A model generated the notes under the pieces. That model ran no database searches. It saw only the letters and a list, made by a program, of their open reading frames with translations, and was not told where the DNA came from. A program made the translations under genes and the position numbers. Shown in pieces: positions 1 through 64,000 of a DNA stretch of 64,000 bases. Position 1 is the stretch's first letter. Each line of letters begins with the position of its first letter. Source of the stretch: Phenylobacterium sp. Root1290 (GTDB lineage Bacteria; Pseudomonadota; Alphaproteobacteria; Caulobacterales; Caulobacteraceae); the NCBI RefSeq assembly GCF_001425305.1, contig NZ_LMEE01000003.1:525634-589633 (forward strand), given 5' to 3'.

Positions 1-123
1 TATGTCGCCGACCACGGCATCGAGCGGTTCTATCGCGACGTGCGGATCTTCCGGATCTACGAGGGCACCAGCCAGATCCAGCAGGTCGTCATCGCCCGTG
101 AAACCCTGAAGCGGGGCGGCTGA
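1..123 (+). CDS. Acyl-CoA dehydrogenase, C-terminal fragment (5' end outside the window)
   Basis: Only the last 40 residues are present, read in frame from base 1 to a TGA. They contain RIYEGTSQIQ, the typical C-terminal signature of FAD-dependent acyl-CoA dehydrogenases, which oxidise acyl-CoA to enoyl-CoA in beta-oxidation or branched-chain amino-acid breakdown. This stretch helps bind the FAD adenine of the partner subunit. The catalytic glutamate and the substrate-binding domains lie outside the window, so chain-length preference cannot be judged. The next gene starts 2 bases after the stop, which suggests co-transcription. Confidence 0.9.
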   Translation, partial: YVADHGIERFYRDVRIFRIYEGTSQIQQVVIARETLKRGG

Positions 124-125
124 TC

Positions 126-416
126 ATGAGCATCGACATGGAAGCCGTGATCTTCGACGTGCTGGGCAAGCTCGCGCCCGGCAAGTCGGCCTCGTCGGAA
201 GAGGTGGCGCGCGCCGCCGACAACGAGAACTGGCGTCGCCTGACCGGCCACGTGCGCAACACCGCGCGCGGCCTGGCCCGGCAGGGCAAGATCGTCATCA
301 CTCGCCACGGCAAGCCCGCGGACCCGGAGAAGTTCAAGGGCGTCTACCGCCTGCGCATGCCGCTGGAGGGCGAAGTTGTCGCGCCGCCGGCCGCCGCCGG
401 CGATGTGGACGAGTAA
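126..416 (+). CDS. DUF3253-like small protein, probable winged-helix fold
   Basis: A 96-residue soluble protein. The block RHGKPADPEKFKGVYRLR near the C-terminus and the helix-rich N-terminal half (SSEEVARAA ... WRRLTGHVRNTARGLARQGKI) resemble DUF3253 proteins, which are predicted winged-helix proteins of unknown role. The last 15 residues are alanine- and proline-rich. It starts two bases after the acyl-CoA dehydrogenase stop and 24 bases before a uracil-DNA glycosylase-like gene, so all three may be one transcript. The basic helix-turn-helix-like centre would suit nucleic-acid binding, but no function is established. The family assignment is from memory of the motif. Confidence 0.65.
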   Translation: MSIDMEAVIFDVLGKLAPGKSASSEEVARAADNENWRRLTGHVRNTARGLARQGKIVITRHGKPADPEKFKGVYRLRMPLEGEVVAPPAAAGDVDE

Positions 417-440
417 GGCCTCGTCTCCCATATCGGGCCG

Positions 441-1022
441 ATGAGCCTTTCGGCCGTTCTCGACGATATCGCAGCCTGCCGGGCCTGCGCCGGCGAACTG
501 CCGCATGAGCCGCGACCGGTGGTGCGCGTCAGTACGCAGACCAGGCTGCTGATCTGCGGCCAGGCGCCGGGCCGGCGCGTACACGAGAGCGGGATGCCGT
601 TCACCGATCCCTCCGGCGACCGGTTGCGGAGCTGGATGGGCGTCGACTACGAGACCTTCTATGGCCGGCCGGAGATCGGCGTTGCTGCCATGGCGTTCTG
701 TTTCCCGGGGACCAACCCCAAGGGCGGCGATTTCCCGCCGCCGCCACGCTGCGCCCAGCTATGGCGGCCGCAGTTGCTGGCCGGCCTGCCGCGGGTCGAG
801 CTGACCCTGCTGGTCGGCGGTTACGCGCAGGACTGGGCCCTGGGGCCGCGCGCCAAGGGCAACATGACCGAGACGGTGCGCGCCTGGCGTGACTATGCGC
901 CGGCGTTCCTGCCCATGCCGCACCCGTCTTGGCGCAATACCGGATGGTTGAAGCGGAACCCCTGGTTCGAGACCGAGGTGGCGCCCTATCTTCGCCAAAG
1001 GGTTCTGGAGATCTTGGGCTAG
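441..1022 (+). CDS. Uracil-DNA glycosylase superfamily protein
   Basis: A 193-residue protein. LLICGQAPGRRVHESGMPFTDPSG (residues about 36-59) matches the G-(Q/E)-x-P-G water-activating loop and following phenylalanine of family 4/5-like uracil-DNA glycosylases. MPHPSWRNTGW (about 159-169) matches the C-terminal DNA-intercalation loop with its conserved HPS histidine. AFCFPG (about 92-97) lies where the central strand is expected. No clear four-cysteine iron-sulfur set is seen: the cysteines at about 13 and 16 could be two ligands but the other two are not evident. Enzymes of this fold excise uracil from DNA or have lost that activity. The TAG stop shares its last base with the GTG start of the next gene. 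Confidence 0.85.
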   Translation: MSLSAVLDDIAACRACAGELPHEPRPVVRVSTQTRLLICGQAPGRRVHESGMPFTDPSGDRLRSWMGVDYETFYGRPEIGVAAMAFCFPGTNPKGGDFPPPPRCAQLWRPQLLAGLPRVELTLLVGGYAQDWALGPRAKGNMTETVRAWRDYAPAFLPMPHPSWRNTGWLKRNPWFETEVAPYLRQRVLEILG

Positions 1023-2059
1023 TGAAACGCCTCGCCGCCATCCTCGCCGCCGTGATGCTGAGCGCCTGTACGCCCCTGATGGTGCAACAGGCCGGCGCTC
1101 CGCCGATGGGATTCCAAGGGCCGCACCTGCAGGACGACGCGTTCGTCTCGTTCGACGGCGCGCGGCTGGGGCTGACCCGCTGGGAGGCGCAGGGCGAACC
1201 GCAGGCCGTGGTCGTGGCGCTGCACGGCATGAACGACTACGCCAACGCCTTCCATCTGGCCGCCCCCTACTGGGCGCAGAACGGCGTGACCACCTACGCC
1301 TTCGACCAGCGGGGCTTTGGACGCTCGCCCAACCGCGGCATCTGGGGCGGCGACGAGCTGATGATCGAGGACCTGCGGACGATCACCACGGTGGTGCGCC
1401 TGCGCCATCCCGGCGTGCCGCTGATCGTCGCCGGCGAGAGCATGGGCGGGGCTGTGGCGATCGAGGCCTTCGCCTCCGATCGGCCGCCGGAGGCCGACCG
1501 GCTGATCCTGATGGCGCCGGCGGTGTGGGGATGGTCGAACCAGCCGCTGCCCTACAAGACCATGCTGTGGCTGGCCTCGCGGTTCACGGCCGCCAAGGTC
1601 TATGAGCCGCCGCGCTGGCTGACCAGCCGCGTGAAGCCGACCGACAATCGCGACGAGCTGATCGCCATGGGCCGCGATCCGTTGATGGTGTGGGGCGCGC
1701 GCTCGGACACCCTCTACGGCCTGGTCGCGATGATGGAGCGGGCTTGGTCCTCGATCGGCGAGATCAAGGTCCCGACGCTCTACATCTACGGCGCCAACGA
1801 CGAGATCATTCCCGAGGCCCCCTCGTTCCAGGCGGCCAAGCGGCTGAAGTCGAGCGATCGTTCGGCCTACTACGACAAAGGCTGGCACCTGATGACTCGC
1901 GACCGACAGGGACCGGTCGTCTGGGCGGACCTGCTGTCCTATATCAAGAGCCCCGAAGCGCCGCTGCCGTCCGGCGCCCCGACCATTCCAGGCGCGCGGA
2001 CGCAGCCCAATGCGCCGATCAACGCCGAGGCCGCAGGTCGCATCAGAGCGGGCTTGTGA
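1022..2059 (+). CDS. Alpha/beta hydrolase, predicted lipoprotein (monoacylglycerol lipase / lysophospholipase-like)
   Basis: 345 residues from a GTG start. This start was preferred over an upstream one because it opens with a lipoprotein signal, VKRLAAILAAVMLSAC, with the lipobox cysteine at residue 16. The hydrolase_4 (S33-like) fold is shown by the oxyanion region VVALHGMNDYANAF, the nucleophile elbow GESMGG, the acid motif GANDEIIP and the late histidine in KGWHLM. Members hydrolyse lysophospholipids or monoacylglycerols; here the enzyme would be anchored in the envelope facing the periplasm. The start overlaps the stop of the glycosylase-like gene, so translation is probably coupled. Confidence 0.88.
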   Translation: MKRLAAILAAVMLSACTPLMVQQAGAPPMGFQGPHLQDDAFVSFDGARLGLTRWEAQGEPQAVVVALHGMNDYANAFHLAAPYWAQNGVTTYAFDQRGFGRSPNRGIWGGDELMIEDLRTITTVVRLRHPGVPLIVAGESMGGAVAIEAFASDRPPEADRLILMAPAVWGWSNQPLPYKTMLWLASRFTAAKVYEPPRWLTSRVKPTDNRDELIAMGRDPLMVWGARSDTLYGLVAMMERAWSSIGEIKVPTLYIYGANDEIIPEAPSFQAAKRLKSSDRSAYYDKGWHLMTRDRQGPVVWADLLSYIKSPEAPLPSGAPTIPGARTQPNAPINAEAAGRIRAGL

Positions 2060-2120
2060 AGCGCCGGGCAGCGGCGTAAGGCGGAGGCAAGCTCTTCCAG
2101 TCCGAGGCTTTGATTGCAGC

Positions 2121-3197
2121 ATGACCTTGTTCGATTCCCCCGCATTCGAGGGTCACGAAGGCGTCCATTCGTTCTTCGATGAAAAAACCGGCCTGAAGAC
2201 GATCATCGCCGTCCACTCCACCGCGCGCGGCCCCGCCGCCGGCGGCTGCCGGATGTGGCCCTATGCGAGCGCCGATGCGGCGCTGGAGGACGCGCTGCGG
2301 CTGTCGCGGGCGATGTCCTACAAGAACGCCATGGCCGACCTGGAGCTGGGCGGCGGCAAGTCGGTGATCATCGGCGATTCCCGCACCATGAAGACGCCGG
2401 CGCTGTTCGAGGCCTTCGGCCGCGCGGTCGAGGCGCTGAACGGCTCCTACTGGACCGCCGAGGATGTCGGCGTGTCGCCGGTCGATCTCAGCTATGCGCG
2501 CAAGCAGACGCGCTATGTCGCCGGGCTCGAGGGCCATCCCGCGGCTTCGGGCGACCCCAGCCCGGTGACCGCCGAGGGCGTGTTCCGTGGAGTGCGCCTG
2601 GCCGTCCGCCGGGGCCTCGACCGCGAGCTCGACGGCGTCACCGTGGCGATCCAGGGCGTGGGACATGTCGGCGCCTATCTGGCCGATAAGCTGCACGCGG
2701 CCGGCGCCAAGCTGATCATCACCGACGTCAACGAGGAGGCGCTGTCGCAGGTGGCGGCCCGCACGGGCGCAACCATCGTGGCCCCTGCCGCGATCTTCGA
2801 CGCCGAGGCCGACGTCTTTGCGCCGTGCGCGCTGGGCGGGGCGATCAACGAGAGCACCCTGCCGCGGCTGAAGGCCAAGATCATCGCCGGGGGCGCCAAC
2901 AATCAGCTGGCCAGCGCCGAGATCGGCCGCGAGGTGTTCGCCCGCGGCATGCTGTACGCGCCCGACTACGTCATCAACGGCGGCGGCATCATCAATGTGG
3001 CCGGCGAGATCCGCGCCCTGGCGCGCGGCGAGGCGTTCGACCAGGCCTGGGTCGAGGCCAAGCTCGATCGCCTGACCCTGACGCTGGAAGAGGTGCTCGA
3101 CCGCGCCGCGTCGGAGGGACGGCCGAGCCACGAAGTCGCCAACGAGATGGCCAAGGCGCGCATCGCGCAGGCCGTCGCCGGCAAGCTGGCGGCCTAA
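2121..3197 (+). CDS. Leucine dehydrogenase (Glu/Leu/Phe/Val dehydrogenase family)
   Basis: 358 residues, the usual length of NAD-dependent leucine dehydrogenases, which reversibly deaminate branched-chain amino acids to 2-oxo acids in the cytosol. Visible motifs are the substrate glycine loop AAGGCRMWPY, Lys68 (SYKNAMA) and Lys80 (ELGGGK), which match the substrate-binding and catalytic lysines of the family, the DVGVSP segment, and the Rossmann loop GVGHVGAYLADKL. The ATG at 2121 is used because it gives the family N-terminus; an upstream in-frame extension of 37 arginine-rich residues looks non-coding. The stop overlaps by four bases the stop of the convergent AhpD-like gene. Valine or phenylalanine preference cannot be excluded. 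Confidence 0.92.
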   Translation: MTLFDSPAFEGHEGVHSFFDEKTGLKTIIAVHSTARGPAAGGCRMWPYASADAALEDALRLSRAMSYKNAMADLELGGGKSVIIGDSRTMKTPALFEAFGRAVEALNGSYWTAEDVGVSPVDLSYARKQTRYVAGLEGHPAASGDPSPVTAEGVFRGVRLAVRRGLDRELDGVTVAIQGVGHVGAYLADKLHAAGAKLIITDVNEEALSQVAARTGATIVAPAAIFDAEADVFAPCALGGAINESTLPRLKAKIIAGGANNQLASAEIGREVFARGMLYAPDYVINGGGIINVAGEIRALARGEAFDQAWVEAKLDRLTLTLEEVLDRAASEGRPSHEVANEMAKARIAQAVAGKLAA

Positions 3198-3658
3198 GCC
3201 GCCTTCTCGGCGACCCACTTGCGCGGGTGCTGGGTGCGGAAGCCGACGGCCAGCCGGTTCCAGACGTTGATCGCGCCGATCAGCATGGTCAGCTTCACCG
3301 CCTCGGCTTCGTCGAAGTGCTCGCGCATGGTCGCATAGTCGGCGTCCGGCGCGCGGGTCTGGGCGATCAGGGTGAGGGAGTCGGTCCAGGTCAGGGCCGC
3401 CTTCTCGCGCGGGGTGAACAGCGAGCTCTCCCACCAGGCCGACAGCAGATACAGGCGCTCTTCGCTCTCGCCGTGGGCGCGGGCGTCGCGGGTGTGCATG
3501 TGGATGCAGAAGGCGCAGCCGTTGATCTGCGAGGCGCGGGTCTTCACGAGCTCGATCAGGCTGTGTTCGAGGCCCGAGGAGACCACCGCCTCTTCGAGGG
3601 CGGTCATGGCCGCGATCATTTCCGGAGCAGCGGCGAAGGGATTGAGGCGAGCAGACAT
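3194..3658 (-). CDS. AhpD-like / carboxymuconolactone decarboxylase family protein
   Basis: 154 residues. The motif CAFCIHMH (within INGCAFCIHMHTRDA) is the CxxC-xxxH redox centre of AhpD-like alkylhydroperoxidases, supported by the downstream pattern LTWTDSLTLIAQTR and the family ending NVWNRLAVGFR. Such small all-helical proteins reduce peroxides or act as thiol oxidoreductases in the cytosol. The ATG at 3658 fits the family N-terminus; an in-frame GTG at 3718 would add a proline-rich leader and is unlikely. Two strong inverted repeats (3665-3693 and 3701-3727) lie just upstream, and the proximal one contains the likely ribosome-binding AGGA. Confidence 0.9.
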   Translation of the reverse strand: MSARLNPFAAAPEMIAAMTALEEAVVSSGLEHSLIELVKTRASQINGCAFCIHMHTRDARAHGESEERLYLLSAWWESSLFTPREKAALTWTDSLTLIAQTRAPDADYATMREHFDEAEAVKLTMLIGAINVWNRLAVGFRTQHPRKWVAEKAA

Positions 3659-3664
3659 GGGGAG

Positions 3665-3693
3665 GTCCTGTGCTTGGGGTTCAAACACAGGAC
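3665..3693 (-). promoter_or_regulatory. Perfect 8-bp inverted repeat covering the ribosome-binding site of the AhpD-like gene
   Basis: Arms GTCCTGTG (3665-3672) and CACAGGAC (3686-3693) are exactly complementary, with a 13-base spacer. On the minus strand the second arm carries AGGA about 10 bases before the ATG at 3658. The repeat could be a repressor operator, or an mRNA hairpin that hides the ribosome-binding site. The sequence shows the symmetry; the function is inferred. Confidence 0.5.
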
Positions 3694-3700
3694 GCGCGGG

Positions 3701-3727
3701 CCTCGCGCCGTGTGACACGGCGCGAGG
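3701..3727. terminator. Strong GC hairpin between two minus-strand genes
   Basis: Thirteen-base arms CCTCGCGCCGTGT and ACACGGCGCGAGG flank a single base; a realistic stem has 10 pairs and a 7-base loop. It lies 10 bases after the stop of the small membrane protein gene (3737) and 43 bases before the start of the AhpD-like gene. There is no T-tract on the minus strand, so it is not a classical intrinsic terminator. It may still end or protect the upstream transcript. Confidence 0.45.
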
Positions 3728-3736
3728 AAATTCTCC

Positions 3737-3952
3737 CTAGAGGAAGCGCGGCAGGACGAAGACCGCCAGCAGGACCAGCACGACGAGAACCAGGATCGGG
3801 CCGGCGTGTCGCCGGCCGCCTAGCATGGAGCCGCCCGACTTCGCCTGTCGGGCGGCCTTTTCGCGGGCGGCCTTGGCGGCCGCCTCGCGAGCCTGCAAGG
3901 CTTTTCGATGCTGGGCGAGGTCGACGACCTCGGGGTCTTTCTCCGGCTTCAT
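3737..3952 (-). CDS. Small tail-anchored membrane protein, function unknown
   Basis: 71 residues. An acidic start (MKPEKDPEVVDLAQHRKAL) is followed by an alanine/lysine/arginine-rich helix (about residues 18-39), a GGSMLGGRRHAG linker and a hydrophobic C-terminal segment, PILVLVVLVLLAVFVLPRFL, that forms a single membrane anchor. The layout suggests a cytoplasmic helix tethered to the inner membrane. It lies 21 bases downstream of the start of the MFS gene's far end region and shares its strand direction with the AhpD-like gene. No domain was recognised. Confidence 0.75.
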   Translation of the reverse strand: MKPEKDPEVVDLAQHRKALQAREAAAKAAREKAARQAKSGGSMLGGRRHAGPILVLVVLVLLAVFVLPRFL

Positions 3953-3973
3953 GTCACCCGGTCTAGCATGCCT

Positions 3974-5314
3974 TCAGAGGGAGGCCATCCGTGCCGTGCG
4001 AGGTTCCTTCACGACGGTGAGCAGGATCACCAGTCCGACCAGAAGGAAGCCGATCGAGGCGCCGAAGACGATGTTGAAGCCATAGTGGTCGGCGATGAAG
4101 CCGCCGGCCAGCGGCCCGAGCGAGGCCATGATCCCCTCGGCGGTCGAGGAGATCGCGATCCGCATCGGCATTTCGGCCCGCGAGCCGAACTCCAGGATCA
4201 TGGTCTGGGCCGCCATCATGTAGCCGGACTGCGCCGCACCCAGGCCGAAGAAGGCCAGGAACACCGCCCAGGGCTCGTGGTTCAGCATCAGCAGCGTCGT
4301 GGCCGCGGCCCAGCCGATCAACGAGCAGACCAGCACCAGCTTGAAGCCGGTCTTGTCGCCGAGATAGCCCCAGACCAGGTTCGACAGGGTGTCGGCCCCC
4401 AGATAGGCGAGGCTGAGCAGGCCCAGCGTCATGCCGTCCAGCTTCATCGTGGAGGACACGAAGATGATGTAGAACGGCGTCGCGATCCGGCTGGCGGTGG
4501 CGACCATCTGCACCACCAGGAACCAGGCGTAGCCCTTGTCCGACATGATCAGCGCGGGGAAGTCCTTGAGCCGGTCGCGGAACCTGGCCTGGGCCGGGAG
4601 GTTCGGGGGTTCCGGTTCCTTCAGCAGGATCTGAAGGGCCCACAGGCCCATGGTGGTCAGGAAGGCGGCGAGCGCGAATGTCGTGGCGTAGCCGTTGCCG
4701 AGCACATTGCCTTCGATGAGGTATTTCCCTGCCGCCCAGGCCAGGGCGGCGGCTATCAGCCCGCCGGTGGCGTTGCGCCAGGCCTGCAGTCGGCCGCGGC
4801 GGCTGAGTGGGATGACCTTGGCCATCAGCAGGCCGAAGACGACCCGCTGGGTGCCCATGAAGAGCCCGAACAGGAACATCAGGATCATCATGGTGACGAC
4901 GAGCGACTGGCCCTTCAGGAACCAGCCGGCCAGGGCCATGCCGATGATCTGGACGCGGGCCAGGCCGCCCATCCAGACCGCGGCTGGCATGACCTTGCTG
5001 CGGTGTTCGATCTGGGTGGCGCCGAAGATCGGCGAGATCACGCTGCCGACCTGCTGCAAGGCCAGGCCCAGGCCCACCACGGTGTTCGACCCGGAAATCA
5101 TGTGCAGGTAGGCGGGCAGGAAGGTCGGCGCGTTGATCAGCCTGAACCCGGTCATGCCCAGCATGCCGTGCAGGTAGTTGCCGATGTAGTTCCGCTTCAG
5201 ATTGTCCCAGACGAACTTCTCATAGGCGGCTTCCTTCTCCGCCAGGGTGAGTTCGACAGGGGCGCTTTCGGACGCAGCGGCAGCCGCGTCCTCCTCCTTA
5301 ATGTGTGCTTCCAA
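3974..5314 (-). CDS. MFS transporter
   Basis: 446 residues with about twelve hydrophobic segments and a soluble acidic N-terminal tail of about 45 residues. Segments such as GLGLALQQVGSVISPIFGA, the cytoplasmic loop RRGRLQAWRNATGG and the second-half loop GYLGDKTGFKLVL are typical of the major facilitator fold. The substrate cannot be read from sequence. It lies downstream, on the same strand, of a TonB-dependent receptor and an IorAB-type molybdenum hydroxylase, so it may move the compound imported by the receptor across the inner membrane. A near-perfect inverted repeat at 5394-5420 sits about 80 bases before its ATG. Confidence 0.9.
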   Translation of the reverse strand: MEAHIKEEDAAAAASESAPVELTLAEKEAAYEKFVWDNLKRNYIGNYLHGMLGMTGFRLINAPTFLPAYLHMISGSNTVVGLGLALQQVGSVISPIFGATQIEHRSKVMPAAVWMGGLARVQIIGMALAGWFLKGQSLVVTMMILMFLFGLFMGTQRVVFGLLMAKVIPLSRRGRLQAWRNATGGLIAAALAWAAGKYLIEGNVLGNGYATTFALAAFLTTMGLWALQILLKEPEPPNLPAQARFRDRLKDFPALIMSDKGYAWFLVVQMVATASRIATPFYIIFVSSTMKLDGMTLGLLSLAYLGADTLSNLVWGYLGDKTGFKLVLVCSLIGWAAATTLLMLNHEPWAVFLAFFGLGAAQSGYMMAAQTMILEFGSRAEMPMRIAISSTAEGIMASLGPLAGGFIADHYGFNIVFGASIGFLLVGLVILLTVVKEPRTARMASL

Positions 5315-5393
5315 TTGCGTTCCGCCCGCGCGCGGATCGCTAAATGGGTCGCGCGGGCGACTCCCTAATCATTACGGCTAAATTTTATGCCGA

Positions 5394-5420
5394 CCGTCGT
5401 ATCAGAGTCCGATACGGCGG
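5394..5420. promoter_or_regulatory. Inverted repeat upstream of the MFS gene
   Basis: Arms CCGTCGTATC (5394-5403) and GATACGGCGG (5411-5420) pair at 9 of 10 positions around a 7-base centre. It lies in the 131-base gap between the receptor stop (5446) and the MFS start (5314). The size and symmetry suit a dimeric repressor site. A terminator for the receptor transcript is the alternative, but no T-rich run follows on the minus strand. Confidence 0.4.
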
Positions 5421-5445
5421 GGGAAGGGGCGCCCGCGACGTTACG

Positions 5446-7713
5446 TCACCAACGGGCTTCGAGGATGGCGCCGACGACACGCGGGGCGCCGTACATGGCC
5501 CGGTTGAGGGTCGGCTGGCGGAACTGGACGTAGTCTTCGTCCAGCAGGTTGGTCGTGTAGGCGGCCAGGGTCCAGCGCTCGGCCTGGTAGCCGAACTTGC
5601 CGCCGACCAGGGTGCGCGCGTCGAGTTTGTTGGCGCCCTGGGTCGGACCCGAGACCCCGTAGGATTCGCTGCGGTAGCCGGCGTTGAGGTTGGCGAACAG
5701 GCCGTTGTCCCAGCGGTAGTTGCCCCCGACGTTCCAGGTCCACTCCGGAGCGAAAGCGAACTCGCTGCCGGACAGGTCGATGGTCGAGGTGCCCGCGCGG
5801 ATGGTGAAGTCGTCGAACTCGGTGCGGCTGTAGCCGACGGAACCGTAGAGGTCCCAGGCGGCCGACGGGCGGTACGCGGTCTCGATCTCGGCCCCGTAGA
5901 GGGTCGAGGCCCCGGCGTTCTCGGTCTGGTAGTCGTAGGGCGTGGCGCTGAGGTTCACGACCACCTGCTGGTCGGTCCAGTCGACGTAATAGGCGTTCGC
6001 GTTCACCGTCAGGGTGTCGTTCAGCCAGCTGGTGCGGGCGGCCAGCTCGTAGTTCCAGGTGTATTCGGGATCGTAGGGCACGACGGCCGAGCGGATGACG
6101 TTGATGTTGGCCCCGCCCGAACGATAGCCGCGCTGGGCCACGAAGCTGAGCGAGGCGTCCTCGGTGAGGTCGTACTTGAGGCCGACCTTCGGCAGGAACG
6201 CCTCGAAGCTGCGCGAGGTCTCCGGCTGGTTGGCGGTGGCCTGGGCGACATAGAGGCCGACGACCTGGTTGAGGCCGGCGATCACCGGGGCCAGCGTCCC
6301 GAAGGCGGCGGGGTTCGGATAGGTCCCGGCGAAGCGCGTCGTCTGGGCGACCGACAGGGTGTTCTCTTCGCGGTCATACCGGAAGCCGGCCAGCAGCGAG
6401 AGCTGCGGGGTCAGCTGGTAGCGGCCGTCGGCGAACAGGGCGACCGTCTGGATCTCTTCTGGCGCGCGGCCGCTGAAGTCGACCGACACCGAGGGCAGGG
6501 CCGCGACGTAGGCGTTGGCCGCGGCGTTGGCGGTGGCCGAGGGCAGATTGAACGGCGCGCTCATCAGCACGCCGAGCAGGGTCGCTCGCGGCGTGGCCAG
6601 GGCGTTGCGGGTGGTGACGGCGAAGTCACGGTCGCGGTCGGCGAAGTAGAGGCCGGCGAGGCCCGACAGGCGCTCACCTTCGTACTGCAGGCGCAGTTCC
6701 TGCGAGAACGAGCGGTCGAGGTCGTCCTCTGCCCCGTAGGCGATCGAGGCCGGGCCGCCGTCCATGTCGAACATCGTGGCGCTGCGGACCTTGCTCCAGG
6801 CGGTCACCGAGGTGAACTTCAGCTGGTCCGAGATGGCGTAGTCGGCGTTGAGCGTCAGGATGTCGGTGGTGCTGCGGGTCTGGCCCGGGAAGTCGCTGGT
6901 GGCGATGCGCGCGTCGGCGGCGTCCGGAACGTCGGAGCGCGAGTAGCTGTAGATGTAGCCGCCCTTGTGCCGGTTGTGGGTGACGCCGGCGCGGATGGTC
7001 AGGTCCGGCAGGGCCGAGGGCGTGAACAGCAGCTTGCCGCGGACAGTCGTCGCCTTCAGCGGGTCTTCCTGCGTCTTGCGGGTCGAGTTGTAGGTGAAGC
7101 CCTCGGCGTCACGGTCTTCGAACGACACGCGGAAGGCCAGCTGGTCGGCGACGATCGGCCCGCCGCCCGCGAAGGACAGGGTGCGGGAGTCGTCGTCGGC
7201 GATGATGGCGCGGGCCGCGCCGCTCCAGGCCCAGGTCGGGTCGTTGGTGCGCAGGACGATGGCGCCGGCCAGGGTGTTGCGGCCTTGAAGGGTCGATTGC
7301 GGACCACGCAGGATTTCGGCCTGGGCGATGTCCCACATATCGAGCGGGCCGGCCGCCAGAGTGCGGTCAGGCAGGGCCGCGCCGTCGAGATAGACGGTGG
7401 CGAGGCCGCCGCTGCCGCCGCCGGAGACGCCGTTGTTGGCGACGCCGCGGATCGTGAAGCCGAAGCCCTGATAGGTCTCGGCGACGTTGGCGGCCTGGTT
7501 CACCAGATCGCCGAGATTGCGGATGTTCTGTTCGTCCATGCGGCGCTCGGTGAAGAGCGCGACGCTGGCGACGGTGTCCTGCAGGCTGCGGTCGGCCTTC
7601 TCGCCGGTGACGACCAGCTCTTCGACCTGCGGCGCGGTGTCCGCGGCGAACGCGGCGCTGGAGGACAGGAGCGCGGCGGCGGCCGCGCCGCCGACGAGGA
7701 GAAGGCGATGCAT
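5446..7713 (-). CDS. TonB-dependent outer-membrane receptor
   Basis: 755 residues. An alanine-rich signal peptide is followed by a TonB-box-like VEELVVTG and the plug domain (LQDTVASVALFTERRMDEQNIRNLGDLV ... FTIRGVANNG). The remaining roughly 550 residues carry the aromatic-ended strand pattern of a 22-strand barrel and finish ...VVGAILEARW with a terminal aromatic residue. It imports a scarce ligand across the outer membrane using TonB-ExbBD energy. Iron cannot be assumed: Caulobacterales use many such receptors for sugars and aromatics. The gene follows iorB by 70 bases and precedes an MFS permease, which points to an organic substrate. Confidence 0.93.
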   Translation of the reverse strand: MHRLLLVGGAAAAALLSSSAAFAADTAPQVEELVVTGEKADRSLQDTVASVALFTERRMDEQNIRNLGDLVNQAANVAETYQGFGFTIRGVANNGVSGGGSGGLATVYLDGAALPDRTLAAGPLDMWDIAQAEILRGPQSTLQGRNTLAGAIVLRTNDPTWAWSGAARAIIADDDSRTLSFAGGGPIVADQLAFRVSFEDRDAEGFTYNSTRKTQEDPLKATTVRGKLLFTPSALPDLTIRAGVTHNRHKGGYIYSYSRSDVPDAADARIATSDFPGQTRSTTDILTLNADYAISDQLKFTSVTAWSKVRSATMFDMDGGPASIAYGAEDDLDRSFSQELRLQYEGERLSGLAGLYFADRDRDFAVTTRNALATPRATLLGVLMSAPFNLPSATANAAANAYVAALPSVSVDFSGRAPEEIQTVALFADGRYQLTPQLSLLAGFRYDREENTLSVAQTTRFAGTYPNPAAFGTLAPVIAGLNQVVGLYVAQATANQPETSRSFEAFLPKVGLKYDLTEDASLSFVAQRGYRSGGANINVIRSAVVPYDPEYTWNYELAARTSWLNDTLTVNANAYYVDWTDQQVVVNLSATPYDYQTENAGASTLYGAEIETAYRPSAAWDLYGSVGYSRTEFDDFTIRAGTSTIDLSGSEFAFAPEWTWNVGGNYRWDNGLFANLNAGYRSESYGVSGPTQGANKLDARTLVGGKFGYQAERWTLAAYTTNLLDEDYVQFRQPTLNRAMYGAPRVVGAILEARW

Positions 7714-7783
7714 CGAGGGGCTTTCCGGTGTCTGCTACGCGTCGCGAGGGGAACGACGCGGCCCGGAAATATCGCCCCGCGGG

Positions 7784-10039
7784 TTAAGACTTGGTCTTCA
7801 AGGCGTTAAGGACTGCTTCCGGCCGGATCGGCAGGTGACGGACACGCGCGCCGCAGGCGTTGAAGATGGCGTTGCCGATCGCGGGCCCGACCACGGTGGT
7901 CGCCGGCTCGCCCAGACCCACCGGAACCTCGGCGCTCTCGACGAACTCGATGTCCAGATCGGGGGTGTCGGCCATCCTCAGCGGCGTGTAGCCGTCGAGG
8001 TTGGTGTCACGCGGGGCGCCGTTCTCGAACTCGGTGCCCTCGAACAGCGCCAGGCTCATGCCCCAGAGGGCGGCTCCCTCCATCTGCGCCATCGCGCCCT
8101 CGGGCGAGACGATGGTTCCCGCGTCCGCCACCAGGGTCAGCTTCTCGACCTTCACCGCGCCGCTGGAGGTGTCGACATTGACCCGCGCCGCGCAGGCGAC
8201 CCAGGTTGGCATGTCGCGCTCCTGTCCGAAGGTGGTGGCGATGCCAAGGCCGGTTCCCTTGGGCAGCGGCTGGCCCCAGCCGGCCTTCCTGGCCAGGCGT
8301 GAGAGCACGGCGGCCTGGCGCTTGGCGCCGCCGACGGAGTTCGGCGGGGTTCCGGCGTTGCGGCCCGCGCCGTCCAGCAGCGCCAGGCGGAAGGCCAGCG
8401 GGTCCTTGCCCACCGACTGAGCCGCTTCGTCCATGAAGCACTCGACGGCCCAATTGGTCCAACCCGGGCCTACAGAGCGCAGCCAGCCTGGCCGGAAGGC
8501 GCGGTTGGCGAGGTCGTTGGGCACGGCCCGCACGCGCTGGGCGCCGACGCTGTACCAGTGGTTGGCGCCGCTGATCGCGAAAGGATCGTACGCGACGTCG
8601 TTGGCGCCCTTGGGCATGAAGAACGGGGCCATGACCTGGGTCGGCCAGCCGGCGCAGGCCGTGTGGTCCATCGCCGCGACGCGGCCGCCCTCGCCGAACG
8701 CCATCTTCACGACCTGGACCGAGGGTGAGCGGAATGAGTCGAAGCGGCTGTCGTCGGCGCGGGTGCAGACCATCTTCACCGGCCGGCCAAGCGCCTTGGC
8801 GGCAAGGGCCGCGGGCACCGCATAGTCGCCGTTGAGCCGCCGACCGAAGCCGCCGCCCAGCAGGTAGGTCTTCAGGACGATCTTGTCCTCAGGCGCGCCA
8901 AGCGCCTTGGACAGCCACGGCAGCACCAGCGACTGCCACTGGTTGCCGGTGTGAATCTCGTAGGAGCCGTCCTTGTTGGCGATGGCCAGGGCGTTGACCG
9001 GCTCGAGCTGGAAGTGCAGGGCGCTGGCGGTAGTGTAGGTCCGCTCCAGCTTGGTCTTGGCGCCGGCGAACGCGGCGTCGACGCCGGCGTCTTCGACCAC
9101 CAGGGCGCCGGCCTTCGGGTCGGCGATCAGGGCGCTGGCGCGCTTCTGGATGTCGGCTTCGGAAACCTTGGCCGTGTCGCCCGAGGTCCACTGCACCTTG
9201 ACCAGTTCGCAGGCGGCGTCCGCGGCGACGAAGCTTTCGGCGATGACCATCACCCAGCCGGGGACGGTGTTCGACGGATCTTCCAGGGCGATGCTGCGGA
9301 TATAGCCGGGCACGGCCTTGGCGGCGCTGTCGTCGATCGAAGCGACCTTGGATTCGTTGCGCGTCGGCGGAATTTTCGGCCGGGCGTAGACCATCCCGTC
9401 GACCTTGGCGTCGATGCCGAACTTGCCCGATCCATCGACCTTTTCGCCAATGTCGAGCTGGGCCGACGGCTTGCCGACCAGGCGGCGGTCGGCGGCCTTC
9501 TTGATGGGCATCTTGCCGAGCTCGTCGGCGGTGAAGCTGCGCTTGAGGTCGCCGCGGGCGACGATGTCGCCGTAGCCGATGGATTTGCCGCCGCCGCTGA
9601 CGACGCTGTTGGCCGCCGTGCAGGCCTTGGGATCGACGCCGAGCAGCTTGGCGCCTTCCTCGATCAGCACGATGCGGCCGGCGGCGCCCGCCTGGCTCAT
9701 CAGCGGATAGCTCTGCCAGACCGACCAACTGCCGCCGGTGACCATCAGGCCCCACTTGGCGGCGGAGTCGACGTGGTTGATGCGGACCTTGGACCAGTCG
9801 GCCTCGAGTTCGTCGGCGACGATCCGGGCGATGGCGGTGCCGACATGCTGGCCCATTTCAGCGCGGATCACGTTGACCGTGACGATCCCGTCGCGGCCGA
9901 TCGAGTACCAGATGGTCGGCTCGAAATCGCCGGCCGCGGCTGTCGCGTCATCGGGCGTCACGGCGAAGGTCATGATGGCGCCGGCGGCGGCGATCGAGGC
10001 CAGGAAGCCGCGGCGCGAGAGAGGGGCGAGCGCGTTCAT
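7784..10039 (-). CDS. iorB: Molybdopterin-binding large subunit of an isoquinoline 1-oxidoreductase / aldehyde oxidase type enzyme
   Basis: 751 residues from the ATG at 10039, which overlaps the small-subunit stop in an ATGA. The N-terminus [18 protein letters not shown] is a twin-arginine export signal, so the folded, cofactor-loaded enzyme probably acts in the periplasm. Family features are the repeated large-subunit modules, the [25 protein letters not shown] segment near the molybdenum site, and the near-C-terminal GLGEPATTV that supplies the catalytic glutamate. It hydroxylates aldehydes or N-heterocycles, passing electrons to the 2Fe-2S subunit. The exact substrate is unknown; nicotinate, isoquinoline or an aldehyde are all possible. 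Confidence 0.88.
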
Positions 10040-10506
10040 GCCTTGGCTCCCTGTATCCGGGCGGCGGCGAGCTTGATGGCCTTCCTGATCCGCACATAGG
10101 ACATGCAACGGCAGAGGTTGCCGTTCATGGCGTCGTCGATCTGGGCGTCGGTCGGATTGGGCGTCGACTTCAGCAGCGCGGCGGCGGACATGATCTGGCC
10201 CGACTGGCAGTAGCCGCACTGCGGGGCCTGGGCCTCGATCCAGGCGGTCTGCAGCGGATGGGCGCCGTTCGGGGCCAGGCCCTCGATGGTGGTGATGGCG
10301 TGGCCGGCGATGGAGCTGACCGGCGTGACGCACGAGCGCACGGGCTCGCCGTCGAGATGCACGGTGCAGGCGCCGCAGCCGCCGATGCCGCAGCCGAACT
10401 TGGTGCCGGTCAGGCCGATTTCGTCGCGTATGGCCCAAAGAAGCGGGGAGTCGTCCGGGCCCTGAACCGTGACCTCGCGGCCATTCAGCTTGAACGTTGT
10501 CGCCAT
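10036..10506 (-). CDS. iorA: 2Fe-2S iron-sulfur small subunit of the molybdenum hydroxylase
   Basis: 156 residues, the normal length for the small subunit of two-subunit (IorAB/NdhS-like) hydroxylases. The plant-type ferredoxin cluster is bound by [15 protein letters not shown] plus an earlier strand, and the second cluster by [10 protein letters not shown] and NLCRCMSY. It carries electrons from the molybdenum centre of the partner subunit to an external acceptor. It has no export signal and would follow its Tat-tagged partner. No separate FAD subunit is encoded nearby, which is normal for this subtype. Confidence 0.93.
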
Positions 10507-10585
10507 GCAGCCCTAAGCCTCCATGCGTCCCCCGACAGCGGTACGGGACGCCAAGCTCAGCCGGGGCGCAACCCCTTTTTTGCGG

Positions 10586-11320
10586 TCAGGAATTCCACAG
10601 ATCCGGCTCGGCGATCATGGCGTCGACCAGCTCCATGACCCGCTCGCGCGGGATGCAGCGGCCGAGGCGTTCGGCTTCGTAGGTGGCGACGTAGATGCCT
10701 ATCCACTGCATCATCGTGCGATCGCCGCGTTCGGCCCGCAGCGCCACCGGCCCGCCGGAGCAGCCGGCCCCGCCGATACCATCGATGTGGAAGGCGTAGG
10801 GATTGAGCCGGTAGTCTGAGGCCAGGGTGAAGCCGCGGGCGATCGGGGCGCTGCGCAGGATCGCCGCGCCTCCAGGGAAGCCGTAGATCATGCCCGCCGA
10901 GCCGGTGGTCAGCGGCAGGCCCTGGGGCAGCACCTCATAGTCGCCGAAACGGCCGGTCCAGTTGATCGCCTGGGGCTGGCCCCGCAGCCGGACGGGCACG
11001 CCGGCCACATCGAGCGAGGCGTTGTCCGGGTCCTGGTGCCATCGAAAGCGTGGCGCCTGGCCGTCATAGAGCGGCACGCTGATCCCCAGCGCCTCGCAAT
11101 CGAGGTCGTGGCCGTAGGTGTCGGCCCAGGTCGCCTCAGTCCCGCGGTTCTTGAAGTAGAATGTGTTCGGCCTCAGCAGGCAGTGCAGGGCGGTCAGCAC
11201 GATGTAGCGGTCGGCGTCGACGTGGAAGAGGAAGCCCGAGAACACCTGATGCGGCTCGCCATTCTTGAGGCGGGTGGCGAACCGCGGGCTGGCCTGGGCG
11301 AAGGGATCGATGAGGTCCAT
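10586..11320 (-). CDS. Trypsin-like serine protease without signal peptide
   Basis: 244 residues. A chymotrypsin-fold triad can be assigned: His46 in VLTALHCLL, Asp104 in NASLDVAGVPV and Ser188 in GAGCSGGPV. No signal peptide or membrane segment is seen, so it probably works in the cytosol, unlike HtrA proteases, and it has no PDZ domain. It is divergently transcribed from the radical SAM - UdgX operon, and the only intergenic space (11321-11404) holds a LexA-like box. That arrangement could make the protease damage-inducible. Homologues are normally annotated only as trypsin-like peptidases, so its target is unknown. Confidence 0.82.
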   Translation of the reverse strand: MDLIDPFAQASPRFATRLKNGEPHQVFSGFLFHVDADRYIVLTALHCLLRPNTFYFKNRGTEATWADTYGHDLDCEALGISVPLYDGQAPRFRWHQDPDNASLDVAGVPVRLRGQPQAINWTGRFGDYEVLPQGLPLTTGSAGMIYGFPGGAAILRSAPIARGFTLASDYRLNPYAFHIDGIGGAGCSGGPVALRAERGDRTMMQWIGIYVATYEAERLGRCIPRERVMELVDAMIAEPDLWNS

Positions 11321-11375
11321 GGCGAAAGGCTAGGCCGCATCGGGCGGCCGCGTCGAGACGTCGCCCCACTCGACA

Positions 11376-11390
11376 GAACAAAATGAGAAC
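11376..11390. promoter_or_regulatory. LexA-type SOS box (GAAC-N7-GAAC)
   Basis: GAAC at 11376-11379 and GAAC at 11387-11390 are separated by exactly seven bases. This is the reverse complement of GTTC-N7-GTTC, the LexA operator of alphaproteobacteria. It ends 14 bases before the ATG of the radical SAM gene and lies 55 bases before the divergent protease start, so LexA bound here could block one or both promoters. Confidence 0.75.
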
Positions 11391-11404
11391 ATTAGAGTGC
11401 GCGG

Positions 11405-12619
11405 ATGGCCGTCCTCAGCCTCAAGCGCAAGCTTTCGATCCTGTCCGACGCGGCGAAGTACGACGCGTCCTGCGCCTCGTCGGGATCGTCGCGGCGGGAC
11501 TCGGTGGGCGGATCGGGCGTCGGTTCGACCGAGGGCATGGGGATCTGCCACGCCTATGCGCCGGACGGGCGATGCATCAGTCTGCTGAAGATCCTGCTGA
11601 CCAACTTCTGCGTCTATGACTGCGCCTATTGCGTCAATAGGGTCAGCTCGAATACGCCGCGGGCGCGGTTCGCGGTCGAGGAGGTCGTCGATCTGACCCT
11701 CGGCTTCTACAAGCGCAACTACATCGAGGGCCTGTTCCTCTCGTCCGGGATCATCCGGAGCGCCGACTACACGATGGAAGAGATGGTCCGCGTGGCGCGC
11801 ACGTTGCGCGAGGTCCACGACTTTCGCGGCTACATCCACCTGAAGCTCATTCCCGAGGCGTCGGCGGGGCTGGTCAACGATGCGGCGCTGTATGCCGACC
11901 GGCTGTCGATCAACATCGAGCTGCCGCGCGACGAGAGCATCGCCTCGCTGGCGCCGGAAAAGGACGCGCGCCAGATCCGCAAGGCGATGGGCGCGGTGCG
12001 GCTGGGCATCGAGGAGGCGTCGGAGCCGGCGCGGGTCGCCGCGCCGCCGAAGTATGCGCCGGCAGGGCAATCCACGCAGATGATCGTCGGCGCGGACGGC
12101 GCCCTCGACGGCGAGATCCTGTCGCGCAGCGCCGCGCTCTACGGCGCCTATGGCCTGCGCCGGGTCTACTATTCCGCTTACAGCCCGATCCCCGACACCA
12201 CCTCGCGGTTGCCACCGGCGCGGCCGCCGCTGGCGCGCGAGCACCGGCTCTACCAGGCCGACTGGCTGATGCGGTTCTACGGCTTCGAGGCCGGGGAGAT
12301 CGCCGCCAGCGGCGAGAATCTCGACCTGGAAGTCGATCCCAAGCACGCCTGGGCGCTGCGCCATCGCGAGGCGTTCCCCGTGGACCTCAACCTGGCCGAT
12401 CGCGAGCAGATGCTGCGGGTCCCGGGACTGGGCGTCGCCGCCGTGGACCGTCTGATCGCCCTGCGCCGGCAAAAGCGCCTGCGGCTGGAGGACGTGCGGC
12501 GGCTGAGCCGGGGGCTGAAGACCTCAAAGGCCTATATCGTGGTCGACGACTGGCGACCGACCCGGCTGTCGGATCAGGCCGATCTGCGTCCGCCGCCGCA
12601 GCAGCTAAGCCTGTTCTGA
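11405..12619 (+). CDS. Putative DNA modification/repair radical SAM protein (UdgX-linked family)
   Basis: 404 residues. Cys69, Cys73 and Cys76 form the CxxxCxxC radical SAM motif in CVYDCAYC, which holds a 4Fe-4S cluster that cleaves S-adenosylmethionine. The C-terminal quarter contains a helix-hairpin-helix DNA-binding unit, LRVPGLGVAAVDRLIALRR, followed by a second such pattern. This matches the family called putative DNA modification/repair radical SAM protein, which is nearly always encoded next to a UdgX-like gene. Its chemistry has not been established as far as I know. Its TGA overlaps the ATG of udgX, and a LexA-like box lies 14 bases upstream of its start, implying SOS induction of the pair. 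Confidence 0.92.
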   Translation: MAVLSLKRKLSILSDAAKYDASCASSGSSRRDSVGGSGVGSTEGMGICHAYAPDGRCISLLKILLTNFCVYDCAYCVNRVSSNTPRARFAVEEVVDLTLGFYKRNYIEGLFLSSGIIRSADYTMEEMVRVARTLREVHDFRGYIHLKLIPEASAGLVNDAALYADRLSINIELPRDESIASLAPEKDARQIRKAMGAVRLGIEEASEPARVAAPPKYAPAGQSTQMIVGADGALDGEILSRSAALYGAYGLRRVYYSAYSPIPDTTSRLPPARPPLAREHRLYQADWLMRFYGFEAGEIAASGENLDLEVDPKHAWALRHREAFPVDLNLADREQMLRVPGLGVAAVDRLIALRRQKRLRLEDVRRLSRGLKTSKAYIVVDDWRPTRLSDQADLRPPPQQLSLF

Positions 12620-14049
12620 TGCGGGTGGTGCGGCTCGCCTCCGAGATCGACTTTGCCGGGTGGCGGCTCGCCGCGCGGGCCTTGCGCTCGCTTCAGGCGG
12701 CGCCGGACGACGTCATCTGGACCGTGGACGGCGAGGGCGACCTGTTCGGAGACGAGGCGACGCCGCCTCAGGCCGGTCCGCCGGCGTTCACGGTGCCCAA
12801 GGGGTTCCTCGATCTTGCCCAGGAGGTGGCGCTGCATCGCTCGGGCGAGCGGTTCACTTTGCTTTACCGGCTGCTCTGGCGGCTTGGGCGGCAGCCCGAA
12901 CTGCTGGGCCTGGCCTCAGATCCCGACGTCGCCCGCGCTCGCGATATGGCCAAGGCGGTGTCGCGCGCATCGCACAAGATGAAGGCCTTCGTCCGCTTCC
13001 GGCTGGTCGAGGATGCGGCCGAGGAGACCTATGTCGCCTGGTTCGAGCCCGCGCACCGGGTGACCGAGGCGACGGCGCCGTTCTTCCAGCGGCGTTTCAC
13101 CAACATGTGCTGGTCGATCCTGACGCCGGACGTCTGCGCCCACTGGGACCGGGAGAAGCTCACCTTCTCGTCCGGCGCCGATCCGGCCGACGCGCCGGGC
13201 GAGGATGCGCTGGAGGAGTATTGGCGCACCTATTACGCCTCGATCTTCAATCCGGCGCGGCTGAAGACGGCGGCGATGCAGCGCGAGATGCCCAAGCGCT
13301 ACTGGCGGAACCTGCCGGAGGCGCGGCTCATTCCCGAACTGGTCGCCACAGCGGAGGCGCGCGCCGAGGAGATGGTCCGCCAGCAACCTTCCGAACCCAC
13401 GCGGCGCGTCGTGCGCCAGGCCCAGCGGCTGTCGCGGGACGGCTCGTTCGAGGAGGGCGCGCCGGCGACCTTGGAAGAGGTGACCGCCGGCGCCGACTTT
13501 TGCCGCCGCTGCGAGCTCTGGCGCGATGCGACCCAGGCTGTCGCGGGCGACGGGCCGGGCAGGGCGAGGCTCATGCTGGTGGGCGAACAACCGGGCGATC
13601 AGGAGGATTTGGCCGGCAAGCCGTTCGTGGGGCCGGCGGGGCGGGTGCTGGACGAGGCGCTTGAGGCCGCCGGGGCGCCGCGCGCCCAGATCTACGTCAC
13701 CAACGCCGTGAAGCACTTCCGGCACGAGTTGCACGGCAAGCGCCGGATTCACAAGACCCCGACGGCAGGGCATGTGTCGGCCTGTCGCTGGTGGCTGGAC
13801 GCTGAGCGGCGGATCGTCCAGCCGCGGGTGATCGTGGCGCTGGGTGCGACCGCCGCGCTGGGCGTGTTCGGCAAGGCGATGGCGGTCGGCCAGTCGCGCG
13901 GCCAGGCGCTGCAGTTGCCGGACCAGGCGCAGGGCGTGGTGACCTATCACCCGTCGTTTCTGCTGCGCATGCCGGACGCCCAGGCCAAGTCCGAGGTGTA
14001 CGCGGCCTTCGTCGAGGATCTGAAGTTCGCCTGGAAGCTGGCGAGCTAG
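12619..14049 (+). CDS. udgX: UdgX-family uracil-DNA glycosylase/binding protein fused to a DUF4130-like N-terminal domain
   Basis: 476 residues in two parts. Residues 1 to about 240 match the DUF4130-like domain found with the radical SAM partner. Residues about 280-476 are a family-4-like uracil-DNA glycosylase with two 4Fe-4S cysteine ligands in CRRCELW, the motif GEQPGDQED (322-330), and a late HPSF. The insert KRRIH (374-378) is the UdgX signature: the histidine, His378 here and His109 in Mycobacterium smegmatis UdgX, forms a covalent bond with the abasic sugar after uracil removal. The protein thus probably tags uracil sites permanently. It is translationally coupled to the radical SAM gene (TGATG). 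Confidence 0.93.
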   Translation: MRVVRLASEIDFAGWRLAARALRSLQAAPDDVIWTVDGEGDLFGDEATPPQAGPPAFTVPKGFLDLAQEVALHRSGERFTLLYRLLWRLGRQPELLGLASDPDVARARDMAKAVSRASHKMKAFVRFRLVEDAAEETYVAWFEPAHRVTEATAPFFQRRFTNMCWSILTPDVCAHWDREKLTFSSGADPADAPGEDALEEYWRTYYASIFNPARLKTAAMQREMPKRYWRNLPEARLIPELVATAEARAEEMVRQQPSEPTRRVVRQAQRLSRDGSFEEGAPATLEEVTAGADFCRRCELWRDATQAVAGDGPGRARLMLVGEQPGDQEDLAGKPFVGPAGRVLDEALEAAGAPRAQIYVTNAVKHFRHELHGKRRIHKTPTAGHVSACRWWLDAERRIVQPRVIVALGATAALGVFGKAMAVGQSRGQALQLPDQAQGVVTYHPSFLLRMPDAQAKSEVYAAFVEDLKFAWKLAS

Positions 14050-14714
14050 GCCGTGAAGCCGGCCTCGGCGAAGTCGAGCATCCGGGTCAACAGGGCCGCG
14101 GTGTCGCTCTCGCGCGTTGCGCCGTCCGACAGCACGTGCAGGCGGTCGAACTCGGCGAAGCGGTTGTTGTGCACCATGCCCAGGCAGAAGTGCAGCCGCC
14201 AGTAGACGGTGTCGCGCGGCAGGTCGGGCCGGGCCTTGATCAGCGCATCGGCGAAGCGGGCGAGGTGGCTGACGTCCTTGGCCAGCGCTTCGCGCATCTC
14301 CTCGTTCCCCTCGCTGCGCGAGCGGATGATGAACTGGATGGAGATGCGGCGGTCGTTCTCGGGCGAGCCCCAGCGCAGCGGCGGCGCGAACAGCGCCTCC
14401 AGGATCTCGCGCACGGGCGGACTGCCCTGGTGGCGGTCGTTCGCCTCGTGCAGCATCCGGGCGCGCTCGCGGTTCAGCTCCGCCGTCCGGCGACGGAAGA
14501 TCTCGAACAGCAGGGCGTCCTTGGAGCCGAAGTGATAGTTCACCGAGGCGAGGTTCACCCCCGCGTCAGAGGTGATGTCGCGGACCGAGACGTTCTGGAA
14601 GCCGTGCAGGGCGAACAAGCGCTCCGCAGAGCAGAACACGGCGGCCTTGGTGGCGGCTTCGTTGGTCTCTTCGGTTTCGTTGGCCTGAGCCGGGTCCACG
14701 GGCGAATCTCTCAT
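14046..14714 (-). CDS. TetR/AcrR-family transcriptional regulator
   Basis: 222 residues. The N-terminal helix-turn-helix (about residues 24-70) reads ...CSAERLFALHGFQNVSVRDI then GVNLASVNYHFGSKDALLFEIF, a standard TetR DNA-binding domain. The C-terminal part is a helical ligand-binding domain of the CerR/DUF1956-like type with no identifiable ligand. It ends in a four-base stop-to-stop overlap with udgX and lies 45 bases upstream of the VWA gene on the same strand. Its target is not evident; it may regulate itself or a distant operon. Confidence 0.9.
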   Translation of the reverse strand: MRDSPVDPAQANETEETNEAATKAAVFCSAERLFALHGFQNVSVRDITSDAGVNLASVNYHFGSKDALLFEIFRRRTAELNRERARMLHEANDRHQGSPPVREILEALFAPPLRWGSPENDRRISIQFIIRSRSEGNEEMREALAKDVSHLARFADALIKARPDLPRDTVYWRLHFCLGMVHNNRFAEFDRLHVLSDGATRESDTAALLTRMLDFAEAGFTA

Positions 14715-14759
14715 ACGACACGCGAGCTTAGCAGGTAGCTTGCAAACCGCGATGCGACG

Positions 14760-15935
14760 CTAGCGCGCGAGCTCCCGCATCGCCTTGTCGAGACCCTCGA
14801 TGGTCAAAGGGAACATGCGGTCGTTGACCAGTTGCTTCATCACCTCGATCGACGGGGTGTAGTCCCAGTGCCGCTCGGCGGTGGGGTTCAGCCACACGAC
14901 GTGCTCATAGATCTGGGCCACGCGATCCATCCAGATCGCGCCGGCTTCTTCGTTCCAGTGCTCGACCGAACCGCCCGGATAGGTGATTTCGTACGGGCTC
15001 ATGGTCGCGTCGCCGACGAACAGCACCTTGTAGTCGCTGGAGTACTTGTGGAGGATGTCCCAAGTGTTCAGCTTCTCGGTATGGCGACGGCGATTGTCCT
15101 TCCACACGCTCTCGTAGAGGCAGTTGTGGAAGTAGTAGAATTCCATGTTCTTGAATTCTGACCGCGCGGCCGAGAACAGCTCCTCGCAGACCTTGATGTG
15201 GCTGTCCATCGAGCCGCCGATGTCGAAGAAGATCAGCACGCTGATCTTGTTGCGGCGCTCGGGGCGCATGTGGATGTCCAGGTAGCCCTTCTCGGCGGTG
15301 CCGCGGATGGTGCCCTGCATGTCCAGTTCGTCGGCGGCGCCGTCGCGGACCCACTTGCGCAGCCGGCGCAGGGCGACCTTGATGTTGCGGGTGCCGAGCT
15401 CGACGGCGTCGTCGAGGTTCTTGTACTCGCGCTTGTCCCAGACCTTCACGGCCTTGCCGTGCCGGCCCTTGTCCTGGCCGATGCGCACGCCCTCGGGGTG
15501 GTAGCCGTTGGCGCCGAAGGGCGAGGTGCCGCCAGTGCCGATCGCCTTGTTGCCGCCCTCGTGGCGTTCCTTCTGTTCCTTCAGCCGCTCGGCCAGGGCT
15601 TCCATGAGCTTGTCGAAACCGCCCATGGCCTCGATCTGGGCCTTTTCCTCTTCAGTGAGGAATTTCTCGGAGATCTTGCGCAGCCATTCGGCCGGGATGT
15701 CCGCCGTGCCGGCGCCCTCGATCTTCTCCAGGCCCTTGAACACGTGGGAGAAGACCTGGTCGAACTTGTCGAGGTTCTTCTCGTCCTTCACCAGCGCCGA
15801 ACGCGACAGGTAGTAGAAGTCGTCGACCGAGCGCTCGATGACCACCTTGTCGAGCGCCTCCATGAGCATGAGGTACTCTTTCAGAGTCACCGGCACCTTG
15901 GCTTCGCGCAGCTCGGTGAAAAAGCGCATGAACAT
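14760..15935 (-). CDS. VWA-domain CoxE-like protein
   Basis: 391 residues. The opening MFMRFFTELREAKVPVTLKEYL and the central ALRRLRKWVRDGAADELD are characteristic of CoxE-like/VWA proteins, and the C-terminal half carries a von Willebrand A fold. Its metal site reads FFDIGGSMD, a D-x-G-x-S variant of the usual D-x-S-x-S MIDAS motif, so metal binding may be altered. Such proteins normally pair with a MoxR-type AAA+ ATPase to insert metals or remodel enzymes, but no MoxR gene is in this window. The 235 bases upstream contain no recognised gene. Confidence 0.85.
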   Translation of the reverse strand: MFMRFFTELREAKVPVTLKEYLMLMEALDKVVIERSVDDFYYLSRSALVKDEKNLDKFDQVFSHVFKGLEKIEGAGTADIPAEWLRKISEKFLTEEEKAQIEAMGGFDKLMEALAERLKEQKERHEGGNKAIGTGGTSPFGANGYHPEGVRIGQDKGRHGKAVKVWDKREYKNLDDAVELGTRNIKVALRRLRKWVRDGAADELDMQGTIRGTAEKGYLDIHMRPERRNKISVLIFFDIGGSMDSHIKVCEELFSAARSEFKNMEFYYFHNCLYESVWKDNRRRHTEKLNTWDILHKYSSDYKVLFVGDATMSPYEITYPGGSVEHWNEEAGAIWMDRVAQIYEHVVWLNPTAERHWDYTPSIEVMKQLVNDRMFPLTIEGLDKAMRELAR

Positions 15936-16133
15936 GGGGCAGGCTTCCCGCTGGGAGACGAACAGACGTTTGACTTCGAAAGATGGAGCCGCCGACCGCT
16001 GTTGTCCAGCGCGCCCTTGCGTCCCATCGGCATGGGCGACCCTTTCTAGGGTTTCTACCTAGGATGCGGAGCCCCGATTGCACCCCTAACATTCGGTCGC
16101 GCGCCTTGAAGGCGTGAAGGCGGCGTACTACAG

Positions 16134-16154
16134 TTTTAACTTAACAAGTTAAAA
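16134..16154. promoter_or_regulatory. Perfect 9-bp inverted repeat before the ABC ATPase gene
   Basis: Arms TTTTAACTT (16134-16142) and AAGTTAAAA (16146-16154) are exact reverse complements around AAC. The AT-rich site stands out from its GC-rich setting and ends 16 bases before the first possible start of the ABC ATPase gene. It is probably a regulator-binding site overlapping the promoter; the regulator is unknown. Confidence 0.5.
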
Positions 16155-16170
16155 TGAGTGGCGGACGAAC

Positions 16171-16986
16171 ATGGTCGCGACGCAACGCGGATGGTTGGCG
16201 GCGACGCGGGCGGGGCCGTCTGCGAGAATCGACATGCCTGGGCTTGTCGCCTCGCCGGCTGCGGTCAGCGTCCGCGATCTCACCCTGCGCTTTCCGATCT
16301 ACGGGGCCGACAACCGCTCGCTGAAGAAGCACCTGGCCCGCGCCGCGGTCGGCGGCGCGCTCAGCCGCGGGGGGCGGATAGTCACCGCGCTCCAGGGCGT
16401 CAGCTTCGAACTCCAGCCTGGCGACCGCCTTGGCCTGGTCGGTCACAACGGCTCAGGGAAAACCACGCTGCTGCGCGCGCTAGCCGGCGCCTATGAGCCG
16501 GACGAGGGGAGCGTCGCGGTCGATGGGCGGATCGCCTCGCTTCTCGACCTCAGCCTCGGCATCGACCCTACGGCCACCGGCCTGGACAACATCCGCCTGC
16601 GCGGACTGATCGCTGGCCTCACCCGGCGCGAGGTGGAAGAGCGCCTGCCTGACATCGCCGAGTTCTCCGGGCTCGGCCGTTTCCTGGAGATGCCGCTCAA
16701 GACCTACTCGGCGGGCATGCAGGCGCGGTTGGCCTTTGCGGTGGCGACGTCGGTCGAGGCCGACGTCCTGTTGATGGACGAGTGGATCGCCGTCGGTGAC
16801 GCGGAGTTCCGCAGCCAGGCCCATCTGCGCCTGCAGCAGTTGGTCGAGCGCGCCGGCATCCTGGTGTTGGCCTCGCACGACCCGATGACACTCAGGACCT
16901 ACTGCAACAAGGTCATGCGGATCGACGCAGGCGTCGCTTCGCCCATCGTCGAGATCGACGGGTTCGACGCCTTGATGGCGGCCTGA
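16171..16986 (+). CDS. ABC transporter ATP-binding protein, polysaccharide-export (Wzt/KpsT/TagH) type
   Basis: 271 residues from the ATG at 16171; an ATG at 16234 is also possible and gives a more usual N-terminus. Walker A is GHNGSGKT, the ABC signature is the altered YSAGMQARL typical of polysaccharide and teichoic-acid exporters, Walker B is LLMDEWIAVGD and the switch histidine follows in LASHD. The long loop before Walker A (NRSLKKHL ... GALSRGG) is also typical. Such ATPases energise export of lipid-linked polysaccharide with a membrane partner, but no permease is encoded nearby, so the partner must be elsewhere. It ends one base before the convergent MerC-like gene stop. Confidence 0.9.
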   Translation: MVATQRGWLAATRAGPSARIDMPGLVASPAAVSVRDLTLRFPIYGADNRSLKKHLARAAVGGALSRGGRIVTALQGVSFELQPGDRLGLVGHNGSGKTTLLRALAGAYEPDEGSVAVDGRIASLLDLSLGIDPTATGLDNIRLRGLIAGLTRREVEERLPDIAEFSGLGRFLEMPLKTYSAGMQARLAFAVATSVEADVLLMDEWIAVGDAEFRSQAHLRLQQLVERAGILVLASHDPMTLRTYCNKVMRIDAGVASPIVEIDGFDALMAA

Positions 16987-16987
16987 T

Positions 16988-17389
16988 CTAGCCGGCCTTG
17001 CCGGCGCAGCTGTGCCGCCGCCGCCAGTTGGCGATGTGGCTCGCGGCGAGCAGCAGGCTGCCGGCCACTGTGATCGGCGTCTCGAACTCGTGGCTCGGCC
17101 AATGCGCGACGCCCAGCGCCATCAGCGACAGTCCGGACATGGCGAGCACGATCACCGCCAGCGACTGGCCCCTGCGCCATAGCGCGAGCGCCGACATCGG
17201 CGCGGCCAGGCCGATGGCCAGCGCGTGGACCCACTCGGCCTCCGCCCAGGTCGCCACAACTGGGGAGAAGGCGGCGACGAGGGGGAGGGCCAGGCAGTGG
17301 GCCAGGCAGAGGCCCGACAGGCTGATGGCCGATGCGTCCAGGAGGGAACTCGGGGCAGCTTTCAAGAATCCCTCCGCAGTCGGCCGCAA
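16988..17389 (-). CDS. MerC-family membrane protein, probably Zur-controlled
   Basis: About 133 residues with four predicted membrane helices. The first contains SGLCLAHCLALPLVAAF, the paired-cysteine region of MerC-type proteins, and the tail has a further cysteine (RRRHSCAG). MerC proteins carry mercuric ions inward, but many chromosomal homologues are linked to other metals. A Zur-like box lies 14 bases before the first start, pointing to zinc. The TTG at 17389 has no good ribosome-binding site; a TTG at 17365 is preceded by GGAGGG at proper spacing and may be the real start, eight codons shorter. No mer operon genes are nearby. Confidence 0.8.
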   Translation of the reverse strand: MRPTAEGFLKAAPSSLLDASAISLSGLCLAHCLALPLVAAFSPVVATWAEAEWVHALAIGLAAPMSALALWRRGQSLAVIVLAMSGLSLMALGVAHWPSHEFETPITVAGSLLLAASHIANWRRRHSCAGKAG

Positions 17390-17403
17390 CCGCCGCGGCA
17401 GAG

Positions 17404-17426
17404 GTCATGTAATATTATAACATTTC
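17404..17426. promoter_or_regulatory. Zur-like zinc-uptake regulator box
   Basis: The left half GTCATGTAATA (17404-17414) and right half TATAACATTTC (17416-17426) flank one base. The right half matches the gammaproteobacterial Zur consensus half-site exactly and the left half matches its mirror at 8 of 11 positions. The AT-rich block is isolated in GC-rich DNA and sits directly before the MerC-like gene, where bound Zur would block transcription when zinc is plentiful. Confidence 0.7.
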
Positions 17427-17468
17427 ACATTCAAGCCCCGGACGGGCCGCGGGCCGCAGTTCCTGGGC

Positions 17469-17969
17469 TCAGGCCGCCGCTTCGGCCGCTTCCTTGAGCT
17501 TGCGCCACACGGTCATGCGAGAGACGCCTAGCCGGCGGGCGATCTCCACGGGACCGACGCCCGCGGCCTGCAACGCGCGGATGTCGGCGGCCGGCGCGCC
17601 GCGGCGACGGCGCGCCCACGGCGGTTCGACCGAGGCCACGGCTTCAAGCGCAGCGCGCAGGGCGCGGCCGCCCTCGCCAAGGGTGCCGACATCGGCTTCG
17701 GTCACGAACAGGCTCGCGCCGCGGGCTTCCAGACGCTCGATCACGTCGAGGACTTCGCGCGTGCAGGTGGCGAGGTGGTTCAGGCGGGTGACGACCAACT
17801 GGTCGCCCTCGGAAATGAAGTCGAGAATCGACATGAGCACGGACGATCCGTCCGCGCCCGGTCCGACCGGTTCTTCAGCGCGCACGACATGGCAGCCGAT
17901 CGATTTCAGCGTCGCAGTGTCGTCCGCGGACCGCGCGTCGCGCAGCCTGACATATCCGATTTTCAGCAT
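17469..17969 (-). CDS. Serine-recombinase-like protein lacking catalytic residues, with C-terminal helix-turn-helix
   Basis: 166 residues. The N-terminal part follows the resolvase fold (LKIGYVRLRDARSADD ... GDQLVVTRLNHLATCTREVLDVIERLEARGASLFV) and the end is a resolvase-type helix-turn-helix (GVGPVEIARRLGVSRMTVWRKLKE). However, the nucleophile at position 10 is arginine instead of serine, and the normal LDRLxR catalytic block reads LNHLAT. Only Arg8 is kept. The long dimerisation helix region is also short and proline-broken. It therefore cannot recombine DNA by the known mechanism and is more likely a DNA-binding regulator. No mobile-element partners or att-like repeats are nearby. Confidence 0.82.
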   Translation of the reverse strand: MLKIGYVRLRDARSADDTATLKSIGCHVVRAEEPVGPGADGSSVLMSILDFISEGDQLVVTRLNHLATCTREVLDVIERLEARGASLFVTEADVGTLGEGGRALRAALEAVASVEPPWARRRRGAPAADIRALQAAGVGPVEIARRLGVSRMTVWRKLKEAAEAAA

Positions 17970-18123
17970 CCCACCCGTCGCGTGCAGCTACGTCGATGAT
18001 TACGGCGAAGTTCGCAAATGCGAGCGCCAGCGTCAAAGTCTGCGGTGTTAAATCGCAGCAATATTTCTCTAAGGAGGCGAGGAAATTCAGCGAAGCTCGC
18101 AAGCCCCGCCCAAAAATTCGCCC

Positions 18124-18657
18124 TTAGGTGGAGAGCCCTTGCGCGGCACGCCGTAGAATGAACTCGTGGTCCGTCACGCTGCCGACCTGGAAGCCGTAGT
18201 CGCCGACCCGAACGAAGCCATGACGGCCATAGAATCTCTGGGCGCCGACGTTCTCCGACCACACGCCGATCCAGAGGTCTCGCGGACCGTCCCGCTCGAG
18301 CCAGGCCATGACGTCCTGGAAGAGCCGACCGCCCGTTCCGCCGCCCTGCCAGTCCTTGAGCAGGTAGAACCGCTTGAGCTCGCCGCTGGCCGCGGTGACG
18401 TCCGGGTGCGGGAGATCGCAGGGGCCGGCGAGGGCGTATCCGACGGCCTCGCCGCCAGCCTCGACCAACCACTGCGCCTTGGCCGGATCGGCGAGGTCGG
18501 CGCGCGTGCGCTCCAGGCCATAGGCGCGCGCCAGGAAGTCGGCCAGATCCTGGGGCGGATACAGATGCGCGAAGGTTTCAGTAAACGTACGCGCGCCGAG
18601 TTCGGATAAAACCTGAGCGTCGGATGGATCTGCGCGGCGTATCGTCGGTTGTTGCAT
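18124..18657 (-). CDS. GNAT-family N-acetyltransferase
   Basis: 177 residues. The acetyl-CoA pyrophosphate loop is QGGGTGGRLFQDVMAW, preceded by the strand ELKRFYLLKDW, and followed by LWIGVWSENVGAQRFYGRHGFVRVGDYGF, the usual motif B and C-terminal signature. It transfers an acetyl group from acetyl-CoA to an amine; the acceptor cannot be predicted. It is divergently transcribed from the HDAC-like gene, with only 37 bases between starts. A 154-base gap separates its stop from the recombinase-like gene start; it holds small inverted repeats (18012-18023, 18040-18058) but no gene. Confidence 0.9.
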   Translation of the reverse strand: MQQPTIRRADPSDAQVLSELGARTFTETFAHLYPPQDLADFLARAYGLERTRADLADPAKAQWLVEAGGEAVGYALAGPCDLPHPDVTAASGELKRFYLLKDWQGGGTGGRLFQDVMAWLERDGPRDLWIGVWSENVGAQRFYGRHGFVRVGDYGFQVGSVTDHEFILRRAAQGLST

Positions 18658-18694
18658 TCGGCTTCTACGTAAGGCGGGTTAGGCTGCGATTCGA

Positions 18695-19618
18695 ATGGAT
18701 ATCGCCCTCTACACCCATCTGGAGATGCTCGGCCACCAGCCGGGCGAGTGGCATCCGGAGCGTCCGGAGCGTCTGAGCTCGGTGCTGGGCGCGCTGGGCG
18801 ACAGCGACCTTTCGCTTGACCGCCGCGAGGCGCCGCTGATCGTGCGCGCCGACCTGGAGCTGGCGCACCGCGGCGCCTACGTCCAGGCGGTGATCGACAA
18901 CGCTCCGACCCAGGGGCTGCTGCGGCTGGACGACGACACCTACATGTCCGCCGGCAGCCTGACCGCGGCGCTGCGTGCGGCCGGCGGCGTGGTCCAGGCG
19001 GTGCGCGACGTGGCCGCGGGCAGGAACGATCGGGCGTTCTGCGCGGTGCGGCCGCCGGGCCACCACGCCGAACCTGCGCTGCCGATGGGGTTCTGCATCT
19101 TTTCGAACGTGGCGCTCGCCGCGCGCGCGGCCCAGCTGGCGGGACTGCAGCGTGTCGCGGTCGTGGACTTCGACGTCCATCACGGCAACGGCACCCAGGC
19201 GGCCCTGGGCGGCCAGGACGGCCTGTTCTTCGCCTCCGTGCAGCAGTGGCCGATGTGGCCCGGAACGGGGCATCCGTCCGAGGTCGTCCCTGGCAACATC
19301 CGCAACGCGGTCGTTCCGGCGAACGCGCCGCGTGAGTTGTGGCGCAAGGAGTTCGAGGGACTCCTGACCCACGTCGACGCCTTCGCCCCCGATCTGATCC
19401 TGATTTCGGCGGGCTTCGACGCCCATGCCCGCGATCCGATCGGTGATTCCAGCCAGAACCTGGAGGCTGAAGACTTCGCCTGGGCGACCCGCGCGATCAT
19501 GAGCGTGGCGCGGACCCATAGCCGCGGGCGGGTTGTTTCCTCGCTCGAGGGCGGGTACGACCTTGAGGCTCTAGGCCGTTCTGCGCTCGCGCACGTTCAG
19601 GCACTTTCGCAGGGGTGA
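18695..19618 (+). CDS. Histone deacetylase-family (acetoin utilisation / polyamine deacetylase-like) amidohydrolase
   Basis: 307 residues, normal for class II/IV bacterial HDAC-like enzymes. The active-site histidine pair is in RPPGHHAEP, the zinc ligands in [11 protein letters not shown] and a later [15 protein letters not shown], and the family N-terminus HPERPERL is intact. These zinc enzymes remove acetyl groups from acetyl-polyamines or acetyl-lysines in the cytosol. It lies 37 bases from a divergent GNAT acetyltransferase, a suggestive pairing of acetylating and deacetylating enzymes, and precedes a phosphatase gene and the xseB-ispA-dxs operon on the same strand. Confidence 0.93.
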
Positions 19619-19658
19619 GGGCGAGGCTGGGTTGCGCGAATCCTGGCCATTGGATGAC

Positions 19659-20276
19659 ATGGCCGACGCTTTGACCGCCGACCTTCCGAAAACCGCCGCC
19701 GAGCGCCCAGGAGCGATTGTTCTCGCGCGCCACGGCGAGCCCGACATCCACCGCAAGGTGATGCTGAACGTTCACGGCTATCGCGACTATTGGAGCCGCT
19801 ACGAACAGCTGGGCATTCGGCCGGGCCAGACGCCGCCGGCGGCGCTGATCGAGCAGACCGCACAGGCCGGCGTCATCATCTCCTCCGTCCGCAACCGTTC
19901 CATCGAGAGCGCCCTGGCCCTGGCCGCAGGCCGCGAATTCGAGCGCACGGCCCTGTTCGTCGAGGCGCCGCTGCCGCCGCCGCACTTTCCGGGCTTCGTG
20001 CGGATGTCGCCGAAGATCTGGGGCTTCATCGCGCGGTTCTGGTGGTGGTTCTTCAATCATCACGACGGCCACGAGACCCGCCGTCAGGCCGAGCAGCGGG
20101 CCGACCAGGCCGCCGACCTGATCATCGACCTGGCGGTCGGCGGGCAGGACGTGGTGGTCTTGGCTCACGGCTTCTTCAACTTCATGGTCGGCCGGGCCTT
20201 GCGCCGGCGAGGTTGGCGGCTGACGGCCAATCAGGGCTGGAAGTATTGGTCCACCCGGCGCTACGAGCGGTCCTGA
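19659..20276 (+). CDS. Histidine phosphatase (phosphoglycerate-mutase-like) family protein
   Basis: 205 residues from the ATG at 19659. The catalytic block is ARHGEPDIHRKV, a variant of the RHG motif with the histidine nucleophile, and the second histidine is in VVVLAHGFFNFMVG. SSVRNRSIESALALA supplies the expected arginine and SxR...E elements. A tryptophan-rich stretch (IARFWWWFFNHHDGHETR) is unusual and may mark a membrane-surface contact. The substrate is unknown. It starts 41 bases after the HDAC-like gene and ends 67 bases before xseB. Confidence 0.85.
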   Translation: MADALTADLPKTAAERPGAIVLARHGEPDIHRKVMLNVHGYRDYWSRYEQLGIRPGQTPPAALIEQTAQAGVIISSVRNRSIESALALAAGREFERTALFVEAPLPPPHFPGFVRMSPKIWGFIARFWWWFFNHHDGHETRRQAEQRADQAADLIIDLAVGGQDVVVLAHGFFNFMVGRALRRRGWRLTANQGWKYWSTRRYERS

Positions 20277-20342
20277 AACCGCCCGAAAAGTTGCGGGCCG
20301 GGCCGTCGGTCACTAACCTGCTAGCATCTCAAGGAATTCAGA

Positions 20343-20585
20343 ATGGCCGACGCCGCTGACATTGACGCGCTTTCTTTCGAGCAGGCTCTGGCCGAGCTGG
20401 AACGCATCGTCGGCCAGCTGGAGTCGGGGCAGGCGCCTCTGGAGCAGTCCATCGAGCTCTATGAGCGGGGCGCTTTGCTGAAGGCGCATTGCGAAAAGCG
20501 GCTCGAAGCCGCCCGCCTGCGCGTCGAAAAGATCGTGGTCGGCGCGAGCGGCCAGGCCAACGTCGAACCAGCCGAGTTCAACTGA
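20343..20585 (+). CDS. xseB: Exodeoxyribonuclease VII small subunit
   Basis: 80 residues, the family length. [37 protein letters not shown] is the conserved XseB helix pair that packs around the large subunit XseA. The complex degrades single-stranded DNA from both ends. The gene ends one base before ispA begins, and this xseB-ispA-dxs order is common in bacteria, where the nuclease subunit is carried along with isoprenoid genes. XseA is not in the window. Confidence 0.96.
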
Positions 20586-20586
20586 C

Positions 20587-21465
20587 ATGGCCCTGGCCAA
20601 GCGCATGGCCGAGGCCGCCGACCTGGTGACGGTGGCGCTCGACCAACTCCTGCCGCGGGCCGAGGGGCCCGAGCAGCGGCTGACCGAGGCCATGCGCTAC
20701 GCCGCGCTGGGGCCGGGCAAGCGCATGCGTCCGTTCTTCGCCATCGAGACCGGCCGGATGTTCGATCTGGACGAACGCGCCGTGCTGCGCGCGGCCTGCG
20801 CGCTGGAATGCATCCAGGCCTACAGCCTGATCCACGACGATCTGCCGTGCATGGACGACGACGACATGCGTCGCGGCCGGCCGACGGTCCACAAGGCCTA
20901 TGATGAGGCGACCGCGGTTCTGGCCGGCGATGCGCTGCAGACCGTCGCCTTCGAGATCCTGGCCGATCCCGACACCCACCACGACGGCGGCGTGCGCGCC
21001 GAAATGGTGCTGAGGCTGGCTCAGGCGGCCGGCGCGCGGGGCATGTGCGGCGGCCAGATGATCGACATGCTGGGCGTGCGCGACGACCTGGGCGCGGTCG
21101 CCCGGATGCAGCGCCTGAAGACCGGCGCCCTGATCGCCGTCTCGTTCGAGCTGCCGCTGATCATGGCCCATGCGGGCGAAGCCGAGCGCCACGCCCTGAT
21201 GGCCTTCGCGCAGGATATCGGCCTGGCCTACCAGATCGTCGACGATCTGCTGGACGTGGAAGGCGACAGCGCCGTGCTGGGCAAGAAGGCCGGCAAGGAC
21301 GCCGAAATGGGCAAGGCGAACTACGTCACCTTGCTCGGCGCGGACGCGGCGCGTGAGCGCCTCGCCTTGCTCGCCGAACAGACGAAGTCGCACCTGGATC
21401 CGTTCGGCCAGCAGGCCGATTTCCTGCGGGCCAGCGTCGATTTCGTGCTAGATCGCCGGAATTAG
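20587..21465 (+). CDS. ispA: Farnesyl diphosphate synthase
   Basis: 292 residues. The first aspartate-rich motif is [17 protein letters not shown] and the second is DDLLDVEGD; between them lies the GGQMIDM segment. These bind the Mg-diphosphate of the allylic substrate and isopentenyl diphosphate, giving farnesyl diphosphate for quinones, undecaprenyl phosphate and hopanoids. The two extra residues between the aspartates of the first motif mark a bacterial short-chain synthase. It lies between xseB and dxs in one operon. Confidence 0.95.
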
Positions 21466-21483
21466 TTCGAGAACGACAACAAT

Positions 21484-23403
21484 ATGCCGCCAGTCACGCC
21501 CCTGCTCGACAAGGTTTCGTATCCGCGCGACATGCGCGGTTTCAGCGCGCCTGAACTGCGCCAGCTGGCCGATGAACTTCGCGCCGAGATGATCGACGTG
21601 GTGTCGCAGACCGGCGGACACTTCGGCGCCGGTCTCGGCGTGGTCGAACTCACGGTGGCGCTTCACCACGTCTATGAAACGCCGGACGACATCCTGATCT
21701 GGGACGTCGGACACCAGACCTATCCGCACAAGATTTTGACAGGTCGCCGCGACCGCATCCGCACACTGCGGCAGGGCGGGGGTCTGTCGGGCTTCACCAA
21801 GCGCAGCGAGAGCGAGTACGACCCGTTCGGCGCGGCCCACGCGGCCACCTCGATCTCGGCGGCGCTGGGTTTCGCCGCCGCGCGTGACGCCGCGGGCAAG
21901 ACGAACAGCGTCGTCGCGGTCATCGGCGACGGGTCGATGAGCGCGGGCATGGCCTATGAGGCGATGAACAGCGCTTGCCACACCACCACCGGCCAGCTGA
22001 CCGTCATCCTCAACGACAACGACATGTCGATCGCCCCGCCGGTCGGCGGGATGAGCGCCTATCTGGCTCGCGTCGTCTCGGGCGGCGGCTACCAGTCGCT
22101 GCGCAACCTGGGCAAGTCGGTCGCCAAGGTGCTGCCGCGTCCGCTGCAGGAGGCGGCCCGCAAGGCGGAGGAGTACGCCCGCGGCATGGTCACCGGCGGG
22201 ACGCTCTTCGAGGAACTCGGCTTCTACTATGTCGGGCCGATCGACGGCCACGACCTCGAGGCCCTCGTGCCGGTGCTGAACAACGTGCGCGAGATCAAGG
22301 ACAAGCCGGTCCTGGTCCACGTGGTCACCCAGAAGGGCAAGGGCTACGCCCCGGCCGAGAGCGCCGCCGACAAGCTGCACGCGGTGCAGAAGTTCGACGT
22401 GATCACCGGCCAACAGGCCAAGAGCCAGCCGGTGGCCCCGACCTACACCAAGGTATTCGCCCAGGAACTGATCAAGCGGGCCGAGCTCGATCCGAAGATC
22501 ATCGCCATCACCGCGGCGATGGACTCCGGAACCGGGCTCGACCTGTTCGCCAAGCGCTTCCCGGACCGCATGTTCGACGTCGGCATCGCCGAGCAGCACG
22601 CGGTGACCTTCGCCGCCGGTCTCGCGGCAGACGGCATGAAGCCGTTCTGCGCGATCTATTCGACCTTCCTGCAGCGTGGCTACGATCAGGTCGTCCACGA
22701 TGTGGCGATCCAGGGGCTGCCCGTTCGCTTCGCCATGGACCGCGCCGGTCTGGTGGGCGCCGACGGCGCGACGCACGCCGGCTCGTTCGACATCGGCTTC
22801 ATGGGCGCGCTGCCAGGCATGGTGCTGATGGCCGCCGCCGACGAGGCGGAACTGGCCCACATGATCGCGACCGCCGCGGTGATCGACGACCGCCCGTCCG
22901 CCTTCCGCTATCCGCGCGGCGAGGGCGTGGGCGTGGCGATCCCGGATCTCGCTGAGCCCCTGGAGATCGGCAAGGGCCGCATCGTCCGCGAAGGCTCGGC
23001 CGTGGCTATCCTCTCGTTCGGCACGCGCCTGGCCGAAAGCCTCAAGGCGGCCGACCTGCTCGCCGCCCGCGGCCTCTCGGCGACGGTCGCCGACGCCCGC
23101 TTCGCCAAGCCGCTCGATATCGACCTGATCCTGAACCTGGCCCGCAACCACGAGGCCCTGATCACCGTCGAAGAAGGCGCCATGGGCGGCTTCGGCTCGT
23201 TCGTGCTGCAGGCCCTGGCCCAGCATGGCGCGCTCGACCGCGGCCTGAAGGTTCGCACCCTGACCCTGCCCGACATCTTCCAGGACCAGGACAAGCCGGA
23301 AATCATGTACGCGCAGGCGGGCCTCGACGCCGAGGGCATCGTCGCCGGTGCGCTTTCGGCGCTGGGCGTGGACAACGTCTCGGCGGCGGGCCGCCGGGCC
23401 TAA
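21484..23403 (+). CDS. dxs: 1-deoxy-D-xylulose-5-phosphate synthase
   Basis: 639 residues, typical full length. The thiamine-diphosphate domain shows [20 protein letters not shown] and the Mg-binding [15 protein letters not shown]; the pyrimidine domain shows [17 protein letters not shown] with the catalytic glutamate; the C-terminal transketolase domain ends normally. It condenses pyruvate with glyceraldehyde 3-phosphate, the first step of the MEP isoprenoid pathway, and so supplies IspA encoded 18 bases upstream. The stop lies four bases before the convergent secreted-protein gene. Confidence 0.97.
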
Positions 23404-23407
23404 GCCC

Positions 23408-23911
23408 CTATTTGCAGGCGCTGAGGAACTTGCGCACCGCGCCCTTGGGCGCGGGCGGCGGCTTCACGCTTTCACCTGCTGCGGTCAGCGAGACGACGCC
23501 GCTCTTGCGGAAGGCGGCGGCCAGCGGCGCGCGGGTCGAGAACTCGGTCAGCACCAGCGTGCCGTCGGTGATGTCGTTGGGGTGTCCGACGCCGCGCAGC
23601 GTCAGCGATGCGCCTTCCGACGCCATGGCCACGCTCATCGGCCAGGGCGCGCGCACGCCGGCCTTGTCGACCCAGGTCTCGCCGATCCGCTCGACGCCCA
23701 GGCGCTTGGCGAGGTCGGCGCTGACCTTCACCTGGCCTGAGCCGCGCACGCAGGTGAAGGCGATCGGCTGGTCGTCGGTGTCGTGGAGGCCGAAACGCAG
23801 GGCGGCTTCGGCGTCCTTGGGCGTCTCGACGCTCCACGCGTAGTCGGAATCCTGGGCGTGGGCGGCGCCGGAGGCGGCGAAAAGGGCGAGCGCGAGAGCG
23901 GCGGACTTCAT
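23408..23911 (-). CDS. Secreted protein of unknown function
   Basis: 167 residues with a clear signal peptide (MKSAALALALFAASGAAHA, cleavage before QDSDY). The mature part is beta-rich and contains two cysteines (FTCVRG and the penultimate ACK) that could form a disulfide, so the protein is probably periplasmic. No family was recognised; the FTCVRGSGQVKV and WPMSVAMAS segments recall small proteins found in Caulobacterales genomes only. It shares strand with flgH, 38 bases upstream, and could be a last gene of that operon. Confidence 0.75.
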   Translation of the reverse strand: MKSAALALALFAASGAAHAQDSDYAWSVETPKDAEAALRFGLHDTDDQPIAFTCVRGSGQVKVSADLAKRLGVERIGETWVDKAGVRAPWPMSVAMASEGASLTLRGVGHPNDITDGTLVLTEFSTRAPLAAAFRKSGVVSLTAAGESVKPPPAPKGAVRKFLSACK

Positions 23912-23949
23912 CGGCTCAACCTAGCATCGGCCCGCGCGCGCCTCCACCG

Positions 23950-24681
23950 TCAGAACGGCTGGAAGCGCTCGACCAGCGACTGGCCCGCGGGCACCTTCTG
24001 CACGCGGCTGATGTCGCCGCGGCCGCCGTAGCTGATCCGGGCCTCGGCGATCTGGGTGTGGCGGATGGTGTTGGCCGAGGAGATGTCTTCCGGGCGCACG
24101 ATGCCGGCGACGGTCAGCTGGCGCAGCTCGGCGTTGGTGCGCACTTCCTGCGTGCCCTGGATCACCATGTTGCCGTTGGGCAGGACGTTGGTGACCACCG
24201 CGGCGATGGTCAGCGAGATCTTCTCGGACCGCGTCACCGCGCCCGAACCGGCGTTGTTCGAGGTCGAGTTGGTGCTGACCATGCTGGACGGGTCGAACCC
24301 GCCCGGGAAATATTTGCCGAGGCTCGATTCCAGCCCGAAGAAATTGTCGACGCCGGCCTGCATCCCGGCCGTGCGGCCGCTGGTCGAGGCGTTCCGCGTC
24401 TGGGCGGAATCGTCGATGTCGATCTGCACCGTCAGGATGTCGCCGACGCGGTTGGCGCGCTGGTCGATGAAGAAGGCGCGCGCGCCGGTCCGCCACAGCG
24501 AGTTGGCCGAGGCCGCCTGAGGTCCGGGCTCGCGGGCCGAGACGAAGGTCGGCTGCTCGCGGGCGACCAAGGTCGCCGGATATCCGACCGGAGCCAGTTC
24601 GGGGCCCATCACCGCCTCGGTGACGGTGGAGCAGGCGGCCAGCGGGGCCAGGGCGAGGACGGCGAGAACGGAGAGGCGCAT
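23950..24681 (-). CDS. flgH: Flagellar L-ring lipoprotein FlgH
   Basis: 243 residues. The lipoprotein signal ends in LAPLAACSTV, with the lipid-carrying cysteine at residue 16. The FlgH signature appears in LWRTGARAFFIDQRANRVGDILTVQIDIDDSA and in the C-terminal VVTNVLPNGNMVIQGTQEVR ... ISSANTIRHTQIAEARISYGG. It forms the outer-membrane bushing around the flagellar rod. It is the last gene of flgF-flgG-flgA-flgH, 12 bases after flgA. The P-ring gene flgI is not in the window. Confidence 0.97.
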   Translation of the reverse strand: MRLSVLAVLALAPLAACSTVTEAVMGPELAPVGYPATLVAREQPTFVSAREPGPQAASANSLWRTGARAFFIDQRANRVGDILTVQIDIDDSAQTRNASTSGRTAGMQAGVDNFFGLESSLGKYFPGGFDPSSMVSTNSTSNNAGSGAVTRSEKISLTIAAVVTNVLPNGNMVIQGTQEVRTNAELRQLTVAGIVRPEDISSANTIRHTQIAEARISYGGRGDISRVQKVPAGQSLVERFQPF

Positions 24682-24693
24682 GGGCGTGGGTCC

Positions 24694-25443
24694 CTAACGG
24701 AGCGCGTACTGGGTGCGGGGAAGGGCCTTCAGCTGGTCGGCGGCAGGGCCGACCACGGCCTGGCCCGGACCGCTGGCGACGGCCTGGATGACTTTCTTCG
24801 ACGTGACGTTCTGGACGGCCAGGGTGTCGCCCAGGCTGGCGGCGGACATCGCCTTGCCTTGCAGCACCAGGGAAATCCCGCCGTCCTCGTAGGTGACGGT
24901 GATCAGCTCTCCGGCCTTGATGACCTGCGGGGCCGAGACGTCGCGGGCCGAGACGGCGGCCCCGGCGCGCAGCGGCCGCTTGGCGGCCAGCCCAATGATC
25001 GCGTCGGAGTCGCTCGGGGCGTCCGAGGGGGCCGCGGCGGCCTTGCCCCAGACCAGATCCTGCGGCTGCACGATCTCTCCGGCCGAGAGGCTGCGGGCAT
25101 AGGTCAGCACTTCGACATTGCCCCGCGCCGCGACGGCGGACGAGGCCATGCCCGGTCCGCTGGCGCCGCTGCGCACGACGATCCGGCGGAAGCCCTCGGC
25201 ATTGGGCCAGTCCAGTCCGGCCCGGCGGGCGACGCCCTGAACGGCCGCGGCGTCGAGCACGGCCGAGACGCCGGGCTTGGCGGCGACGGCGATCTTGCCG
25301 GCCGCGCCGGCGCCCTCGAACAGGTCCGACAGCGTGATGACGCCATCGCTGTCGATGGGTTCGGCCTTCAGCATCACCGGCTGTCCGGCCAGGGCCGGGG
25401 AGGCGAGCAGAGCGGCGGCGGCGGCGATCAGGAGGCGCTTCAT
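24694..25443 (-). CDS. flgA: Flagellar P-ring assembly chaperone FlgA
   Basis: 249 residues with a signal peptide (MKRLLIAAAAALLASPALA). The SAF-like C-terminal domain includes ARSLSAGEIVQPQDLVW, AAKRPLRAGAAVSARDV and IKAGELITVTYEDGGISLVLQGKAM, the conserved part of periplasmic FlgA, which helps FlgI assemble the P-ring. It starts two bases before the flgG stop boundary, so the genes are tightly coupled, and belongs to the flgFGAH operon driven by the sigma-54 promoter at 27027-27043. Confidence 0.95.
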   Translation of the reverse strand: MKRLLIAAAAALLASPALAGQPVMLKAEPIDSDGVITLSDLFEGAGAAGKIAVAAKPGVSAVLDAAAVQGVARRAGLDWPNAEGFRRIVVRSGASGPGMASSAVAARGNVEVLTYARSLSAGEIVQPQDLVWGKAAAAPSDAPSDSDAIIGLAAKRPLRAGAAVSARDVSAPQVIKAGELITVTYEDGGISLVLQGKAMSAASLGDTLAVQNVTSKKVIQAVASGPGQAVVGPAADQLKALPRTQYALR

Positions 25444-25445
25444 GA

Positions 25446-26234
25446 TCAGGACCGGATGTTGCTGGCGGTGCGCAGCATCTCGTCGGCCGAGGTGATGACC
25501 TTCGAGTTCATCTCATACGCCCGCTGGGCGACGATGAGGGCGGTGATTTCGGTGACCGCATCGACGTTCGAGGCTTCGGTGTAGCCCTGGTTGATCACGC
25601 CGATGCCGTCGACGCCGGGGATGCCGACGGTCGGCGCGCCGGAGGCGGCGCTTTCCTTCAGCAGGTTGTCGCCGATGGCGTCGAGGCCGGCCTCGTTGAC
25701 GAAGGTGGCCAGTTCCAGGTTGCCGATCACGTCCTGCGCGGTCTGGCCGGCGCGGATCGCCTGGACCTGGCCGCTCTTGGAGATCGAGATGTCGGTGGCG
25801 TCGGCCGGAATGGTGATGGCCGGCTCGATCAGGTAGCCGTCCTCGGTGACCAGCTGGCCCTGGTCGTTGGGCGAGAAGTTGCCGGCGCGGGTGTAGGCGA
25901 TCTCGCCGCTCGGCATCATCACCTGGAAGTAGCCGCGGCCGGAGATCGCCATGTCGAACTTGCCGCCGGTGGCGGTCATGTTGCCCTGCTGGGTGATGCG
26001 GTAGACCGACCCGGCCTTCACCCCGCCGCCGACCTGCACGCCGGTCGGAACCACCGTGCCCTGGTCGGACGACTGCGCGCCCGCCCGCTCGATGGTCTGG
26101 TAGAGCAGGTCCTGGAACTCCGCCCGCTGCTTCTTGAAGCCAACGGTGTTCATGTTGGCGATGTTGTTCGAGATGACCTCGACGTTGAGCTGCTGAGCGG
26201 CCATGCCGGTCGCGGCTGTGCGGAGCGCTTGCAT
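25446..26234 (-). CDS. flgG: Flagellar distal rod protein FlgG
   Basis: 262 residues, the normal size. MQALRTAATGMAAQQLNVEVISNNIANMNTVGFKK is the rod/hook N-terminal signature and VDAVTEITALIVAQRAYEMNSKVI is the C-terminal helix. FlgG polymerises into the distal rod crossing the P- and L-rings. It is the second gene of the flgFGAH operon, 13 bases after flgF. Confidence 0.98.
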   Translation of the reverse strand: MQALRTAATGMAAQQLNVEVISNNIANMNTVGFKKQRAEFQDLLYQTIERAGAQSSDQGTVVPTGVQVGGGVKAGSVYRITQQGNMTATGGKFDMAISGRGYFQVMMPSGEIAYTRAGNFSPNDQGQLVTEDGYLIEPAITIPADATDISISKSGQVQAIRAGQTAQDVIGNLELATFVNEAGLDAIGDNLLKESAASGAPTVGIPGVDGIGVINQGYTEASNVDAVTEITALIVAQRAYEMNSKVITSADEMLRTASNIRS

Positions 26235-26247
26235 CGGCGGATATCCC

Positions 26248-26985
26248 TTAGTTCACTTTGCCCATGCGCTCGATCGAGCGACGGGAGAGTTCGGCGTTGG
26301 CGTCCATCATCTTGGCGACGGACTCGTATGTGCGGGTGATCTCGATCATCCGGGTGATCTCGGAGACCGGCTTGACGTTGGAACCTTCCAGCATGCCTTG
26401 CTGGATCACGGATTCCGTCGCCGCCTGGGGCTGGGCGTTCGAGGTGTTGCGGTAGCGGTTCTCACCGACCTTCTCGAGCACCGACAGCTCGTCGAAACGG
26501 GCCATTCCGACCTTGCCCAGGCGCTCGTTGCCCTGGCTGACCGTGCCGTCCTTGGCGATGGTCACGGGGCCCAGCTTCGGGTCGATGGTGATGTCGCCGC
26601 CGCCTTCGTCCAGCAGCGCCGCGCCGTCCTCGGTGACTAGGCGGCCGGCCTCATCCATGTGGAATCGGCCGTCGCGGGTGAACTGTTCGCCGTCCGCGGC
26701 GCGCACCCGGAAGAAACCGTCGCCCTGGATGCCGAGATCGAAGGTCCCGCCGGTGGCGCGCAGCACGCCCTGGCCGAAATCGCGTCCGACGCTGCGGTCG
26801 ATCACGAACTTCACCGGACGCGGCGCGCCGAAGGTGTGGGCCGGCGCCATCGGCTCGGTTTCGACCATCAGGCTTTCGACCTTGAAGCCGGTCGTATCGA
26901 TGTTGGCGATGTTGTTGGCCACGATGTCCAATTCGCGGCGCAGCGTCATCTGGCGCGAGAGTCCGACGTAGAGGGCGTTGTCCAT
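26248..26985 (-). CDS. flgF: Flagellar proximal rod protein FlgF
   Basis: 245 residues. The N-terminus MDNALYVGLSRQMTLRRELDIVANNIANIDTTGFK and the C-terminus VKPVSEITRMIEITRTYESVAKMMD mark the rod protein family; the FlgF-type QGDGFFRVRAADGEQFTRDGRF motif lies between. It is the first gene of the flgFGAH unit and is preceded by a good sigma-54 promoter, which fits later-class flagellar expression in Caulobacter. It is divergent from fliL. Confidence 0.97.
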   Translation of the reverse strand: MDNALYVGLSRQMTLRRELDIVANNIANIDTTGFKVESLMVETEPMAPAHTFGAPRPVKFVIDRSVGRDFGQGVLRATGGTFDLGIQGDGFFRVRAADGEQFTRDGRFHMDEAGRLVTEDGAALLDEGGGDITIDPKLGPVTIAKDGTVSQGNERLGKVGMARFDELSVLEKVGENRYRNTSNAQPQAATESVIQQGMLEGSNVKPVSEITRMIEITRTYESVAKMMDANAELSRRSIERMGKVN

Positions 26986-27026
26986 GGCGAAGCCTTAACC
27001 TGCGGCGTTTTCGTCACCGGTTTGGC

Positions 27027-27043
27027 TGCAAGGATCGGGCCAG
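27027..27043 (-). promoter_or_regulatory. Sigma-54 promoter for flgFGAH
   Basis: Read on the minus strand from 27043, the sequence CTGGCCCGATCCTTGCA matches the -24/-12 consensus (TGGCACG-N4-TTGCW) at all but one conserved base. The -12 GC falls about 42 bases before the flgF ATG. In Caulobacter the operons for rod and ring proteins are sigma-54 dependent. Confidence 0.8.
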
Positions 27044-27089
27044 TTCAAAAACTCAATGAAAACAGCGAGAAATAAGGTTAACGCACGCC

Positions 27090-27110
27090 GCCCGGCGGAA
27101 ATTGCCCGGC
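27090..27110. promoter_or_regulatory. Direct repeat, candidate FlbD-type enhancer
   Basis: GCCCGGC at 27090-27096 and again at 27104-27110 are separated by GGAAATT. It lies about 50 bases upstream of the -24 element of the sigma-54 promoter and about 95 bases before fliL, a typical place for the FlbD-bound ftr elements that activate sigma-54 flagellar promoters. The exact ftr consensus was not checked. Confidence 0.4.
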
Positions 27111-27150
27111 ACGAAAATCGCCCTCGTTAATACTCGTTAAAAACTTGTCC

Positions 27151-27158
27151 TTAACCAT
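27151..27158 (+). promoter_or_regulatory. CtrA half-site (TTAACCAT) before fliL
   Basis: TTAACCAT matches the CtrA-binding half-site of early Caulobacter flagellar promoters and lies 44 bases before the fliL GTG. Further TTAA elements at 27127 and 27137 (six-base spacing) and at 27079 enrich the region. Activated CtrA would switch on fliL-fliM here. Confidence 0.65.
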
Positions 27159-27202
27159 GACTGGGCCATGAGACGGGGTAAGATTCTAAGGAGCGCGCGC
27201 GC

Positions 27203-27790
27203 GTGGCCAAGGACAAGGTGAAGGAAGCCCCGCAAGGCGACGCCGCTGAAGGCGAAGACGGCGAGGGTGCGCCCGCGAAAAAGAAGTTCACCCCGAAGAT
27301 GATGATCATCGCCGGGGTCGCGGCTTTGCTCGTGCTCGGCGGCGGCGGGGCCGGCGCCTTTTTCCTGCTGAAGCCCAAGCCGGAGGCGGCCGCCGGCAAG
27401 GCTGCGGAAAAGAAAAAAGAAAAGAAGGGCGAGAAGAAGGGCGAGGGCGAGAAGCCCGTCGGCCAGGTCCGTGAAGGACCCGACGGCATCCTGTTCTACA
27501 CCATGCCCAGCGTGGTCGTGAACATGCAGACCGCCGACGGCCGCTCGACCTTCCTGAAGCTCAAGCTGACCCTGGAAGTGCCGGACCAGGCGACCGTCGA
27601 CCTGCTGGAGCCGAACATGCCTAGGCTCCAGGACATGTTCCAGACCTTCCTGCGCGAACTGCGCCCCGAGGACCTTCAGGGCAGCCAAGGCTCCTACCAG
27701 CTGCGCATGGAGATCCAGCGCCGGGTCAACATGGTCATCGCACCGTCCAAGGTGAACGCCGTCCTGATCGAGGAGATGCTGATCAACTAG
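27203..27790 (+). CDS. fliL: Flagellar basal-body-associated protein FliL
   Basis: 195 residues from a GTG start, supported by AAGGAG nine bases upstream. A charged cytoplasmic N-terminus is followed by one membrane helix (MMIIAGVAALLVLGGGGAGAFFLL), a lysine-rich linker, and a periplasmic domain with LEVPDQATVDLLEPNMPRLQDMFQTFLREL that is characteristic of FliL. The protein surrounds or supports the stator and is required for motility. It heads a run of five same-strand genes to 33133 and carries a CtrA half-site in front. Confidence 0.96.
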   Translation: MAKDKVKEAPQGDAAEGEDGEGAPAKKKFTPKMMIIAGVAALLVLGGGGAGAFFLLKPKPEAAAGKAAEKKKEKKGEKKGEGEKPVGQVREGPDGILFYTMPSVVVNMQTADGRSTFLKLKLTLEVPDQATVDLLEPNMPRLQDMFQTFLRELRPEDLQGSQGSYQLRMEIQRRVNMVIAPSKVNAVLIEEMLIN

Positions 27791-27816
27791 GGCCCTCCCT
27801 GGTTGGCGCGTGACCC

Positions 27817-28908
27817 ATGGCTGACGAAGAACCCCAGATCATCGGCGGGCTGCAGGGCGGGATAAACCCCGACGACCCGGCCACCTGGCAGAACCCCGAC
27901 GACAAGGTCGAAGGGCTGCTCGGCGCCGAGCGCATCCTCAATCAGGACGAGATCGACAGCCTGCTGGGCTTCGACCTTTCCGATGAGGAGGCGGCCGAGC
28001 GCTCGGGCATCCGCGCGATCATCAACTCGGCGCTGGTGTCGTATGAACGCCTGCCGATGCTGGAGATCGTCTTCGACCGCCTGGTGCGGTTGATGACGAC
28101 GTCCCTGCGGAACTTCACCTCGGACAACGTTGAGGTCAGCCTCGACAACATCTCGTCGATCCGTTTCGGCGACTATCTGAACTCGATCCCGCTGCCGGCC
28201 ATCCTCTCGGTCTTCAAGGCCGAGGAACTGGAAAACTACGGCCTGCTGACGGTCGATTCCAACCTGATCTACTCGATCGTCGACGTGCTGCTGGGCGGTC
28301 GCCGCGGCACTGCGGCCATGCGCATCGAGGGCCGTCCCTACACCACCATCGAGCGGGTTCTGGTCCAGCGGATGGTCGAGGTCGTGCTGGCCGACGCCCG
28401 CGCCGCCTTCGAGCCGCTGACCCCGGTGACCTTCACCCTCGACCGGCTGGAAACCAATCCGCGCTTCGCCGCCATCGCGCGGCCGGCCAATGCGGCGATC
28501 CTGGTCAAGCTGCGCATCGACATGGAAGACCGCGGCGGCCGCATCGAGCTGTTGCTGCCCTACGCCACCCTCGAGCCCATCCGGAAGATGCTGCTGCAGC
28601 AGTTCATGGGCGAGAAGTTCGGCCGCGACAACATCTGGGAAAGCCACCTGGCGACCGAGCTCTGGACAACCCAGCTCGACGTGCGGGCCGTGCTCGACGA
28701 GCAGCAGCTGCCGCTCCGCGAGGTGCTGGAGCTGAAGGTCGGCGACACCCTGATGCTGAACGCGACGCCCGACAGCCAGGTCGAATTGCGCGCCGGCGCG
28801 ATCCCGCTGACGCGCGGGCGCATGGGCCGGCGCAACCACCACATCGCCGTGCGCGTCGACGGGCCGCTGTCGCCGCACGCCAAGAAAGCCATCTCGAGGT
28901 TCAAATGA
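27817..28908 (+). CDS. fliM: Flagellar motor switch protein FliM
   Basis: 363 residues. LNQDEIDSLLGFDL near residue 41 is the CheY-P-binding motif, here behind an extra 40-residue acidic leader. The middle domain contains SVDLLLGGRRG-type and VLADARAAF segments, and the C-terminal SpoA-like domain ends ...LTRGRMGRRNHHIAVRVDGPLS. FliM sits in the C-ring and sets rotation direction. It overlaps the next gene by four bases (ATGA). Confidence 0.97.
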   Translation: MADEEPQIIGGLQGGINPDDPATWQNPDDKVEGLLGAERILNQDEIDSLLGFDLSDEEAAERSGIRAIINSALVSYERLPMLEIVFDRLVRLMTTSLRNFTSDNVEVSLDNISSIRFGDYLNSIPLPAILSVFKAEELENYGLLTVDSNLIYSIVDVLLGGRRGTAAMRIEGRPYTTIERVLVQRMVEVVLADARAAFEPLTPVTFTLDRLETNPRFAAIARPANAAILVKLRIDMEDRGGRIELLLPYATLEPIRKMLLQQFMGEKFGRDNIWESHLATELWTTQLDVRAVLDEQQLPLREVLELKVGDTLMLNATPDSQVELRAGAIPLTRGRMGRRNHHIAVRVDGPLSPHAKKAISRFK

Positions 28909-29423
28909 GCGCTGTCGCCATCGGCCTGAACCTGATGCTCGCCGGCCTGCTGGCCGCGGCCCTGATGATGGGCTACCGCCTCAATGCGCGCCTCAAGGCG
29001 CTGCGTGAGAGTCACGAGGGCTTCGCCAGGGCGGTCGCCGATCTGGACGCCGCCGCCGCCCGCGCCGAACAGGGCCTGGCCGACCTGCGCGCCGCCACCG
29101 ACGAGGCGCACGACGCCCTGGCCGATCGCATTGAAAAGGCGCGCGTCCTGACCGCCAAGCTCGATCGCCAATTGCAAGGCGTCCCGCAGTCGGCGGCGTC
29201 GCATCGCGGCGTCGAGCCGGTGGCCGAAGCCGATGTCGAGCGTGTCACCCATCGCCTGGGCGCTCTGCTGTCGGCTTCCCGCGATCCTCGGCCCGAGCGC
29301 CAACCCGCCGCGCCCCGGCGTGAAGCGGCGCCGGCCGCCCGCCCGACTTTTGACGACGACCTCTTCGACCAGCCCGCCGAGCGTCGCCCGACGCCCGGCG
29401 CGCGCCTGGGAGCCCGCCGATGA
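28905..29423 (+). CDS. DUF6468-like single-pass membrane protein, possible flagellar placement factor (PflI-like)
   Basis: 172 residues: an N-terminal membrane helix (about 4-24, IGLNLMLAGLLAAALMMGY), a cytoplasmic coiled-coil stretch (about 28-90) and a proline/arginine-rich tail. The gene overlaps both fliM and the MotE-like gene, so the three are co-translated. The position directly after fliM and the bitopic layout resemble the Caulobacter protein PflI, which marks the pole for flagellum assembly; that identification is from memory and should be checked. Low-complexity alanine content reduces homology signals. Confidence 0.7.
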   Translation: MSAVAIGLNLMLAGLLAAALMMGYRLNARLKALRESHEGFARAVADLDAAAARAEQGLADLRAATDEAHDALADRIEKARVLTAKLDRQLQGVPQSAASHRGVEPVAEADVERVTHRLGALLSASRDPRPERQPAAPRREAAPAARPTFDDDLFDQPAERRPTPGARLGARR

Positions 29424-30211
29424 AGAATATCCCCCGCATCCTGCCGCTGGTCGGTGTCGCCATGGTCGGCGTGCTGGGTCTGAACGCCCTGTCCGGCGCC
29501 CAGAGCCTGCCTGATCTGGTCTCCGGCGCACGCGCCTTCGCCGAGGAAGCCGCCAAGGGCGTGGCGCCGGCCAAGGACGAGGCCAAGGCCGCGACGGGCG
29601 AGGCCAAGGACGCCGCTGCCAGCGTGCCGAACCTGCCGGCCGCGGCTAAGCCGGCCGCGGTCTGCGCGCCCACCGCCGCCGAACTGGCCAAGGAGGCCGG
29701 CCTCTCGCCTGCGGAGCTGCAGGTTCTGCAGAGCCTGGGCGCCCGCCGCGGCCAGCTCGACAAGCGCGAGCAGGACCTCGACGTCCAGCTCGCCCTGATG
29801 GCCGCCGCCGAAGCCAAGCTCGACGCCAAGATCCAGGCGCTCAACGGCATGAAGGGCGACATCGCCAAGCTGATGGTCGATGCCGACGAGAAGGAACAGG
29901 CCGAGATCGACCGCCTGGTGAAGGTGTTCGAACTCATGAAGCCCAAGGACGCCGCCCCGCGGATGGTGCTGCTCGACGACGCTGTGCGTCTCCCGGTCGC
30001 GGCGAAGATGAAGGAGCGGGCGCTCTCGCCGATCATCGCCAACATGCCGCCGGTCGAGGCCAAGAAGCTGACCGAGGCGCTCGCCCGCCGCTTCGCCGAC
30101 GTCAAGAAGGTGGCCGCCGCCGCGCAGGCCGCCGCCGGACCGCTGCCCGCCGCGCCGCGTCCCGCCGCTCAGGCCGCGGCTCCAGCCGCGCCGCCCGCCA
30201 AGGCCGGATAA
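29420..30211 (+). CDS. MotE-like flagellar/periplasmic coiled-coil protein
   Basis: 263 residues. A hydrophobic N-terminal signal or anchor (about residues 6-28) is followed by an alanine-rich linker, a coiled coil (about 95-160, ELQVLQSLGARRGQLDKREQDL) and a C-terminal MgtE-N-like helical block (IIANMPPVEAKKLTEALARRF). This is the layout of MotE, a chaperone for the periplasmic motility protein MotC in rhizobia. Here it is directly followed by a large periplasmic TPR protein that could be its client. It overlaps the DUF6468-like gene and lies three bases before the TPR gene. Confidence 0.8.
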   Translation: MKNIPRILPLVGVAMVGVLGLNALSGAQSLPDLVSGARAFAEEAAKGVAPAKDEAKAATGEAKDAAASVPNLPAAAKPAAVCAPTAAELAKEAGLSPAELQVLQSLGARRGQLDKREQDLDVQLALMAAAEAKLDAKIQALNGMKGDIAKLMVDADEKEQAEIDRLVKVFELMKPKDAAPRMVLLDDAVRLPVAAKMKERALSPIIANMPPVEAKKLTEALARRFADVKKVAAAAQAAAGPLPAAPRPAAQAAAPAAPPAKAG

Positions 30212-30214
30212 CCG

Positions 30215-33133
30215 ATGAAACTGCGCCAGGCCCTCAGGTCGAGCGTCGCGGCGATTACCATCGCCAGCGTCGCTGCGCCTACCGGTCTGTCCGCACAGAC
30301 ATCGGAAGCTGCTGCCCGTCCCAGCGCCCAGGTTCGGGTCGCCCAGGCCAAGGACTTCTCGCGGATCGAGCTCGGCGGCCGCGCCGTGGCGCGGCGCGAT
30401 GGCCAGACGCTGACGCTGCAGTTGGCGCGCGGCGCCAATCCGGACATCAGCCGCCTGCGCGTTTCGCCGCCACGCTGGCTGAAGGCCGCTGAACTGCGCC
30501 GCGCCGCCGGCGGCGCGACCCTTGTGCTGACCCTCGCCGACAACGCCGACGCCCGTGTGGGCACGGCCGATGGCTCGACCTACGTCAATCTCTTCGAAAA
30601 GCCGCCGGCGCCTGCTGCGCCGACCGCCATGGCCGAGGCCGCCCCGGTCGCGGCGCCGACGCCGCCGCGCGCCAATCCTGTCCCTGCCGGCGGCGTGGTC
30701 CGCATGGCGACCAAGGTCGGGGCGGGGCAGGTGCAGCTCAGCTTCCCGTGGGCCAACCCAGCGGGCGCCTCGGTGTTCCGGCGCGGCGGCGCGGTCTGGG
30801 TGGTGTTCGACGCTCCGGCGGCCCTGGACATCTCGGCCGCACCGCGCGGCCTGCGTCAGATGGGCGGCGTCACGACCTATCGCGGGAACGACTATGCGGC
30901 CGTCCGCATCGAGTCGCCCTCCAGCACGCCGTTCTTCGCCGCCTCCCAGGGCGCGACCTGGACCGTGATCCTGGGCCCCGGCGCCCAGGTCGAGCAGGCT
31001 GCGCAGATCCGGGTGGTGCGCGATCAGGCCGGCGGTCCGGCGGGCCTCAAGGCGGCGGTTTCCGGCGCGACCAAGGTCGTGCGTGTCGCCGATCCGATCG
31101 TGGGCGACACGCTCTCAGTCGTCACCGCCCTCGGCCCGGCCAAGGGGCTGCCGTCGCGCCGCGAGTTCGTACAGATGGCGCTGCTGCCCTCGGCCCAGGG
31201 CCTGGCGGCGGAGTCCTATATCGACGACCTGGCGATGAGCCAGGATGGCGACCTGGTGCAGATCGGACGCCCGGCGGGCCTGACGCTGTCGCCGGCCTCG
31301 GCCACGGTCGTGCGCGCCGAAGCGACGCTTGGCGCCCCGCAGCCGGCCAGCCTGCCTGGCCTGATCGACCATCAGAACTGGGCCAAGACCGGCTCGGGCG
31401 GATTCCTCTCGCGCTACAACGCCCTGCTGGCCGCCGCCAACGAAGAGGCGGCCGTCGGGCGTGACGCTCCGGTGGCGGCGCGCATGGCGCTGGCCAGGTT
31501 CCTGGTCGGCTCCGAGCTCTCGTTCGAAGCCATCGGCGTGCTCAACGATACCGCGCGCCGCAATCCTTCGGTGATGGAGGATCCGGAATTCCGCGGCCTG
31601 CGCGGCATCGCCCGTGTCATGGCGCGCCGCTACAAGGAGGCGCAGGCCGACTTCTCCGCGCCGATCCTGCAGGACGACCCGTCCATCTCCCTGTGGCGCT
31701 CGTACGTCGCCGCCCAACTGGCCCAGTGGCCCGAGGCGCGCAGCCAGTTCGGGGCCGGCGCCGAGGCGTTCAACCAGTTCTCGCCGACGTGGAAGGCGCG
31801 CTTCGCCCGCTCGGACGCCCTGGCCGCGCTGGCTCTGGGCGACGTGAACGGCGCCGATGCGCGCATCAAGCTCGCCCTCATGGACAGGACCGACCCGTTG
31901 GAGGAGCTGGCGACCCGGCTGGTCCAGGGCCAGGTCGTCGAGGCGCTGGGCCACAAGGACCGTGCGCTGCGCATCTACGCCGCCGTGGCCGGCGCGCCGA
32001 GCGAGGCGATCGCCGCGCCGGCGACCTTGCGCGCCACCAAGATCCGCCTGGAGACGGGCAAGATCACCCCTGTCCAGGCCGCCAACGTCTTCGCCGGCCT
32101 GCGCTATCGCTGGCGGGGCGATGCGACCGAGCTCGAGACCATCCGCGCGCTGGGCCACCTTTATCTGAGCCAGGGTCGCTACCGCGAGGCGCTGGAAGCC
32201 TTGCGCGGAGCAGGGAGCCGCATGCCCGATCTGCCGGAGGCCCTGCAGCTGCAGGCCGATCTGGCGGCCGCCTTCCGGGCGCTGTTCCTCGACGGCGCCG
32301 CCGATGGCCTGGAGCCTGTTCAGGCCCTGGCGATGTTCTACGACTTCCGCGAACTGACGCCGCTGGGCGCTGACGGCGACATGATGGTGCGCCGGCTGGT
32401 CCGCCGCCTCGTCGACGTGGATCTGCTCGATCAGGCCGCGGAACTGCTGAAGTACCAGGCCGAGAACCGCCTCAACGGCGTGCCGCGGGCGCAGGTCTCC
32501 ACCGATCTGGCGCTGATCTACCTGATGGATCGCCGGCCCGAGCAGGCGCTGCAGGCGATCAACGCCTCGCGCACGACGATCCTGCCCACCGCCCTCAACG
32601 CCGAGCGCCGCGTCGTCGAGGCCCGCGCGCTGATGGGCCTGGGCCGCTACGACCACGGCCTGGAGCTGCTGGAACGCGACACAGGCCGCGACGCCCAGGA
32701 CACCCGCGGCGAGATCTTCTGGAAGCAGAAGAACTGGGCTGCAGCCGCCTCGATCTTCGAGAAGAGCCTGGGTGATCGCTGGAAGCTGCCGGGCCCGCTC
32801 AGCGCCGAGGAGGAAGGCAAGCTGCTGCGCACCGGTGTCGCCTACAGCCTGGCCGGCGACGACGTTTCCCTGGCGCGGATGCAGCAGCGCTACTCGGGCT
32901 TCTACGACCAGGCGCGCAATCCCGAGGCGCTGCGCGTCGCCCTGACCGGCGTGCAGACCGGGCAACTCAACGTCAGCGACTTCGGCCGGGCCACGGCCGA
33001 CAACGAGGCGTTCGCCGGTTGGGTCGCCAAGATGAAGGTCAAGTTCCGCGAGAAGCCGGCGCCTCTCGGCCCGGCCACGACGCCAGCGCCGACCGCAAAG
33101 CAGGCTGTGGCGCCGACCGCCGCCCGCGGCTGA
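30215..33133 (+). CDS. Large periplasmic TPR protein of the fliLM operon
   Basis: 972 residues. A signal peptide of about 28 residues leads into a beta-rich, AMIN-like N-terminal part (about 45-350, with alanine/proline-rich linkers), then a long helical region (about 390-900) with TPR-like units such as HLYLSQGRYREALEALRGAG and LALIYLMDRRPEQALQAI. The tail is proline/alanine-rich. It is probably periplasmic and bound to the basal body or peptidoglycan. It ends the fliL-fliM-DUF6468-motE-like run, so a motility role is inferred from context. A functional counterpart of rhizobial MotC is one possibility; overall similarity cannot be judged here. Confidence 0.75.
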   Translation: MKLRQALRSSVAAITIASVAAPTGLSAQTSEAAARPSAQVRVAQAKDFSRIELGGRAVARRDGQTLTLQLARGANPDISRLRVSPPRWLKAAELRRAAGGATLVLTLADNADARVGTADGSTYVNLFEKPPAPAAPTAMAEAAPVAAPTPPRANPVPAGGVVRMATKVGAGQVQLSFPWANPAGASVFRRGGAVWVVFDAPAALDISAAPRGLRQMGGVTTYRGNDYAAVRIESPSSTPFFAASQGATWTVILGPGAQVEQAAQIRVVRDQAGGPAGLKAAVSGATKVVRVADPIVGDTLSVVTALGPAKGLPSRREFVQMALLPSAQGLAAESYIDDLAMSQDGDLVQIGRPAGLTLSPASATVVRAEATLGAPQPASLPGLIDHQNWAKTGSGGFLSRYNALLAAANEEAAVGRDAPVAARMALARFLVGSELSFEAIGVLNDTARRNPSVMEDPEFRGLRGIARVMARRYKEAQADFSAPILQDDPSISLWRSYVAAQLAQWPEARSQFGAGAEAFNQFSPTWKARFARSDALAALALGDVNGADARIKLALMDRTDPLEELATRLVQGQVVEALGHKDRALRIYAAVAGAPSEAIAAPATLRATKIRLETGKITPVQAANVFAGLRYRWRGDATELETIRALGHLYLSQGRYREALEALRGAGSRMPDLPEALQLQADLAAAFRALFLDGAADGLEPVQALAMFYDFRELTPLGADGDMMVRRLVRRLVDVDLLDQAAELLKYQAENRLNGVPRAQVSTDLALIYLMDRRPEQALQAINASRTTILPTALNAERRVVEARALMGLGRYDHGLELLERDTGRDAQDTRGEIFWKQKNWAAAASIFEKSLGDRWKLPGPLSAEEEGKLLRTGVAYSLAGDDVSLARMQQRYSGFYDQARNPEALRVALTGVQTGQLNVSDFGRATADNEAFAGWVAKMKVKFREKPAPLGPATTPAPTAKQAVAPTAARG

Positions 33134-33140
33134 CGCTTCG

Positions 33141-33938
33141 CTATCCGCCGCCGGCGCCGCGCTGGAAGCTCTCGACCAGGCTGCCTGCGACCAGCCGCCA
33201 GCCGTCGACCAGCACGAAGAAGATAAGCTTGAAGGGCAGCGAGACCACCACCGGCGGCAGCATCATCATACCCATGCTCATCAGCACGCTGGCGACGACC
33301 AGGTCGATGACCAGGAACGGGATGAACAGCAGGAAGCCGATCTCGAACGCCCGCTTCAATTCGGAGATCATGAACGCCGGGGTGACGACGCTCAGCGGCG
33401 TCTCCTGGGCGGTGGCCGGCCGTTCGATCTTTGAGAGCCGGATGAACAGCGCCAGATCGTCCTGATCCACCTGGCTCAGCATGAAGGTCTTCACCGGGGC
33501 GGCCGAGGCGTCGAACGCCGCCGGCAGCTCCATCTGCTGATCCATCAGCGGCTTGATGCCCTCGTCGTAGGACTTCTGGAACGTCGGGCCCATGACGATG
33601 GCGGTCAGGAACAGCGCCAGGCTGATCAGCACTGCATTGGGCGGGCTCTGCTGCAGGCCAAGCGCCGTCCGCAGCAGGCCCAGAACGACCACGATCCGCA
33701 CGAACGACGTGGTCATGATGACGATCGAGGGGGCCAGCGACAGGACGGTCAGCAGGCCGACCATCTGGACGACCCGCTCCGAGAGCCCGGCGCCGGTCCC
33801 GAGGTCGATGTTGATCGCCTGGGCCGCGGCCGCGGCCGGGAAGATCATCGCCGCGAGGGTCGCCAGCACCGAGAGCCCGGCCGCGCGCCGCCAGTCTTCG
33901 GCGCGTAGATGGAAGAGGGCGGCGAAAACCTTACGCAT
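33141..33938 (-). CDS. fliP: Flagellar export gate protein FliP
   Basis: 265 residues. A signal-like N-terminal helix ending in FPAAAAAQA is followed by the FliP core: MTTSFVRIVVVLGLLRTALGLQQSPPNAVL, a soluble periplasmic loop and the C-terminal pair FEIGFLLFIPFLVIDLVVASVLMSMGMMMLPP. Five FliP copies form the core of the type III export gate with FliQ and FliR. It overlaps fliO by eight bases and ends convergent with the large TPR gene. Confidence 0.98.
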   Translation of the reverse strand: MRKVFAALFHLRAEDWRRAAGLSVLATLAAMIFPAAAAAQAINIDLGTGAGLSERVVQMVGLLTVLSLAPSIVIMTTSFVRIVVVLGLLRTALGLQQSPPNAVLISLALFLTAIVMGPTFQKSYDEGIKPLMDQQMELPAAFDASAAPVKTFMLSQVDQDDLALFIRLSKIERPATAQETPLSVVTPAFMISELKRAFEIGFLLFIPFLVIDLVVASVLMSMGMMMLPPVVVSLPFKLIFFVLVDGWRLVAGSLVESFQRGAGGG

Positions 33939-34224
33939 CGGCGGTGATCTTTGGCTTGCGGGCGGGCTTGGCGGGACTTTGCAGGACCTGGCCCTCGCCG
34001 AGCAGCAGGAGCTTCTCCTCGCCGTCGAACGAGACCACGACCAGCCGTCGGGAGGGGTCCAGGACCAGGGTCTCGACGACCTTCAGGCGGCGGTCAGCCT
34101 TGGCCTTGGCCAGGCGCGCGACGGCGTCGGGCCCAAAGCGCCGCAGGGCGACGGCCGCAAGGCCGACGAGCCCCAGGGTCAGCGCCAGGGCGAAGACGGC
34201 GCGGAGGAAATCAGCGAATTCCAT
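33931..34224 (-). CDS. fliO: Flagellar biosynthesis protein FliO
   Basis: 97 residues. One membrane helix (FLRAVFALALTLGLVGLAAVAL) is followed by the FliO/MopB domain with LKVVETLVLDPSRRLVVVSFDGEEKLLLLG. FliO is a scaffold that helps FliP oligomerise. It overlaps fliP, and starts 66 bases from a CtrA box shared with the divergent flgB operon. Confidence 0.92.
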   Translation of the reverse strand: MEFADFLRAVFALALTLGLVGLAAVALRRFGPDAVARLAKAKADRRLKVVETLVLDPSRRLVVVSFDGEEKLLLLGEGQVLQSPAKPARKPKITADA

Positions 34225-34289
34225 CAGGTGTTCGAAAGGGGGCGGGGCGCGACTCGTGCGCTGTCCCCCTGGGTGTGCGCTGCAGGGTC

Positions 34290-34305
34290 TTAAGGCCTGG
34301 TTAAC
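34290..34305. promoter_or_regulatory. Full CtrA box (TTAA-N7-TTAAC) between fliO and flgB
   Basis: TTAA at 34290-34293, seven bases, then TTAAC at 34301-34305 match the complete CtrA consensus. The box is 24 bases before the flgB ATG and 65 bases before fliO on the other strand, so one site could drive both early flagellar operons. Confidence 0.82.
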
Positions 34306-34329
34306 CCTGTTTGTTCACCATCTTGAGCT

Positions 34330-34758
34330 ATGAACCTGAACGAGATTCCGCTGTTCGCGATGCTAAAGGGGCGCTTTGGGCACCTCGGTGAGCGACAGCG
34401 CCTGATCTCGCAGAACGTCGCCAACTCCGATACGCCCGGCTACACGCCCAACGATCTCAAGGCCTACTCCTTCCAGGCTCAGGTCAAGGCCGCGCAAGGC
34501 GCGACCGCCATGTCGGCCGCGGCAGGGCAAGCGGTGACCCAGCCGGGCCACATGTCGCCGGCCTCGCAGCACCGCAGCGGCTTCAAGCCCATCAAGGCCA
34601 AGGACTCCGAAACGACGCTCGACGGCAACTCGGTCGTGCTCGAGGAAGAGATGCTGAAGATGGCCGAGGCGCGGATGAACTACGACGCGGCGATCAGTTT
34701 CTACCAGAAGTCCCTGGGCATGCTGCGGGCCGCCAGCCGCGCCCCTGGCCGCGGTTAA
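34330..34758 (+). CDS. flgB: Flagellar proximal rod protein FlgB
   Basis: 142 residues. HLGERQRLISQNVANSDTPGYTPNDLKAYSF is the rod-protein N-terminal signature and the C-terminal helix includes EARMNYDAAISFYQKSLGMLR. FlgB is in the proximal rod just above the MS ring. It begins the flgB-flgC-fliE operon, with 11- and 13-base gaps, and is preceded by a full CtrA box. Confidence 0.97.
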   Translation: MNLNEIPLFAMLKGRFGHLGERQRLISQNVANSDTPGYTPNDLKAYSFQAQVKAAQGATAMSAAAGQAVTQPGHMSPASQHRSGFKPIKAKDSETTLDGNSVVLEEEMLKMAEARMNYDAAISFYQKSLGMLRAASRAPGRG

Positions 34759-34769
34759 GGATCAGCTAG

Positions 34770-35189
34770 ATGGCCGATATCAAGCCCATGACCGGCGCCA
34801 CCCAGGCGATCGCCGCGACCGCCTTGCGCGCGCAGCAGGCGCGGATGCGGGTCATCGCCGAGAACATGGCCAACGCCCAGTCGGTGTCGCGCCAGCCGGG
34901 CGGCGATCCGTACCGCCGGCAGGTGCCGGTGTTCACGCCCTACAAGACCGACGCCGGCCAGGGCGTGCGCGTCGCCCGCGTCGAGCCGGACCGCAAGGAC
35001 TTCCGGAGCGTCTACGACCCCAGCCATCCGTCCGCCGACGACAAAGGCTATGTGAAACTGCCCAACGTCGACACCCTGGTCGAGGCGTTGGACATGAAGG
35101 AGGCCCAGCGGGCCTACGAAGCGAACCTCAACGTCATCGAGACGGCGCGCGCCATGGAGCAGCGCACCCTCGACATCCTCAAGAAGTAG
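34770..35189 (+). CDS. flgC: Flagellar proximal rod protein FlgC
   Basis: 139 residues. AEnMANAQS-type N-terminal motif (IAENMANAQSVSR), the central DPSHPSADDKGYVKLPNVDTLVEALDMKEAQRAYEANLNVIE and the usual length identify FlgC. It joins FlgB in the proximal rod and lies second in the flgB-flgC-fliE operon. Confidence 0.97.
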   Translation: MADIKPMTGATQAIAATALRAQQARMRVIAENMANAQSVSRQPGGDPYRRQVPVFTPYKTDAGQGVRVARVEPDRKDFRSVYDPSHPSADDKGYVKLPNVDTLVEALDMKEAQRAYEANLNVIETARAMEQRTLDILKK

Positions 35190-35202
35190 GGCGGCCTAAG
35201 CC

Positions 35203-35511
35203 ATGATGACCGCGCTCGCCGCCGCCAAGGCCTACGCCGCGACCCAGAACACGGCGGTGATCAAACCGCCATCGGCCAGTCAGGACGACCAGGGCCTGGA
35301 CTTCGGCTCCATGGTCAAGTCGGCCATGAACGACGTCATGCACAACACCAGGAAGGCGGAAGGCCAGATCGCCGCCCAGGTCGCGGGCAAGGCCGAACTG
35401 ATCGACGTCGTGACCGCCATTTCCGCGGCCGAGGCCAGCCTGGAGACGGTGATGGCCGTCCGCGATCAGGTGATCAACGCCTACCAGGAAATCATGCGCA
35501 TGCCGATCTGA
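35203..35511 (+). CDS. fliE: Flagellar hook-basal body protein FliE
   Basis: 102 residues. The C-terminal [38 protein letters not shown] is the conserved FliE helix. The protein is the first substrate of the export gate and links the MS ring to the rod. It closes the flgB-flgC-fliE unit; the following ABC transporter gene starts 49 bases later. Confidence 0.96.
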
Positions 35512-35560
35512 CGGGCGAGGCGGGGGTTTCCCTTCCACCTGGCCGTGTTACGCCTAGGGC

Positions 35561-36328
35561 ATGCCGGCGATCGAGCTTTCGAAAATCGAGAAGCGTTTCG
35601 GCGCGCATGCGGCGCTAGCCGGCGTTGATCTGGCGATCCAGCCCGGCGAGTTCGTCGCCCTGGTCGGCCCGTCCGGATCTGGCAAGACCACCCTCCTGAA
35701 GACGATCAACGGTCTGTCGGAGCCTGACTCCGGAAGCGTCCGGATCGGGGGCGAGGACGCCGGCGCCCAGCCCGTGCACCAGCTGCGTCGGCGCATCGGC
35801 TATGTCTTTCAGGAGATCGGGCTCTTCCCGCACCTGACCGTGGGCGAGAACATCGCCGTGACGCCGCGGCTGCTGGGCTGGGAACGCCCACGGATCGCCG
35901 GGCGCGTGAACGATCTGCTCGAACTGGTCGATCTGCCGCACGAGGTGGCGGGCCGGATGCCCGCGGCGCTGTCGGGGGGGCAACGCCAGCGCGTCGGCGT
36001 GGCCCGCGCGCTGGCCGCCGAACCGAAGATCATGCTGATGGACGAGCCGTTCGGGGCGCTCGATCCGCTGACGCGCGACGCCCTGGGCGGCGACTATCGC
36101 GCCTTGCACGACAAGCTCAACCTGACGACGGTCATGGTCACCCACGACATGGCCGAAGCGGTTCTGCTGGCCGACCGCATCGTGGTGCTCACCGGTGGAC
36201 GCATCGTCGCCGACGGCGCTCCGGCCGAGTTGCTGGCCTCGACCACCGATCCCGAGGTCCGCGCGCTGCTGGAGGCGCCGCGTCGTCAGGCCGAACGGCT
36301 GCGCGAGCGCCTGGGGGCGGCCACGTGA
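35561..36328 (+). CDS. Osmoprotectant/glycine-betaine-type ABC transporter ATPase
   Basis: 255 residues. Walker A is GPSGSGKT, the signature is LSGGQRQRVGVARALA, Walker B is IMLMDEPFGALDP and the H-loop is VTHDMAEA. The D-E-P-F-G-A-L-D-P pattern and spacing match OpuBA/ProV-like ATPases, though the C-terminal CBS domains of ProV/OpuAA are missing, as in OpuBA-like shorter members. It overlaps the next gene by four bases (GTGA). The pair sits between flagellar operons with no obvious functional link. Confidence 0.9.
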   Translation: MPAIELSKIEKRFGAHAALAGVDLAIQPGEFVALVGPSGSGKTTLLKTINGLSEPDSGSVRIGGEDAGAQPVHQLRRRIGYVFQEIGLFPHLTVGENIAVTPRLLGWERPRIAGRVNDLLELVDLPHEVAGRMPAALSGGQRQRVGVARALAAEPKIMLMDEPFGALDPLTRDALGGDYRALHDKLNLTTVMVTHDMAEAVLLADRIVVLTGGRIVADGAPAELLASTTDPEVRALLEAPRRQAERLRERLGAAT

Positions 36329-37869
36329 ACGAACGCATCGCGCAGGCCTTCGCCCTGCTTCCCGATTATTTGGCCTGGCATGTCCTGCTGAGCGCCAGCG
36401 CCCTGCTGCTGGGCGTACTGATCAGCCTGCCGCTGGCGGTGGCGGCGAGCCGCAGCCCACGCCTGCGCTGGCCGGTGCTGGCCTTCGCTGGCCTCATCCA
36501 GACGATCCCCAGCCTGGCTCTGCTGGCGCTGTTCTATCCAGTGTTGCTGGGCCTGTCGGCGGCGAGCCTGGCGGTGTTCGGCAAGGGGTTCTCGGCGCTC
36601 GGCTTTCTGCCGTCGCTGCTGGCCCTGACGCTCTATTCGATGCTGCCGATCCTGCGCACGGCGACGGCGGGTATCCTGGGCGTCGACCCGGCGGTGCGCG
36701 AGGCGGCCGACGGCGTGGGCATGACCGCGCGCCAGAGGCTGTTTCAGGTCGAGCTGCCGTTGGCGATGCCGGTGATCATGGCCGGCGTGCGCACCGCCGC
36801 CGTCTGGACGATTGGCGCAGCGACGCTCTCGACCCCGGTCGGGCAGACCAGCCTGGGCAACTACATCTTCGCCGGGCTGCAGACCGAGAACTGGATCTTC
36901 GTGCTGTTCGGCTGCGCGGCCTCTGCGGGTCTGGCGATGATTGTGGACCAACTGCTGGGCCTGATCGAAACCGGCGCGGCCCGTCGGCGGCGCGGGCTGA
37001 TCATCGCAGGCGCCGTGCTGCTGGTGATCGGCGCCCTGGCGGCGATGAGCCCGCTGGCGGCCATCGGCAAGCCGGCCAGCTACGTCGTCGGCGCCAAGAA
37101 TTTCTCCGAGCAGTACATTCTCGCCGAGCTGATGGCCGAGCGGCTGGAGGCGACCGGCGCCCGCGTCTCGCGCAAGGAGGATCTCGGTTCGGCGGTCGCC
37201 TATCGCGCGCTCGCGGCAGGCGAGCTGGACGTCTATGTCGACTACACCGGCACCCTCTGGACCAATGTCCTCAAGCGCGACGACAACCCTGGCCGAGCCG
37301 AGGTCCTGGCCCAGCTCACGGAAGAGCTGAAACAGCGCGACGGCGTCGTGGTGCTGGGGTCGCTGGGCTTCGAGAACGCCTACGCCTTCGCCATGCGGGC
37401 CGATCGCGCCGACGCGCTGGGAATCACCAGCCTGGCCGACCTCGCCCGGCAGGCGCCGCGGCTGACGCTGGGCTCGGATATCGAGTTCCTGTCGCGGCCC
37501 GAGTGGAAGGCTGTCGATGCTGCCTATGACTTCCACTTCAAGGCCGAGCGCTCGTTCCAGCCGACCTTCATGTATCGCGCCCTCTCCGGCGGCGAGGCCG
37601 ACGTGATCTCCGCATTCTCGTCCGATGGACGGATCGCGGCCGACAAGCTCGTGGTGCTCGGCGATCCAAAGGGAGCGTTGCCGCCTTACGACGCGGTGAT
37701 CCTGGTGTCGCCAAAGCGGGCGGGAGACGCGCGTCTTCTGGACGCGCTGAAGCCGCTGGTCGGGTCGATCTCGGTGGAGGCCATGCGGGCGGCGAACTAC
37801 AGCGTCGACCGCGACCGCGGCAAGCTGTCGCCGGCCCAGGCGGCGAGGGCGCTCGAACCTTCGAAGTAG
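36325..37869 (+). CDS. Fused permease and substrate-binding protein of the osmoprotectant ABC transporter
   Basis: 514 residues from a GTG start. Residues about 15-260 contain membrane helices with the EAADGVGMTARQRLFQVELPLAMPVIMAGVRTA coupling loop of OpuBB-like permeases. After a further helix, residues about 270-514 form an OpuAC/OpuBC-type binding protein (VVGAKNFSEQYILAELMAERLEATG ... LDVYVDYTGTLW). Such fusions import choline, betaine or carnitine; here the binding domain would be held in the periplasm by the last helix. It is translationally coupled to the ATPase gene. Confidence 0.9.
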   Translation: MNERIAQAFALLPDYLAWHVLLSASALLLGVLISLPLAVAASRSPRLRWPVLAFAGLIQTIPSLALLALFYPVLLGLSAASLAVFGKGFSALGFLPSLLALTLYSMLPILRTATAGILGVDPAVREAADGVGMTARQRLFQVELPLAMPVIMAGVRTAAVWTIGAATLSTPVGQTSLGNYIFAGLQTENWIFVLFGCAASAGLAMIVDQLLGLIETGAARRRRGLIIAGAVLLVIGALAAMSPLAAIGKPASYVVGAKNFSEQYILAELMAERLEATGARVSRKEDLGSAVAYRALAAGELDVYVDYTGTLWTNVLKRDDNPGRAEVLAQLTEELKQRDGVVVLGSLGFENAYAFAMRADRADALGITSLADLARQAPRLTLGSDIEFLSRPEWKAVDAAYDFHFKAERSFQPTFMYRALSGGEADVISAFSSDGRIAADKLVVLGDPKGALPPYDAVILVSPKRAGDARLLDALKPLVGSISVEAMRAANYSVDRDRGKLSPAQAARALEPSK

Positions 37870-37876
37870 CCCTTCG

Positions 37877-37884
37877 TTAACCAT
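37877..37884 (+). promoter_or_regulatory. CtrA half-site (TTAACCAT) before fliQ
   Basis: TTAACCAT lies 61 bases before the fliQ ATG, immediately after the upstream ABC gene stop. This is the same half-site as before fliL and fits CtrA-dependent early flagellar expression. Confidence 0.68.
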
Positions 37885-37945
37885 AAGTAGGCAATTTCGA
37901 CCTAGCTGATTTCCAGCATTCCACGCGTACCCAAGAGGCCTACCG

Positions 37946-38209
37946 ATGAACGGCGCCGAGGTTCTGGACGTCGGTCGCGACGCCATCTGGCTCACCATTC
38001 AGCTTTGCGCGCCCGTACTGATCGTCGGCCTGGTGGTCGGGGTCGGGGTGGGCCTGATGCAGGCCCTGACCCAGATCCAGGAGGCGACCCTGGTCTACGC
38101 GCCCAAGATCGTTGCGATCTTCCTGTCGCTGCTGCTGTTCCTGCCGCTGATGGGCGCGCTGATGAGCGGCTTCATGCGCCAGATCGCCGCCCGCATCGCA
38201 GCGATGTAG
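37946..38209 (+). CDS. fliQ: Flagellar export gate protein FliQ
   Basis: 87 residues with two membrane helices, LCAPVLIVGLVVGVGVGLMQALTQIQEATLVYAPKIVAIFLSLLLFLPLM; the ALTQIQE loop is the FliQ signature. It packs with FliP and FliR in the export gate. It is first in the fliQ-fliR-flhB run, with gaps of 19 and 3 bases. Confidence 0.97.
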   Translation: MNGAEVLDVGRDAIWLTIQLCAPVLIVGLVVGVGVGLMQALTQIQEATLVYAPKIVAIFLSLLLFLPLMGALMSGFMRQIAARIAAM

Positions 38210-38228
38210 CGGCCGCCCGGCCGCTCCC

Positions 38229-38984
38229 ATGGAAAGCTTCGCCGCCGCAAATCAGGTCTACGCCGCCGGGCTGATCTTCGCCCGCGTGGGCGCGATCATC
38301 ATGCTGCTGCCTGGCTTTGGCGACACCAGCGTGCCGCCGCGCGTGCGGCTGTCCTTCGCCCTGCTGATGGCCTTGATGCTGATGCCTTTGGTGGCCAAGG
38401 GGCTGCCGGTCCCCGGCACGGTCTCGGGCGTCGCCAGCGGCGTGATCAAGGAGCTGCTGATCGGCCTGATGATCGGCACGATCCTCAAGATGTTCCTGTC
38501 GTCGCTGTCGACGGCGGGTGAAATCATCTCGATCCAGACGACCCTGGCCTTCGCCCAGACCGCCGCGCCGGGGCAGGCGCAGCCGTCGACGACGCTGAGC
38601 ACCTTCCTGATGCTGATCGGCGTCACCCTGATCATGGCGACCGACCTGCATCACATGTTCCTGGCGGCGATCGTGCATTCGTACGCCGTGTTCCCGTTCA
38701 GCCGGGAACTGGCGATCGCCGACAGCACCCAGCTGGCGGTGCAGACGGTGGCGGGCTCGTTCCGGCTCGGCCTGCAGCTGGCTGCGCCGGTCGTCGTGTT
38801 TTCGGTGATCTTCAACGTCGCCGCCGGCCTGGTCGGGCGGGTGATGCCGCAGTTCCAGGTGTTCTTCGTCGTCACCCCGTTGATCGTGCTGCTGGGGTTG
38901 TCGATCTTCGCGCTCAGCCTGGGCGTGATCGGGATGGTCTGGCTCAACCGCTATCGCGAGCTCGTCTCGCTGTTCCTGGGCTAG
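38229..38984 (+). CDS. fliR: Flagellar export gate protein FliR
   Basis: 251 residues, mostly membrane helices. The N-terminal YAAGLIFARVGAIIMLLPGFGDTSVPPRVRLSFALL and central STLSTFLMLIGVTLIMATDLHHMFLAAIVHSYAVFP identify FliR. One FliR joins FliP and FliQ to form the export channel. The gene lies between fliQ and flhB in the CtrA-type operon. Confidence 0.97.
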   Translation: MESFAAANQVYAAGLIFARVGAIIMLLPGFGDTSVPPRVRLSFALLMALMLMPLVAKGLPVPGTVSGVASGVIKELLIGLMIGTILKMFLSSLSTAGEIISIQTTLAFAQTAAPGQAQPSTTLSTFLMLIGVTLIMATDLHHMFLAAIVHSYAVFPFSRELAIADSTQLAVQTVAGSFRLGLQLAAPVVVFSVIFNVAAGLVGRVMPQFQVFFVVTPLIVLLGLSIFALSLGVIGMVWLNRYRELVSLFLG

Positions 38985-38987
38985 GTC

Positions 38988-40076
38988 ATGGCCGACGAAC
39001 AGGACGCAGCCTCCAAAACAGAAGAGGCGACACCCCAGAAACTCCAGAAAGCCAGGGAGAAAGGGGATGTCGCCAAGACCCCCGATCTGGCGATGCTGGC
39101 CTCGTTCGCCGGCGCAGCGGCGGTCATTGCGATCGCCGGCGGCTGGATGTCGCGCAATCTGGCGGCCGAACTGCTGCCGTTCATCTCAAGGCCCGAGAGC
39201 ATCAGCCTGGAAGGGCATGGCGCGATCGATGTGGCCGTCCATGCGGCGCGCGCGGCCGCGCCGATCCTGCTCTGCGTCATGGTGGTGGCGGCCGTGCTCG
39301 GCGCCGCGGGCAACCTCGTGCAGACGGGCCTGCTCTACAGCCCCGACAAGATCAAACCGGAATGGAAGAAGGTCTCTCCGCTCGCTGGCCTGAAGCGTAT
39401 CCTCGGCCCCGACGGCCTGATGCAGTTCTTCAAGTCGCTGGTGAAGATCGTGATGGTCGGCTGGGTCGGCTGGGTCGTCATGAAGCCCTACATCCATCCG
39501 CTGAAGGAGCTGGCCGCCCTCGATCCGGCCGCCATGCTGCCGCTGATGGTCGAGATCCTTCGCAAACTGGTCTTCGCCACCGCCGCCCTGATGCTCGTGA
39601 TCGCCGGCTTCGACTGGTTCTGGCAGCGCCAGCGCTTCCTCAAGCGCATGAGGATGACCAAGGAAGAGCAGAAGGAAGAATTCAAGAACTCGGAAGGCGA
39701 CCCTCACTTCAAGGCCAAGCGCCGCCAGATCGCCATTCAGCGCTCGCGCCGGCGGATGATGGCCGCGGTCCCGAACGCCACCATGGTGGTCATGAACCCG
39801 ACCCACTACGCCGTGGCGCTGCGCTACGAGGCGGGGGAAGCCGCCGCGCCGCAGTGCGTGGCCAAGGGTATGGACGCCGTCGCGCTGAAGATCCGCGCGC
39901 TTGCCGAAGAGCACGGCGTGCCGATCATCGAGGACCCGCCGCTGGCTCGCGCGCTCTACGCGGCGGTCGAACTGGACGACTACATCCCGCCTGCTCACTA
40001 CGAAGCCGTGGCGAAGCTGATCGGCTTCATCATGCAGAGCAGCGCCCGCGTGGCCGCAAAGGCCCGCCACCACTAA
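38988..40076 (+). CDS. flhB: Flagellar export switch protein FlhB
   Basis: 362 residues with four membrane helices and a cytoplasmic C-terminal domain. The autocleavage site NPTHYAVALRYE (cleavage between N and P) is intact, and SEGDPHFKAKRRQ precedes it. Cleavage switches export from rod/hook to filament subunits. It is the last export-gate gene here; cckA begins 18 bases after its stop. Confidence 0.97.
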   Translation: MADEQDAASKTEEATPQKLQKAREKGDVAKTPDLAMLASFAGAAAVIAIAGGWMSRNLAAELLPFISRPESISLEGHGAIDVAVHAARAAAPILLCVMVVAAVLGAAGNLVQTGLLYSPDKIKPEWKKVSPLAGLKRILGPDGLMQFFKSLVKIVMVGWVGWVVMKPYIHPLKELAALDPAAMLPLMVEILRKLVFATAALMLVIAGFDWFWQRQRFLKRMRMTKEEQKEEFKNSEGDPHFKAKRRQIAIQRSRRRMMAAVPNATMVVMNPTHYAVALRYEAGEAAAPQCVAKGMDAVALKIRALAEEHGVPIIEDPPLARALYAAVELDDYIPPAHYEAVAKLIGFIMQSSARVAAKARHH

Positions 40077-40094
40077 GAAATATGAGAACATTGC

Positions 40095-42221
40095 GTGACT
40101 GATTCGCCGGAGGCGCAGGCTTCCTCGTTCGAATTCAACCGGGACCGTCCCATGGCCAAGCCCAAGACGCAGGACCGCGCGGCTCGCCGCTTCGACCCGA
40201 TGACGGCGCTGGCTGTGCTGTGCTTCCTCGCCGCCGTCGGCTTCGCGGCGGTGCCGGCCTTCCATGCCGGGCCCGCGACGCGGGCGGGCGTGATGCTGCT
40301 GATCGGGTTGTTCGGCGTCGCCTGCCTGGGCCTGTTCGCGCTGCGCGGCTCGGCGGAGCCGGCGGTCGCCGGCGAACCCGCCGCCGATCAGATGGTTGAC
40401 GCCCTGACCGAGCCGGCGGCGATCGCCGCCGCAGACGGACGCATCCATGCCGCCAACGCCGCTTGGCGCTCGCTGCTCGGCGCGGCGGCCCGCCTGCCCA
40501 AGGGCGGCTCCTCGGCCGCCAGCCTGTTCTCGGCCCTGACCGCCGCCCGCCGCGGCGAGACCGGCCAGGCGTCGATCCGCAACAACGGCGCCGAGCACAC
40601 GGCGACGGTCGCCCCGCTGGGCGAACGCCGCTTCCTGGTGCGACTGGCTGAGACCCCGCCGCTGGCGCTGCCGCCGGCCGCGGCCGAAGTCCTGCAGGCG
40701 TTCAACACCGCCAAGCCGCCGCCGCCCAAGGTGCTGGACGCCTTCGCCGCCGCTTCGCCGTTCGGCGCGGCTCTGCTCGATGGTGAGGATCCCTTCGAAG
40801 CGACGATCATCGAGGCCAATCCGGCGCTGGCCGGTCTGGCGGGCGGAGGCGCCAACGGTTCGCGGTTCGGCGACCTGATCGACGCGGCCTCCCGCGCCGA
40901 CGCCGCGCAAAAGCTGGCCGAAGGGCATGTGGGCGTGCTCGAAGTGCGTCTGGCGTCCGATCAGGCCAAGATCGCCCACCTTTATCTGTCCAAGGGCGAG
41001 GGGCGTTGGGTCGCCTATCTGGTGGACGTCTCCGAGCAGAAGCAGATCGAACTGCAGCTCTCGCAGAGCCAGAAGATGCAGGCCATCGGCCAGTTGGCCG
41101 GCGGCGTCGCCCATGACTTCAACAACCTGCTGACCGCGATCTTCTTCCAGCTCGACGTGCTGGCTCAGCGCCACCCCGTCGGCGATCCCTCCTATGAGGG
41201 CCTCAACGAGATCCGCTCCACATCGGCCCGCGCGGCCGATCTGGTGCGCAAGCTGCTGGCCTTCTCGCGCAAGCAGACCGTCCAGCGCGAGACCCTCGAT
41301 CTGGGCGAACTGATCAGCGAGTCCGAAGTCCTGCTGCGCCGCGTGCTCTATGAGGACGTGAAGCTGGAGACCGAGTACGGCCGCAACCTGCCGCACGTGC
41401 GCGCTGACCGCAGCCAGATCGAGACGGCGGTCATGAACCTGGCCGTCAACGCGCGAGACGCCGTGCGCGCTCACGGCGGCGGCGTGGTCCGGATCCGTCT
41501 GGCCCGTCTCACCCAGGACGAGGCGATCGCCCAGGGCTATCCCGCCGCCAAGGGCGACCAGGCCCTCATCGAGGTCTCCGACGACGGCCCGGGGATCACC
41601 CCCGAGGTGATGGACAAGATCTTCGACCCGTTCTTCACCACCAAGCCGGTGGGCGAGGGGACGGGTCTGGGCCTGGCCACCGTCTACGGCATCGTCAAGC
41701 AATCGGACGGCTGGATCAGCGTTGCTTCCAAGCCGGGCGAGGGCGCGGCCTTCCGCATCTTCCTGCCGGTCCACATTCCGACCGCCGCCGCGCCGGCCCC
41801 GACGCCCGCCGCCAACCGCGCGCCGCCCAAGGCCCGCGATCTGTCGGGCGCCGGCCGTATCCTGTTCGTCGAGGACGAGGACGCGGTGCGCACCGTGGCG
41901 GCCAAGCTGCTGCGCGCCCGCGGCTACGAGGTCATCGAGGCCGGGTCGGGCGAGGAAGCGCTGGAACTGGCCGAACAGTACGCCGGCCAGATCGACCTGA
42001 TGATTTCCGACGTTGTCATGCCGGGCATGCAAGGCCCCGACCTGCTCAAGCACGCCCGCGTCTACCTGGCCGGTGCGCCGGTCATGTTCATCTCGGGCTA
42101 TGCCGAGGCCGAGTTCTCGAACCTGCTCGAAGGCGAGGAGAACATCTCGTTCCTGCCGAAGCCGATCGACATCAAGACCCTTGCCGAGCGCGTGAAGCAG
42201 GAACTTCAAAAGGCGGCGTAG
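40095..42221 (+). CDS. cckA: Hybrid histidine kinase CckA
   Basis: 708 residues from a GTG start. Two membrane helices (about 36-86) and two PAS-like regions (about 95-310) precede the DHp helix [21 protein letters not shown] with His340, the ATPase domain ([11 protein letters not shown]-box, DDGPGI and GEGTGLGLA) and a receiver domain with Asp639 in [11 protein letters not shown]. The positions match Caulobacter CckA (His322, Asp623) after a short N-terminal extension. CckA phosphorylates ChpT, which passes phosphate to CtrA and CpdR; it works as a phosphatase in the presence of c-di-GMP. Placement after flhB is conserved in Caulobacter and links this kinase to the CtrA-driven flagellar genes. 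Confidence 0.93.
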
Positions 42222-42263
42222 CGTTGCGCGGGTTGGTCTTGGCGGGGGCGTCAATGCTAAGCG

Positions 42264-43190
42264 GTGGGCATGCAGGTACTTGAACGCGAGATCACCAACC
42301 GTCTGAGCCAGACGGTCCGGAGCGACGAGAACGTCTTCCACAAGTTCGTCGATGCGGCGGGCGACCTGGCCGTGAACCTGGTCGTCGCTGTCATCATTCT
42401 CACCGTCACCTGGTGGGCGGCAGGCTGGGCGGCGCGTCTTGTGCGCCGGCTGATCGCCCGCGTGCACGGCGGCGGTCCGCCGGACGTGACCTTGCAGGGT
42501 TTTGCAGGATCGGCGGCCCGCTACCTGGTGATGATCGTCGGGATCATCGCGGTGCTGCAGCAGCTGGGAGTGCAGACCACATCGATCCTGGCGGTCCTGG
42601 GCGCCGCTTCGCTGGCGGTCGGCCTGGCGCTGCAGGGCACGCTGAGCAACGTCGCGGCTGGGGTGATGCTGCTGCTGTTTCGGCCCTATCGCGTCGGCGA
42701 TGTGATCGAGGTCGCGGGACGCACCGGGACGGTCCGCTCGCTGGACCTGTTCGTGACCGAGCTGACCACCCCTGACAACCTCAAGGTCGTCCTGCCCAAC
42801 GGCAAGGTGTTCGGCGATGTGATCGTCAACACCAGCTATCACAGCCGTCGCCGCGTGGACGCGGTGATCAAGACCGATCTTAAGCGCGACGTCGCCGCGC
42901 TGATGGCGGCGCTGAAGGCGCGTGCGGAGTCCAATCCGTTGGTGATCAAGGACCCGGCGCCCCAGGTCGAGCTCACTGGGATGTCGGAAGCCTTTGTCGA
43001 ACTCACGGTCCGGGCCTGGGTGGAAGCTCAGGACTTCGCCGCCGTGAAGGCCGACATCATGCTGGCTGGCCGCCTGCTGGCCGACGGCGCGGAGCAGCTC
43101 CCCGCCCTGCCGGCGCCGCGGGCCAAGCCCGCGACGGCCCCGAAGAAGAAGGCGCCGAGCCTTACCGAGCGCCTTCGTCCCAAGTCTTGA
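42264..43190 (+). CDS. Small-conductance mechanosensitive channel (MscS family)
   Basis: 308 residues. Three membrane helices end in the glycine/alanine-rich pore helix LAVLGAASLAVGLALQGTLSNVAAGVMLLLFRPYRVGDVIEVAG, the MscS signature, followed by the beta domain with LPNGKVFGDVIVN and a cytoplasmic alpha/beta part. A basic tail rich in alanine and lysine closes it. It releases solutes on osmotic down-shock. The GTG at 42264 and ATG at 42270 differ by two residues. It overlaps 29 bases with the convergent flavoprotein gene. Confidence 0.95.
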   Translation: MGMQVLEREITNRLSQTVRSDENVFHKFVDAAGDLAVNLVVAVIILTVTWWAAGWAARLVRRLIARVHGGGPPDVTLQGFAGSAARYLVMIVGIIAVLQQLGVQTTSILAVLGAASLAVGLALQGTLSNVAAGVMLLLFRPYRVGDVIEVAGRTGTVRSLDLFVTELTTPDNLKVVLPNGKVFGDVIVNTSYHSRRRVDAVIKTDLKRDVAALMAALKARAESNPLVIKDPAPQVELTGMSEAFVELTVRAWVEAQDFAAVKADIMLAGRLLADGAEQLPALPAPRAKPATAPKKKAPSLTERLRPKS

Positions 43191-44391
43191 GGATCGCGCG
43201 CGCGGCATGGACGCCGGTGGCGAAGCACGCCTGCAGCAGATAGCCGCCGGTTGGGGCCTCCCAATCCAGCATCTCGCCTGTGGCGTAGACGCCGGGCACC
43301 ACGCGCAGCATCAGGTTCTCGTCCACAGCGGTCAGTTCGACTCCGCCCGCGGAAGAGATCGCGCGGTCGAGTGGCCGCATGGCGGTCAAGCGCAAAGGCG
43401 CGGCCTTGATGGCGCGGGCAAGGGCGCCAGGTTCGCGGGGCAACTCGACCCCATGAGCCTCGCGCAGCAGGTTGATCGCCAGCGGCGACAGCCCGGCCGC
43501 CTTGCGCAGCAGGTTCGTCGTCGATTGGCCCCCTGGCGCGCGATGCAGCCGGTCAGTCAGCTTGGCGCGGCTGAGGTCCGGGGTCAGGTCGATCTCCAGC
43601 GTCGCGTGGCCGCCGTTGGACAGCGCCTCGCGCAGATCGGCCGATAGTGCGTAGATCGCGCCGCCTTCGATCCCATAGGCCGCAACCATGGCTTCGCCAC
43701 GGATCGTTCGGTCGCCGAAGCTGAGGGCGATGTTCTTCAAGGGCTCGCCAGCGAAACGCTCGGCGAACATCTTGCTCCAGGCGATTTCGAAGCCGCTGTT
43801 GGCGCTGCGGAACGGCGCCATGGCGACGCCCTTGGCGGCGAGCAGCGGCGCCCAGGCGCCGGTCGATCCCAGCCTTGGCCAGCTGGCGCCGCCCAGGGCG
43901 AGCACCGTTGCGTCAGGCGCGGCGGTTTCGATGGCGCCGCCTTCGGTTGCGAAGATCAGCTCGCCGGCCTCGTTCCAGCCCCGCCAATCGCGGCGGAGCC
44001 TCAACTCCACGCCCTGGTCCGCCAGGCGCGACAGCCACGCGCGTAGGAGGGGAGAGGCCTTCAACGCGCGCGGGAACACGCGCCCGCTCGAGCCCACGAA
44101 GGTCTCCTGGCCAAGGTCCTGAGCCCAGGCGATCAAGTCAGCGGGCGAGAAGCTCTCCAGCATCGGGGCCAGCCATGAGGCGGCCTCGCCGTAGTGGGCG
44201 CGGAACGTGAGCAGGTCTTCGGAATGGGTGAGGTTGAGCCCGCCGCGGCCGGCCATCAGGAACTTGCGCCCCAGGGTCGGCATGCGGTCGTAGACGGTCA
44301 CCTTCACGCCGGCGGCGCTCAGGGTTTCGGCGGCGATCAGGCCGGCCGGGCCGCCGCCGATCACCGCGACGTTCTTCACTGAAGTGGACAT
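43162..44391 (-). CDS. HI0933-family (TIGR03862-like) FAD-dependent flavoprotein
   Basis: 409 residues. The N-terminal dinucleotide fold VAVIGGGPAGLIAAETLSAAGVKVTVYDR is followed by TLGRKFLMAGRGGLNLTHSEDL, the second glycine-rich motif of this family, and the C-terminal GVYATGEMLDWEAPTGGYLLQACFATGVHAA. Family members (HI0933-like) are NAD(P)/FAD oxidoreductases whose substrates remain largely unknown. The ATG at 44391 gives the standard start. Confidence 0.9.
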   Translation of the reverse strand: MSTSVKNVAVIGGGPAGLIAAETLSAAGVKVTVYDRMPTLGRKFLMAGRGGLNLTHSEDLLTFRAHYGEAASWLAPMLESFSPADLIAWAQDLGQETFVGSSGRVFPRALKASPLLRAWLSRLADQGVELRLRRDWRGWNEAGELIFATEGGAIETAAPDATVLALGGASWPRLGSTGAWAPLLAAKGVAMAPFRSANSGFEIAWSKMFAERFAGEPLKNIALSFGDRTIRGEAMVAAYGIEGGAIYALSADLREALSNGGHATLEIDLTPDLSRAKLTDRLHRAPGGQSTTNLLRKAAGLSPLAINLLREAHGVELPREPGALARAIKAAPLRLTAMRPLDRAISSAGGVELTAVDENLMLRVVPGVYATGEMLDWEAPTGGYLLQACFATGVHAARAILKTWDEGAR

Positions 44392-44430
44392 GGGCGAGGT
44401 CAGAGGCCCTTCCGTCCGAAATGTCCAGTC

Positions 44431-44814
44431 TCAGGGCGCGAAGCTGGAGCGCGCCTTAACGCCCCAATGACCGTCCTCGCAGGTGATCACATAGATGGAG
44501 TCGAAGCCGCCGATGACCGTGCCGTCCTTGCGGTAGCGGGTGAAGCGGGTGTCCAGGTGCACCTTGTCCGGGCCGGCGTGGATGACCTCGCGGCGCTCCC
44601 ATGCAGAGTGGTCCCAGTCCGAGAGCGGGCCCTTCTCGAACATCTGCGGCTGATGATAGCCCGGCTCGATCACGGTCAACGTGTTGGAGGCCAGGCGCAC
44701 GCTTGGGAAGTTGAAGGTCTTCTCGAAGGCCGGCAGGTCACGGGCGTTGAAGGCGGTCATGAACGCGTCGGTGACGGCCATGGCGGCGGCGACTTCAGTT
44801 TCGTAAGCTGGCAT
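44431..44814 (-). CDS. SnoaL/NTF2-like fold protein
   Basis: 127 residues. The pattern AAMAVTDAFMTAFNARDLPAFEKTFNFPSVRLASNT followed by short strands and ...ITCEDGHWGVKARSSFAP is that of SnoaL-like cone-shaped folds. The ATG at 44814 is preferred over the GTG three bases upstream because GGGAG lies at good spacing to it. Function is unknown; such folds bind small hydrophobic ligands or act as enzymes. It is divergent from the DEAD-box helicase. Confidence 0.8.
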   Translation of the reverse strand: MPAYETEVAAAMAVTDAFMTAFNARDLPAFEKTFNFPSVRLASNTLTVIEPGYHQPQMFEKGPLSDWDHSAWERREVIHAGPDKVHLDTRFTRYRKDGTVIGGFDSIYVITCEDGHWGVKARSSFAP

Positions 44815-44974
44815 CACATCTCCCTTTGCAGAGGCAGCTTGGCACGTTTATTTGTGCGGCGCTTGCGCCCGGCAGCACGAATTCCGCGTTGTAAGGCTTG
44901 CCGTAGACGCTTGCTTGGCCTCTAAGGCGCGCCCGCGCTCTTTTTGTGTGTGGCGCGAACCTTCAAGGACGACC

Positions 44975-46891
44975 ATGGCCTTCCCCGATATTCATCCCGC
45001 TTTGGCGCGCGCGCTCGCGAGCCAAGGATACGAAGAACCCACCCCCGTCCAGGCGGCGGTGCTGACCGAGGAGGCCGAAGGCCGCGACCTGCTGGTCTCG
45101 GCCCAGACCGGGTCGGGCAAGACGGTTGCGTTCGGCCTCGCCGCGGGTCCGACCTTGCTCGGCGCCGAGCAGTGGTTCGGCCAGGCCGGCCCGCCGCTCG
45201 CCCTGGTGATCGCGCCGACCCGCGAACTGGCCATGCAGGTCAGCCGGGAACTGGGCTGGCTCTACGGCCAGTCCGGCGCGAAGGTCGAAACCTGCGTCGG
45301 CGGCATGGATCCGCGCCGCGAACAGCGCGCCCTTGCGGCCGGCTGCCACATCCTGGTCGGCACGCCGGGCCGTCTCAAGGACCACCTTGAGCGCGGCAAC
45401 CTCGACCTTGGCTCGCTTCGCGTCCTCGTCCTCGACGAGGCGGACGAGATGCTCGACATGGGCTTCCGCGAGGATCTCGAGGAAATCCTGGACTCTTCGC
45501 CAGTCGATCGGCGGACGCTGCTGTTCTCGGCCACCATCGCCAAGGACATCGCCGCCCTGGCCAAGCGCTACCAGCGCAACGCCCTGCGCATCGACACCGT
45601 TCGCCGCGACGAGCCGCACGGCGACATCGAGTACCGGGCCGTCCGCGTGGCGCCCAATGAAGTCGAGCTGGCGGTGGTCAACGTCCTGCGCTTCTTCGAG
45701 GCTCCGGGCGCACTGGTCTTCTGCAACACTCGCGACGGCGTGCGCCATATGCACGCGGCGCTGCGCGAGCGTGGCTTCTCGGTCGTCGGACTGTCGGGCG
45801 AATTGGGCCAGCGTGAGCGCTCGGAAGCGCTGCAGGCCCTGCGCGACGGTCACGCCCGCGTCTGCGTCGCCACCGACGTCGCCGCGCGCGGTCTCGATCT
45901 GCCCGACCTGGGCCTCGTGATCCACGCCGACCTGCCGATCAACAAGCCGGCGCTGCTGCACCGTTCGGGCCGTACGGGCCGGGCGGGGCGCAAGGGTACT
46001 TCGGTCCTGCTGGTGCCCTACACGCGTCGCCGCAAGGCCGAGCAGCTGCTGGCGTCGGCCGGAGTCGATGTCCACTGGCAGGGTCCGCCGACGGCCGACG
46101 AGATCAAGGCCAAGGACCAGGCCCGGATGCTCGAGGACCCGATCCTCACCGAAACGCCGGCGGAAGAAGATCTGGCCCTGGCCCGCCTGGTGCTGGAAAC
46201 CCGCAGCGCCGAGCAGGTCGCCGCGGCGCTGATGCGGCTCTATCGCCAGCGTCTGCCGGCGCCGGAAGAGCTCTATGACGACGCGCGGATGCGCGACTCT
46301 CAGGCGCGTGATCGCGACCGCCCGCAGCGTGGCGAGCGCTGGGAGCCCTCCGACCGCGACGAGGGTCCCGTCGGCCGTGCGCCGCGGCTGGCGCCGGAAG
46401 ACGTCACCTGGTTCCGCATCACCGTGGGCCGCGACAAGAACGCCGATCCCAAGTGGTTGATCCCGATGATCTGCCGCCTGGGCCACATCACCAAGAAGGA
46501 CATCGGCTCGATCCGGATCTTCGATCGCGAGACGAAGTTCGAGATCTCCAAGGAAGCCGAGGCCAAGTTCGCCTCCGCCGTGAAGGTGACAGTCAACGAC
46601 GAGATCAAGATCGAGGCGTCCGGTCCGCCCGGCGGCCCGACCTCGCCGCCGCGCGGCGGTCCGCACCGCAAGGGCCCGCCGAGCGGCGACCGCCCCTTCC
46701 GCAAAGGTCCTCCCGGTGAGGGCAAGCCGCCCTTCCGCAAGGCCGCGGCGGCTGGCGAAGATCGCCCCCCGTTCCGCAAGGGCCCGCCGCACGAGGGGGG
46801 AAAGCCCGCCTTCAAGGGCCCGCCCGGCGCGCCTGGGCCCAAGGCCGGCAAGCCCCCGTGGAAGAAGAAGGGCAACGACCAGCGCAAATAG
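44975..46891 (+). CDS. DEAD-box RNA helicase with DbpA/RNA-binding C-terminus and basic repeats
   Basis: 638 residues from the ATG at 44975. Helicase motifs are Q-region (PTPVQAAV), Walker A AQTGSGKT, PTRELA, VGTPGRL, DEAD as LDEADEMLDMG, SAT and HRSGRTGRAGRKG. The C-terminal half includes a domain around 460-560 (VTWFRITVGRDKNADPKWLIPMI) like the RNA-binding DbpA fold of DeaD. The tail (about 575-638) is a low-complexity set of PFRKGPP-type repeats, likely to bind RNA. Such helicases assist ribosome assembly or mRNA turnover. The start matches the family; an upstream 41-residue extension is unlikely. Confidence 0.93.
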   Translation: MAFPDIHPALARALASQGYEEPTPVQAAVLTEEAEGRDLLVSAQTGSGKTVAFGLAAGPTLLGAEQWFGQAGPPLALVIAPTRELAMQVSRELGWLYGQSGAKVETCVGGMDPRREQRALAAGCHILVGTPGRLKDHLERGNLDLGSLRVLVLDEADEMLDMGFREDLEEILDSSPVDRRTLLFSATIAKDIAALAKRYQRNALRIDTVRRDEPHGDIEYRAVRVAPNEVELAVVNVLRFFEAPGALVFCNTRDGVRHMHAALRERGFSVVGLSGELGQRERSEALQALRDGHARVCVATDVAARGLDLPDLGLVIHADLPINKPALLHRSGRTGRAGRKGTSVLLVPYTRRRKAEQLLASAGVDVHWQGPPTADEIKAKDQARMLEDPILTETPAEEDLALARLVLETRSAEQVAAALMRLYRQRLPAPEELYDDARMRDSQARDRDRPQRGERWEPSDRDEGPVGRAPRLAPEDVTWFRITVGRDKNADPKWLIPMICRLGHITKKDIGSIRIFDRETKFEISKEAEAKFASAVKVTVNDEIKIEASGPPGGPTSPPRGGPHRKGPPSGDRPFRKGPPGEGKPPFRKAAAAGEDRPPFRKGPPHEGGKPAFKGPPGAPGPKAGKPPWKKKGNDQRK

Positions 46892-46974
46892 GCGTCTTGG
46901 TCCCGTCACAAAATCAGTCCTAGGCTGTGGTCGTGCACTTCTTGTCCGGGGTGCACGTCAGGGCGGTACAGCAG

Positions 46975-47709
46975 ATGACCGAGACTGATTCAGATCGACG
47001 CATGGCCGCGCTGCGGATCGTCGCGCGCTGGATCCCGGCGGTGCTTTTGATTGGCGCCGCCGTTGCGCTCTACGCCAGCGGTCTGGCGGCGAGCATGTCG
47101 TTCGACAACATCCAGGCCAACGAAATCCGCCTTCGCGGCGAGGTCGCGGCCGCGCCGATCGCGGCGCTGGTGGTCTTCATCGGCCTCTACGCGGTCGCCA
47201 CCGGCGCGTTCGTGCCGGTCGGGCTGGTGTTGATGCTGGCCGGAGGCTTCCTGTTCGGCCCCCTGGTCGGGACCCTGGCGACGATCATCGGTTCGACGCT
47301 GGGCGCGATCATGACCTATCTGGCGGCCCGGTTCGCCGCGGGCGACCGTGTCCGCCGATTCCTCACCAGCGGCCGCTTTCGCAAGCTGGTCGTGGGATTT
47401 GAGCGCGCCCCGTTTCGTTATCTGCTGACCCTGCGTCTCGTGCCGCTCAGCCCATTTGGCCTGGTCAATCTGGCGGCAGGCTGCGCGCGCACGCCGTTCC
47501 GCGCCTATGTGGCGGCGACCGCCGTCGGGGCGGTGCCCTATTCGCTGATCTACAGCTATCTCGGCGCCGGTCTGGGGCAGGCCTTTCTTGTCAGCAGAAC
47601 GCCCGATGCGGGTGTCCTGCTACGTCCCCAGGTAGCGCTCCCGCTCGCGGCCCTGGCCTTGCTGAGCCTGCTGACCGGCCGTCTGAAACGCCGTCAGGAA
47701 GCGCTGTAG
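46975..47709 (+). CDS. TVP38/TMEM64 (VTT/DedA-like) membrane protein
   Basis: 244 residues from the ATG at 46975. About six membrane helices; the motif FVPVGLVLMLAGGFLFGPLVGTLATIIGSTLGAIMTYLAARFAAGDRVRRF and later RLVPLSPFGLVNLAAGCARTPFRAYVAATAVG match the VTT domain. These proteins move lipids across membranes or affect membrane homeostasis. A GTG at 46927 is possible but would add a poor leader. The next gene follows 59 bases later. Confidence 0.88.
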   Translation: MTETDSDRRMAALRIVARWIPAVLLIGAAVALYASGLAASMSFDNIQANEIRLRGEVAAAPIAALVVFIGLYAVATGAFVPVGLVLMLAGGFLFGPLVGTLATIIGSTLGAIMTYLAARFAAGDRVRRFLTSGRFRKLVVGFERAPFRYLLTLRLVPLSPFGLVNLAAGCARTPFRAYVAATAVGAVPYSLIYSYLGAGLGQAFLVSRTPDAGVLLRPQVALPLAALALLSLLTGRLKRRQEAL

Positions 47710-47768
47710 GCGCTCGACTCTCAACGACATCGCGGCACATGATCTCCGGCCTCAGGGAAGGAAGCCTC

Positions 47769-48794
47769 ATGCCGACCAATCGTCAGTGGATCCTGCGTCG
47801 CCGTCCGGCCGGAGAGATCGTTCCGGACGACCTGGAATTGATCGAGACCGTGACGCCGGAGCTGCACGAGGGCGAGGTGCTGGTCCGCAACATCTATCTT
47901 TCCCTCGATCCGACCCATCGCATCTGGATGAGCGACCAGGATCAGTACCTGCCGCCGGTGCAGATCGGTGAGGTGATGCGCGGCGGTGCGATCGGCGTGG
48001 TCGAGCAGTCCCGCGACCCGGGCTTGCCGGAGGGCACGATCGTCAACGCCGGCCTCGGCGGCTGGCAGGACTACGCCATCGTGCACGAGGGCATGGCCCG
48101 CCGGGTGCCGCATCTGAACGACGTGCCGCTGACCGCCTACATGAGCGTGCTCGGCGGGACCGGGCTCACGGCCTACTTCGGGCTCAACGACATCGGCAAG
48201 CCGCAGCCGGGCGAGACGGTAGTGGTCTCGGCGGCCGCTGGGGCGGTGGGATCGATCGTCGGGCAACTGGCCAAGCTGCAGGGCTGCCGGGTCATCGGCA
48301 TCGCCGGCGGTCCGGAGAAGTGCCGCTGGCTGACGCAGGAACTCGGGTTCGACGGGGCCATCGACTACAAGTCGGAGGATGTCAGCGCAGCGCTTGAGCG
48401 GCTGGCGCCCAACGGCGTCGACATCAACTTCGAGAACGTCGGCGGCGAAGTCATGAACGCCGTCATCGGACACATGAACAACTACAGCCGCATGCCGCTG
48501 TGCGGGATGATCTCCACCTACAACACCGAAGGGCCGATCGCGGGGCCGACGGATTTCGGGCGGGTGCTGATGCACCGCATCCTGATAAAGGGCTTCATCG
48601 TCATCGACTATCTGCCGCGCGCCTCCGAAGCCCTGTCAGAGCTCGCGCCCCTGGTCGCCAGCCACCAGCTGAAGTGGAAGGTCCACGTGGTCGATGGCCT
48701 GGAAAACGCGGTCGGCGCGCTGGGCAGGCTGTTCACCGGCGACCATGACGGCAAGCTGCTGATCCAGGTCTCCCCGGAACCGAAACACGCCTGA
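47769..48794 (+). CDS. Medium-chain NADP-dependent oxidoreductase (CurA/PTGR-like)
   Basis: 341 residues. NRQWILRRRPAGEI is the typical opening, and the nucleotide site is VVVSAAAGAVGSIVGQLAKLQGCRVIGIAGG with a substrate loop ending DGAIDYKSEDV. Enzymes of this MDR branch reduce the carbon-carbon double bond of alpha,beta-unsaturated carbonyl compounds and lack zinc. The ATG at 47769 is chosen because the ten upstream residues fall outside the family. It ends 15 bases before a convergent acyl-CoA synthetase gene. Confidence 0.9.
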   Translation: MPTNRQWILRRRPAGEIVPDDLELIETVTPELHEGEVLVRNIYLSLDPTHRIWMSDQDQYLPPVQIGEVMRGGAIGVVEQSRDPGLPEGTIVNAGLGGWQDYAIVHEGMARRVPHLNDVPLTAYMSVLGGTGLTAYFGLNDIGKPQPGETVVVSAAAGAVGSIVGQLAKLQGCRVIGIAGGPEKCRWLTQELGFDGAIDYKSEDVSAALERLAPNGVDINFENVGGEVMNAVIGHMNNYSRMPLCGMISTYNTEGPIAGPTDFGRVLMHRILIKGFIVIDYLPRASEALSELAPLVASHQLKWKVHVVDGLENAVGALGRLFTGDHDGKLLIQVSPEPKHA

Positions 48795-48809
48795 CGCGGC
48801 GGGGAGGGG

Positions 48810-50441
48810 CTAGGCCCCGACCCCCAGGGCAGACAGAGCCCGTTCGCGGCTGGCCTTGTAGTCGACCTTGCCGTTGGGCGCGCGGCCGATGCTGGCCACC
48901 ACGACCAGCTCCCGCGGCGCCTTGTAGGCCGCCAGGCGCGAGCGGACGTGGGCGGCCATGTCCTCCAGGCTGGGCGGAGCAGCATCGGGCTCGGGCTCGA
49001 CGACAGCGCAGATCCGCTCGCCGAAGCGCGGGTCGGGCACGCCCACCACCACGGCGTCGCGCACCGAGGGGTGGGTCTTCAGGGCCTCTTCGACCTCTTC
49101 AGGGAAGACCTTTTCGCCGCCGGTGTTGATGCATTGGCTGCCGCGTCCCAACAGCTTCAGGGTTCCGTCCAGATTGACCTCGGCCCAGTCGCCCGGAACG
49201 CTCCAGCGCTGCCCTTCCATGGTCTTGAACGTCTTGGCGCTCTTCTCCGGGTCCTTGTAGTAGCCCGTCGGCAGGAAGCCCGAGACCGCGACAAGCCCGC
49301 GCTCGCCCGAGCCGGGCTCCACACGCCGGCCCTCCTCGGTGAAGACCGCGCAATTGGGGCCGAGCATGAAGGCCGCCGTTGCGGCTTCCGCGCCGGGCGC
49401 CGAGGCCGAGGCCCCCAGGCCGACGGCTTCGGACGAGCCGAACGAGTCCATGATCATCGCGTTGCGCGCGTGGCTCAGCAGGCCGCGCTTGTTCTCCTGG
49501 CTCCACATTGAGCCGGACGAACTCATCGCCTTGACGTTGGACAGGTCCCAGCGCCCGGGATTGGCCTCCAGCGCCTCCAGCATCGGTGTCGAGAAGGCGA
49601 GACCGACGATGACGATGTTGCCCGCCTGCAGCCGCACGGCCTCGTCCCACAGTTCCATGGCGTTGAAGTTGCGCGAGGGCAGGCTGGCGACCGTGCCGCC
49701 GATGTTGAGGGTGATGAACGCCGAGAATTGCCCGGTGCCGTGCATGAGCGGGCAGCAGACAAGGGTCATGGGGGGCGGGTATGAGCCGATCCGGCCGCTG
49801 ACGTCCTGCGGGTGCTCCAGCGGCGGCAGGCCCATCAGGGCGTGGCCGCCGGCGCCGATCACGTTGAACAGGTCGTCCTGACGCCACATCACGCCCTTGG
49901 GCATGCCGGTGGTGCCGCCCGTGTAGAGCAGCACCAGATTGTCGGGCGAACGGCCCCAAGGCGCTCTGAACGGGCGCTGGGCGGGCGGCGCGGCTACGAC
50001 CGTCTCATAGTCGTCGGCCCAGGCCGGAGCAGGGTGGCCGGGCTCGGCGACCGCGATCCAGCGCTTCACGGTCGGCAACTTGGCCCGCAGCGGCTCCAGG
50101 GTGTCGGCGAAGCCGGCGTGGAAGACCACGGCCTCGGCGTCGGCGTTGTCGAACAGGTAGGTCAGTTCTTCGCCGCCATAGCGGTAGTTGGTGTTGAGCG
50201 GCGCCATGCCGGCCTTGAAGGCTGCGTAGTAGGTCTCGAGGTACTCTGGACCGTTGTAGAGGTAGGCGGCGACCTTCGCGTCGGCTGAAAGGCCGTTCGC
50301 GACCAGATGTGCTGCCAAAGCGTCGGCGCGGGCGTCGAACTGGCCCCAGGTCACGACGCGGTCGCCCTGAATCAGGGCCGGATGGTCAGGCTGTTTGGCG
50401 GCGATCGCCTCCCAGACGTCAGCGAATGTCCACGCGCTCAC
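48810..50441 (-). CDS. AMP-dependent acyl-CoA synthetase
   Basis: 543 residues from a GTG at 50441. GGAGGAG five bases upstream is the likely ribosome-binding site and lies inside the codons that would follow an ATG at 50456, so the shorter start is preferred. The adenylation P-loop is LLYTGGTTGMPKGVMW; the hinge and C-terminal block GRGSQCINTGGEKVFPEEVEEALKTHPSVRDAVVVGVPD and the catalytic lysine in PNGKVDYKA are complete. It activates a carboxylic acid (probably fatty or related) to its CoA ester. The exact acid is not deducible. Confidence 0.9.
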   Translation of the reverse strand: MSAWTFADVWEAIAAKQPDHPALIQGDRVVTWGQFDARADALAAHLVANGLSADAKVAAYLYNGPEYLETYYAAFKAGMAPLNTNYRYGGEELTYLFDNADAEAVVFHAGFADTLEPLRAKLPTVKRWIAVAEPGHPAPAWADDYETVVAAPPAQRPFRAPWGRSPDNLVLLYTGGTTGMPKGVMWRQDDLFNVIGAGGHALMGLPPLEHPQDVSGRIGSYPPPMTLVCCPLMHGTGQFSAFITLNIGGTVASLPSRNFNAMELWDEAVRLQAGNIVIVGLAFSTPMLEALEANPGRWDLSNVKAMSSSGSMWSQENKRGLLSHARNAMIMDSFGSSEAVGLGASASAPGAEAATAAFMLGPNCAVFTEEGRRVEPGSGERGLVAVSGFLPTGYYKDPEKSAKTFKTMEGQRWSVPGDWAEVNLDGTLKLLGRGSQCINTGGEKVFPEEVEEALKTHPSVRDAVVVGVPDPRFGERICAVVEPEPDAAPPSLEDMAAHVRSRLAAYKAPRELVVVASIGRAPNGKVDYKASRERALSALGVGA

Positions 50442-50536
50442 CACGTCTCCTCCCATGCTTTTGTATTTTGGGAGGAAGTGGGGGGCACCCGCCGCCGAGT
50501 GTCAACGTTGACCCCAGGGCAGGGGCCGCAAGCGCC

Positions 50537-51550
50537 CTAAGCAGCGCGGGCCAGATGGCGGATGTCGCGGAACGACACCAGACGCTGTGCGGCTTCGTCC
50601 CACAGCGCCAGGCGGGCGTTCCTGAAGCTTTCCCACAGGCCGATGCGGCTGACGTCGTGCAGTTCCGGATGGTCCTTCAGCACTTGCGGCAGCCGATAGA
50701 AGGGAATGCGGCTGGACAGGTGGTGAACGTGGTGGATGCCGATGTTGGCGGTCAGCCAGCGCAGCGGCTGCGGCAGGTCGTAGTGCGAGCTGCCGTGCAG
50801 GGCGGCGTCGTCGCGGTTCCATTCCTTGTTCCGCGCCCAGGCGACCCCTTCGTACTGGTGCTGCACGAAGAAGAGCCAGACCCCGATCGTGGCTGCGACC
50901 ACCATGGTCGTGAAGTTGACGAGGATCACAGGCGCGACGCCCAGCAGCCACATCATCACCCCGACGCCGACGGCGGCCACGGCGGTGTTTCCGAGCGTCG
51001 AGGCCCAGGGACGCCATCCCTCCTTCATGAGCCCGATCGGCAGGCGCTGCTGCAGGAAGAAGACGAAGGTCGGGCCCAGGCCGAACATCACCGCCGGGTT
51101 GCGATAGAGCCGATAGCCCAGCCGCCTGATCGGTGGGAGGGCGAGGTACTCCTCGACGGTAAGCATCTCGATCACGCCAAGGCCTCGGCGGTCCAGGTTG
51201 CCGGAGGTGGCGTGGTGCATGGCGTGGGTCCGGCGCCAGTAGTCGTATGGCGTCAGGGTCAACAGGCCGATGGTCCGCCCCACCCAGTCGTTGGCGGCCT
51301 TGTCCTCGAAGAACGACCCGTGACCGCAGTCATGCTGGATCATGAACAGCCGGACCAGGAAGACTGCGGCCGGAATGCTGAGCAGAAGGGCGAGCCACCA
51401 GAGGCCGAAATGGAACGCAGCCCAGCCTAGGCCCCAAAGGCCAATCAGGGCGGAGGCGGTCAGCGCCAGTTCGAAGATGCTGCGTGACAAACGCGGGCGC
51501 TTGTACGCGGAGAGCTTACGGCTCCAGTCGGCGGGCTTGGGGTCGGTCAC
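50537..51550 (-). CDS. Fatty acid desaturase family protein
   Basis: 337 residues from a GTG start. Three histidine boxes are present: HDCGHGSFF, HAMHHATSG and HHVHHLSSRIP; they hold the di-iron site. Four membrane helices surround them. Members introduce double bonds into membrane fatty acids or hydroxylate lipids. The neighbouring acyl-CoA synthetase (81 bases further along the strand, shared direction) suggests a lipid-processing pair. An upstream gap of 185 bases follows on the other side. Confidence 0.9.
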   Translation of the reverse strand: MTDPKPADWSRKLSAYKRPRLSRSIFELALTASALIGLWGLGWAAFHFGLWWLALLLSIPAAVFLVRLFMIQHDCGHGSFFEDKAANDWVGRTIGLLTLTPYDYWRRTHAMHHATSGNLDRRGLGVIEMLTVEEYLALPPIRRLGYRLYRNPAVMFGLGPTFVFFLQQRLPIGLMKEGWRPWASTLGNTAVAAVGVGVMMWLLGVAPVILVNFTTMVVAATIGVWLFFVQHQYEGVAWARNKEWNRDDAALHGSSHYDLPQPLRWLTANIGIHHVHHLSSRIPFYRLPQVLKDHPELHDVSRIGLWESFRNARLALWDEAAQRLVSFRDIRHLARAA

Positions 51551-51706
51551 GTGGTCCAGGTTCCGTCACATGGGCGGGAAGATCCTGTCAGCAGAATGCG
51601 GTGGTTCTACGACAGCACTTTGAAGGGCGGCATGGCATTAGGGGGAATTAACAGGGCGCGCCACGGCCATGCCTTGTCGCGGGATCGCCGGCGCCCCTAG
51701 GGTCGC

Positions 51707-51719
51707 GTCACATTGTGAC
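51707..51719. promoter_or_regulatory. Palindrome GTCACA-T-TGTGAC before the DUF885 gene
   Basis: A perfect 13-base palindrome 16 bases before the ATG of the DUF885 lipoprotein gene. The core CACATTGTG is also found at 63601-63609, in the gap between the TPR-oxygenase and TonB receptor genes. The sequence suits a dimeric regulator. Confidence 0.4.
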
Positions 51720-51735
51720 AGTTTGGGGGGCGGAC

Positions 51736-53580
51736 ATGCACAGTCGCCGACATCTACTTCTTTCCGCCGGCGCGCTCGCCATCCTGGGCGGTTGCGCCAG
51801 CAAGGCCGCGGCCCCGCCTTTCGCAGCGCCGCCGCCCGCGCCGGCCCCTGATGCGGCCGCGCAACTGACCGCCTTCCTGGAGAAGATTTTCGACCAGGCG
51901 CTGGACGATTCGCCGCAACTGGTCACCGGGCTCGGCCTCGACAAGGGCGAGCGCGCCCAGGCCAAGTTCAAGCTCGACGACAGCTCGCTCGCCGAGAAGG
52001 CGCGGGCGAAGGCTCTGAACACCGCACAGTTGGCCGAGTTGAAGGCGATCGACCGCGCGCAGCTCTCGGGCATGCCGGGCGTGAACTACGACAGCGTGCT
52101 CTTCAATCTCGAGACCGCCGAGGCCGCCAACCAGCGGTTCGACTACGGCTATCTGGGCGCGGGCGTGCCCTACATGATCTCGCAGCTGAGCGGTTCCTAT
52201 CAGTCGACGCCCGACTGGCTCGACAATCAGCATCGCATCGAGACCAAGGAGGACGCGGACGCCTATCTATCGCGCCTGGCCGACTTCGGAGCGATCATCG
52301 ATCAGGAGGTCGAACGCGCCCGCAAGGATATCGGCGCGGGCGTCATCCCGCCGGACTTCATCATCGCCCGCGCCCTGCCGCAGATGCAGGGCATGCTGGT
52401 GGCGCCGGAGGCCTCGGGCCTGGTGACCTCGGTCGCCCGCCGGGCCAAGGACAAGGGCATCGCAGGCGACTATGCCGGCCAGGCCGCCAAGATCTACGCC
52501 GAGAAGGTGGCGCCCGCGCTGGAGCGCCAGGTCGCCCTCTTCAAGGAGACCCAGGGCAAGGCCTGGCACGACGCGGGCGTCTGGCGTCAGCCGGATGGCG
52601 AGGCCTATTACGAGCAGGCCCTGCACGGCTCGACCACGACGCGCCTGAGCGCCGAGGAGGTGCACAATATCGGGTTGGAACAGGCCAAGGCGCTGCAGTC
52701 GCGCGCCGACGTGCTGCTGCGCGGAGAGGGCCTGACCAAGGGCAGCGTCGGCGAGCGGATCCAGGCGCTCTACAAGGACAAGCGCTACCACTATCCGAAC
52801 ACCGATCCGGGCAAGGAAAAGCTGATCGCCGACCTGATGGAGATGGTCGCGGCGACCACCAAGCGCCTTCCCGAGTACTTCGATGCGCTGCCCAAGGCGC
52901 CGCTTCAGATCAAGCGGGTGCCCAAGACGATCGAGGCGGCCGCTCCCGGCGGCTACTACAATCAGCCCAGCCTCGATGGCTCGCGGCCGGGCATCTACTG
53001 GATCAACCTGCGCGACACGGCGGAGTATCCGAAGTGGGCGCTGCCGACCCTGACCTATCATGAGGGCGTGCCGGGCCATCATCTCCAGTTGTCGCTGCAG
53101 CAGGAGGCCGACCTGCCGATGATACGCCGCGCCACCTTCCTGTCGGCCTATGGCGAGGGTTGGGCGCTCTATGCCGAGGAGCTGGCCCGCGAGATGGGCG
53201 TCTATGATGGCGATCCGCGCGGCGAGATCGGCTACATCCAGGCGGCGCTGTTCCGCGCCGCACGCCTGGTGGTCGACACCGGCATGCACGCCAAGCGCTG
53301 GAGTCGCGAGAAGGCGATCGAGACGATGAGCGCCATCAGCGGCACGCCGACCACGGCCTCGACCACCGAGATCGAACGCTATGTCGTCTGGCCGGGGCAG
53401 GCCTGCAGCTACATGGTCGGCAAGCTGGAGTGGCTGCGGCTGCGGGAGAAGGCCAAGTCCGCGATGGGCGCGAGCTTCGACATCCGCAAGTTCCATGACG
53501 CCGGGCTGTTGTCAGGGGCGATGCCGCTGACCGTCCTCGAGGCGGTGGTCGATCAGTACATCGCCACGGCGCGGAGCTGA
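51736..53580 (+). CDS. DUF885 putative metallopeptidase lipoprotein
   Basis: 614 residues from the ATG at 51736, which opens with a lipoprotein signal (MHSRRHLLLSAGALAILGGC, lipobox cysteine at 20). The C-terminal region contains HEGVPGHHLQ and EGWALYAEELA, which together resemble the HExxH-plus-glutamate zinc site of gluzincin peptidases, although the spacing differs (HEGxxGHH). DUF885 proteins are secreted peptidases of unknown specificity. An AAPxx-rich linker (about 20-45) follows the lipid anchor. It ends two bases before the convergent GNAT gene. Confidence 0.88.
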   Translation: MHSRRHLLLSAGALAILGGCASKAAAPPFAAPPPAPAPDAAAQLTAFLEKIFDQALDDSPQLVTGLGLDKGERAQAKFKLDDSSLAEKARAKALNTAQLAELKAIDRAQLSGMPGVNYDSVLFNLETAEAANQRFDYGYLGAGVPYMISQLSGSYQSTPDWLDNQHRIETKEDADAYLSRLADFGAIIDQEVERARKDIGAGVIPPDFIIARALPQMQGMLVAPEASGLVTSVARRAKDKGIAGDYAGQAAKIYAEKVAPALERQVALFKETQGKAWHDAGVWRQPDGEAYYEQALHGSTTTRLSAEEVHNIGLEQAKALQSRADVLLRGEGLTKGSVGERIQALYKDKRYHYPNTDPGKEKLIADLMEMVAATTKRLPEYFDALPKAPLQIKRVPKTIEAAAPGGYYNQPSLDGSRPGIYWINLRDTAEYPKWALPTLTYHEGVPGHHLQLSLQQEADLPMIRRATFLSAYGEGWALYAEELAREMGVYDGDPRGEIGYIQAALFRAARLVVDTGMHAKRWSREKAIETMSAISGTPTTASTTEIERYVVWPGQACSYMVGKLEWLRLREKAKSAMGASFDIRKFHDAGLLSGAMPLTVLEAVVDQYIATARS

Positions 53581-53582
53581 CC

Positions 53583-54086
53583 TCAGGCGAGCCGGCGGTA
53601 GAGGCGCTCCACCTTGCCGCCGGTCTCGTAGGTCCCGACGTCCGACAGCCCGAGCTTGGCCAAGACGCGCTGTGAGCCAAGGTTGTCCGGGTGCACGCTC
53701 GCGGCGATGGCCGGCAGGCGCAGCGCCTGGAAGGCATGGTCGAGGAGGCAGGCGCCGGCTTCGGTCGCCAGGCCGCGGCCCCAGGCGTTCTTGCGTAGGC
53801 GATAGCCGATCTGGACATCGTCGGAGCCTGGCAGGGGCGTCAGCAGCGCCCAGCCCAGCAGGGTGGTCGGCGCGGCATGTTCGAAGAGGCTCCAGTATCC
53901 GAGGCCCTCGCCGAAGTCGGTTTGGATCTGAGCGGTCAGATGGGTGCGTTGACGTTCGGGCGGCCAGACCGCGCCGAGATAGCGCATCACATCGTGATCG
54001 CTGTTGATGGCGATGCTGGCGTCCAGGTCGCTGAACTGCCTGGGACGAAGCCTCAGGCGCGCGGTGACGAAGCTCGGTTGCCCCAT
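53583..54086 (-). CDS. GNAT-family N-acetyltransferase (RimJ/RimL type)
   Basis: 167 residues. The opening FVTARLRLRPRQFSDLDA and the acetyl-CoA motif YRLRKNAWGRGLATEAGACLLDHAF, then VHPDNLGSQRVLAKLGLSDVG, are RimJ/RimL-like. It may acetylate ribosomal protein N-termini or small amines. Its ATG shares a base with the stop of the EAL-domain gene, so the two are translationally coupled. Confidence 0.9.
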   Translation of the reverse strand: MGQPSFVTARLRLRPRQFSDLDASIAINSDHDVMRYLGAVWPPERQRTHLTAQIQTDFGEGLGYWSLFEHAAPTTLLGWALLTPLPGSDDVQIGYRLRKNAWGRGLATEAGACLLDHAFQALRLPAIAASVHPDNLGSQRVLAKLGLSDVGTYETGGKVERLYRRLA

Positions 54087-55726
54087 CAGCCCCAGCTGTC
54101 GATCGAGCCGACGCGGCGCGCCGCCGGACGGGGCGTGCCGACGACCGCCGGAGCGATGACGGAGGCGGGGGCGTCGCTTGGCGCGCCGTAGAGCCAGCCC
54201 TGGGCGAAGTCGACCCCGGCGCGCCGCACGGCGTCCTCGGCGGCGGCGTTCTCCACCATCTCGGCGATGGTCCGGACCTTAAGCTCGGCGCACATGCGCA
54301 CCAGATGACGGATGAAGGTGCTCTCGCGGCCGCCGTGCTGCAGTTCGCGGATGTAGCGGCCATCGATCTTGACGATGTCGAGGGTCAGTTGCTGCAGATA
54401 GGCCAGGGACGCGGCGCCCGCGCCGAAGTCGTCCAGGCAGATCACGCAGCCTTCCTGGCGCAGGGTGGACAGGTGGCGGTCGGCAAGGGCCAGGTCGTCG
54501 ATCGCCGCGCTCTCGGTGATCTCCAGCAGCAGCCGCCCGGCGACGGTCGGCGACTTGGCCAGCATCTGACGCACGGCCTGGATGAAGGCGGGGCTGATGA
54601 TCGTGCGGCCAGAGACGTTCGCCGCGAGCTTCAATCCCGGCTCCGCCGCAAGACGGGCGACGGTTTCCTCGACGACCGCGATGTCCAGAGGTTCGATCAT
54701 GTCGAGCTCCTCTGCCATGCGGATCATCGGATAGGGGCTGGCGCTGTCGCCGAAGCGGACCAGCATCTCGTAGTGGTGCAGGGTCGAACCAGCCTTCAGA
54801 TCGACGACCGGCTGGTAGACAAGGCGGAAGCGCTTGTCGTTCACCGCCGCGCCCAGCACCCCGACGTCGGCCAGGGTCTTCTTGATCGAGCGATCGACCA
54901 TCTCGTTCAGGTCGAGCGTCCCGCCGTCGCTGACGCCTTCGTTGATGAAGTTGTCCAGCGCATAGCGGATCGCGCGGGCCAGTTGCGCGGGCGAGGCGGT
55001 GGACTGAAGCGTCATCAGCCGCGCATTGGCGTGCAGGCCTGAGCTTGAATCGGACGAGATCTGGGTGATGAGCCTTTGAACCAGGGCGTCGACGCCCTCG
55101 CCCTTCTGACGCACCAGGGCGAAGCGGTCGGAGCCCAGGCTGGCCGCGGCGGACCCGCCATGGGACTGCGCGCGAAGACCGCCGATCAGGCGCTGCTCGA
55201 GCGCGAGGAAGGCTTCGGGGGCCACCCGTTCACGCAGCGCCGCCAGGCCGCCGAACTCCAGGAACGCCATCTCCAGTTCCTGCCCGGTCGCGCGCGCCGC
55301 CTCGATCAGGGCGCCTGCCGCCGCCTCAAACGCGGCCTTGTCGTGCAGGTCATGGCTGGTCTTGGGCGCCGCGCGGCTGAAAGCGCAGGATACGGCCCCG
55401 CCGTTGCCGGGCATCTTGAACGCGCTCATCGCGGCTGCGCGCTCGGCTCCGCCGTCGCTGGCCAGACCGACCACGATCGGGCCGCCGCGTCCGCCGTCCT
55501 TGAGGCCGGCGAGCAGCGCATCGACCATCGCCCGGTCCCGCGGATCGATGAAGTCGCGCCAGGCGCGGCCGACCAGATCGGTCTCCGCCGAACCGGACAG
55601 CGCCTCGCTGGCCCCGATGGCCAATCCGATCCGGCCGTCGGGCGCGAGCTCCAGCAGGAGATCCGCGCTCGCGAAGGCGAAGCCGAGCAGGCGTTGAGGG
55701 GCTAAGGACAAGCGGACGGTCTCCAT
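54086..55726 (-). CDS. PAS - degenerate GGDEF - EAL domain protein, probable c-di-GMP phosphodiesterase
   Basis: 546 residues. An N-terminal PAS-like part (about 10-110) leads into a GGDEF-like fold whose signature is degraded to LGSDRFALV, so it cannot synthesise c-di-GMP. The C-terminal EAL domain (about 285-520) reads YEMLVRF at the EAL position (E-M-L), LAANVSG, LLEITES, CLDDFGAG, IVKIDG, IAEMVEN and AQGWLYG; the metal- and substrate-binding residues are all present. Hydrolysis of c-di-GMP is therefore likely, and would feed on the same messenger that controls CckA. Confidence 0.88.
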   Translation of the reverse strand: METVRLSLAPQRLLGFAFASADLLLELAPDGRIGLAIGASEALSGSAETDLVGRAWRDFIDPRDRAMVDALLAGLKDGGRGGPIVVGLASDGGAERAAAMSAFKMPGNGGAVSCAFSRAAPKTSHDLHDKAAFEAAAGALIEAARATGQELEMAFLEFGGLAALRERVAPEAFLALEQRLIGGLRAQSHGGSAAASLGSDRFALVRQKGEGVDALVQRLITQISSDSSSGLHANARLMTLQSTASPAQLARAIRYALDNFINEGVSDGGTLDLNEMVDRSIKKTLADVGVLGAAVNDKRFRLVYQPVVDLKAGSTLHHYEMLVRFGDSASPYPMIRMAEELDMIEPLDIAVVEETVARLAAEPGLKLAANVSGRTIISPAFIQAVRQMLAKSPTVAGRLLLEITESAAIDDLALADRHLSTLRQEGCVICLDDFGAGAASLAYLQQLTLDIVKIDGRYIRELQHGGRESTFIRHLVRMCAELKVRTIAEMVENAAAEDAVRRAGVDFAQGWLYGAPSDAPASVIAPAVVGTPRPAARRVGSIDSWG

Positions 55727-55841
55727 CCCGCGACGGGCGCCGCATACTTGCCAGACGCGATTAATTTCACGTTGAGACCGTGGTTCGCCTTAAATGGGGC
55801 GAACGGCTAAGTCTTCTCGTCTTCGAAGCCAGGGAGGATGC

Positions 55842-56333
55842 ATGCGCGAACGCCTGACAGCCCGGGTGCTGCTGTTCGACGACGACGGACGGATCCTCCT
55901 GCTCAAGGGACGACTGCCGAACCGCAGCACGTCGTCCTGGTTCACCGTCGGCGGCGGTGTCGAGCCGGGGGAAACGCTGCTGGAAGCCGCGCTGCGCGAG
56001 ATCGCCGAGGAGACAGGCTTCGTCGAGAATGTCGAGCTGGGGCCCATCGTGTGGACACGCGAGGCGGTCAGCATGCTCGCGAGCGGCGAAATGGCGTTGT
56101 TCAAGGAAAGCTACATCGTCGCGCGCTGCCGTGGCGGGGAGGTCTCCCGAGCGGGCTGGGAGGCTCATGAGCTTGACCTCATCGACGACATCCGCTGGTG
56201 GAGCCTGGAGGAAATCGCCGCGACCACCGACAGGATCTGGCCCGAACGCTTCTGCGAGCTGATCGGCGCGGCGGCGCGCGGCGAGCACCCTGCGTCGCCG
56301 CTGGAGATCAGCGTCGTCAGCGCCGCCGGCTGA
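55842..56333 (+). CDS. Nudix hydrolase
   Basis: 163 residues from an ATG with a good AGGGAGG upstream. The Nudix box GGVEPGETLLEAALREIAEETGF is complete, with the REIAEE glutamates that bind magnesium. The N-terminus RLTARVLLFDDDGRILLLKG is standard. These enzymes hydrolyse nucleoside diphosphates linked to other groups; the target is unknown. It lies divergent from the EAL gene across a 115-base gap. Confidence 0.92.
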   Translation: MRERLTARVLLFDDDGRILLLKGRLPNRSTSSWFTVGGGVEPGETLLEAALREIAEETGFVENVELGPIVWTREAVSMLASGEMALFKESYIVARCRGGEVSRAGWEAHELDLIDDIRWWSLEEIAATTDRIWPERFCELIGAAARGEHPASPLEISVVSAAG

Positions 56334-56376
56334 ACGCTGTCATCGGGGCGCCGTCTCGGCGCGATAGGGGAGGGGC

Positions 56377-57462
56377 ATGCTGATCACCATTCTCGCCGCG
56401 GCCGCGGCCATCTCCGCAAGCTGCGATCTAGAGACGCCCAACGGCGAGCCCGGATGCACCCGCGCGGCGGTCGATGCGCTCAAGGTCAACGATCTGCAGG
56501 CGATCGGCACCCACAACTCATACAAGCAGGCGATCGCGCCCAGGCAGATGGCGTTGCTGCGGGTTGTTGATCCCAAGCAGGCTGACGGCCTGGACTACGC
56601 CCATCCGCCGCTGGCCGCCCAGCTGGGCGCCGGTGCGCGCCAGCTCGAGCTCGATCTGTTGAATGACCCGGGCGGCGGTCGCTATGCTTCGCCCCTGGCG
56701 ATGAAGATGGCGCCCGACATCCCGTACGACCTCGCGCCGCTGCAGGGGCCGGGGATGAAGGTCATGCACGTCCAGGACATCGACTACCGCTCCAGCTGCG
56801 CGCGCTTCACCGATTGCCTGAAGGAGGTGGCGGCCTGGTCGAAGGCGCACCCCGATCACCTGCCGATCCTCATCCTCCTGAACCTCAAGGAGGGCGGGCT
56901 GAACGTCCCCGGAACGGTCGAGGCCCTCGCCTTCGACGCCGCCGCCATGGACGCGGTGGACGCCGAGATCCTGTCAGTCTTCCAGCCCGGCGAACTGATC
57001 ACGCCAGGCAGCGTCCAGGGCCGCCGCGCCAGCCTGCGCGAGGCGGTGCTGGCAGGCGACTGGCCGACCCTGAAGGCCGCCCGCGGCAAGGTGATGTTCG
57101 CGCTCGACGCGCCGCCCGAGCAGGTCACCCTCTACCGCGGCCAGCGGCGCTCGCTGGAGGGACGGGCGATGTTCGTGAACATCGATGAGACGTCGCCGGC
57201 CGCCGGCTACATCACCCTCAACGAGCCCAAGGAGCAGGCCGCCCGCATCGCCGCGGCGGTGAAGGCCGGTTTCATCGTCCGCACCCGCGCCGACGCCGAC
57301 ACGCTCGAGGCGCGCAATGGCGATCTCAGCCGCCAGCAGGCTGCGTTCAGCTCCGGCGCGCAGTACGTCTCGACCGACTACATGGCGCCTGACCCGCGCC
57401 TGGGCGCCTACAGCGTCCAACTGCCCGGCGGGGGAACCGCGCGGCGCAGCCCGGCGCGCTAG
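56377..57462 (+). CDS. Secreted calcium-dependent phosphoinositide-type phospholipase C
   Basis: 361 residues with a signal peptide (MLITILAAAAAISA, cleavage near residues 14-16). The TIM-barrel PI-PLC core has catalytic His46 (AIGTHNSYKQ), the acidic ligands in ELDLLND (91-97) and His131 in VMHVQDIDYR. It matches the Ca-dependent PI-PLC family found in some bacteria and secreted. It cleaves phosphatidylinositol or a related inositol phospholipid, giving diacylglycerol and inositol phosphate. The stop overlaps that of the convergent GFA gene by four bases. Confidence 0.86.
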   Translation: MLITILAAAAAISASCDLETPNGEPGCTRAAVDALKVNDLQAIGTHNSYKQAIAPRQMALLRVVDPKQADGLDYAHPPLAAQLGAGARQLELDLLNDPGGGRYASPLAMKMAPDIPYDLAPLQGPGMKVMHVQDIDYRSSCARFTDCLKEVAAWSKAHPDHLPILILLNLKEGGLNVPGTVEALAFDAAAMDAVDAEILSVFQPGELITPGSVQGRRASLREAVLAGDWPTLKAARGKVMFALDAPPEQVTLYRGQRRSLEGRAMFVNIDETSPAAGYITLNEPKEQAARIAAAVKAGFIVRTRADADTLEARNGDLSRQQAAFSSGAQYVSTDYMAPDPRLGAYSVQLPGGGTARRSPAR

Positions 57463-57857
57463 GGCCGCGCGTCCGGATACTGCGGCAGGTCGTCGGTGAT
57501 CGGCCACCAGTCGGCTTTGGAGTCGACGTAGAAGTGGAAGTCCAGTTTCGCCCCGACCGGCGCATCCAGCGTCCCGGCCCGCAGGCGGATGAACCCGGGC
57601 TTGCTCGCCAGCCGGCTGAACAATGGCCCGCCGCACCGGCGGCAGAACACCCGCTCCTTGCCCGGCGACGACTCGTAGGCGGTCAGCTCGGCCTCGCCGC
57701 TGAGCATCCGCACGTTACGGGTTTCCAGCGGAATATTGGCGCCGAACGGCCCGCCCTGAGCCTTGCGGCAGTCGCCGCAATGACAGAGCTGGATCGGCGG
57801 CAGATCGCCTTCGACCTCGAAGCGGACAGCACGGCAAAGGCAGGATCCGGCGTGCAT
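57459..57857 (-). CDS. GFA-family (glutathione-dependent formaldehyde-activating-like) protein
   Basis: 132 residues from the ATG at 57857 (MHAGSCLCRAV). Zinc-binding cysteines appear in GSCLCRAV, CHCGDCRKAQ and CRRCGGPLF, the GFA pattern. GFA folds bind glutathione adducts or act as small zinc proteins; many have no known substrate. An in-frame upstream start at 57890 is possible but does not match the family. Confidence 0.88.
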   Translation of the reverse strand: MHAGSCLCRAVRFEVEGDLPPIQLCHCGDCRKAQGGPFGANIPLETRNVRMLSGEAELTAYESSPGKERVFCRRCGGPLFSRLASKPGFIRLRAGTLDAPVGAKLDFHFYVDSKADWWPITDDLPQYPDARP

Positions 57858-57961
57858 TTGGTCAATCTCCTGAAGCCTTGACGCGAGCATTAGGGTTAAG
57901 GCCGCTGAAACTAACCAAAAGCGTTTACGGGCAGTTGACGGAACGTCGTTATATTTCGCGC

Positions 57962-58102
57962 ATGACCCGTTTCTCGATCCAGTATGAGGAACCGTCCCCG
58001 CGGAAGCCGGCTCCGAACGGGTGGGTGATCGTTCGCGTCTTCATCTGGACGCTGCTGTTCGCCTGCTTCGGACTCTGGAGCTGGGCCATGCTGGCCAAGT
58101 AG
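57962..58102 (+). CDS. 46-residue single-pass membrane micro-protein
   Basis: MTRFSIQYEEPSPRKPAPNG leads into WVIVRVFIWTLLFACFGLWSW, a strongly hydrophobic helix, and ends AMLAK. The ATG at 57962 is favoured over an upstream in-frame start because the stretch before it is polar and unlike a coding leader. It shares orientation with the next micro-gene. No homologue was recognised. Confidence 0.6.
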   Translation: MTRFSIQYEEPSPRKPAPNGWVIVRVFIWTLLFACFGLWSWAMLAK

Positions 58103-58166
58103 CAACTGGCCCGCGCCTTGCGTTCGCACTCCTCCGACTGGGCAAAACGTCCCGACGGAGGACACA

Positions 58167-58316
58167 ATGCGGTTCACATTCGCCGAAGAAGTGCAGGCTC
58201 CCCGCCGCAACCCCCTGATGGTCTGGGCGCGCCGAGCGTTCGACATGATCGTCGTCGGGGCGCTGCTGCTGGCGGCGGCCGAGACCATCTCGTTCCTGCG
58301 GGACCTCGCGGTCTAG
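58167..58316 (+). CDS. 49-residue membrane micro-protein
   Basis: ATG at 58167 with CGGAGGA at the right spacing upstream; TAG at 58314-58316. The protein has a basic N-terminal half (MRFTFAEEVQAPRRNPLMVWARRAF) and a hydrophobic stretch DMIVVGALLLAAAETISFL, so it is likely inner-membrane anchored. Codon use matches the GC-rich neighbours. It lies between another micro-gene and the CorA-like gene; no family was recognised. Confidence 0.6.
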   Translation: MRFTFAEEVQAPRRNPLMVWARRAFDMIVVGALLLAAAETISFLRDLAV

Positions 58317-58385
58317 GGCCGTCATCGGCTTGTCATCTCCGCGTCGCATGACCGTTCCGAGCCAGGCTCGGGAGATCGTCGCACG

Positions 58386-59363
58386 ATGGGGCAAGCCAGC
58401 GCCTTCCTTTGGGCCTACCTGTTCGACGACGGCCTCGCGCGGCCTCTGACCGAGGCCACCGCGCATGCCCATCCGGCCTGCCCGCAGGCGTGGGTCTGGA
58501 CCCACTTCCCCCTGAGCGACCAACGCGCGCGTCTCCACCTCGAAGACTTCGCCGAAATGCCCGCCGCGGCGCGCGACTTGATCCTGCGCACGGAGCAGCG
58601 CGTGCAGATCCAGTTCAGCGGCGCCTGGGCCTATGGCGTCCTTCCCGACTTCGAGCGTGACCTTGACGGCCGCGCCAACGGCGCCGGTCGACTGTTGTTC
58701 GCCCTCTCCGAGCGGCGCCTGGTCACCGCCCGCCGCCAGGCGCTGCGCGTCGTCGATGAGGTGCGGCGCGAGGCCGAGCGCGGTGAGCGCCTCCAGGCAC
58801 CGGCGGACGCCGTGATCCGCCTGATCGAACGCTATGTCGACGTCTCGGAGATGCGGCTGCACGCCGCCGCGGAGGCGCTGGATCGTGTCGAGGATCACAT
58901 GCTGGGGGGACACGGTGAGGTCGAGGGATTGAAGCTTGGGCCCACCCGCCGGAGCCTGTCGCGCGATCACCGCGAGTACCTTGGCTTGCGCAGCGCCCTG
59001 CACCGCGCCTGCGCGCCGCGCGCCGCCCACGGGGTGGATCTGCTGTCATCGCACCTTCCCCGCCTGGCGCAGGAAGCCGAAGACCTAGACCGTGAAGCCG
59101 CCAGTCTGCAGGAGCGGGCCCGGCTCGTGCACGAAGAGATCGACACCCAGATCACCAGCGCCACCAATCGCAGCATGAAGGCGCTGACGGTGATGTCGAG
59201 CCTGCTGATCCCGCCGACAGTGATTGTTGGCGCCTTCGGAATGAACCTCGAGGGCATGCCCTTCGCCGCCTCGCACGCGGGCTTCGCAGCGGCCTGCGGG
59301 CTCTGTCTGGCGGTGGTGGGAGGCGCCTACTGGCTGCTGCGGCGGATGCGGGTCATGTCCTGA
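58386..59363 (+). CDS. CorA/ZntB-family metal transporter
   Basis: 325 residues. The N-terminal cytoplasmic funnel (about 1-260) is helical, and the two C-terminal membrane helices are linked by the GMN motif in VGAFGMNLEGMPFAA. This is the selectivity signature of CorA-type channels. The ZntB branch exports or imports zinc; CorA moves magnesium and cobalt. No specificity can be read. It ends 70 bases before the secreted hydrolase gene. Confidence 0.9.
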   Translation: MGQASAFLWAYLFDDGLARPLTEATAHAHPACPQAWVWTHFPLSDQRARLHLEDFAEMPAAARDLILRTEQRVQIQFSGAWAYGVLPDFERDLDGRANGAGRLLFALSERRLVTARRQALRVVDEVRREAERGERLQAPADAVIRLIERYVDVSEMRLHAAAEALDRVEDHMLGGHGEVEGLKLGPTRRSLSRDHREYLGLRSALHRACAPRAAHGVDLLSSHLPRLAQEAEDLDREAASLQERARLVHEEIDTQITSATNRSMKALTVMSSLLIPPTVIVGAFGMNLEGMPFAASHAGFAAACGLCLAVVGGAYWLLRRMRVMS

Positions 59364-59433
59364 CGCCACGGCGCCCTGGAAACGCGCCCCGAACCGCGTC
59401 TAGTGAGGCCAACGACCCTGGGGAGAGACGCCG

Positions 59434-60489
59434 TTGAAGATCCTGAGCCTGACGCTTGCTGCCTGTCTGCTGGCCAGCGCCGCCCACGCCGAGGCCCCCA
59501 GCGTCGCCAAGGTCGGCGACCTGCCCGCGGTCTTCGACGACCTTGGCGTCGCGGTCCAGACCTTGAAGACCGCCGACGGGCGCACGGTCCATTTCACTGA
59601 CACCGGCGAGCCTGGTTTCCGGCCAGTCCTGTTCATGGGCGGGACCGGCACCAGCGCGCGCGCCTTCGAGATGACCGAATTCCTGAAATCGATGCGCAAG
59701 CAGCTGAAGCTGCGCTTCATCACGGTCGAGCGTAACGGCTTTGGCGACAGCCCGATCAGGGCAGGATGGGGTTATGCCGACTATGTCGCCGAAGTGCGCG
59801 CGGTGCTCGACCATCTGCAGGTCCAGCGCGCCTCGGGCGTGGCGATCTCGGGCGGCGGACCGTACATGGCGCAGGTGGCTGCGGCGATGCCTGAGCGCCT
59901 GATCTCCCTTCACCTGCTGGCGGCTGCGACCCAGCGCCCGCCCGAGGACGCCGTCTGCAAGCTGAGCGCCGATCAACTCACCGCGTTCATGAAGTCCCAG
60001 GTGCAGAACCCCAAGACCTGGTGGGGCTTCCCGAAGGACAGCCCGACCCACAAGATCCCCGGCTTCGCCGACCGCGCCTATGACGAGGGCGCACGAGCGT
60101 TCTACATCCGTGGCCAGATGGGCGACCCCGCGCCCGAGGTCGCCGAGGTCATGCGATACTGCGGTCCTTCCCCAGACCTCTCGGCGGTCAAGGCGCCGGC
60201 CTTCATCTACCAGGGGACGGCCGACACCTTGGTCACGGTGGAGACGGCTGAACGCTGGAAGGCCCAGTTGCCGAACGTCGTCGAGATGCGGCTGTATCCG
60301 GGCGAGGGGCACGACGTGCAGTATCGCCATTGGGATCAGCTGCTGCTGGACGTGGCCGGTCATGCCGACCTTACTGTCCTCTGCGCCTCGGGTCGCTCGC
60401 TGGCGGTTCCCAAGGCGCAAGCCGAACGCAAGCTGAAGGCAGGCGCGACGTTGGGCGTCTGCGCCTGGGCCAAGCCGGCGGCCGGTTAG
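59434..60489 (+). CDS. Secreted alpha/beta hydrolase
   Basis: 351 residues from a TTG start with GGGGAGA upstream. A signal peptide (LKILSLTLAACLLASAAHA) precedes the hydrolase fold: the oxyanion strand FMGGTGTSARAFE, the nucleophile elbow ASGVAISGGGPYMAQ (G-I-S-G-G-G-P type), the acid-bearing QGTADTLVTVE and the late histidine in YPGEGHDVQYRH. The enzyme is periplasmic or secreted. A cysteine pair in the cap (VCKLS, MRYCGP) could form a disulfide. Stop-to-stop overlap with dctA is four bases. Confidence 0.82.
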   Translation: MKILSLTLAACLLASAAHAEAPSVAKVGDLPAVFDDLGVAVQTLKTADGRTVHFTDTGEPGFRPVLFMGGTGTSARAFEMTEFLKSMRKQLKLRFITVERNGFGDSPIRAGWGYADYVAEVRAVLDHLQVQRASGVAISGGGPYMAQVAAAMPERLISLHLLAAATQRPPEDAVCKLSADQLTAFMKSQVQNPKTWWGFPKDSPTHKIPGFADRAYDEGARAFYIRGQMGDPAPEVAEVMRYCGPSPDLSAVKAPAFIYQGTADTLVTVETAERWKAQLPNVVEMRLYPGEGHDVQYRHWDQLLLDVAGHADLTVLCASGRSLAVPKAQAERKLKAGATLGVCAWAKPAAG

Positions 60490-61760
60490 ACGCTCGCCTT
60501 CACGGGCTCTCCGGGCGCGTCGGGATCCTGGTCCTCGATGTCCTCCAGTTCGCCCTCCCACTTGGCCACGACCGCGGCCGCGACCGAGTTGCCGACCACG
60601 TTCGTCGCCGAGCGCCCCATGTCCAGCAGATGGTCGACGCCGAGCACGATGGCGATCCAGGCTTCGGGCAGGCCGAAGTAGGTGAGGGTGGCCATGATCA
60701 CCACCAGCGAGGCGCGTGGCACGCCGGCGATGCCCTTCGAGGTCACCATCAGCAGCAGCAGCATGAAGATCTGCTGCTGGACCGTCAGGTGCACGCCGTG
60801 CGCCTGGGTGATGAAGATGGTCGCGAACGTGCAGTAGAGCATCGAGCCGTCGAGGTTGAACGAGTACCCCAGCGGCAGCACGAACGAGACGATGCGGCGG
60901 CGGACGCCGACCTTGGGCAGGGCGTCCAGGATGCGGGGATAGGCGGCTTCCGAACTGGCGGTCGAGAAGGCCAGCAGGGCCGGCGTGCGGATGACGCCGA
61001 ACAGCGGCACCACGCGTTTGCCGATCACCAGGAAGCCGGCGATGAACAGCAGCACCCACAGCACGCCCATGGTCGCATAGAAGCCGACGACGAACTTGCC
61101 GTAGACCGCCAGCATGGCCAGGCCCTGCGTCGCGATGGTCGAGGCCAACGCCGCGAAGATGGCCAGCGGGGCCAACTTCATCACGAACTCGGTGACCTTC
61201 AGCATGATCTGGGCGCCCTGTTCGACCAGGACGGCCACGGCCGGCGCACGATCGTCGACCGCGGCGACCGCGGTGCCGACGAACAGCGAGAAGACGACGA
61301 TCTGCAGGATCTCGTTCTTGGCCATTGCGTCGACGATCGAGGTCGGCACCAGGTGGGTGATGAAGCCCTTCAGGGTGAAGGCGTCGGTGCTGGCTGCGGT
61401 GGGCGCGGCGGCGGCCGCGGTCTCCAGGTGCAGACCCGCGCCCGGCTGCAGCAGGTGCACCATCATCAGCCCGACAAGCAGCGAGACGACGGAGGCGCCG
61501 ATGAACCAGCCCATGGTCTTGGCGCCGATCCGGCCGACGGCGGCGGCGTCCTCCATGTGGGCGATGCCCGCGACCAGGGTGGTGAACACCAGCGGCGCGA
61601 TGATCATCTTGATCAGGCGCAGGAAGACGTCGGTGATCAGCGACAGGTTTTCGGCGGCCTGCTTGGCCTGTTCGGGGCTCAGGAACTGGTTGCACGCCCA
61701 CCCGACCCCCACGCCCAGCACCATGGAAAGGACAATCAGCAGGGCGAAACGGCGGTTCAT
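60486..61760 (-). CDS. dctA: Dicarboxylate/amino-acid:cation symporter (DctA/GltP type)
   Basis: 424 residues from the ATG at 61760, the family length. Membrane helices and the hairpin with KRVVPLFGVIRTPALLAFSTASSEAAYPRIL, FVLPLGYSFNLDGSMLYCTFATIF and NVVGNSVAAAVVAKWEGEL mark the DAACS family. It imports succinate, fumarate, malate or acidic amino acids with cations. An in-frame upstream start at 61826 would add an arginine-rich leader and is unlikely. The specificity between C4 acids and amino acids is not certain. Confidence 0.93.
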   Translation of the reverse strand: MNRRFALLIVLSMVLGVGVGWACNQFLSPEQAKQAAENLSLITDVFLRLIKMIIAPLVFTTLVAGIAHMEDAAAVGRIGAKTMGWFIGASVVSLLVGLMMVHLLQPGAGLHLETAAAAAPTAASTDAFTLKGFITHLVPTSIVDAMAKNEILQIVVFSLFVGTAVAAVDDRAPAVAVLVEQGAQIMLKVTEFVMKLAPLAIFAALASTIATQGLAMLAVYGKFVVGFYATMGVLWVLLFIAGFLVIGKRVVPLFGVIRTPALLAFSTASSEAAYPRILDALPKVGVRRRIVSFVLPLGYSFNLDGSMLYCTFATIFITQAHGVHLTVQQQIFMLLLLMVTSKGIAGVPRASLVVIMATLTYFGLPEAWIAIVLGVDHLLDMGRSATNVVGNSVAAAVVAKWEGELEDIEDQDPDAPGEPVKASV

Positions 61761-61901
61761 AGGCTGCTCACGGCTCGTGGAAGGCGGTCGGCGCGGCCTC
61801 GCCGCGAAATTCCGACTTTCCATCAAGACGCACGCGGGCCTCGGCGCCTCATGCCAAATCGTCGCCCGGTCATAACCTTTGCGCTCGAAAGCGCGCCGGC
61901 C

Positions 61902-63572
61902 CTAGTCCGGGACCACGTCGAACGCGATGGTGGTGCGTACCTGATCGCCGCCGAACGGCACGGTGCCGTGCCACATGTAAGATGGGAACAGCGCCAGCAG
62001 GCCGGGCTGCGGCCGAACGAAATGCTCGGCCTCCAGCGCCGGCCGGGTGGGGATCGGCGGCGCGCCGAAGCGCAGCCATCCGGCGCGATCGTCCTCGCCG
62101 GCCCCGAGGGCCTGCGGCACGTCGATGTAGCAGGCCGACGAGATCCAGCCCTGCGGGTGGATGTGATCGACGTGGAAGCCGCCGGGGCGCAGCCGTACCG
62201 ACCACGCGCCGAGCACCCTGTGGCCGCCGCGGTTGCGGCCGCGGAACATGTCGTCCCCGATCCCGACTGCGGCGCGATACGCACCGATCGGCCCTTCGAT
62301 CGCCTCGAAGAAGGCGCGTATGGCGGGATGCTCGGAGGCCAGCAGGTTCTGCGAGGTCTGGGTGCCGCCGCGCACTGACTGCTCGACCGGGTGGGCCTGC
62401 AGGGCATGCAGGTCGGCGAGGGCTACGCGCAGGTCGCCCAGATAGGCGTCCAGGGTGCTCCAGCCGCGCGGCGTATCGATCGTCTGGGCGCGGACCAGGG
62501 CGCCATAGTCCCAAAGGTCGCGATATCTCTCATCGCCCGCCAGCCGTCGTGCGGTCGCCAGGGCTGCGGCCGCCTCCTGATCGATCGGGTTCTCGGCCAG
62601 CAGGTGCTCGGCGATCTGGGCGGCGGCGCTTGCCTCGCCCAGGGCGAGGTGGGCGTGGGCCATCGTTCGTCTGGCGGACTGATCGCGCGGGCTGCGGGCC
62701 AGTACCGATGCGCAAAGATCGCGGCTGCGTTCGGGCGCGACGCTCAGCGAAAGGGCGGCCGTTTCGAGCGCCAGGCGTAGATCGCCGGGAGCCGCCGCAA
62801 GCGCCGCCTGCGCGAAAGCCAAGGCCTCTTCTTCGCCCGCGATATGGTTGAGCAGCCGGATCTTAACGCCGGACAGGACGGGGCCTAGCGCTGGCTGCGA
62901 CCGCGCAGCGTCCAGGGCTGCATTGATCGGCGCCAACGCCAGCGCCGCGTCGCCCGAGCGCATCCAGATCAGCTGGCCCAGGTCGCGCAGCGCGTCCGCA
63001 TAGCCGGGCCGCTTGGTCACCGCCGTACGGAACGCCGTCTGCGCCTTTTCGAACCTGCGCAGGCCTTGAAGGGCGCGGCCGTAGACAAGCCAGGTCTCGG
63101 GCGCATCCAACCCGAGTGAGAAGGCGCGTTCCGCTTCGGCGGCGGCTTCACGGTCGCGGCCTGCGTCCCCAAGGCCTGAGGCGACATTGTGGGCCGCGAC
63201 GCCGCTGGTCGGGTTGAGCTGGGCGGCGCGGGCGTAGTCGGCCAACGACTCCGGCTTGCGATCCAGCGCCTTCAGCGCCGCGGCGCGGGCGGACAGCGCC
63301 TCGTGCCACGCAGCCTCGCCTTGGGTGAACGGGCGGACCAACACCTCGGCCTCAGCGGCCCGGCCGCCGGCGGTCAGCAAGCGGGCGAGCGCCGCAGCAG
63401 CTTGGACACAGTCCGGGGCCTGCGCCAGCACTCCGCGATAGGCGCGCTCGGCTTCGGCCAGCCGGCCGGCCCGTCCAAGCGCGCGGGCCTGTTCCAGCAT
63501 CTGGGATACGGTTGGGGAGGGCGGAGGCGGGATGGCGGCGGACAAGCGTCTCGACTTCCGTTCACTGAGCAT
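61902..63572 (-). CDS. TPR - 2-oxoglutarate/Fe(II) oxygenase fusion protein
   Basis: 556 residues from the ATG at 63572. Residues about 25-330 carry tandem TPR helices (for example GRLAEAERAYRGVLAQAPDCVQAAAALARLL). Residues about 430-556 form a 2OG-Fe(II) oxygenase core: HVDHIHPQGWISS holds the metal pair His467 and Asp469, the distal His535 is in YMWHGTVPF and the 2-oxoglutarate arginine follows in VRTTIAFDV. Such enzymes hydroxylate proteins or small molecules. The TPR part would present a protein target. It is divergent from a TonB-dependent receptor; the 221-base gap has no gene. Confidence 0.88.
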   Translation of the reverse strand: MLSERKSRRLSAAIPPPPSPTVSQMLEQARALGRAGRLAEAERAYRGVLAQAPDCVQAAAALARLLTAGGRAAEAEVLVRPFTQGEAAWHEALSARAAALKALDRKPESLADYARAAQLNPTSGVAAHNVASGLGDAGRDREAAAEAERAFSLGLDAPETWLVYGRALQGLRRFEKAQTAFRTAVTKRPGYADALRDLGQLIWMRSGDAALALAPINAALDAARSQPALGPVLSGVKIRLLNHIAGEEEALAFAQAALAAAPGDLRLALETAALSLSVAPERSRDLCASVLARSPRDQSARRTMAHAHLALGEASAAAQIAEHLLAENPIDQEAAAALATARRLAGDERYRDLWDYGALVRAQTIDTPRGWSTLDAYLGDLRVALADLHALQAHPVEQSVRGGTQTSQNLLASEHPAIRAFFEAIEGPIGAYRAAVGIGDDMFRGRNRGGHRVLGAWSVRLRPGGFHVDHIHPQGWISSACYIDVPQALGAGEDDRAGWLRFGAPPIPTRPALEAEHFVRPQPGLLALFPSYMWHGTVPFGGDQVRTTIAFDVVPD

Positions 63573-63598
63573 TGGCGAGCCCGATGCGCGAGCGTGCG

Positions 63599-63611
63599 CG
63601 CACATTGTGCG
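63599..63611. promoter_or_regulatory. Palindrome CGCACA-T-TGTGCG in the oxygenase/receptor gap
   Basis: A perfect 13-base palindrome 26 bases upstream of the TPR-oxygenase start. Its core CACATTGTG matches the palindrome at 51707-51719 before the DUF885 gene. An overlapping GTGCGCGCAC (63594-63603) is also palindromic. The sequences may bind a common regulator. Confidence 0.35.
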
Positions 63612-63793
63612 AACGCCCTGCCGAGCCTGTCCAGTGGGCGCCGGATGTGTAGGCGAGACGCAAAAGCCGCACTCGTGAAGTGCTCGGCGCCGCACTGCAA
63701 AAAATTACGGATCGGACATGTGGGTCCTCAGAACCCCTGCGTCTTGGGCTCGGACGCGCGAGGGGTGCGTCGTCAAATAATAAGGGCGGACGG

Positions 63794-64000
63794 ATGAATT
63801 CGAGTACCTTGAAGTGGCTGATGGTCGGGGGTGTCGCCTACGGCGCGTTGCTCGCTGGCGGCGTTGCCCAGGCGCAGGAGGACAGCTCCACCGCCGTTGA
63901 AGAAGTGGTCGTCACCGGCTCGCGTATCGCCCGGCCCGACTATGTCGCCAACAGCCCGATCGTGTCCGTCGGCCAAGCGGCCATCGAGAACACCGGACAG
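63794..64000 (+). CDS. TonB-dependent receptor, N-terminal fragment (3' end outside the window)
   Basis: Only the first 69 residues are present. The signal peptide MNSSTLKWLMVGGVAYGALLAGGVAQAQ is followed by the TonB box region VEEVVVTGSRIARPD and the start of the plug (YVANSPIVSVGQAAIENTG). This sequence is typical of proteobacterial receptors with a (G)SRI(x)R motif. It would import an organic ligand or siderophore with TonB energy. It is divergent from the TPR-oxygenase gene and read into the end of the window. Confidence 0.9.
   Translation, partial: MNSSTLKWLMVGGVAYGALLAGGVAQAQEDSSTAVEEVVVTGSRIARPDYVANSPIVSVGQAAIENTGQ

Follow-up and report, generated by a model that had tools for sequence, protein, structure and literature searches.

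Positions 10586–14049 of the window, by which we mean the whole stretch of 64,000 nucleotides analysed from Phenylobacterium sp. Root1290, contain an SOS-type radical SAM-DUF4130(-UdgX) operon, of a kind already published, beside an independent protease gene. We regard the neighbour as independent because the protease and the operon show no significant co-occurrence, because protease loci free of the operon exist, and because the LexA-type box follows the radical SAM start. It is probable, in our assessment, that the operon specifies an SOS-induced, clamp-docked radical SAM-DUF4130 unit onto which UdgX has been fused in many lineages, the protease being independent of it. The gene families, the conservation of the box and of a C-terminal peptide, the optional presence of UdgX and the absence of a statistical association with the protease were computed directly.

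The protease gene (10586–11320, minus strand, 244 aa) and the radical SAM gene (11405–12619, plus strand, 404 aa) are divergent, with starts 84 bp apart and the LexA-type box in between. The stop codon of the radical SAM gene shares one base, in the sequence TGATG, with the start of a gene for a DUF4130/TIGR03915 and UdgX fusion protein (12619–14049, plus strand, 476 aa). The preliminary description of this locus was accurate in its parts: the GAAC-N7-GAAC box, the protease with its triad and the overlapping radical SAM-UdgX pair are all present.

Radical SAM protein

The product of the first operon gene belongs to NCBIfam TIGR03916, the putative DNA modification/repair radical SAM proteins (544 bits, cut-off 343.5), a family which we take to be that of COG4277. 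The cysteines of its cluster-binding CxxxCxxC motif (CVYDCAYC, residues 69–76; 11609–11632, plus strand) are invariant in 26 sequences, and residues 325–357 (12377–12475, plus strand) form a helix-hairpin-helix-like stretch with a sub-threshold match to Pfam HHH_3 (E 0.0069, 16.9 bits vs a cut-off of 27). In a sample of 398 genomes from the phylum, 84 had the gene, as did 51 of 100 Phenylobacterium genomes. Structure models were made for the radical SAM and the DUF4130-UdgX proteins. The fold search with the former had general radical SAM folds (HydE, LIAS, PFL-activase, viperin) among the matches listed, with a best TM by query of 0.41, and the predicted model gave no substrate hint among its best 50 matches. 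A sequence search with an E limit of 0.01 found no solved relative, and PHROG searches returned no match for the radical SAM protein, the UdgX protein or the protease. The available portions of the cited literature nowhere state the chemistry of the enzyme. Acting with DUF4130, it would apply radical chemistry to a base that is damaged or deaminated.

LexA-type box and predicted SOS control

The box (GAACAAAATGAGAAC, 11376–11390, plus strand) lies at -29 of the radical SAM start. Within the window alone its occurrence is at chance level, with two matches to the box type vs 1.10 expected and at least two in 30 of 100 shuffles; it is secured by the comparison across Phenylobacterium radical SAM loci. 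We tested 30 of the 51 Phenylobacterium genomes with the radical SAM gene, plus one more (G028, locus L073). In 29 of 30 loci an exact box precedes the radical SAM start, at -28 to -32, both with and without the protease nearby, and the remaining locus has a box with one mismatch; counted by distinct orthologues, an alpha-type box is upstream in 30/31. The same box type accompanies 43 of 44 other alphaproteobacterial orthologues (either orientation, -150 to +45; the 27 further alphaproteobacterial loci are the best-scoring ones of the phylum sample and not a random draw). Outside the class, 17 of 21 orthologues from the same phylum have a box of the form CTG[TG]-N8-[AC]CAG (20 genomes were taken for comparison from the 29 of the phylum sample outside the class that had the gene). 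The exact recognised box is thus absent from one of the 31, one of the 44 and four of the 21 orthologues, and neither an alpha- nor a gamma-type box was found in the four orthologues from other phyla. Judging from these sites, the operator would change by lineage while SOS control stays. The lexA gene of the same genome (domain at C1:343150–343338, minus strand) is itself closely preceded by a box of this type, at 343380–343394, and a conserved GAAC-N7-GAAC (GTTC-N7-GTTC) site near the start, characteristic of the alphaproteobacterial LexA regulon, was found at the radical SAM gene. The retention of the box across orthologues strongly supports the SOS control that had been proposed for the radical SAM-UdgX pair. 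LexA would bind the box and repress the radical SAM and the overlapping DUF4130-UdgX genes and, as the conservation of the site suggests, DNA damage would release both from LexA.

DUF4130-UdgX fusion protein

The second gene product matches two NCBIfam families, TIGR03914 (319 bits, cut-off 190) and TIGR03915 (210 bits, cut-off 112). Its separate N-terminal DUF4130/TIGR03915 domain, which had been omitted earlier, covers residues 77–234 (12847–13320, plus strand; Pfam PF13566, 1.6e-40), and the UdgX domain (TIGR03914) covers residues 237–470 (13327–14028, plus strand). The latter has motif A, GEQPG, at residues 322–326, and an R-loop KRRIH (13738–13752, plus strand) with the putative cross-linking His378, which aligns with His109, the cross-linking histidine of Mycobacterium smegmatis UdgX according to the available text of PMC10359453. 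Motif B reads HPSFLLR (residues 444–450) and is one place off HPS(S/A)(L/V)(L/V)R, with Phe where that text gives Ser or Ala; the His and Arg of the motif that it names as functional are both present. The predicted model matches the M. smegmatis UdgX structures (50–54% identity). In the best 50 of the 63 matches of this fold search at E up to 0.001, which are filled with UDGs, no counterpart of DUF4130 was recognised. The likeness to M. smegmatis UdgX thus extends over GEQPG, KRRIH and the motif B His and Arg, but here the domain follows DUF4130 in a fusion protein and shares its operon with a radical SAM enzyme (compared with the same portion of PMC10359453). By analogy with the chemistry established for M. 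smegmatis UdgX, the fused domain, in operons that have it, would remove uracil and then cap the abasic sugar through a bond to its histidine.

The constant companion of the radical SAM gene is DUF4130 and not UdgX. Scored anywhere in the fetched stretch and not just in the next gene, DUF4130 is near the radical SAM gene in 31/31 Phenylobacterium, 43/44 other alphaproteobacterial, 21/21 further orthologues and 2/4 of those from other phyla. Scored in the same way, the UdgX domain was found in 34 of the 44 other alphaproteobacterial stretches, a figure that should be higher by one (L116 covers only a short part of a gene that is also in L135, which has UdgX). It is missing from 10 of these 44, or from eight after removal of L116 and of L201, whose record ends just past the radical SAM gene, and from 11 of the 21 further orthologues from the phylum outside the class. 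The partnership of UdgX and the radical SAM enzyme put forward in the preliminary description holds for this locus, where the two are encoded side by side, but elsewhere UdgX is optional. The same figures bear on the idea that reversal of the UdgX-DNA bond is what the radical SAM enzyme is for, which would agree with UdgX being fused into the second gene of the operon, adjacent to the radical SAM gene. However, of the 19 genomes with a UdgX-less operon, 17 have no TIGR03914 match over the cut-off elsewhere (seven of these have a weaker match, probably an ordinary family-4 UDG), and within Phenylobacterium some genomes have UdgX but no radical SAM gene; we consider this role very unlikely.

A putative clamp-binding peptide

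At its C-terminus the radical SAM protein carries QLSLF (12602–12616, plus strand), which has the canonical form of a beta sliding clamp-binding peptide and is a putative motif of this kind. This tail was absent from the earlier account of the locus. The available text of PMC13254535 describes a clamp-binding consensus of the QL[S/D]LF type in clamp clients, with the five-residue peptide at a flexible C-terminus; the putative peptide here would share this setting, as residues 398–404 have pLDDT below 50 in the predicted model. The radical SAM gene is the only one of 50 greedy non-overlapping ORFs of the window that ends with the consensus. Among 101 distinct orthologues (identical proteins counted once; the cut L128/L145 and the partial L147 left out), 69 have the consensus within the last 15 residues vs 1.84 expected from shuffles, related orthologues being treated as independent. 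Of the 32 tails in which it fails, 24 fit a looser form, defined post hoc after the tails were inspected (which also allows Met in second place, Phe in fourth and a final Trp or Ile). Eight fit neither form, namely six of the type QPSLF/QQSLF/QGSLF plus L198 and L199, distant plasmid matches without such a tail (the plasmid comparison used 6 of 158 plasmid records). In 31 Phenylobacterium proteins Q-5, P-7, L-2 and F-1 are invariant and the rest of the tail is variable.

Conservation of this kind could also arise through the DNA, if the signals for starting the following gene lay within the tail, or through a C-terminal degradation signal. The stop/start overlap TGATG is indeed present in 30/30 Phenylobacterium loci, and all 30 encode the final Phe by TTC, so that no synonymous change is visible at that position. 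Synonymous codons nevertheless vary at positions -7, -5, -4 and -2, which speaks against the start-signal reading, and in L135 the peptide is kept although the second gene begins 558 bp further on. It is also kept when residues trail it (QLSLFDGHAAH, QLELFAA), and a peptide that is not always terminal is ill-suited to a C-terminal degradation signal. We give almost no credence to either explanation. A docking site for the DUF4130 partner instead of the clamp would be in keeping with the constant company of DUF4130 counted above. Against it, the published clamp consensus fits the 69 tails in both five- and six-residue forms, as in clamp clients, and we find this reading unlikely.

We lean towards clamp recruitment through QLSLF of what would be an SOS-controlled radical SAM and DUF4130 repair unit with an optional self-crosslinking UdgX. 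The peptide would dock the radical SAM protein in the pocket of the DnaN sliding clamp, as translesion polymerases do, and the protein would therefore work at stalled forks or gaps. Clamp binding, the site of action and the substrate of the unit are what we infer from the sequences.

The neighbouring protease

The protease, a neighbour outside the operon, is trypsin-like, with a match to Pfam Trypsin_2 below the cut-off (21.2 bits, gathering score 27.6); 11 of 12 orthologues match the same family with E values no higher than 0.1, the best being 0.00045. The catalytic residues of trypsin-like proteases occur in the contexts TAxHC, DxA and GxSGGP. The His46/Asp104/Ser188 triad reported previously was confirmed in these contexts, is invariant across 12 aligned orthologues and is retained in complete copies that lack the operon. 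The protein had been called signal-less, and no signal peptide is visible by eye. No credible solved relative was found (one match, E 0.052). The searches for relatives also noted a padloc match to LmuA (E 0.0097) and a weak second match inside the window's own genome (E 0.0139).

The distribution of the gene is narrow. In the phylum sample it was found in one of 396 genomes, the window's own, the 395 others being without a match; a sample of 200 genomes from 41 genera of the order likewise gave no match apart from the window's own; and no relatives were found in plasmids or phages. A scan of genome contigs gave seven loci, six labelled Phenylobacterium and one 'bacterium'. Within Phenylobacterium the protease is present in 14 of 100 genomes, together with the radical SAM gene in six.

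The preliminary description had suggested that protease, radical SAM enzyme and UdgX act together in the response to DNA damage, with the protease cutting back UdgX cross-linked to DNA, and the available text of PMC10359453 does name proteases as a possible route for resolving UdgX-DNA complexes. The divergent starts enclose the box, which in the window lies ~56–70 bp from the protease start, so that LexA could touch the protease promoter there. In all six genomes with both, protease and operon share one locus, which leaves a slight probability of a weak functional link. In genomes G029 and G057 a UdgX domain is near the protease without a radical SAM gene, and boxes with one mismatch precede the protease start at 203 bp (G029) and 341 bp (G054 and G022), in a scan that covered the left side of each locus only, which for minus-strand loci is not the upstream side. 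However, the survey of genomes for the pair with the divergent protease came out against the module. At the cut-offs used, 8 of the 14 protease genomes have no radical SAM gene and 6 have no UdgX, while 45 of the 51 radical SAM genomes have no protease (Fisher p = 0.57 for co-occurrence with the radical SAM gene and p = 1.0 with UdgX in the 100 genomes; these figures, like the shuffles, treat related genomes as independent). Two of the 14, G054 and G021, are only 70–77% complete, but in G054 the protease locus itself is visible without the operon. Among genomes lacking the radical SAM gene, the three protease genes closest to that of the window adjoin TetR, and the operon is gone. In the eight protease-only loci (L022 being truncated) no exact box was found up to 1.5 kb from the protease, and where ~720 bp or 3.3 kb separate the protease and radical SAM genes, it is the latter that keeps the box. 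The protease was rejected as a member of the module on co-occurrence, synteny and box position; as far as genome sequences can tell, its distribution largely refutes the module, and a common unit of the three genes seems to us extremely improbable. On this view the protease is a lineage-specific gene in its own right, and its position next to the operon would reflect inheritance and not selection.

Relation to published systems and implications

According to the available text of PMC8565304, an SOS-regulated UDG-radical SAM operon (COG1573-COG4277) was predicted in Bacteroidetes, with the same operon type cited for Verrucomicrobia and Alphaproteobacteria, so that SOS control of such operons is in print for other bacteria. 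The operon described here resembles it in combining radical SAM and UDG under apparent SOS control, but differs in that DUF4130 is constant and UdgX optional. In one Bacteroides record the gene next to the radical SAM gene is annotated as TIGR03915, with no UDG beside it. A further published system, as far as its available account goes, ties the same kinds of domains to SOS and mutagenesis; the enzyme here is of TIGR03916. The clamp or DnaN is nowhere mentioned in the available text of PMC8565304, nor the clamp or sliding in that of the second account. Our literature searches found no paper on UdgX together with radical SAM, none that names TIGR03916 and no radical SAM clamp client; COG4277 was found in PMC8565304. 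Four UDG-family genes are reported for Caulobacter crescentus in the available part of PMC1839093.

The neighbouring protease is a caution against inferring function from adjacency. The radical SAM gene itself is present in 84/398 genomes of the phylum sample and is apparently SOS-controlled. A clamp-docking tail would place a radical SAM enzyme at forks, or at gaps behind the fork, beside the translesion polymerases and, if true, this would be the first link between an enzyme of the radical SAM type and the replication clamp, as far as our literature searches reach.

Gene pair and putative clamp-binding tail of the radical SAM protein

Our analysis found the genes, the protease triad, the sequence motifs and the LexA-type box all as the preliminary description had them: a protease gene on the reverse strand (10586-11320) and, on the forward strand, a radical SAM gene (TIGR03916, 11405-12619) followed by a UdgX gene (12619-14049), with a GAAC-N7-GAAC box (11376-11390) at -29 of the radical SAM start. 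Domain and profile matches identify the UdgX gene as a fusion of an N-terminal DUF4130 (TIGR03915) domain and a C-terminal UdgX domain. The latter possesses GEQPG, KRRIH and the His and Arg of motif B, which PMC10359453 gives as the marks of self-crosslinking UdgX; the UdgX described there has Ser or Ala in motif B, whereas the window protein has Phe at that place (HPSFLLR).

The radical SAM protein of the window ends in QLSLF. According to PMC13254535, the canonical motif for binding the DNA sliding clamp (DnaN) is QL[S/D]LF, with the revised forms Q-phi-x-[L/M]-[F/L] and Q-phi-x-[L/M]-x-[F/L]. Among 101 distinct, complete orthologues of the radical SAM protein, 69 carry a revised form within their last 15 residues, versus 1.84 expected from shuffled tails: 24 of 31 in Phenylobacterium, 33 of 44 in other Alphaproteobacteria, 9 of 21 in the same phylum outside the class, 2 of 4 in other phyla (one Bacteroides, one Clostridia) and the single one from a viral contig. 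QL[SD]LF proper is present in 33 of the 101 tails, and a widened motif (Met at the second place, Phe at the fourth, Trp or Ile at the end), defined post hoc after the tails had been inspected, matches 93. Comparison of the orthologues reveals that the motif is bound neither to the extreme C-terminus nor to the next gene. In Phenylobacterium four of the tail codons show synonymous variation, while the last is always TTC, and the tail is a low-confidence part of the protein model. The radical SAM ORF is the only one of 50 greedy ORFs in the window with a C-terminal clamp consensus. The tails of the f162 family from six genomes (L166-L169, L172, L173) end in QLGFGF rather than QLSLF, a six-residue form outside the published consensus.

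Among the papers listed by our literature searches we saw no radical SAM protein described as a client of the sliding clamp; one listed paper that mentions "radical SAM" deals with antibiotic biosynthesis. Such absence is no proof of novelty, but the putative clamp-binding tail seems to be a new feature of this protein. A nearly invariant LF pair (L in 77 and F in 71 of 80 sequences) was also observed at residues 42-43 of the DUF4130-UdgX protein, bordering a loop modelled with low confidence (residues 39-42, pLDDT <50), and could serve as a further short motif for docking.

LexA-type box

Of the 30 Phenylobacterium loci compared, 29 have an exact box at -28 to -32 of the radical SAM gene, and the box of the remaining one departs from the pattern at a single base; its position relative to this gene is unchanged where the protease is distant or missing. 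The eight protease-only loci (one of them truncated) have no exact box closer than 1.5 kb to the protease. We assign the box to the radical SAM gene. The same type occurs between -150 and +45 in 43 of the 44 other alphaproteobacterial orthologues, while 17 of the 21 from other classes of the phylum have in its stead a CTG[TG]-N8-[AC]CAG box, which we take to be the gammaproteobacterial LexA type. A single LexA match was found in the window's genome, and a GAAC-N7-GAAC box lies immediately upstream of it; this pattern occurs 113 times in the genome as a whole, compared to 64 for the reversed pattern. A second match in the window (56901-56915, within the ORF at 56377-57462) is likely due to chance. 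The operon is already known as an SOS unit, since PMC8565304 predicts that a UDG-COG4277 operon of Bacteroidetes is under SOS control, citing earlier reports on Verrucomicrobia and Alphaproteobacteria.

Protease

The preliminary description also proposed that the protease could clear UdgX-DNA crosslinks, or that the protease, the radical SAM protein and UdgX form one damage-response module, in which the radical SAM enzyme alters a lesion, UdgX caps it and the protease trims the cap. Our survey of 100 Phenylobacterium genomes speaks against such a module: the protease is present in 14 (including one partial copy at a contig end and one interrupted by an in-frame stop), the radical SAM gene in 51 (in four cases incomplete or fragmented) and UdgX in 58. 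Six genomes have both the protease and the radical SAM gene (Fisher p = 0.57), and eight have both the protease and UdgX (p = 1.0). One radical SAM gene (G011:C1:2323527-2324749) appears as three matches with small overlaps and is perhaps broken or misassembled.

A functional link between the protease and the pair would agree with the common locus shared by all six genomes that have both protease and radical SAM gene, with the UdgX domain found alone close to the protease in genomes G029 and G057, and with the boxes that three genomes have, with one mismatch, 203 or 341 bp ahead of the protease, although chance can produce such matches. The lone UdgX domains (locus L062, 7064-7744, in G029; L064, 12042-12737, in G057) are accompanied by neither a radical SAM gene nor DUF4130, and no exact LexA-type box was found near them. 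In the three genomes without a radical SAM gene whose proteases are nearest to the window's (G078, G054 and G022, 88-92% identity), the protease directly adjoins a TetR gene and the operon is absent; in all eight loci fetched from protease-less genomes (L066-L073), the operon lies at most 3 kb from the same TetR gene, followed by CoxE. The gap between protease and radical SAM gene is about 720 bp in G085, G095 and G004, and about 3.3 kb in G024. The triad is whole in 12 of 13 translated copies, whether the operon is present or absent; the 13th has an in-frame stop ahead of the Ser. Searches of samples of order and phylum genomes, plasmids and phages found no protease outside Phenylobacterium. 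We conclude that the protease is an ordinary gene neighbour of the operon. A small ORF (MTLSMY...), presumably resembling DUF1993, adjoins the protease in two loci, between it and the radical SAM gene in L058 and between TetR and the protease in L061.

UdgX as an optional part, and mobile occurrences

DUF4130 is encoded in the fetched stretch for 31 of 31 Phenylobacterium orthologues, 43 of 44 from other Alphaproteobacteria, 21 of 21 from other classes of the phylum and 2 of 4 from other phyla; the corresponding counts for UdgX are 31, 34 (an undercount by one, mended to 35), 10 and 0. Among 19 genomes with a UdgX-less operon, UdgX exceeds the family cut-off elsewhere in two, and seven more have a weaker match. 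Because most of these genomes have none over the cut-off elsewhere, UdgX seems dispensable for the core reaction. Reversal of UdgX adducts as the purpose of the radical SAM enzyme is unlikely, since UdgX is optional in the operon.

Control genomes with a match to the radical SAM family include that of Caulobacter vibrioides. A radical SAM orthologue with the tail QLELFG and a GAAC-N7-GAAC box upstream was found on a contig filed as viral (L146, 4001-5239). Radical SAM matches (E up to 1e-20) occur in 158 plasmid records (e.g. L196 and L197), and in those of Bacteroides and Pusillibacter the following gene is annotated as TIGR03915.

Proposed mechanism

Control of the radical SAM-DUF4130/UdgX pair by LexA is strongly supported at the level of sequence. 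Judging from the tail, the radical SAM protein quite probably docks on DnaN. Such docking, together with SOS control and the family names, suggests that it may work on a damaged base at replication forks or gaps. UdgX would capture uracil, as is known for its family and as the key residues of the window protein indicate. To a known SOS operon our analysis adds one tail feature that we have not seen in the literature searched, and through which the question of where the operon acts can be tested directly.
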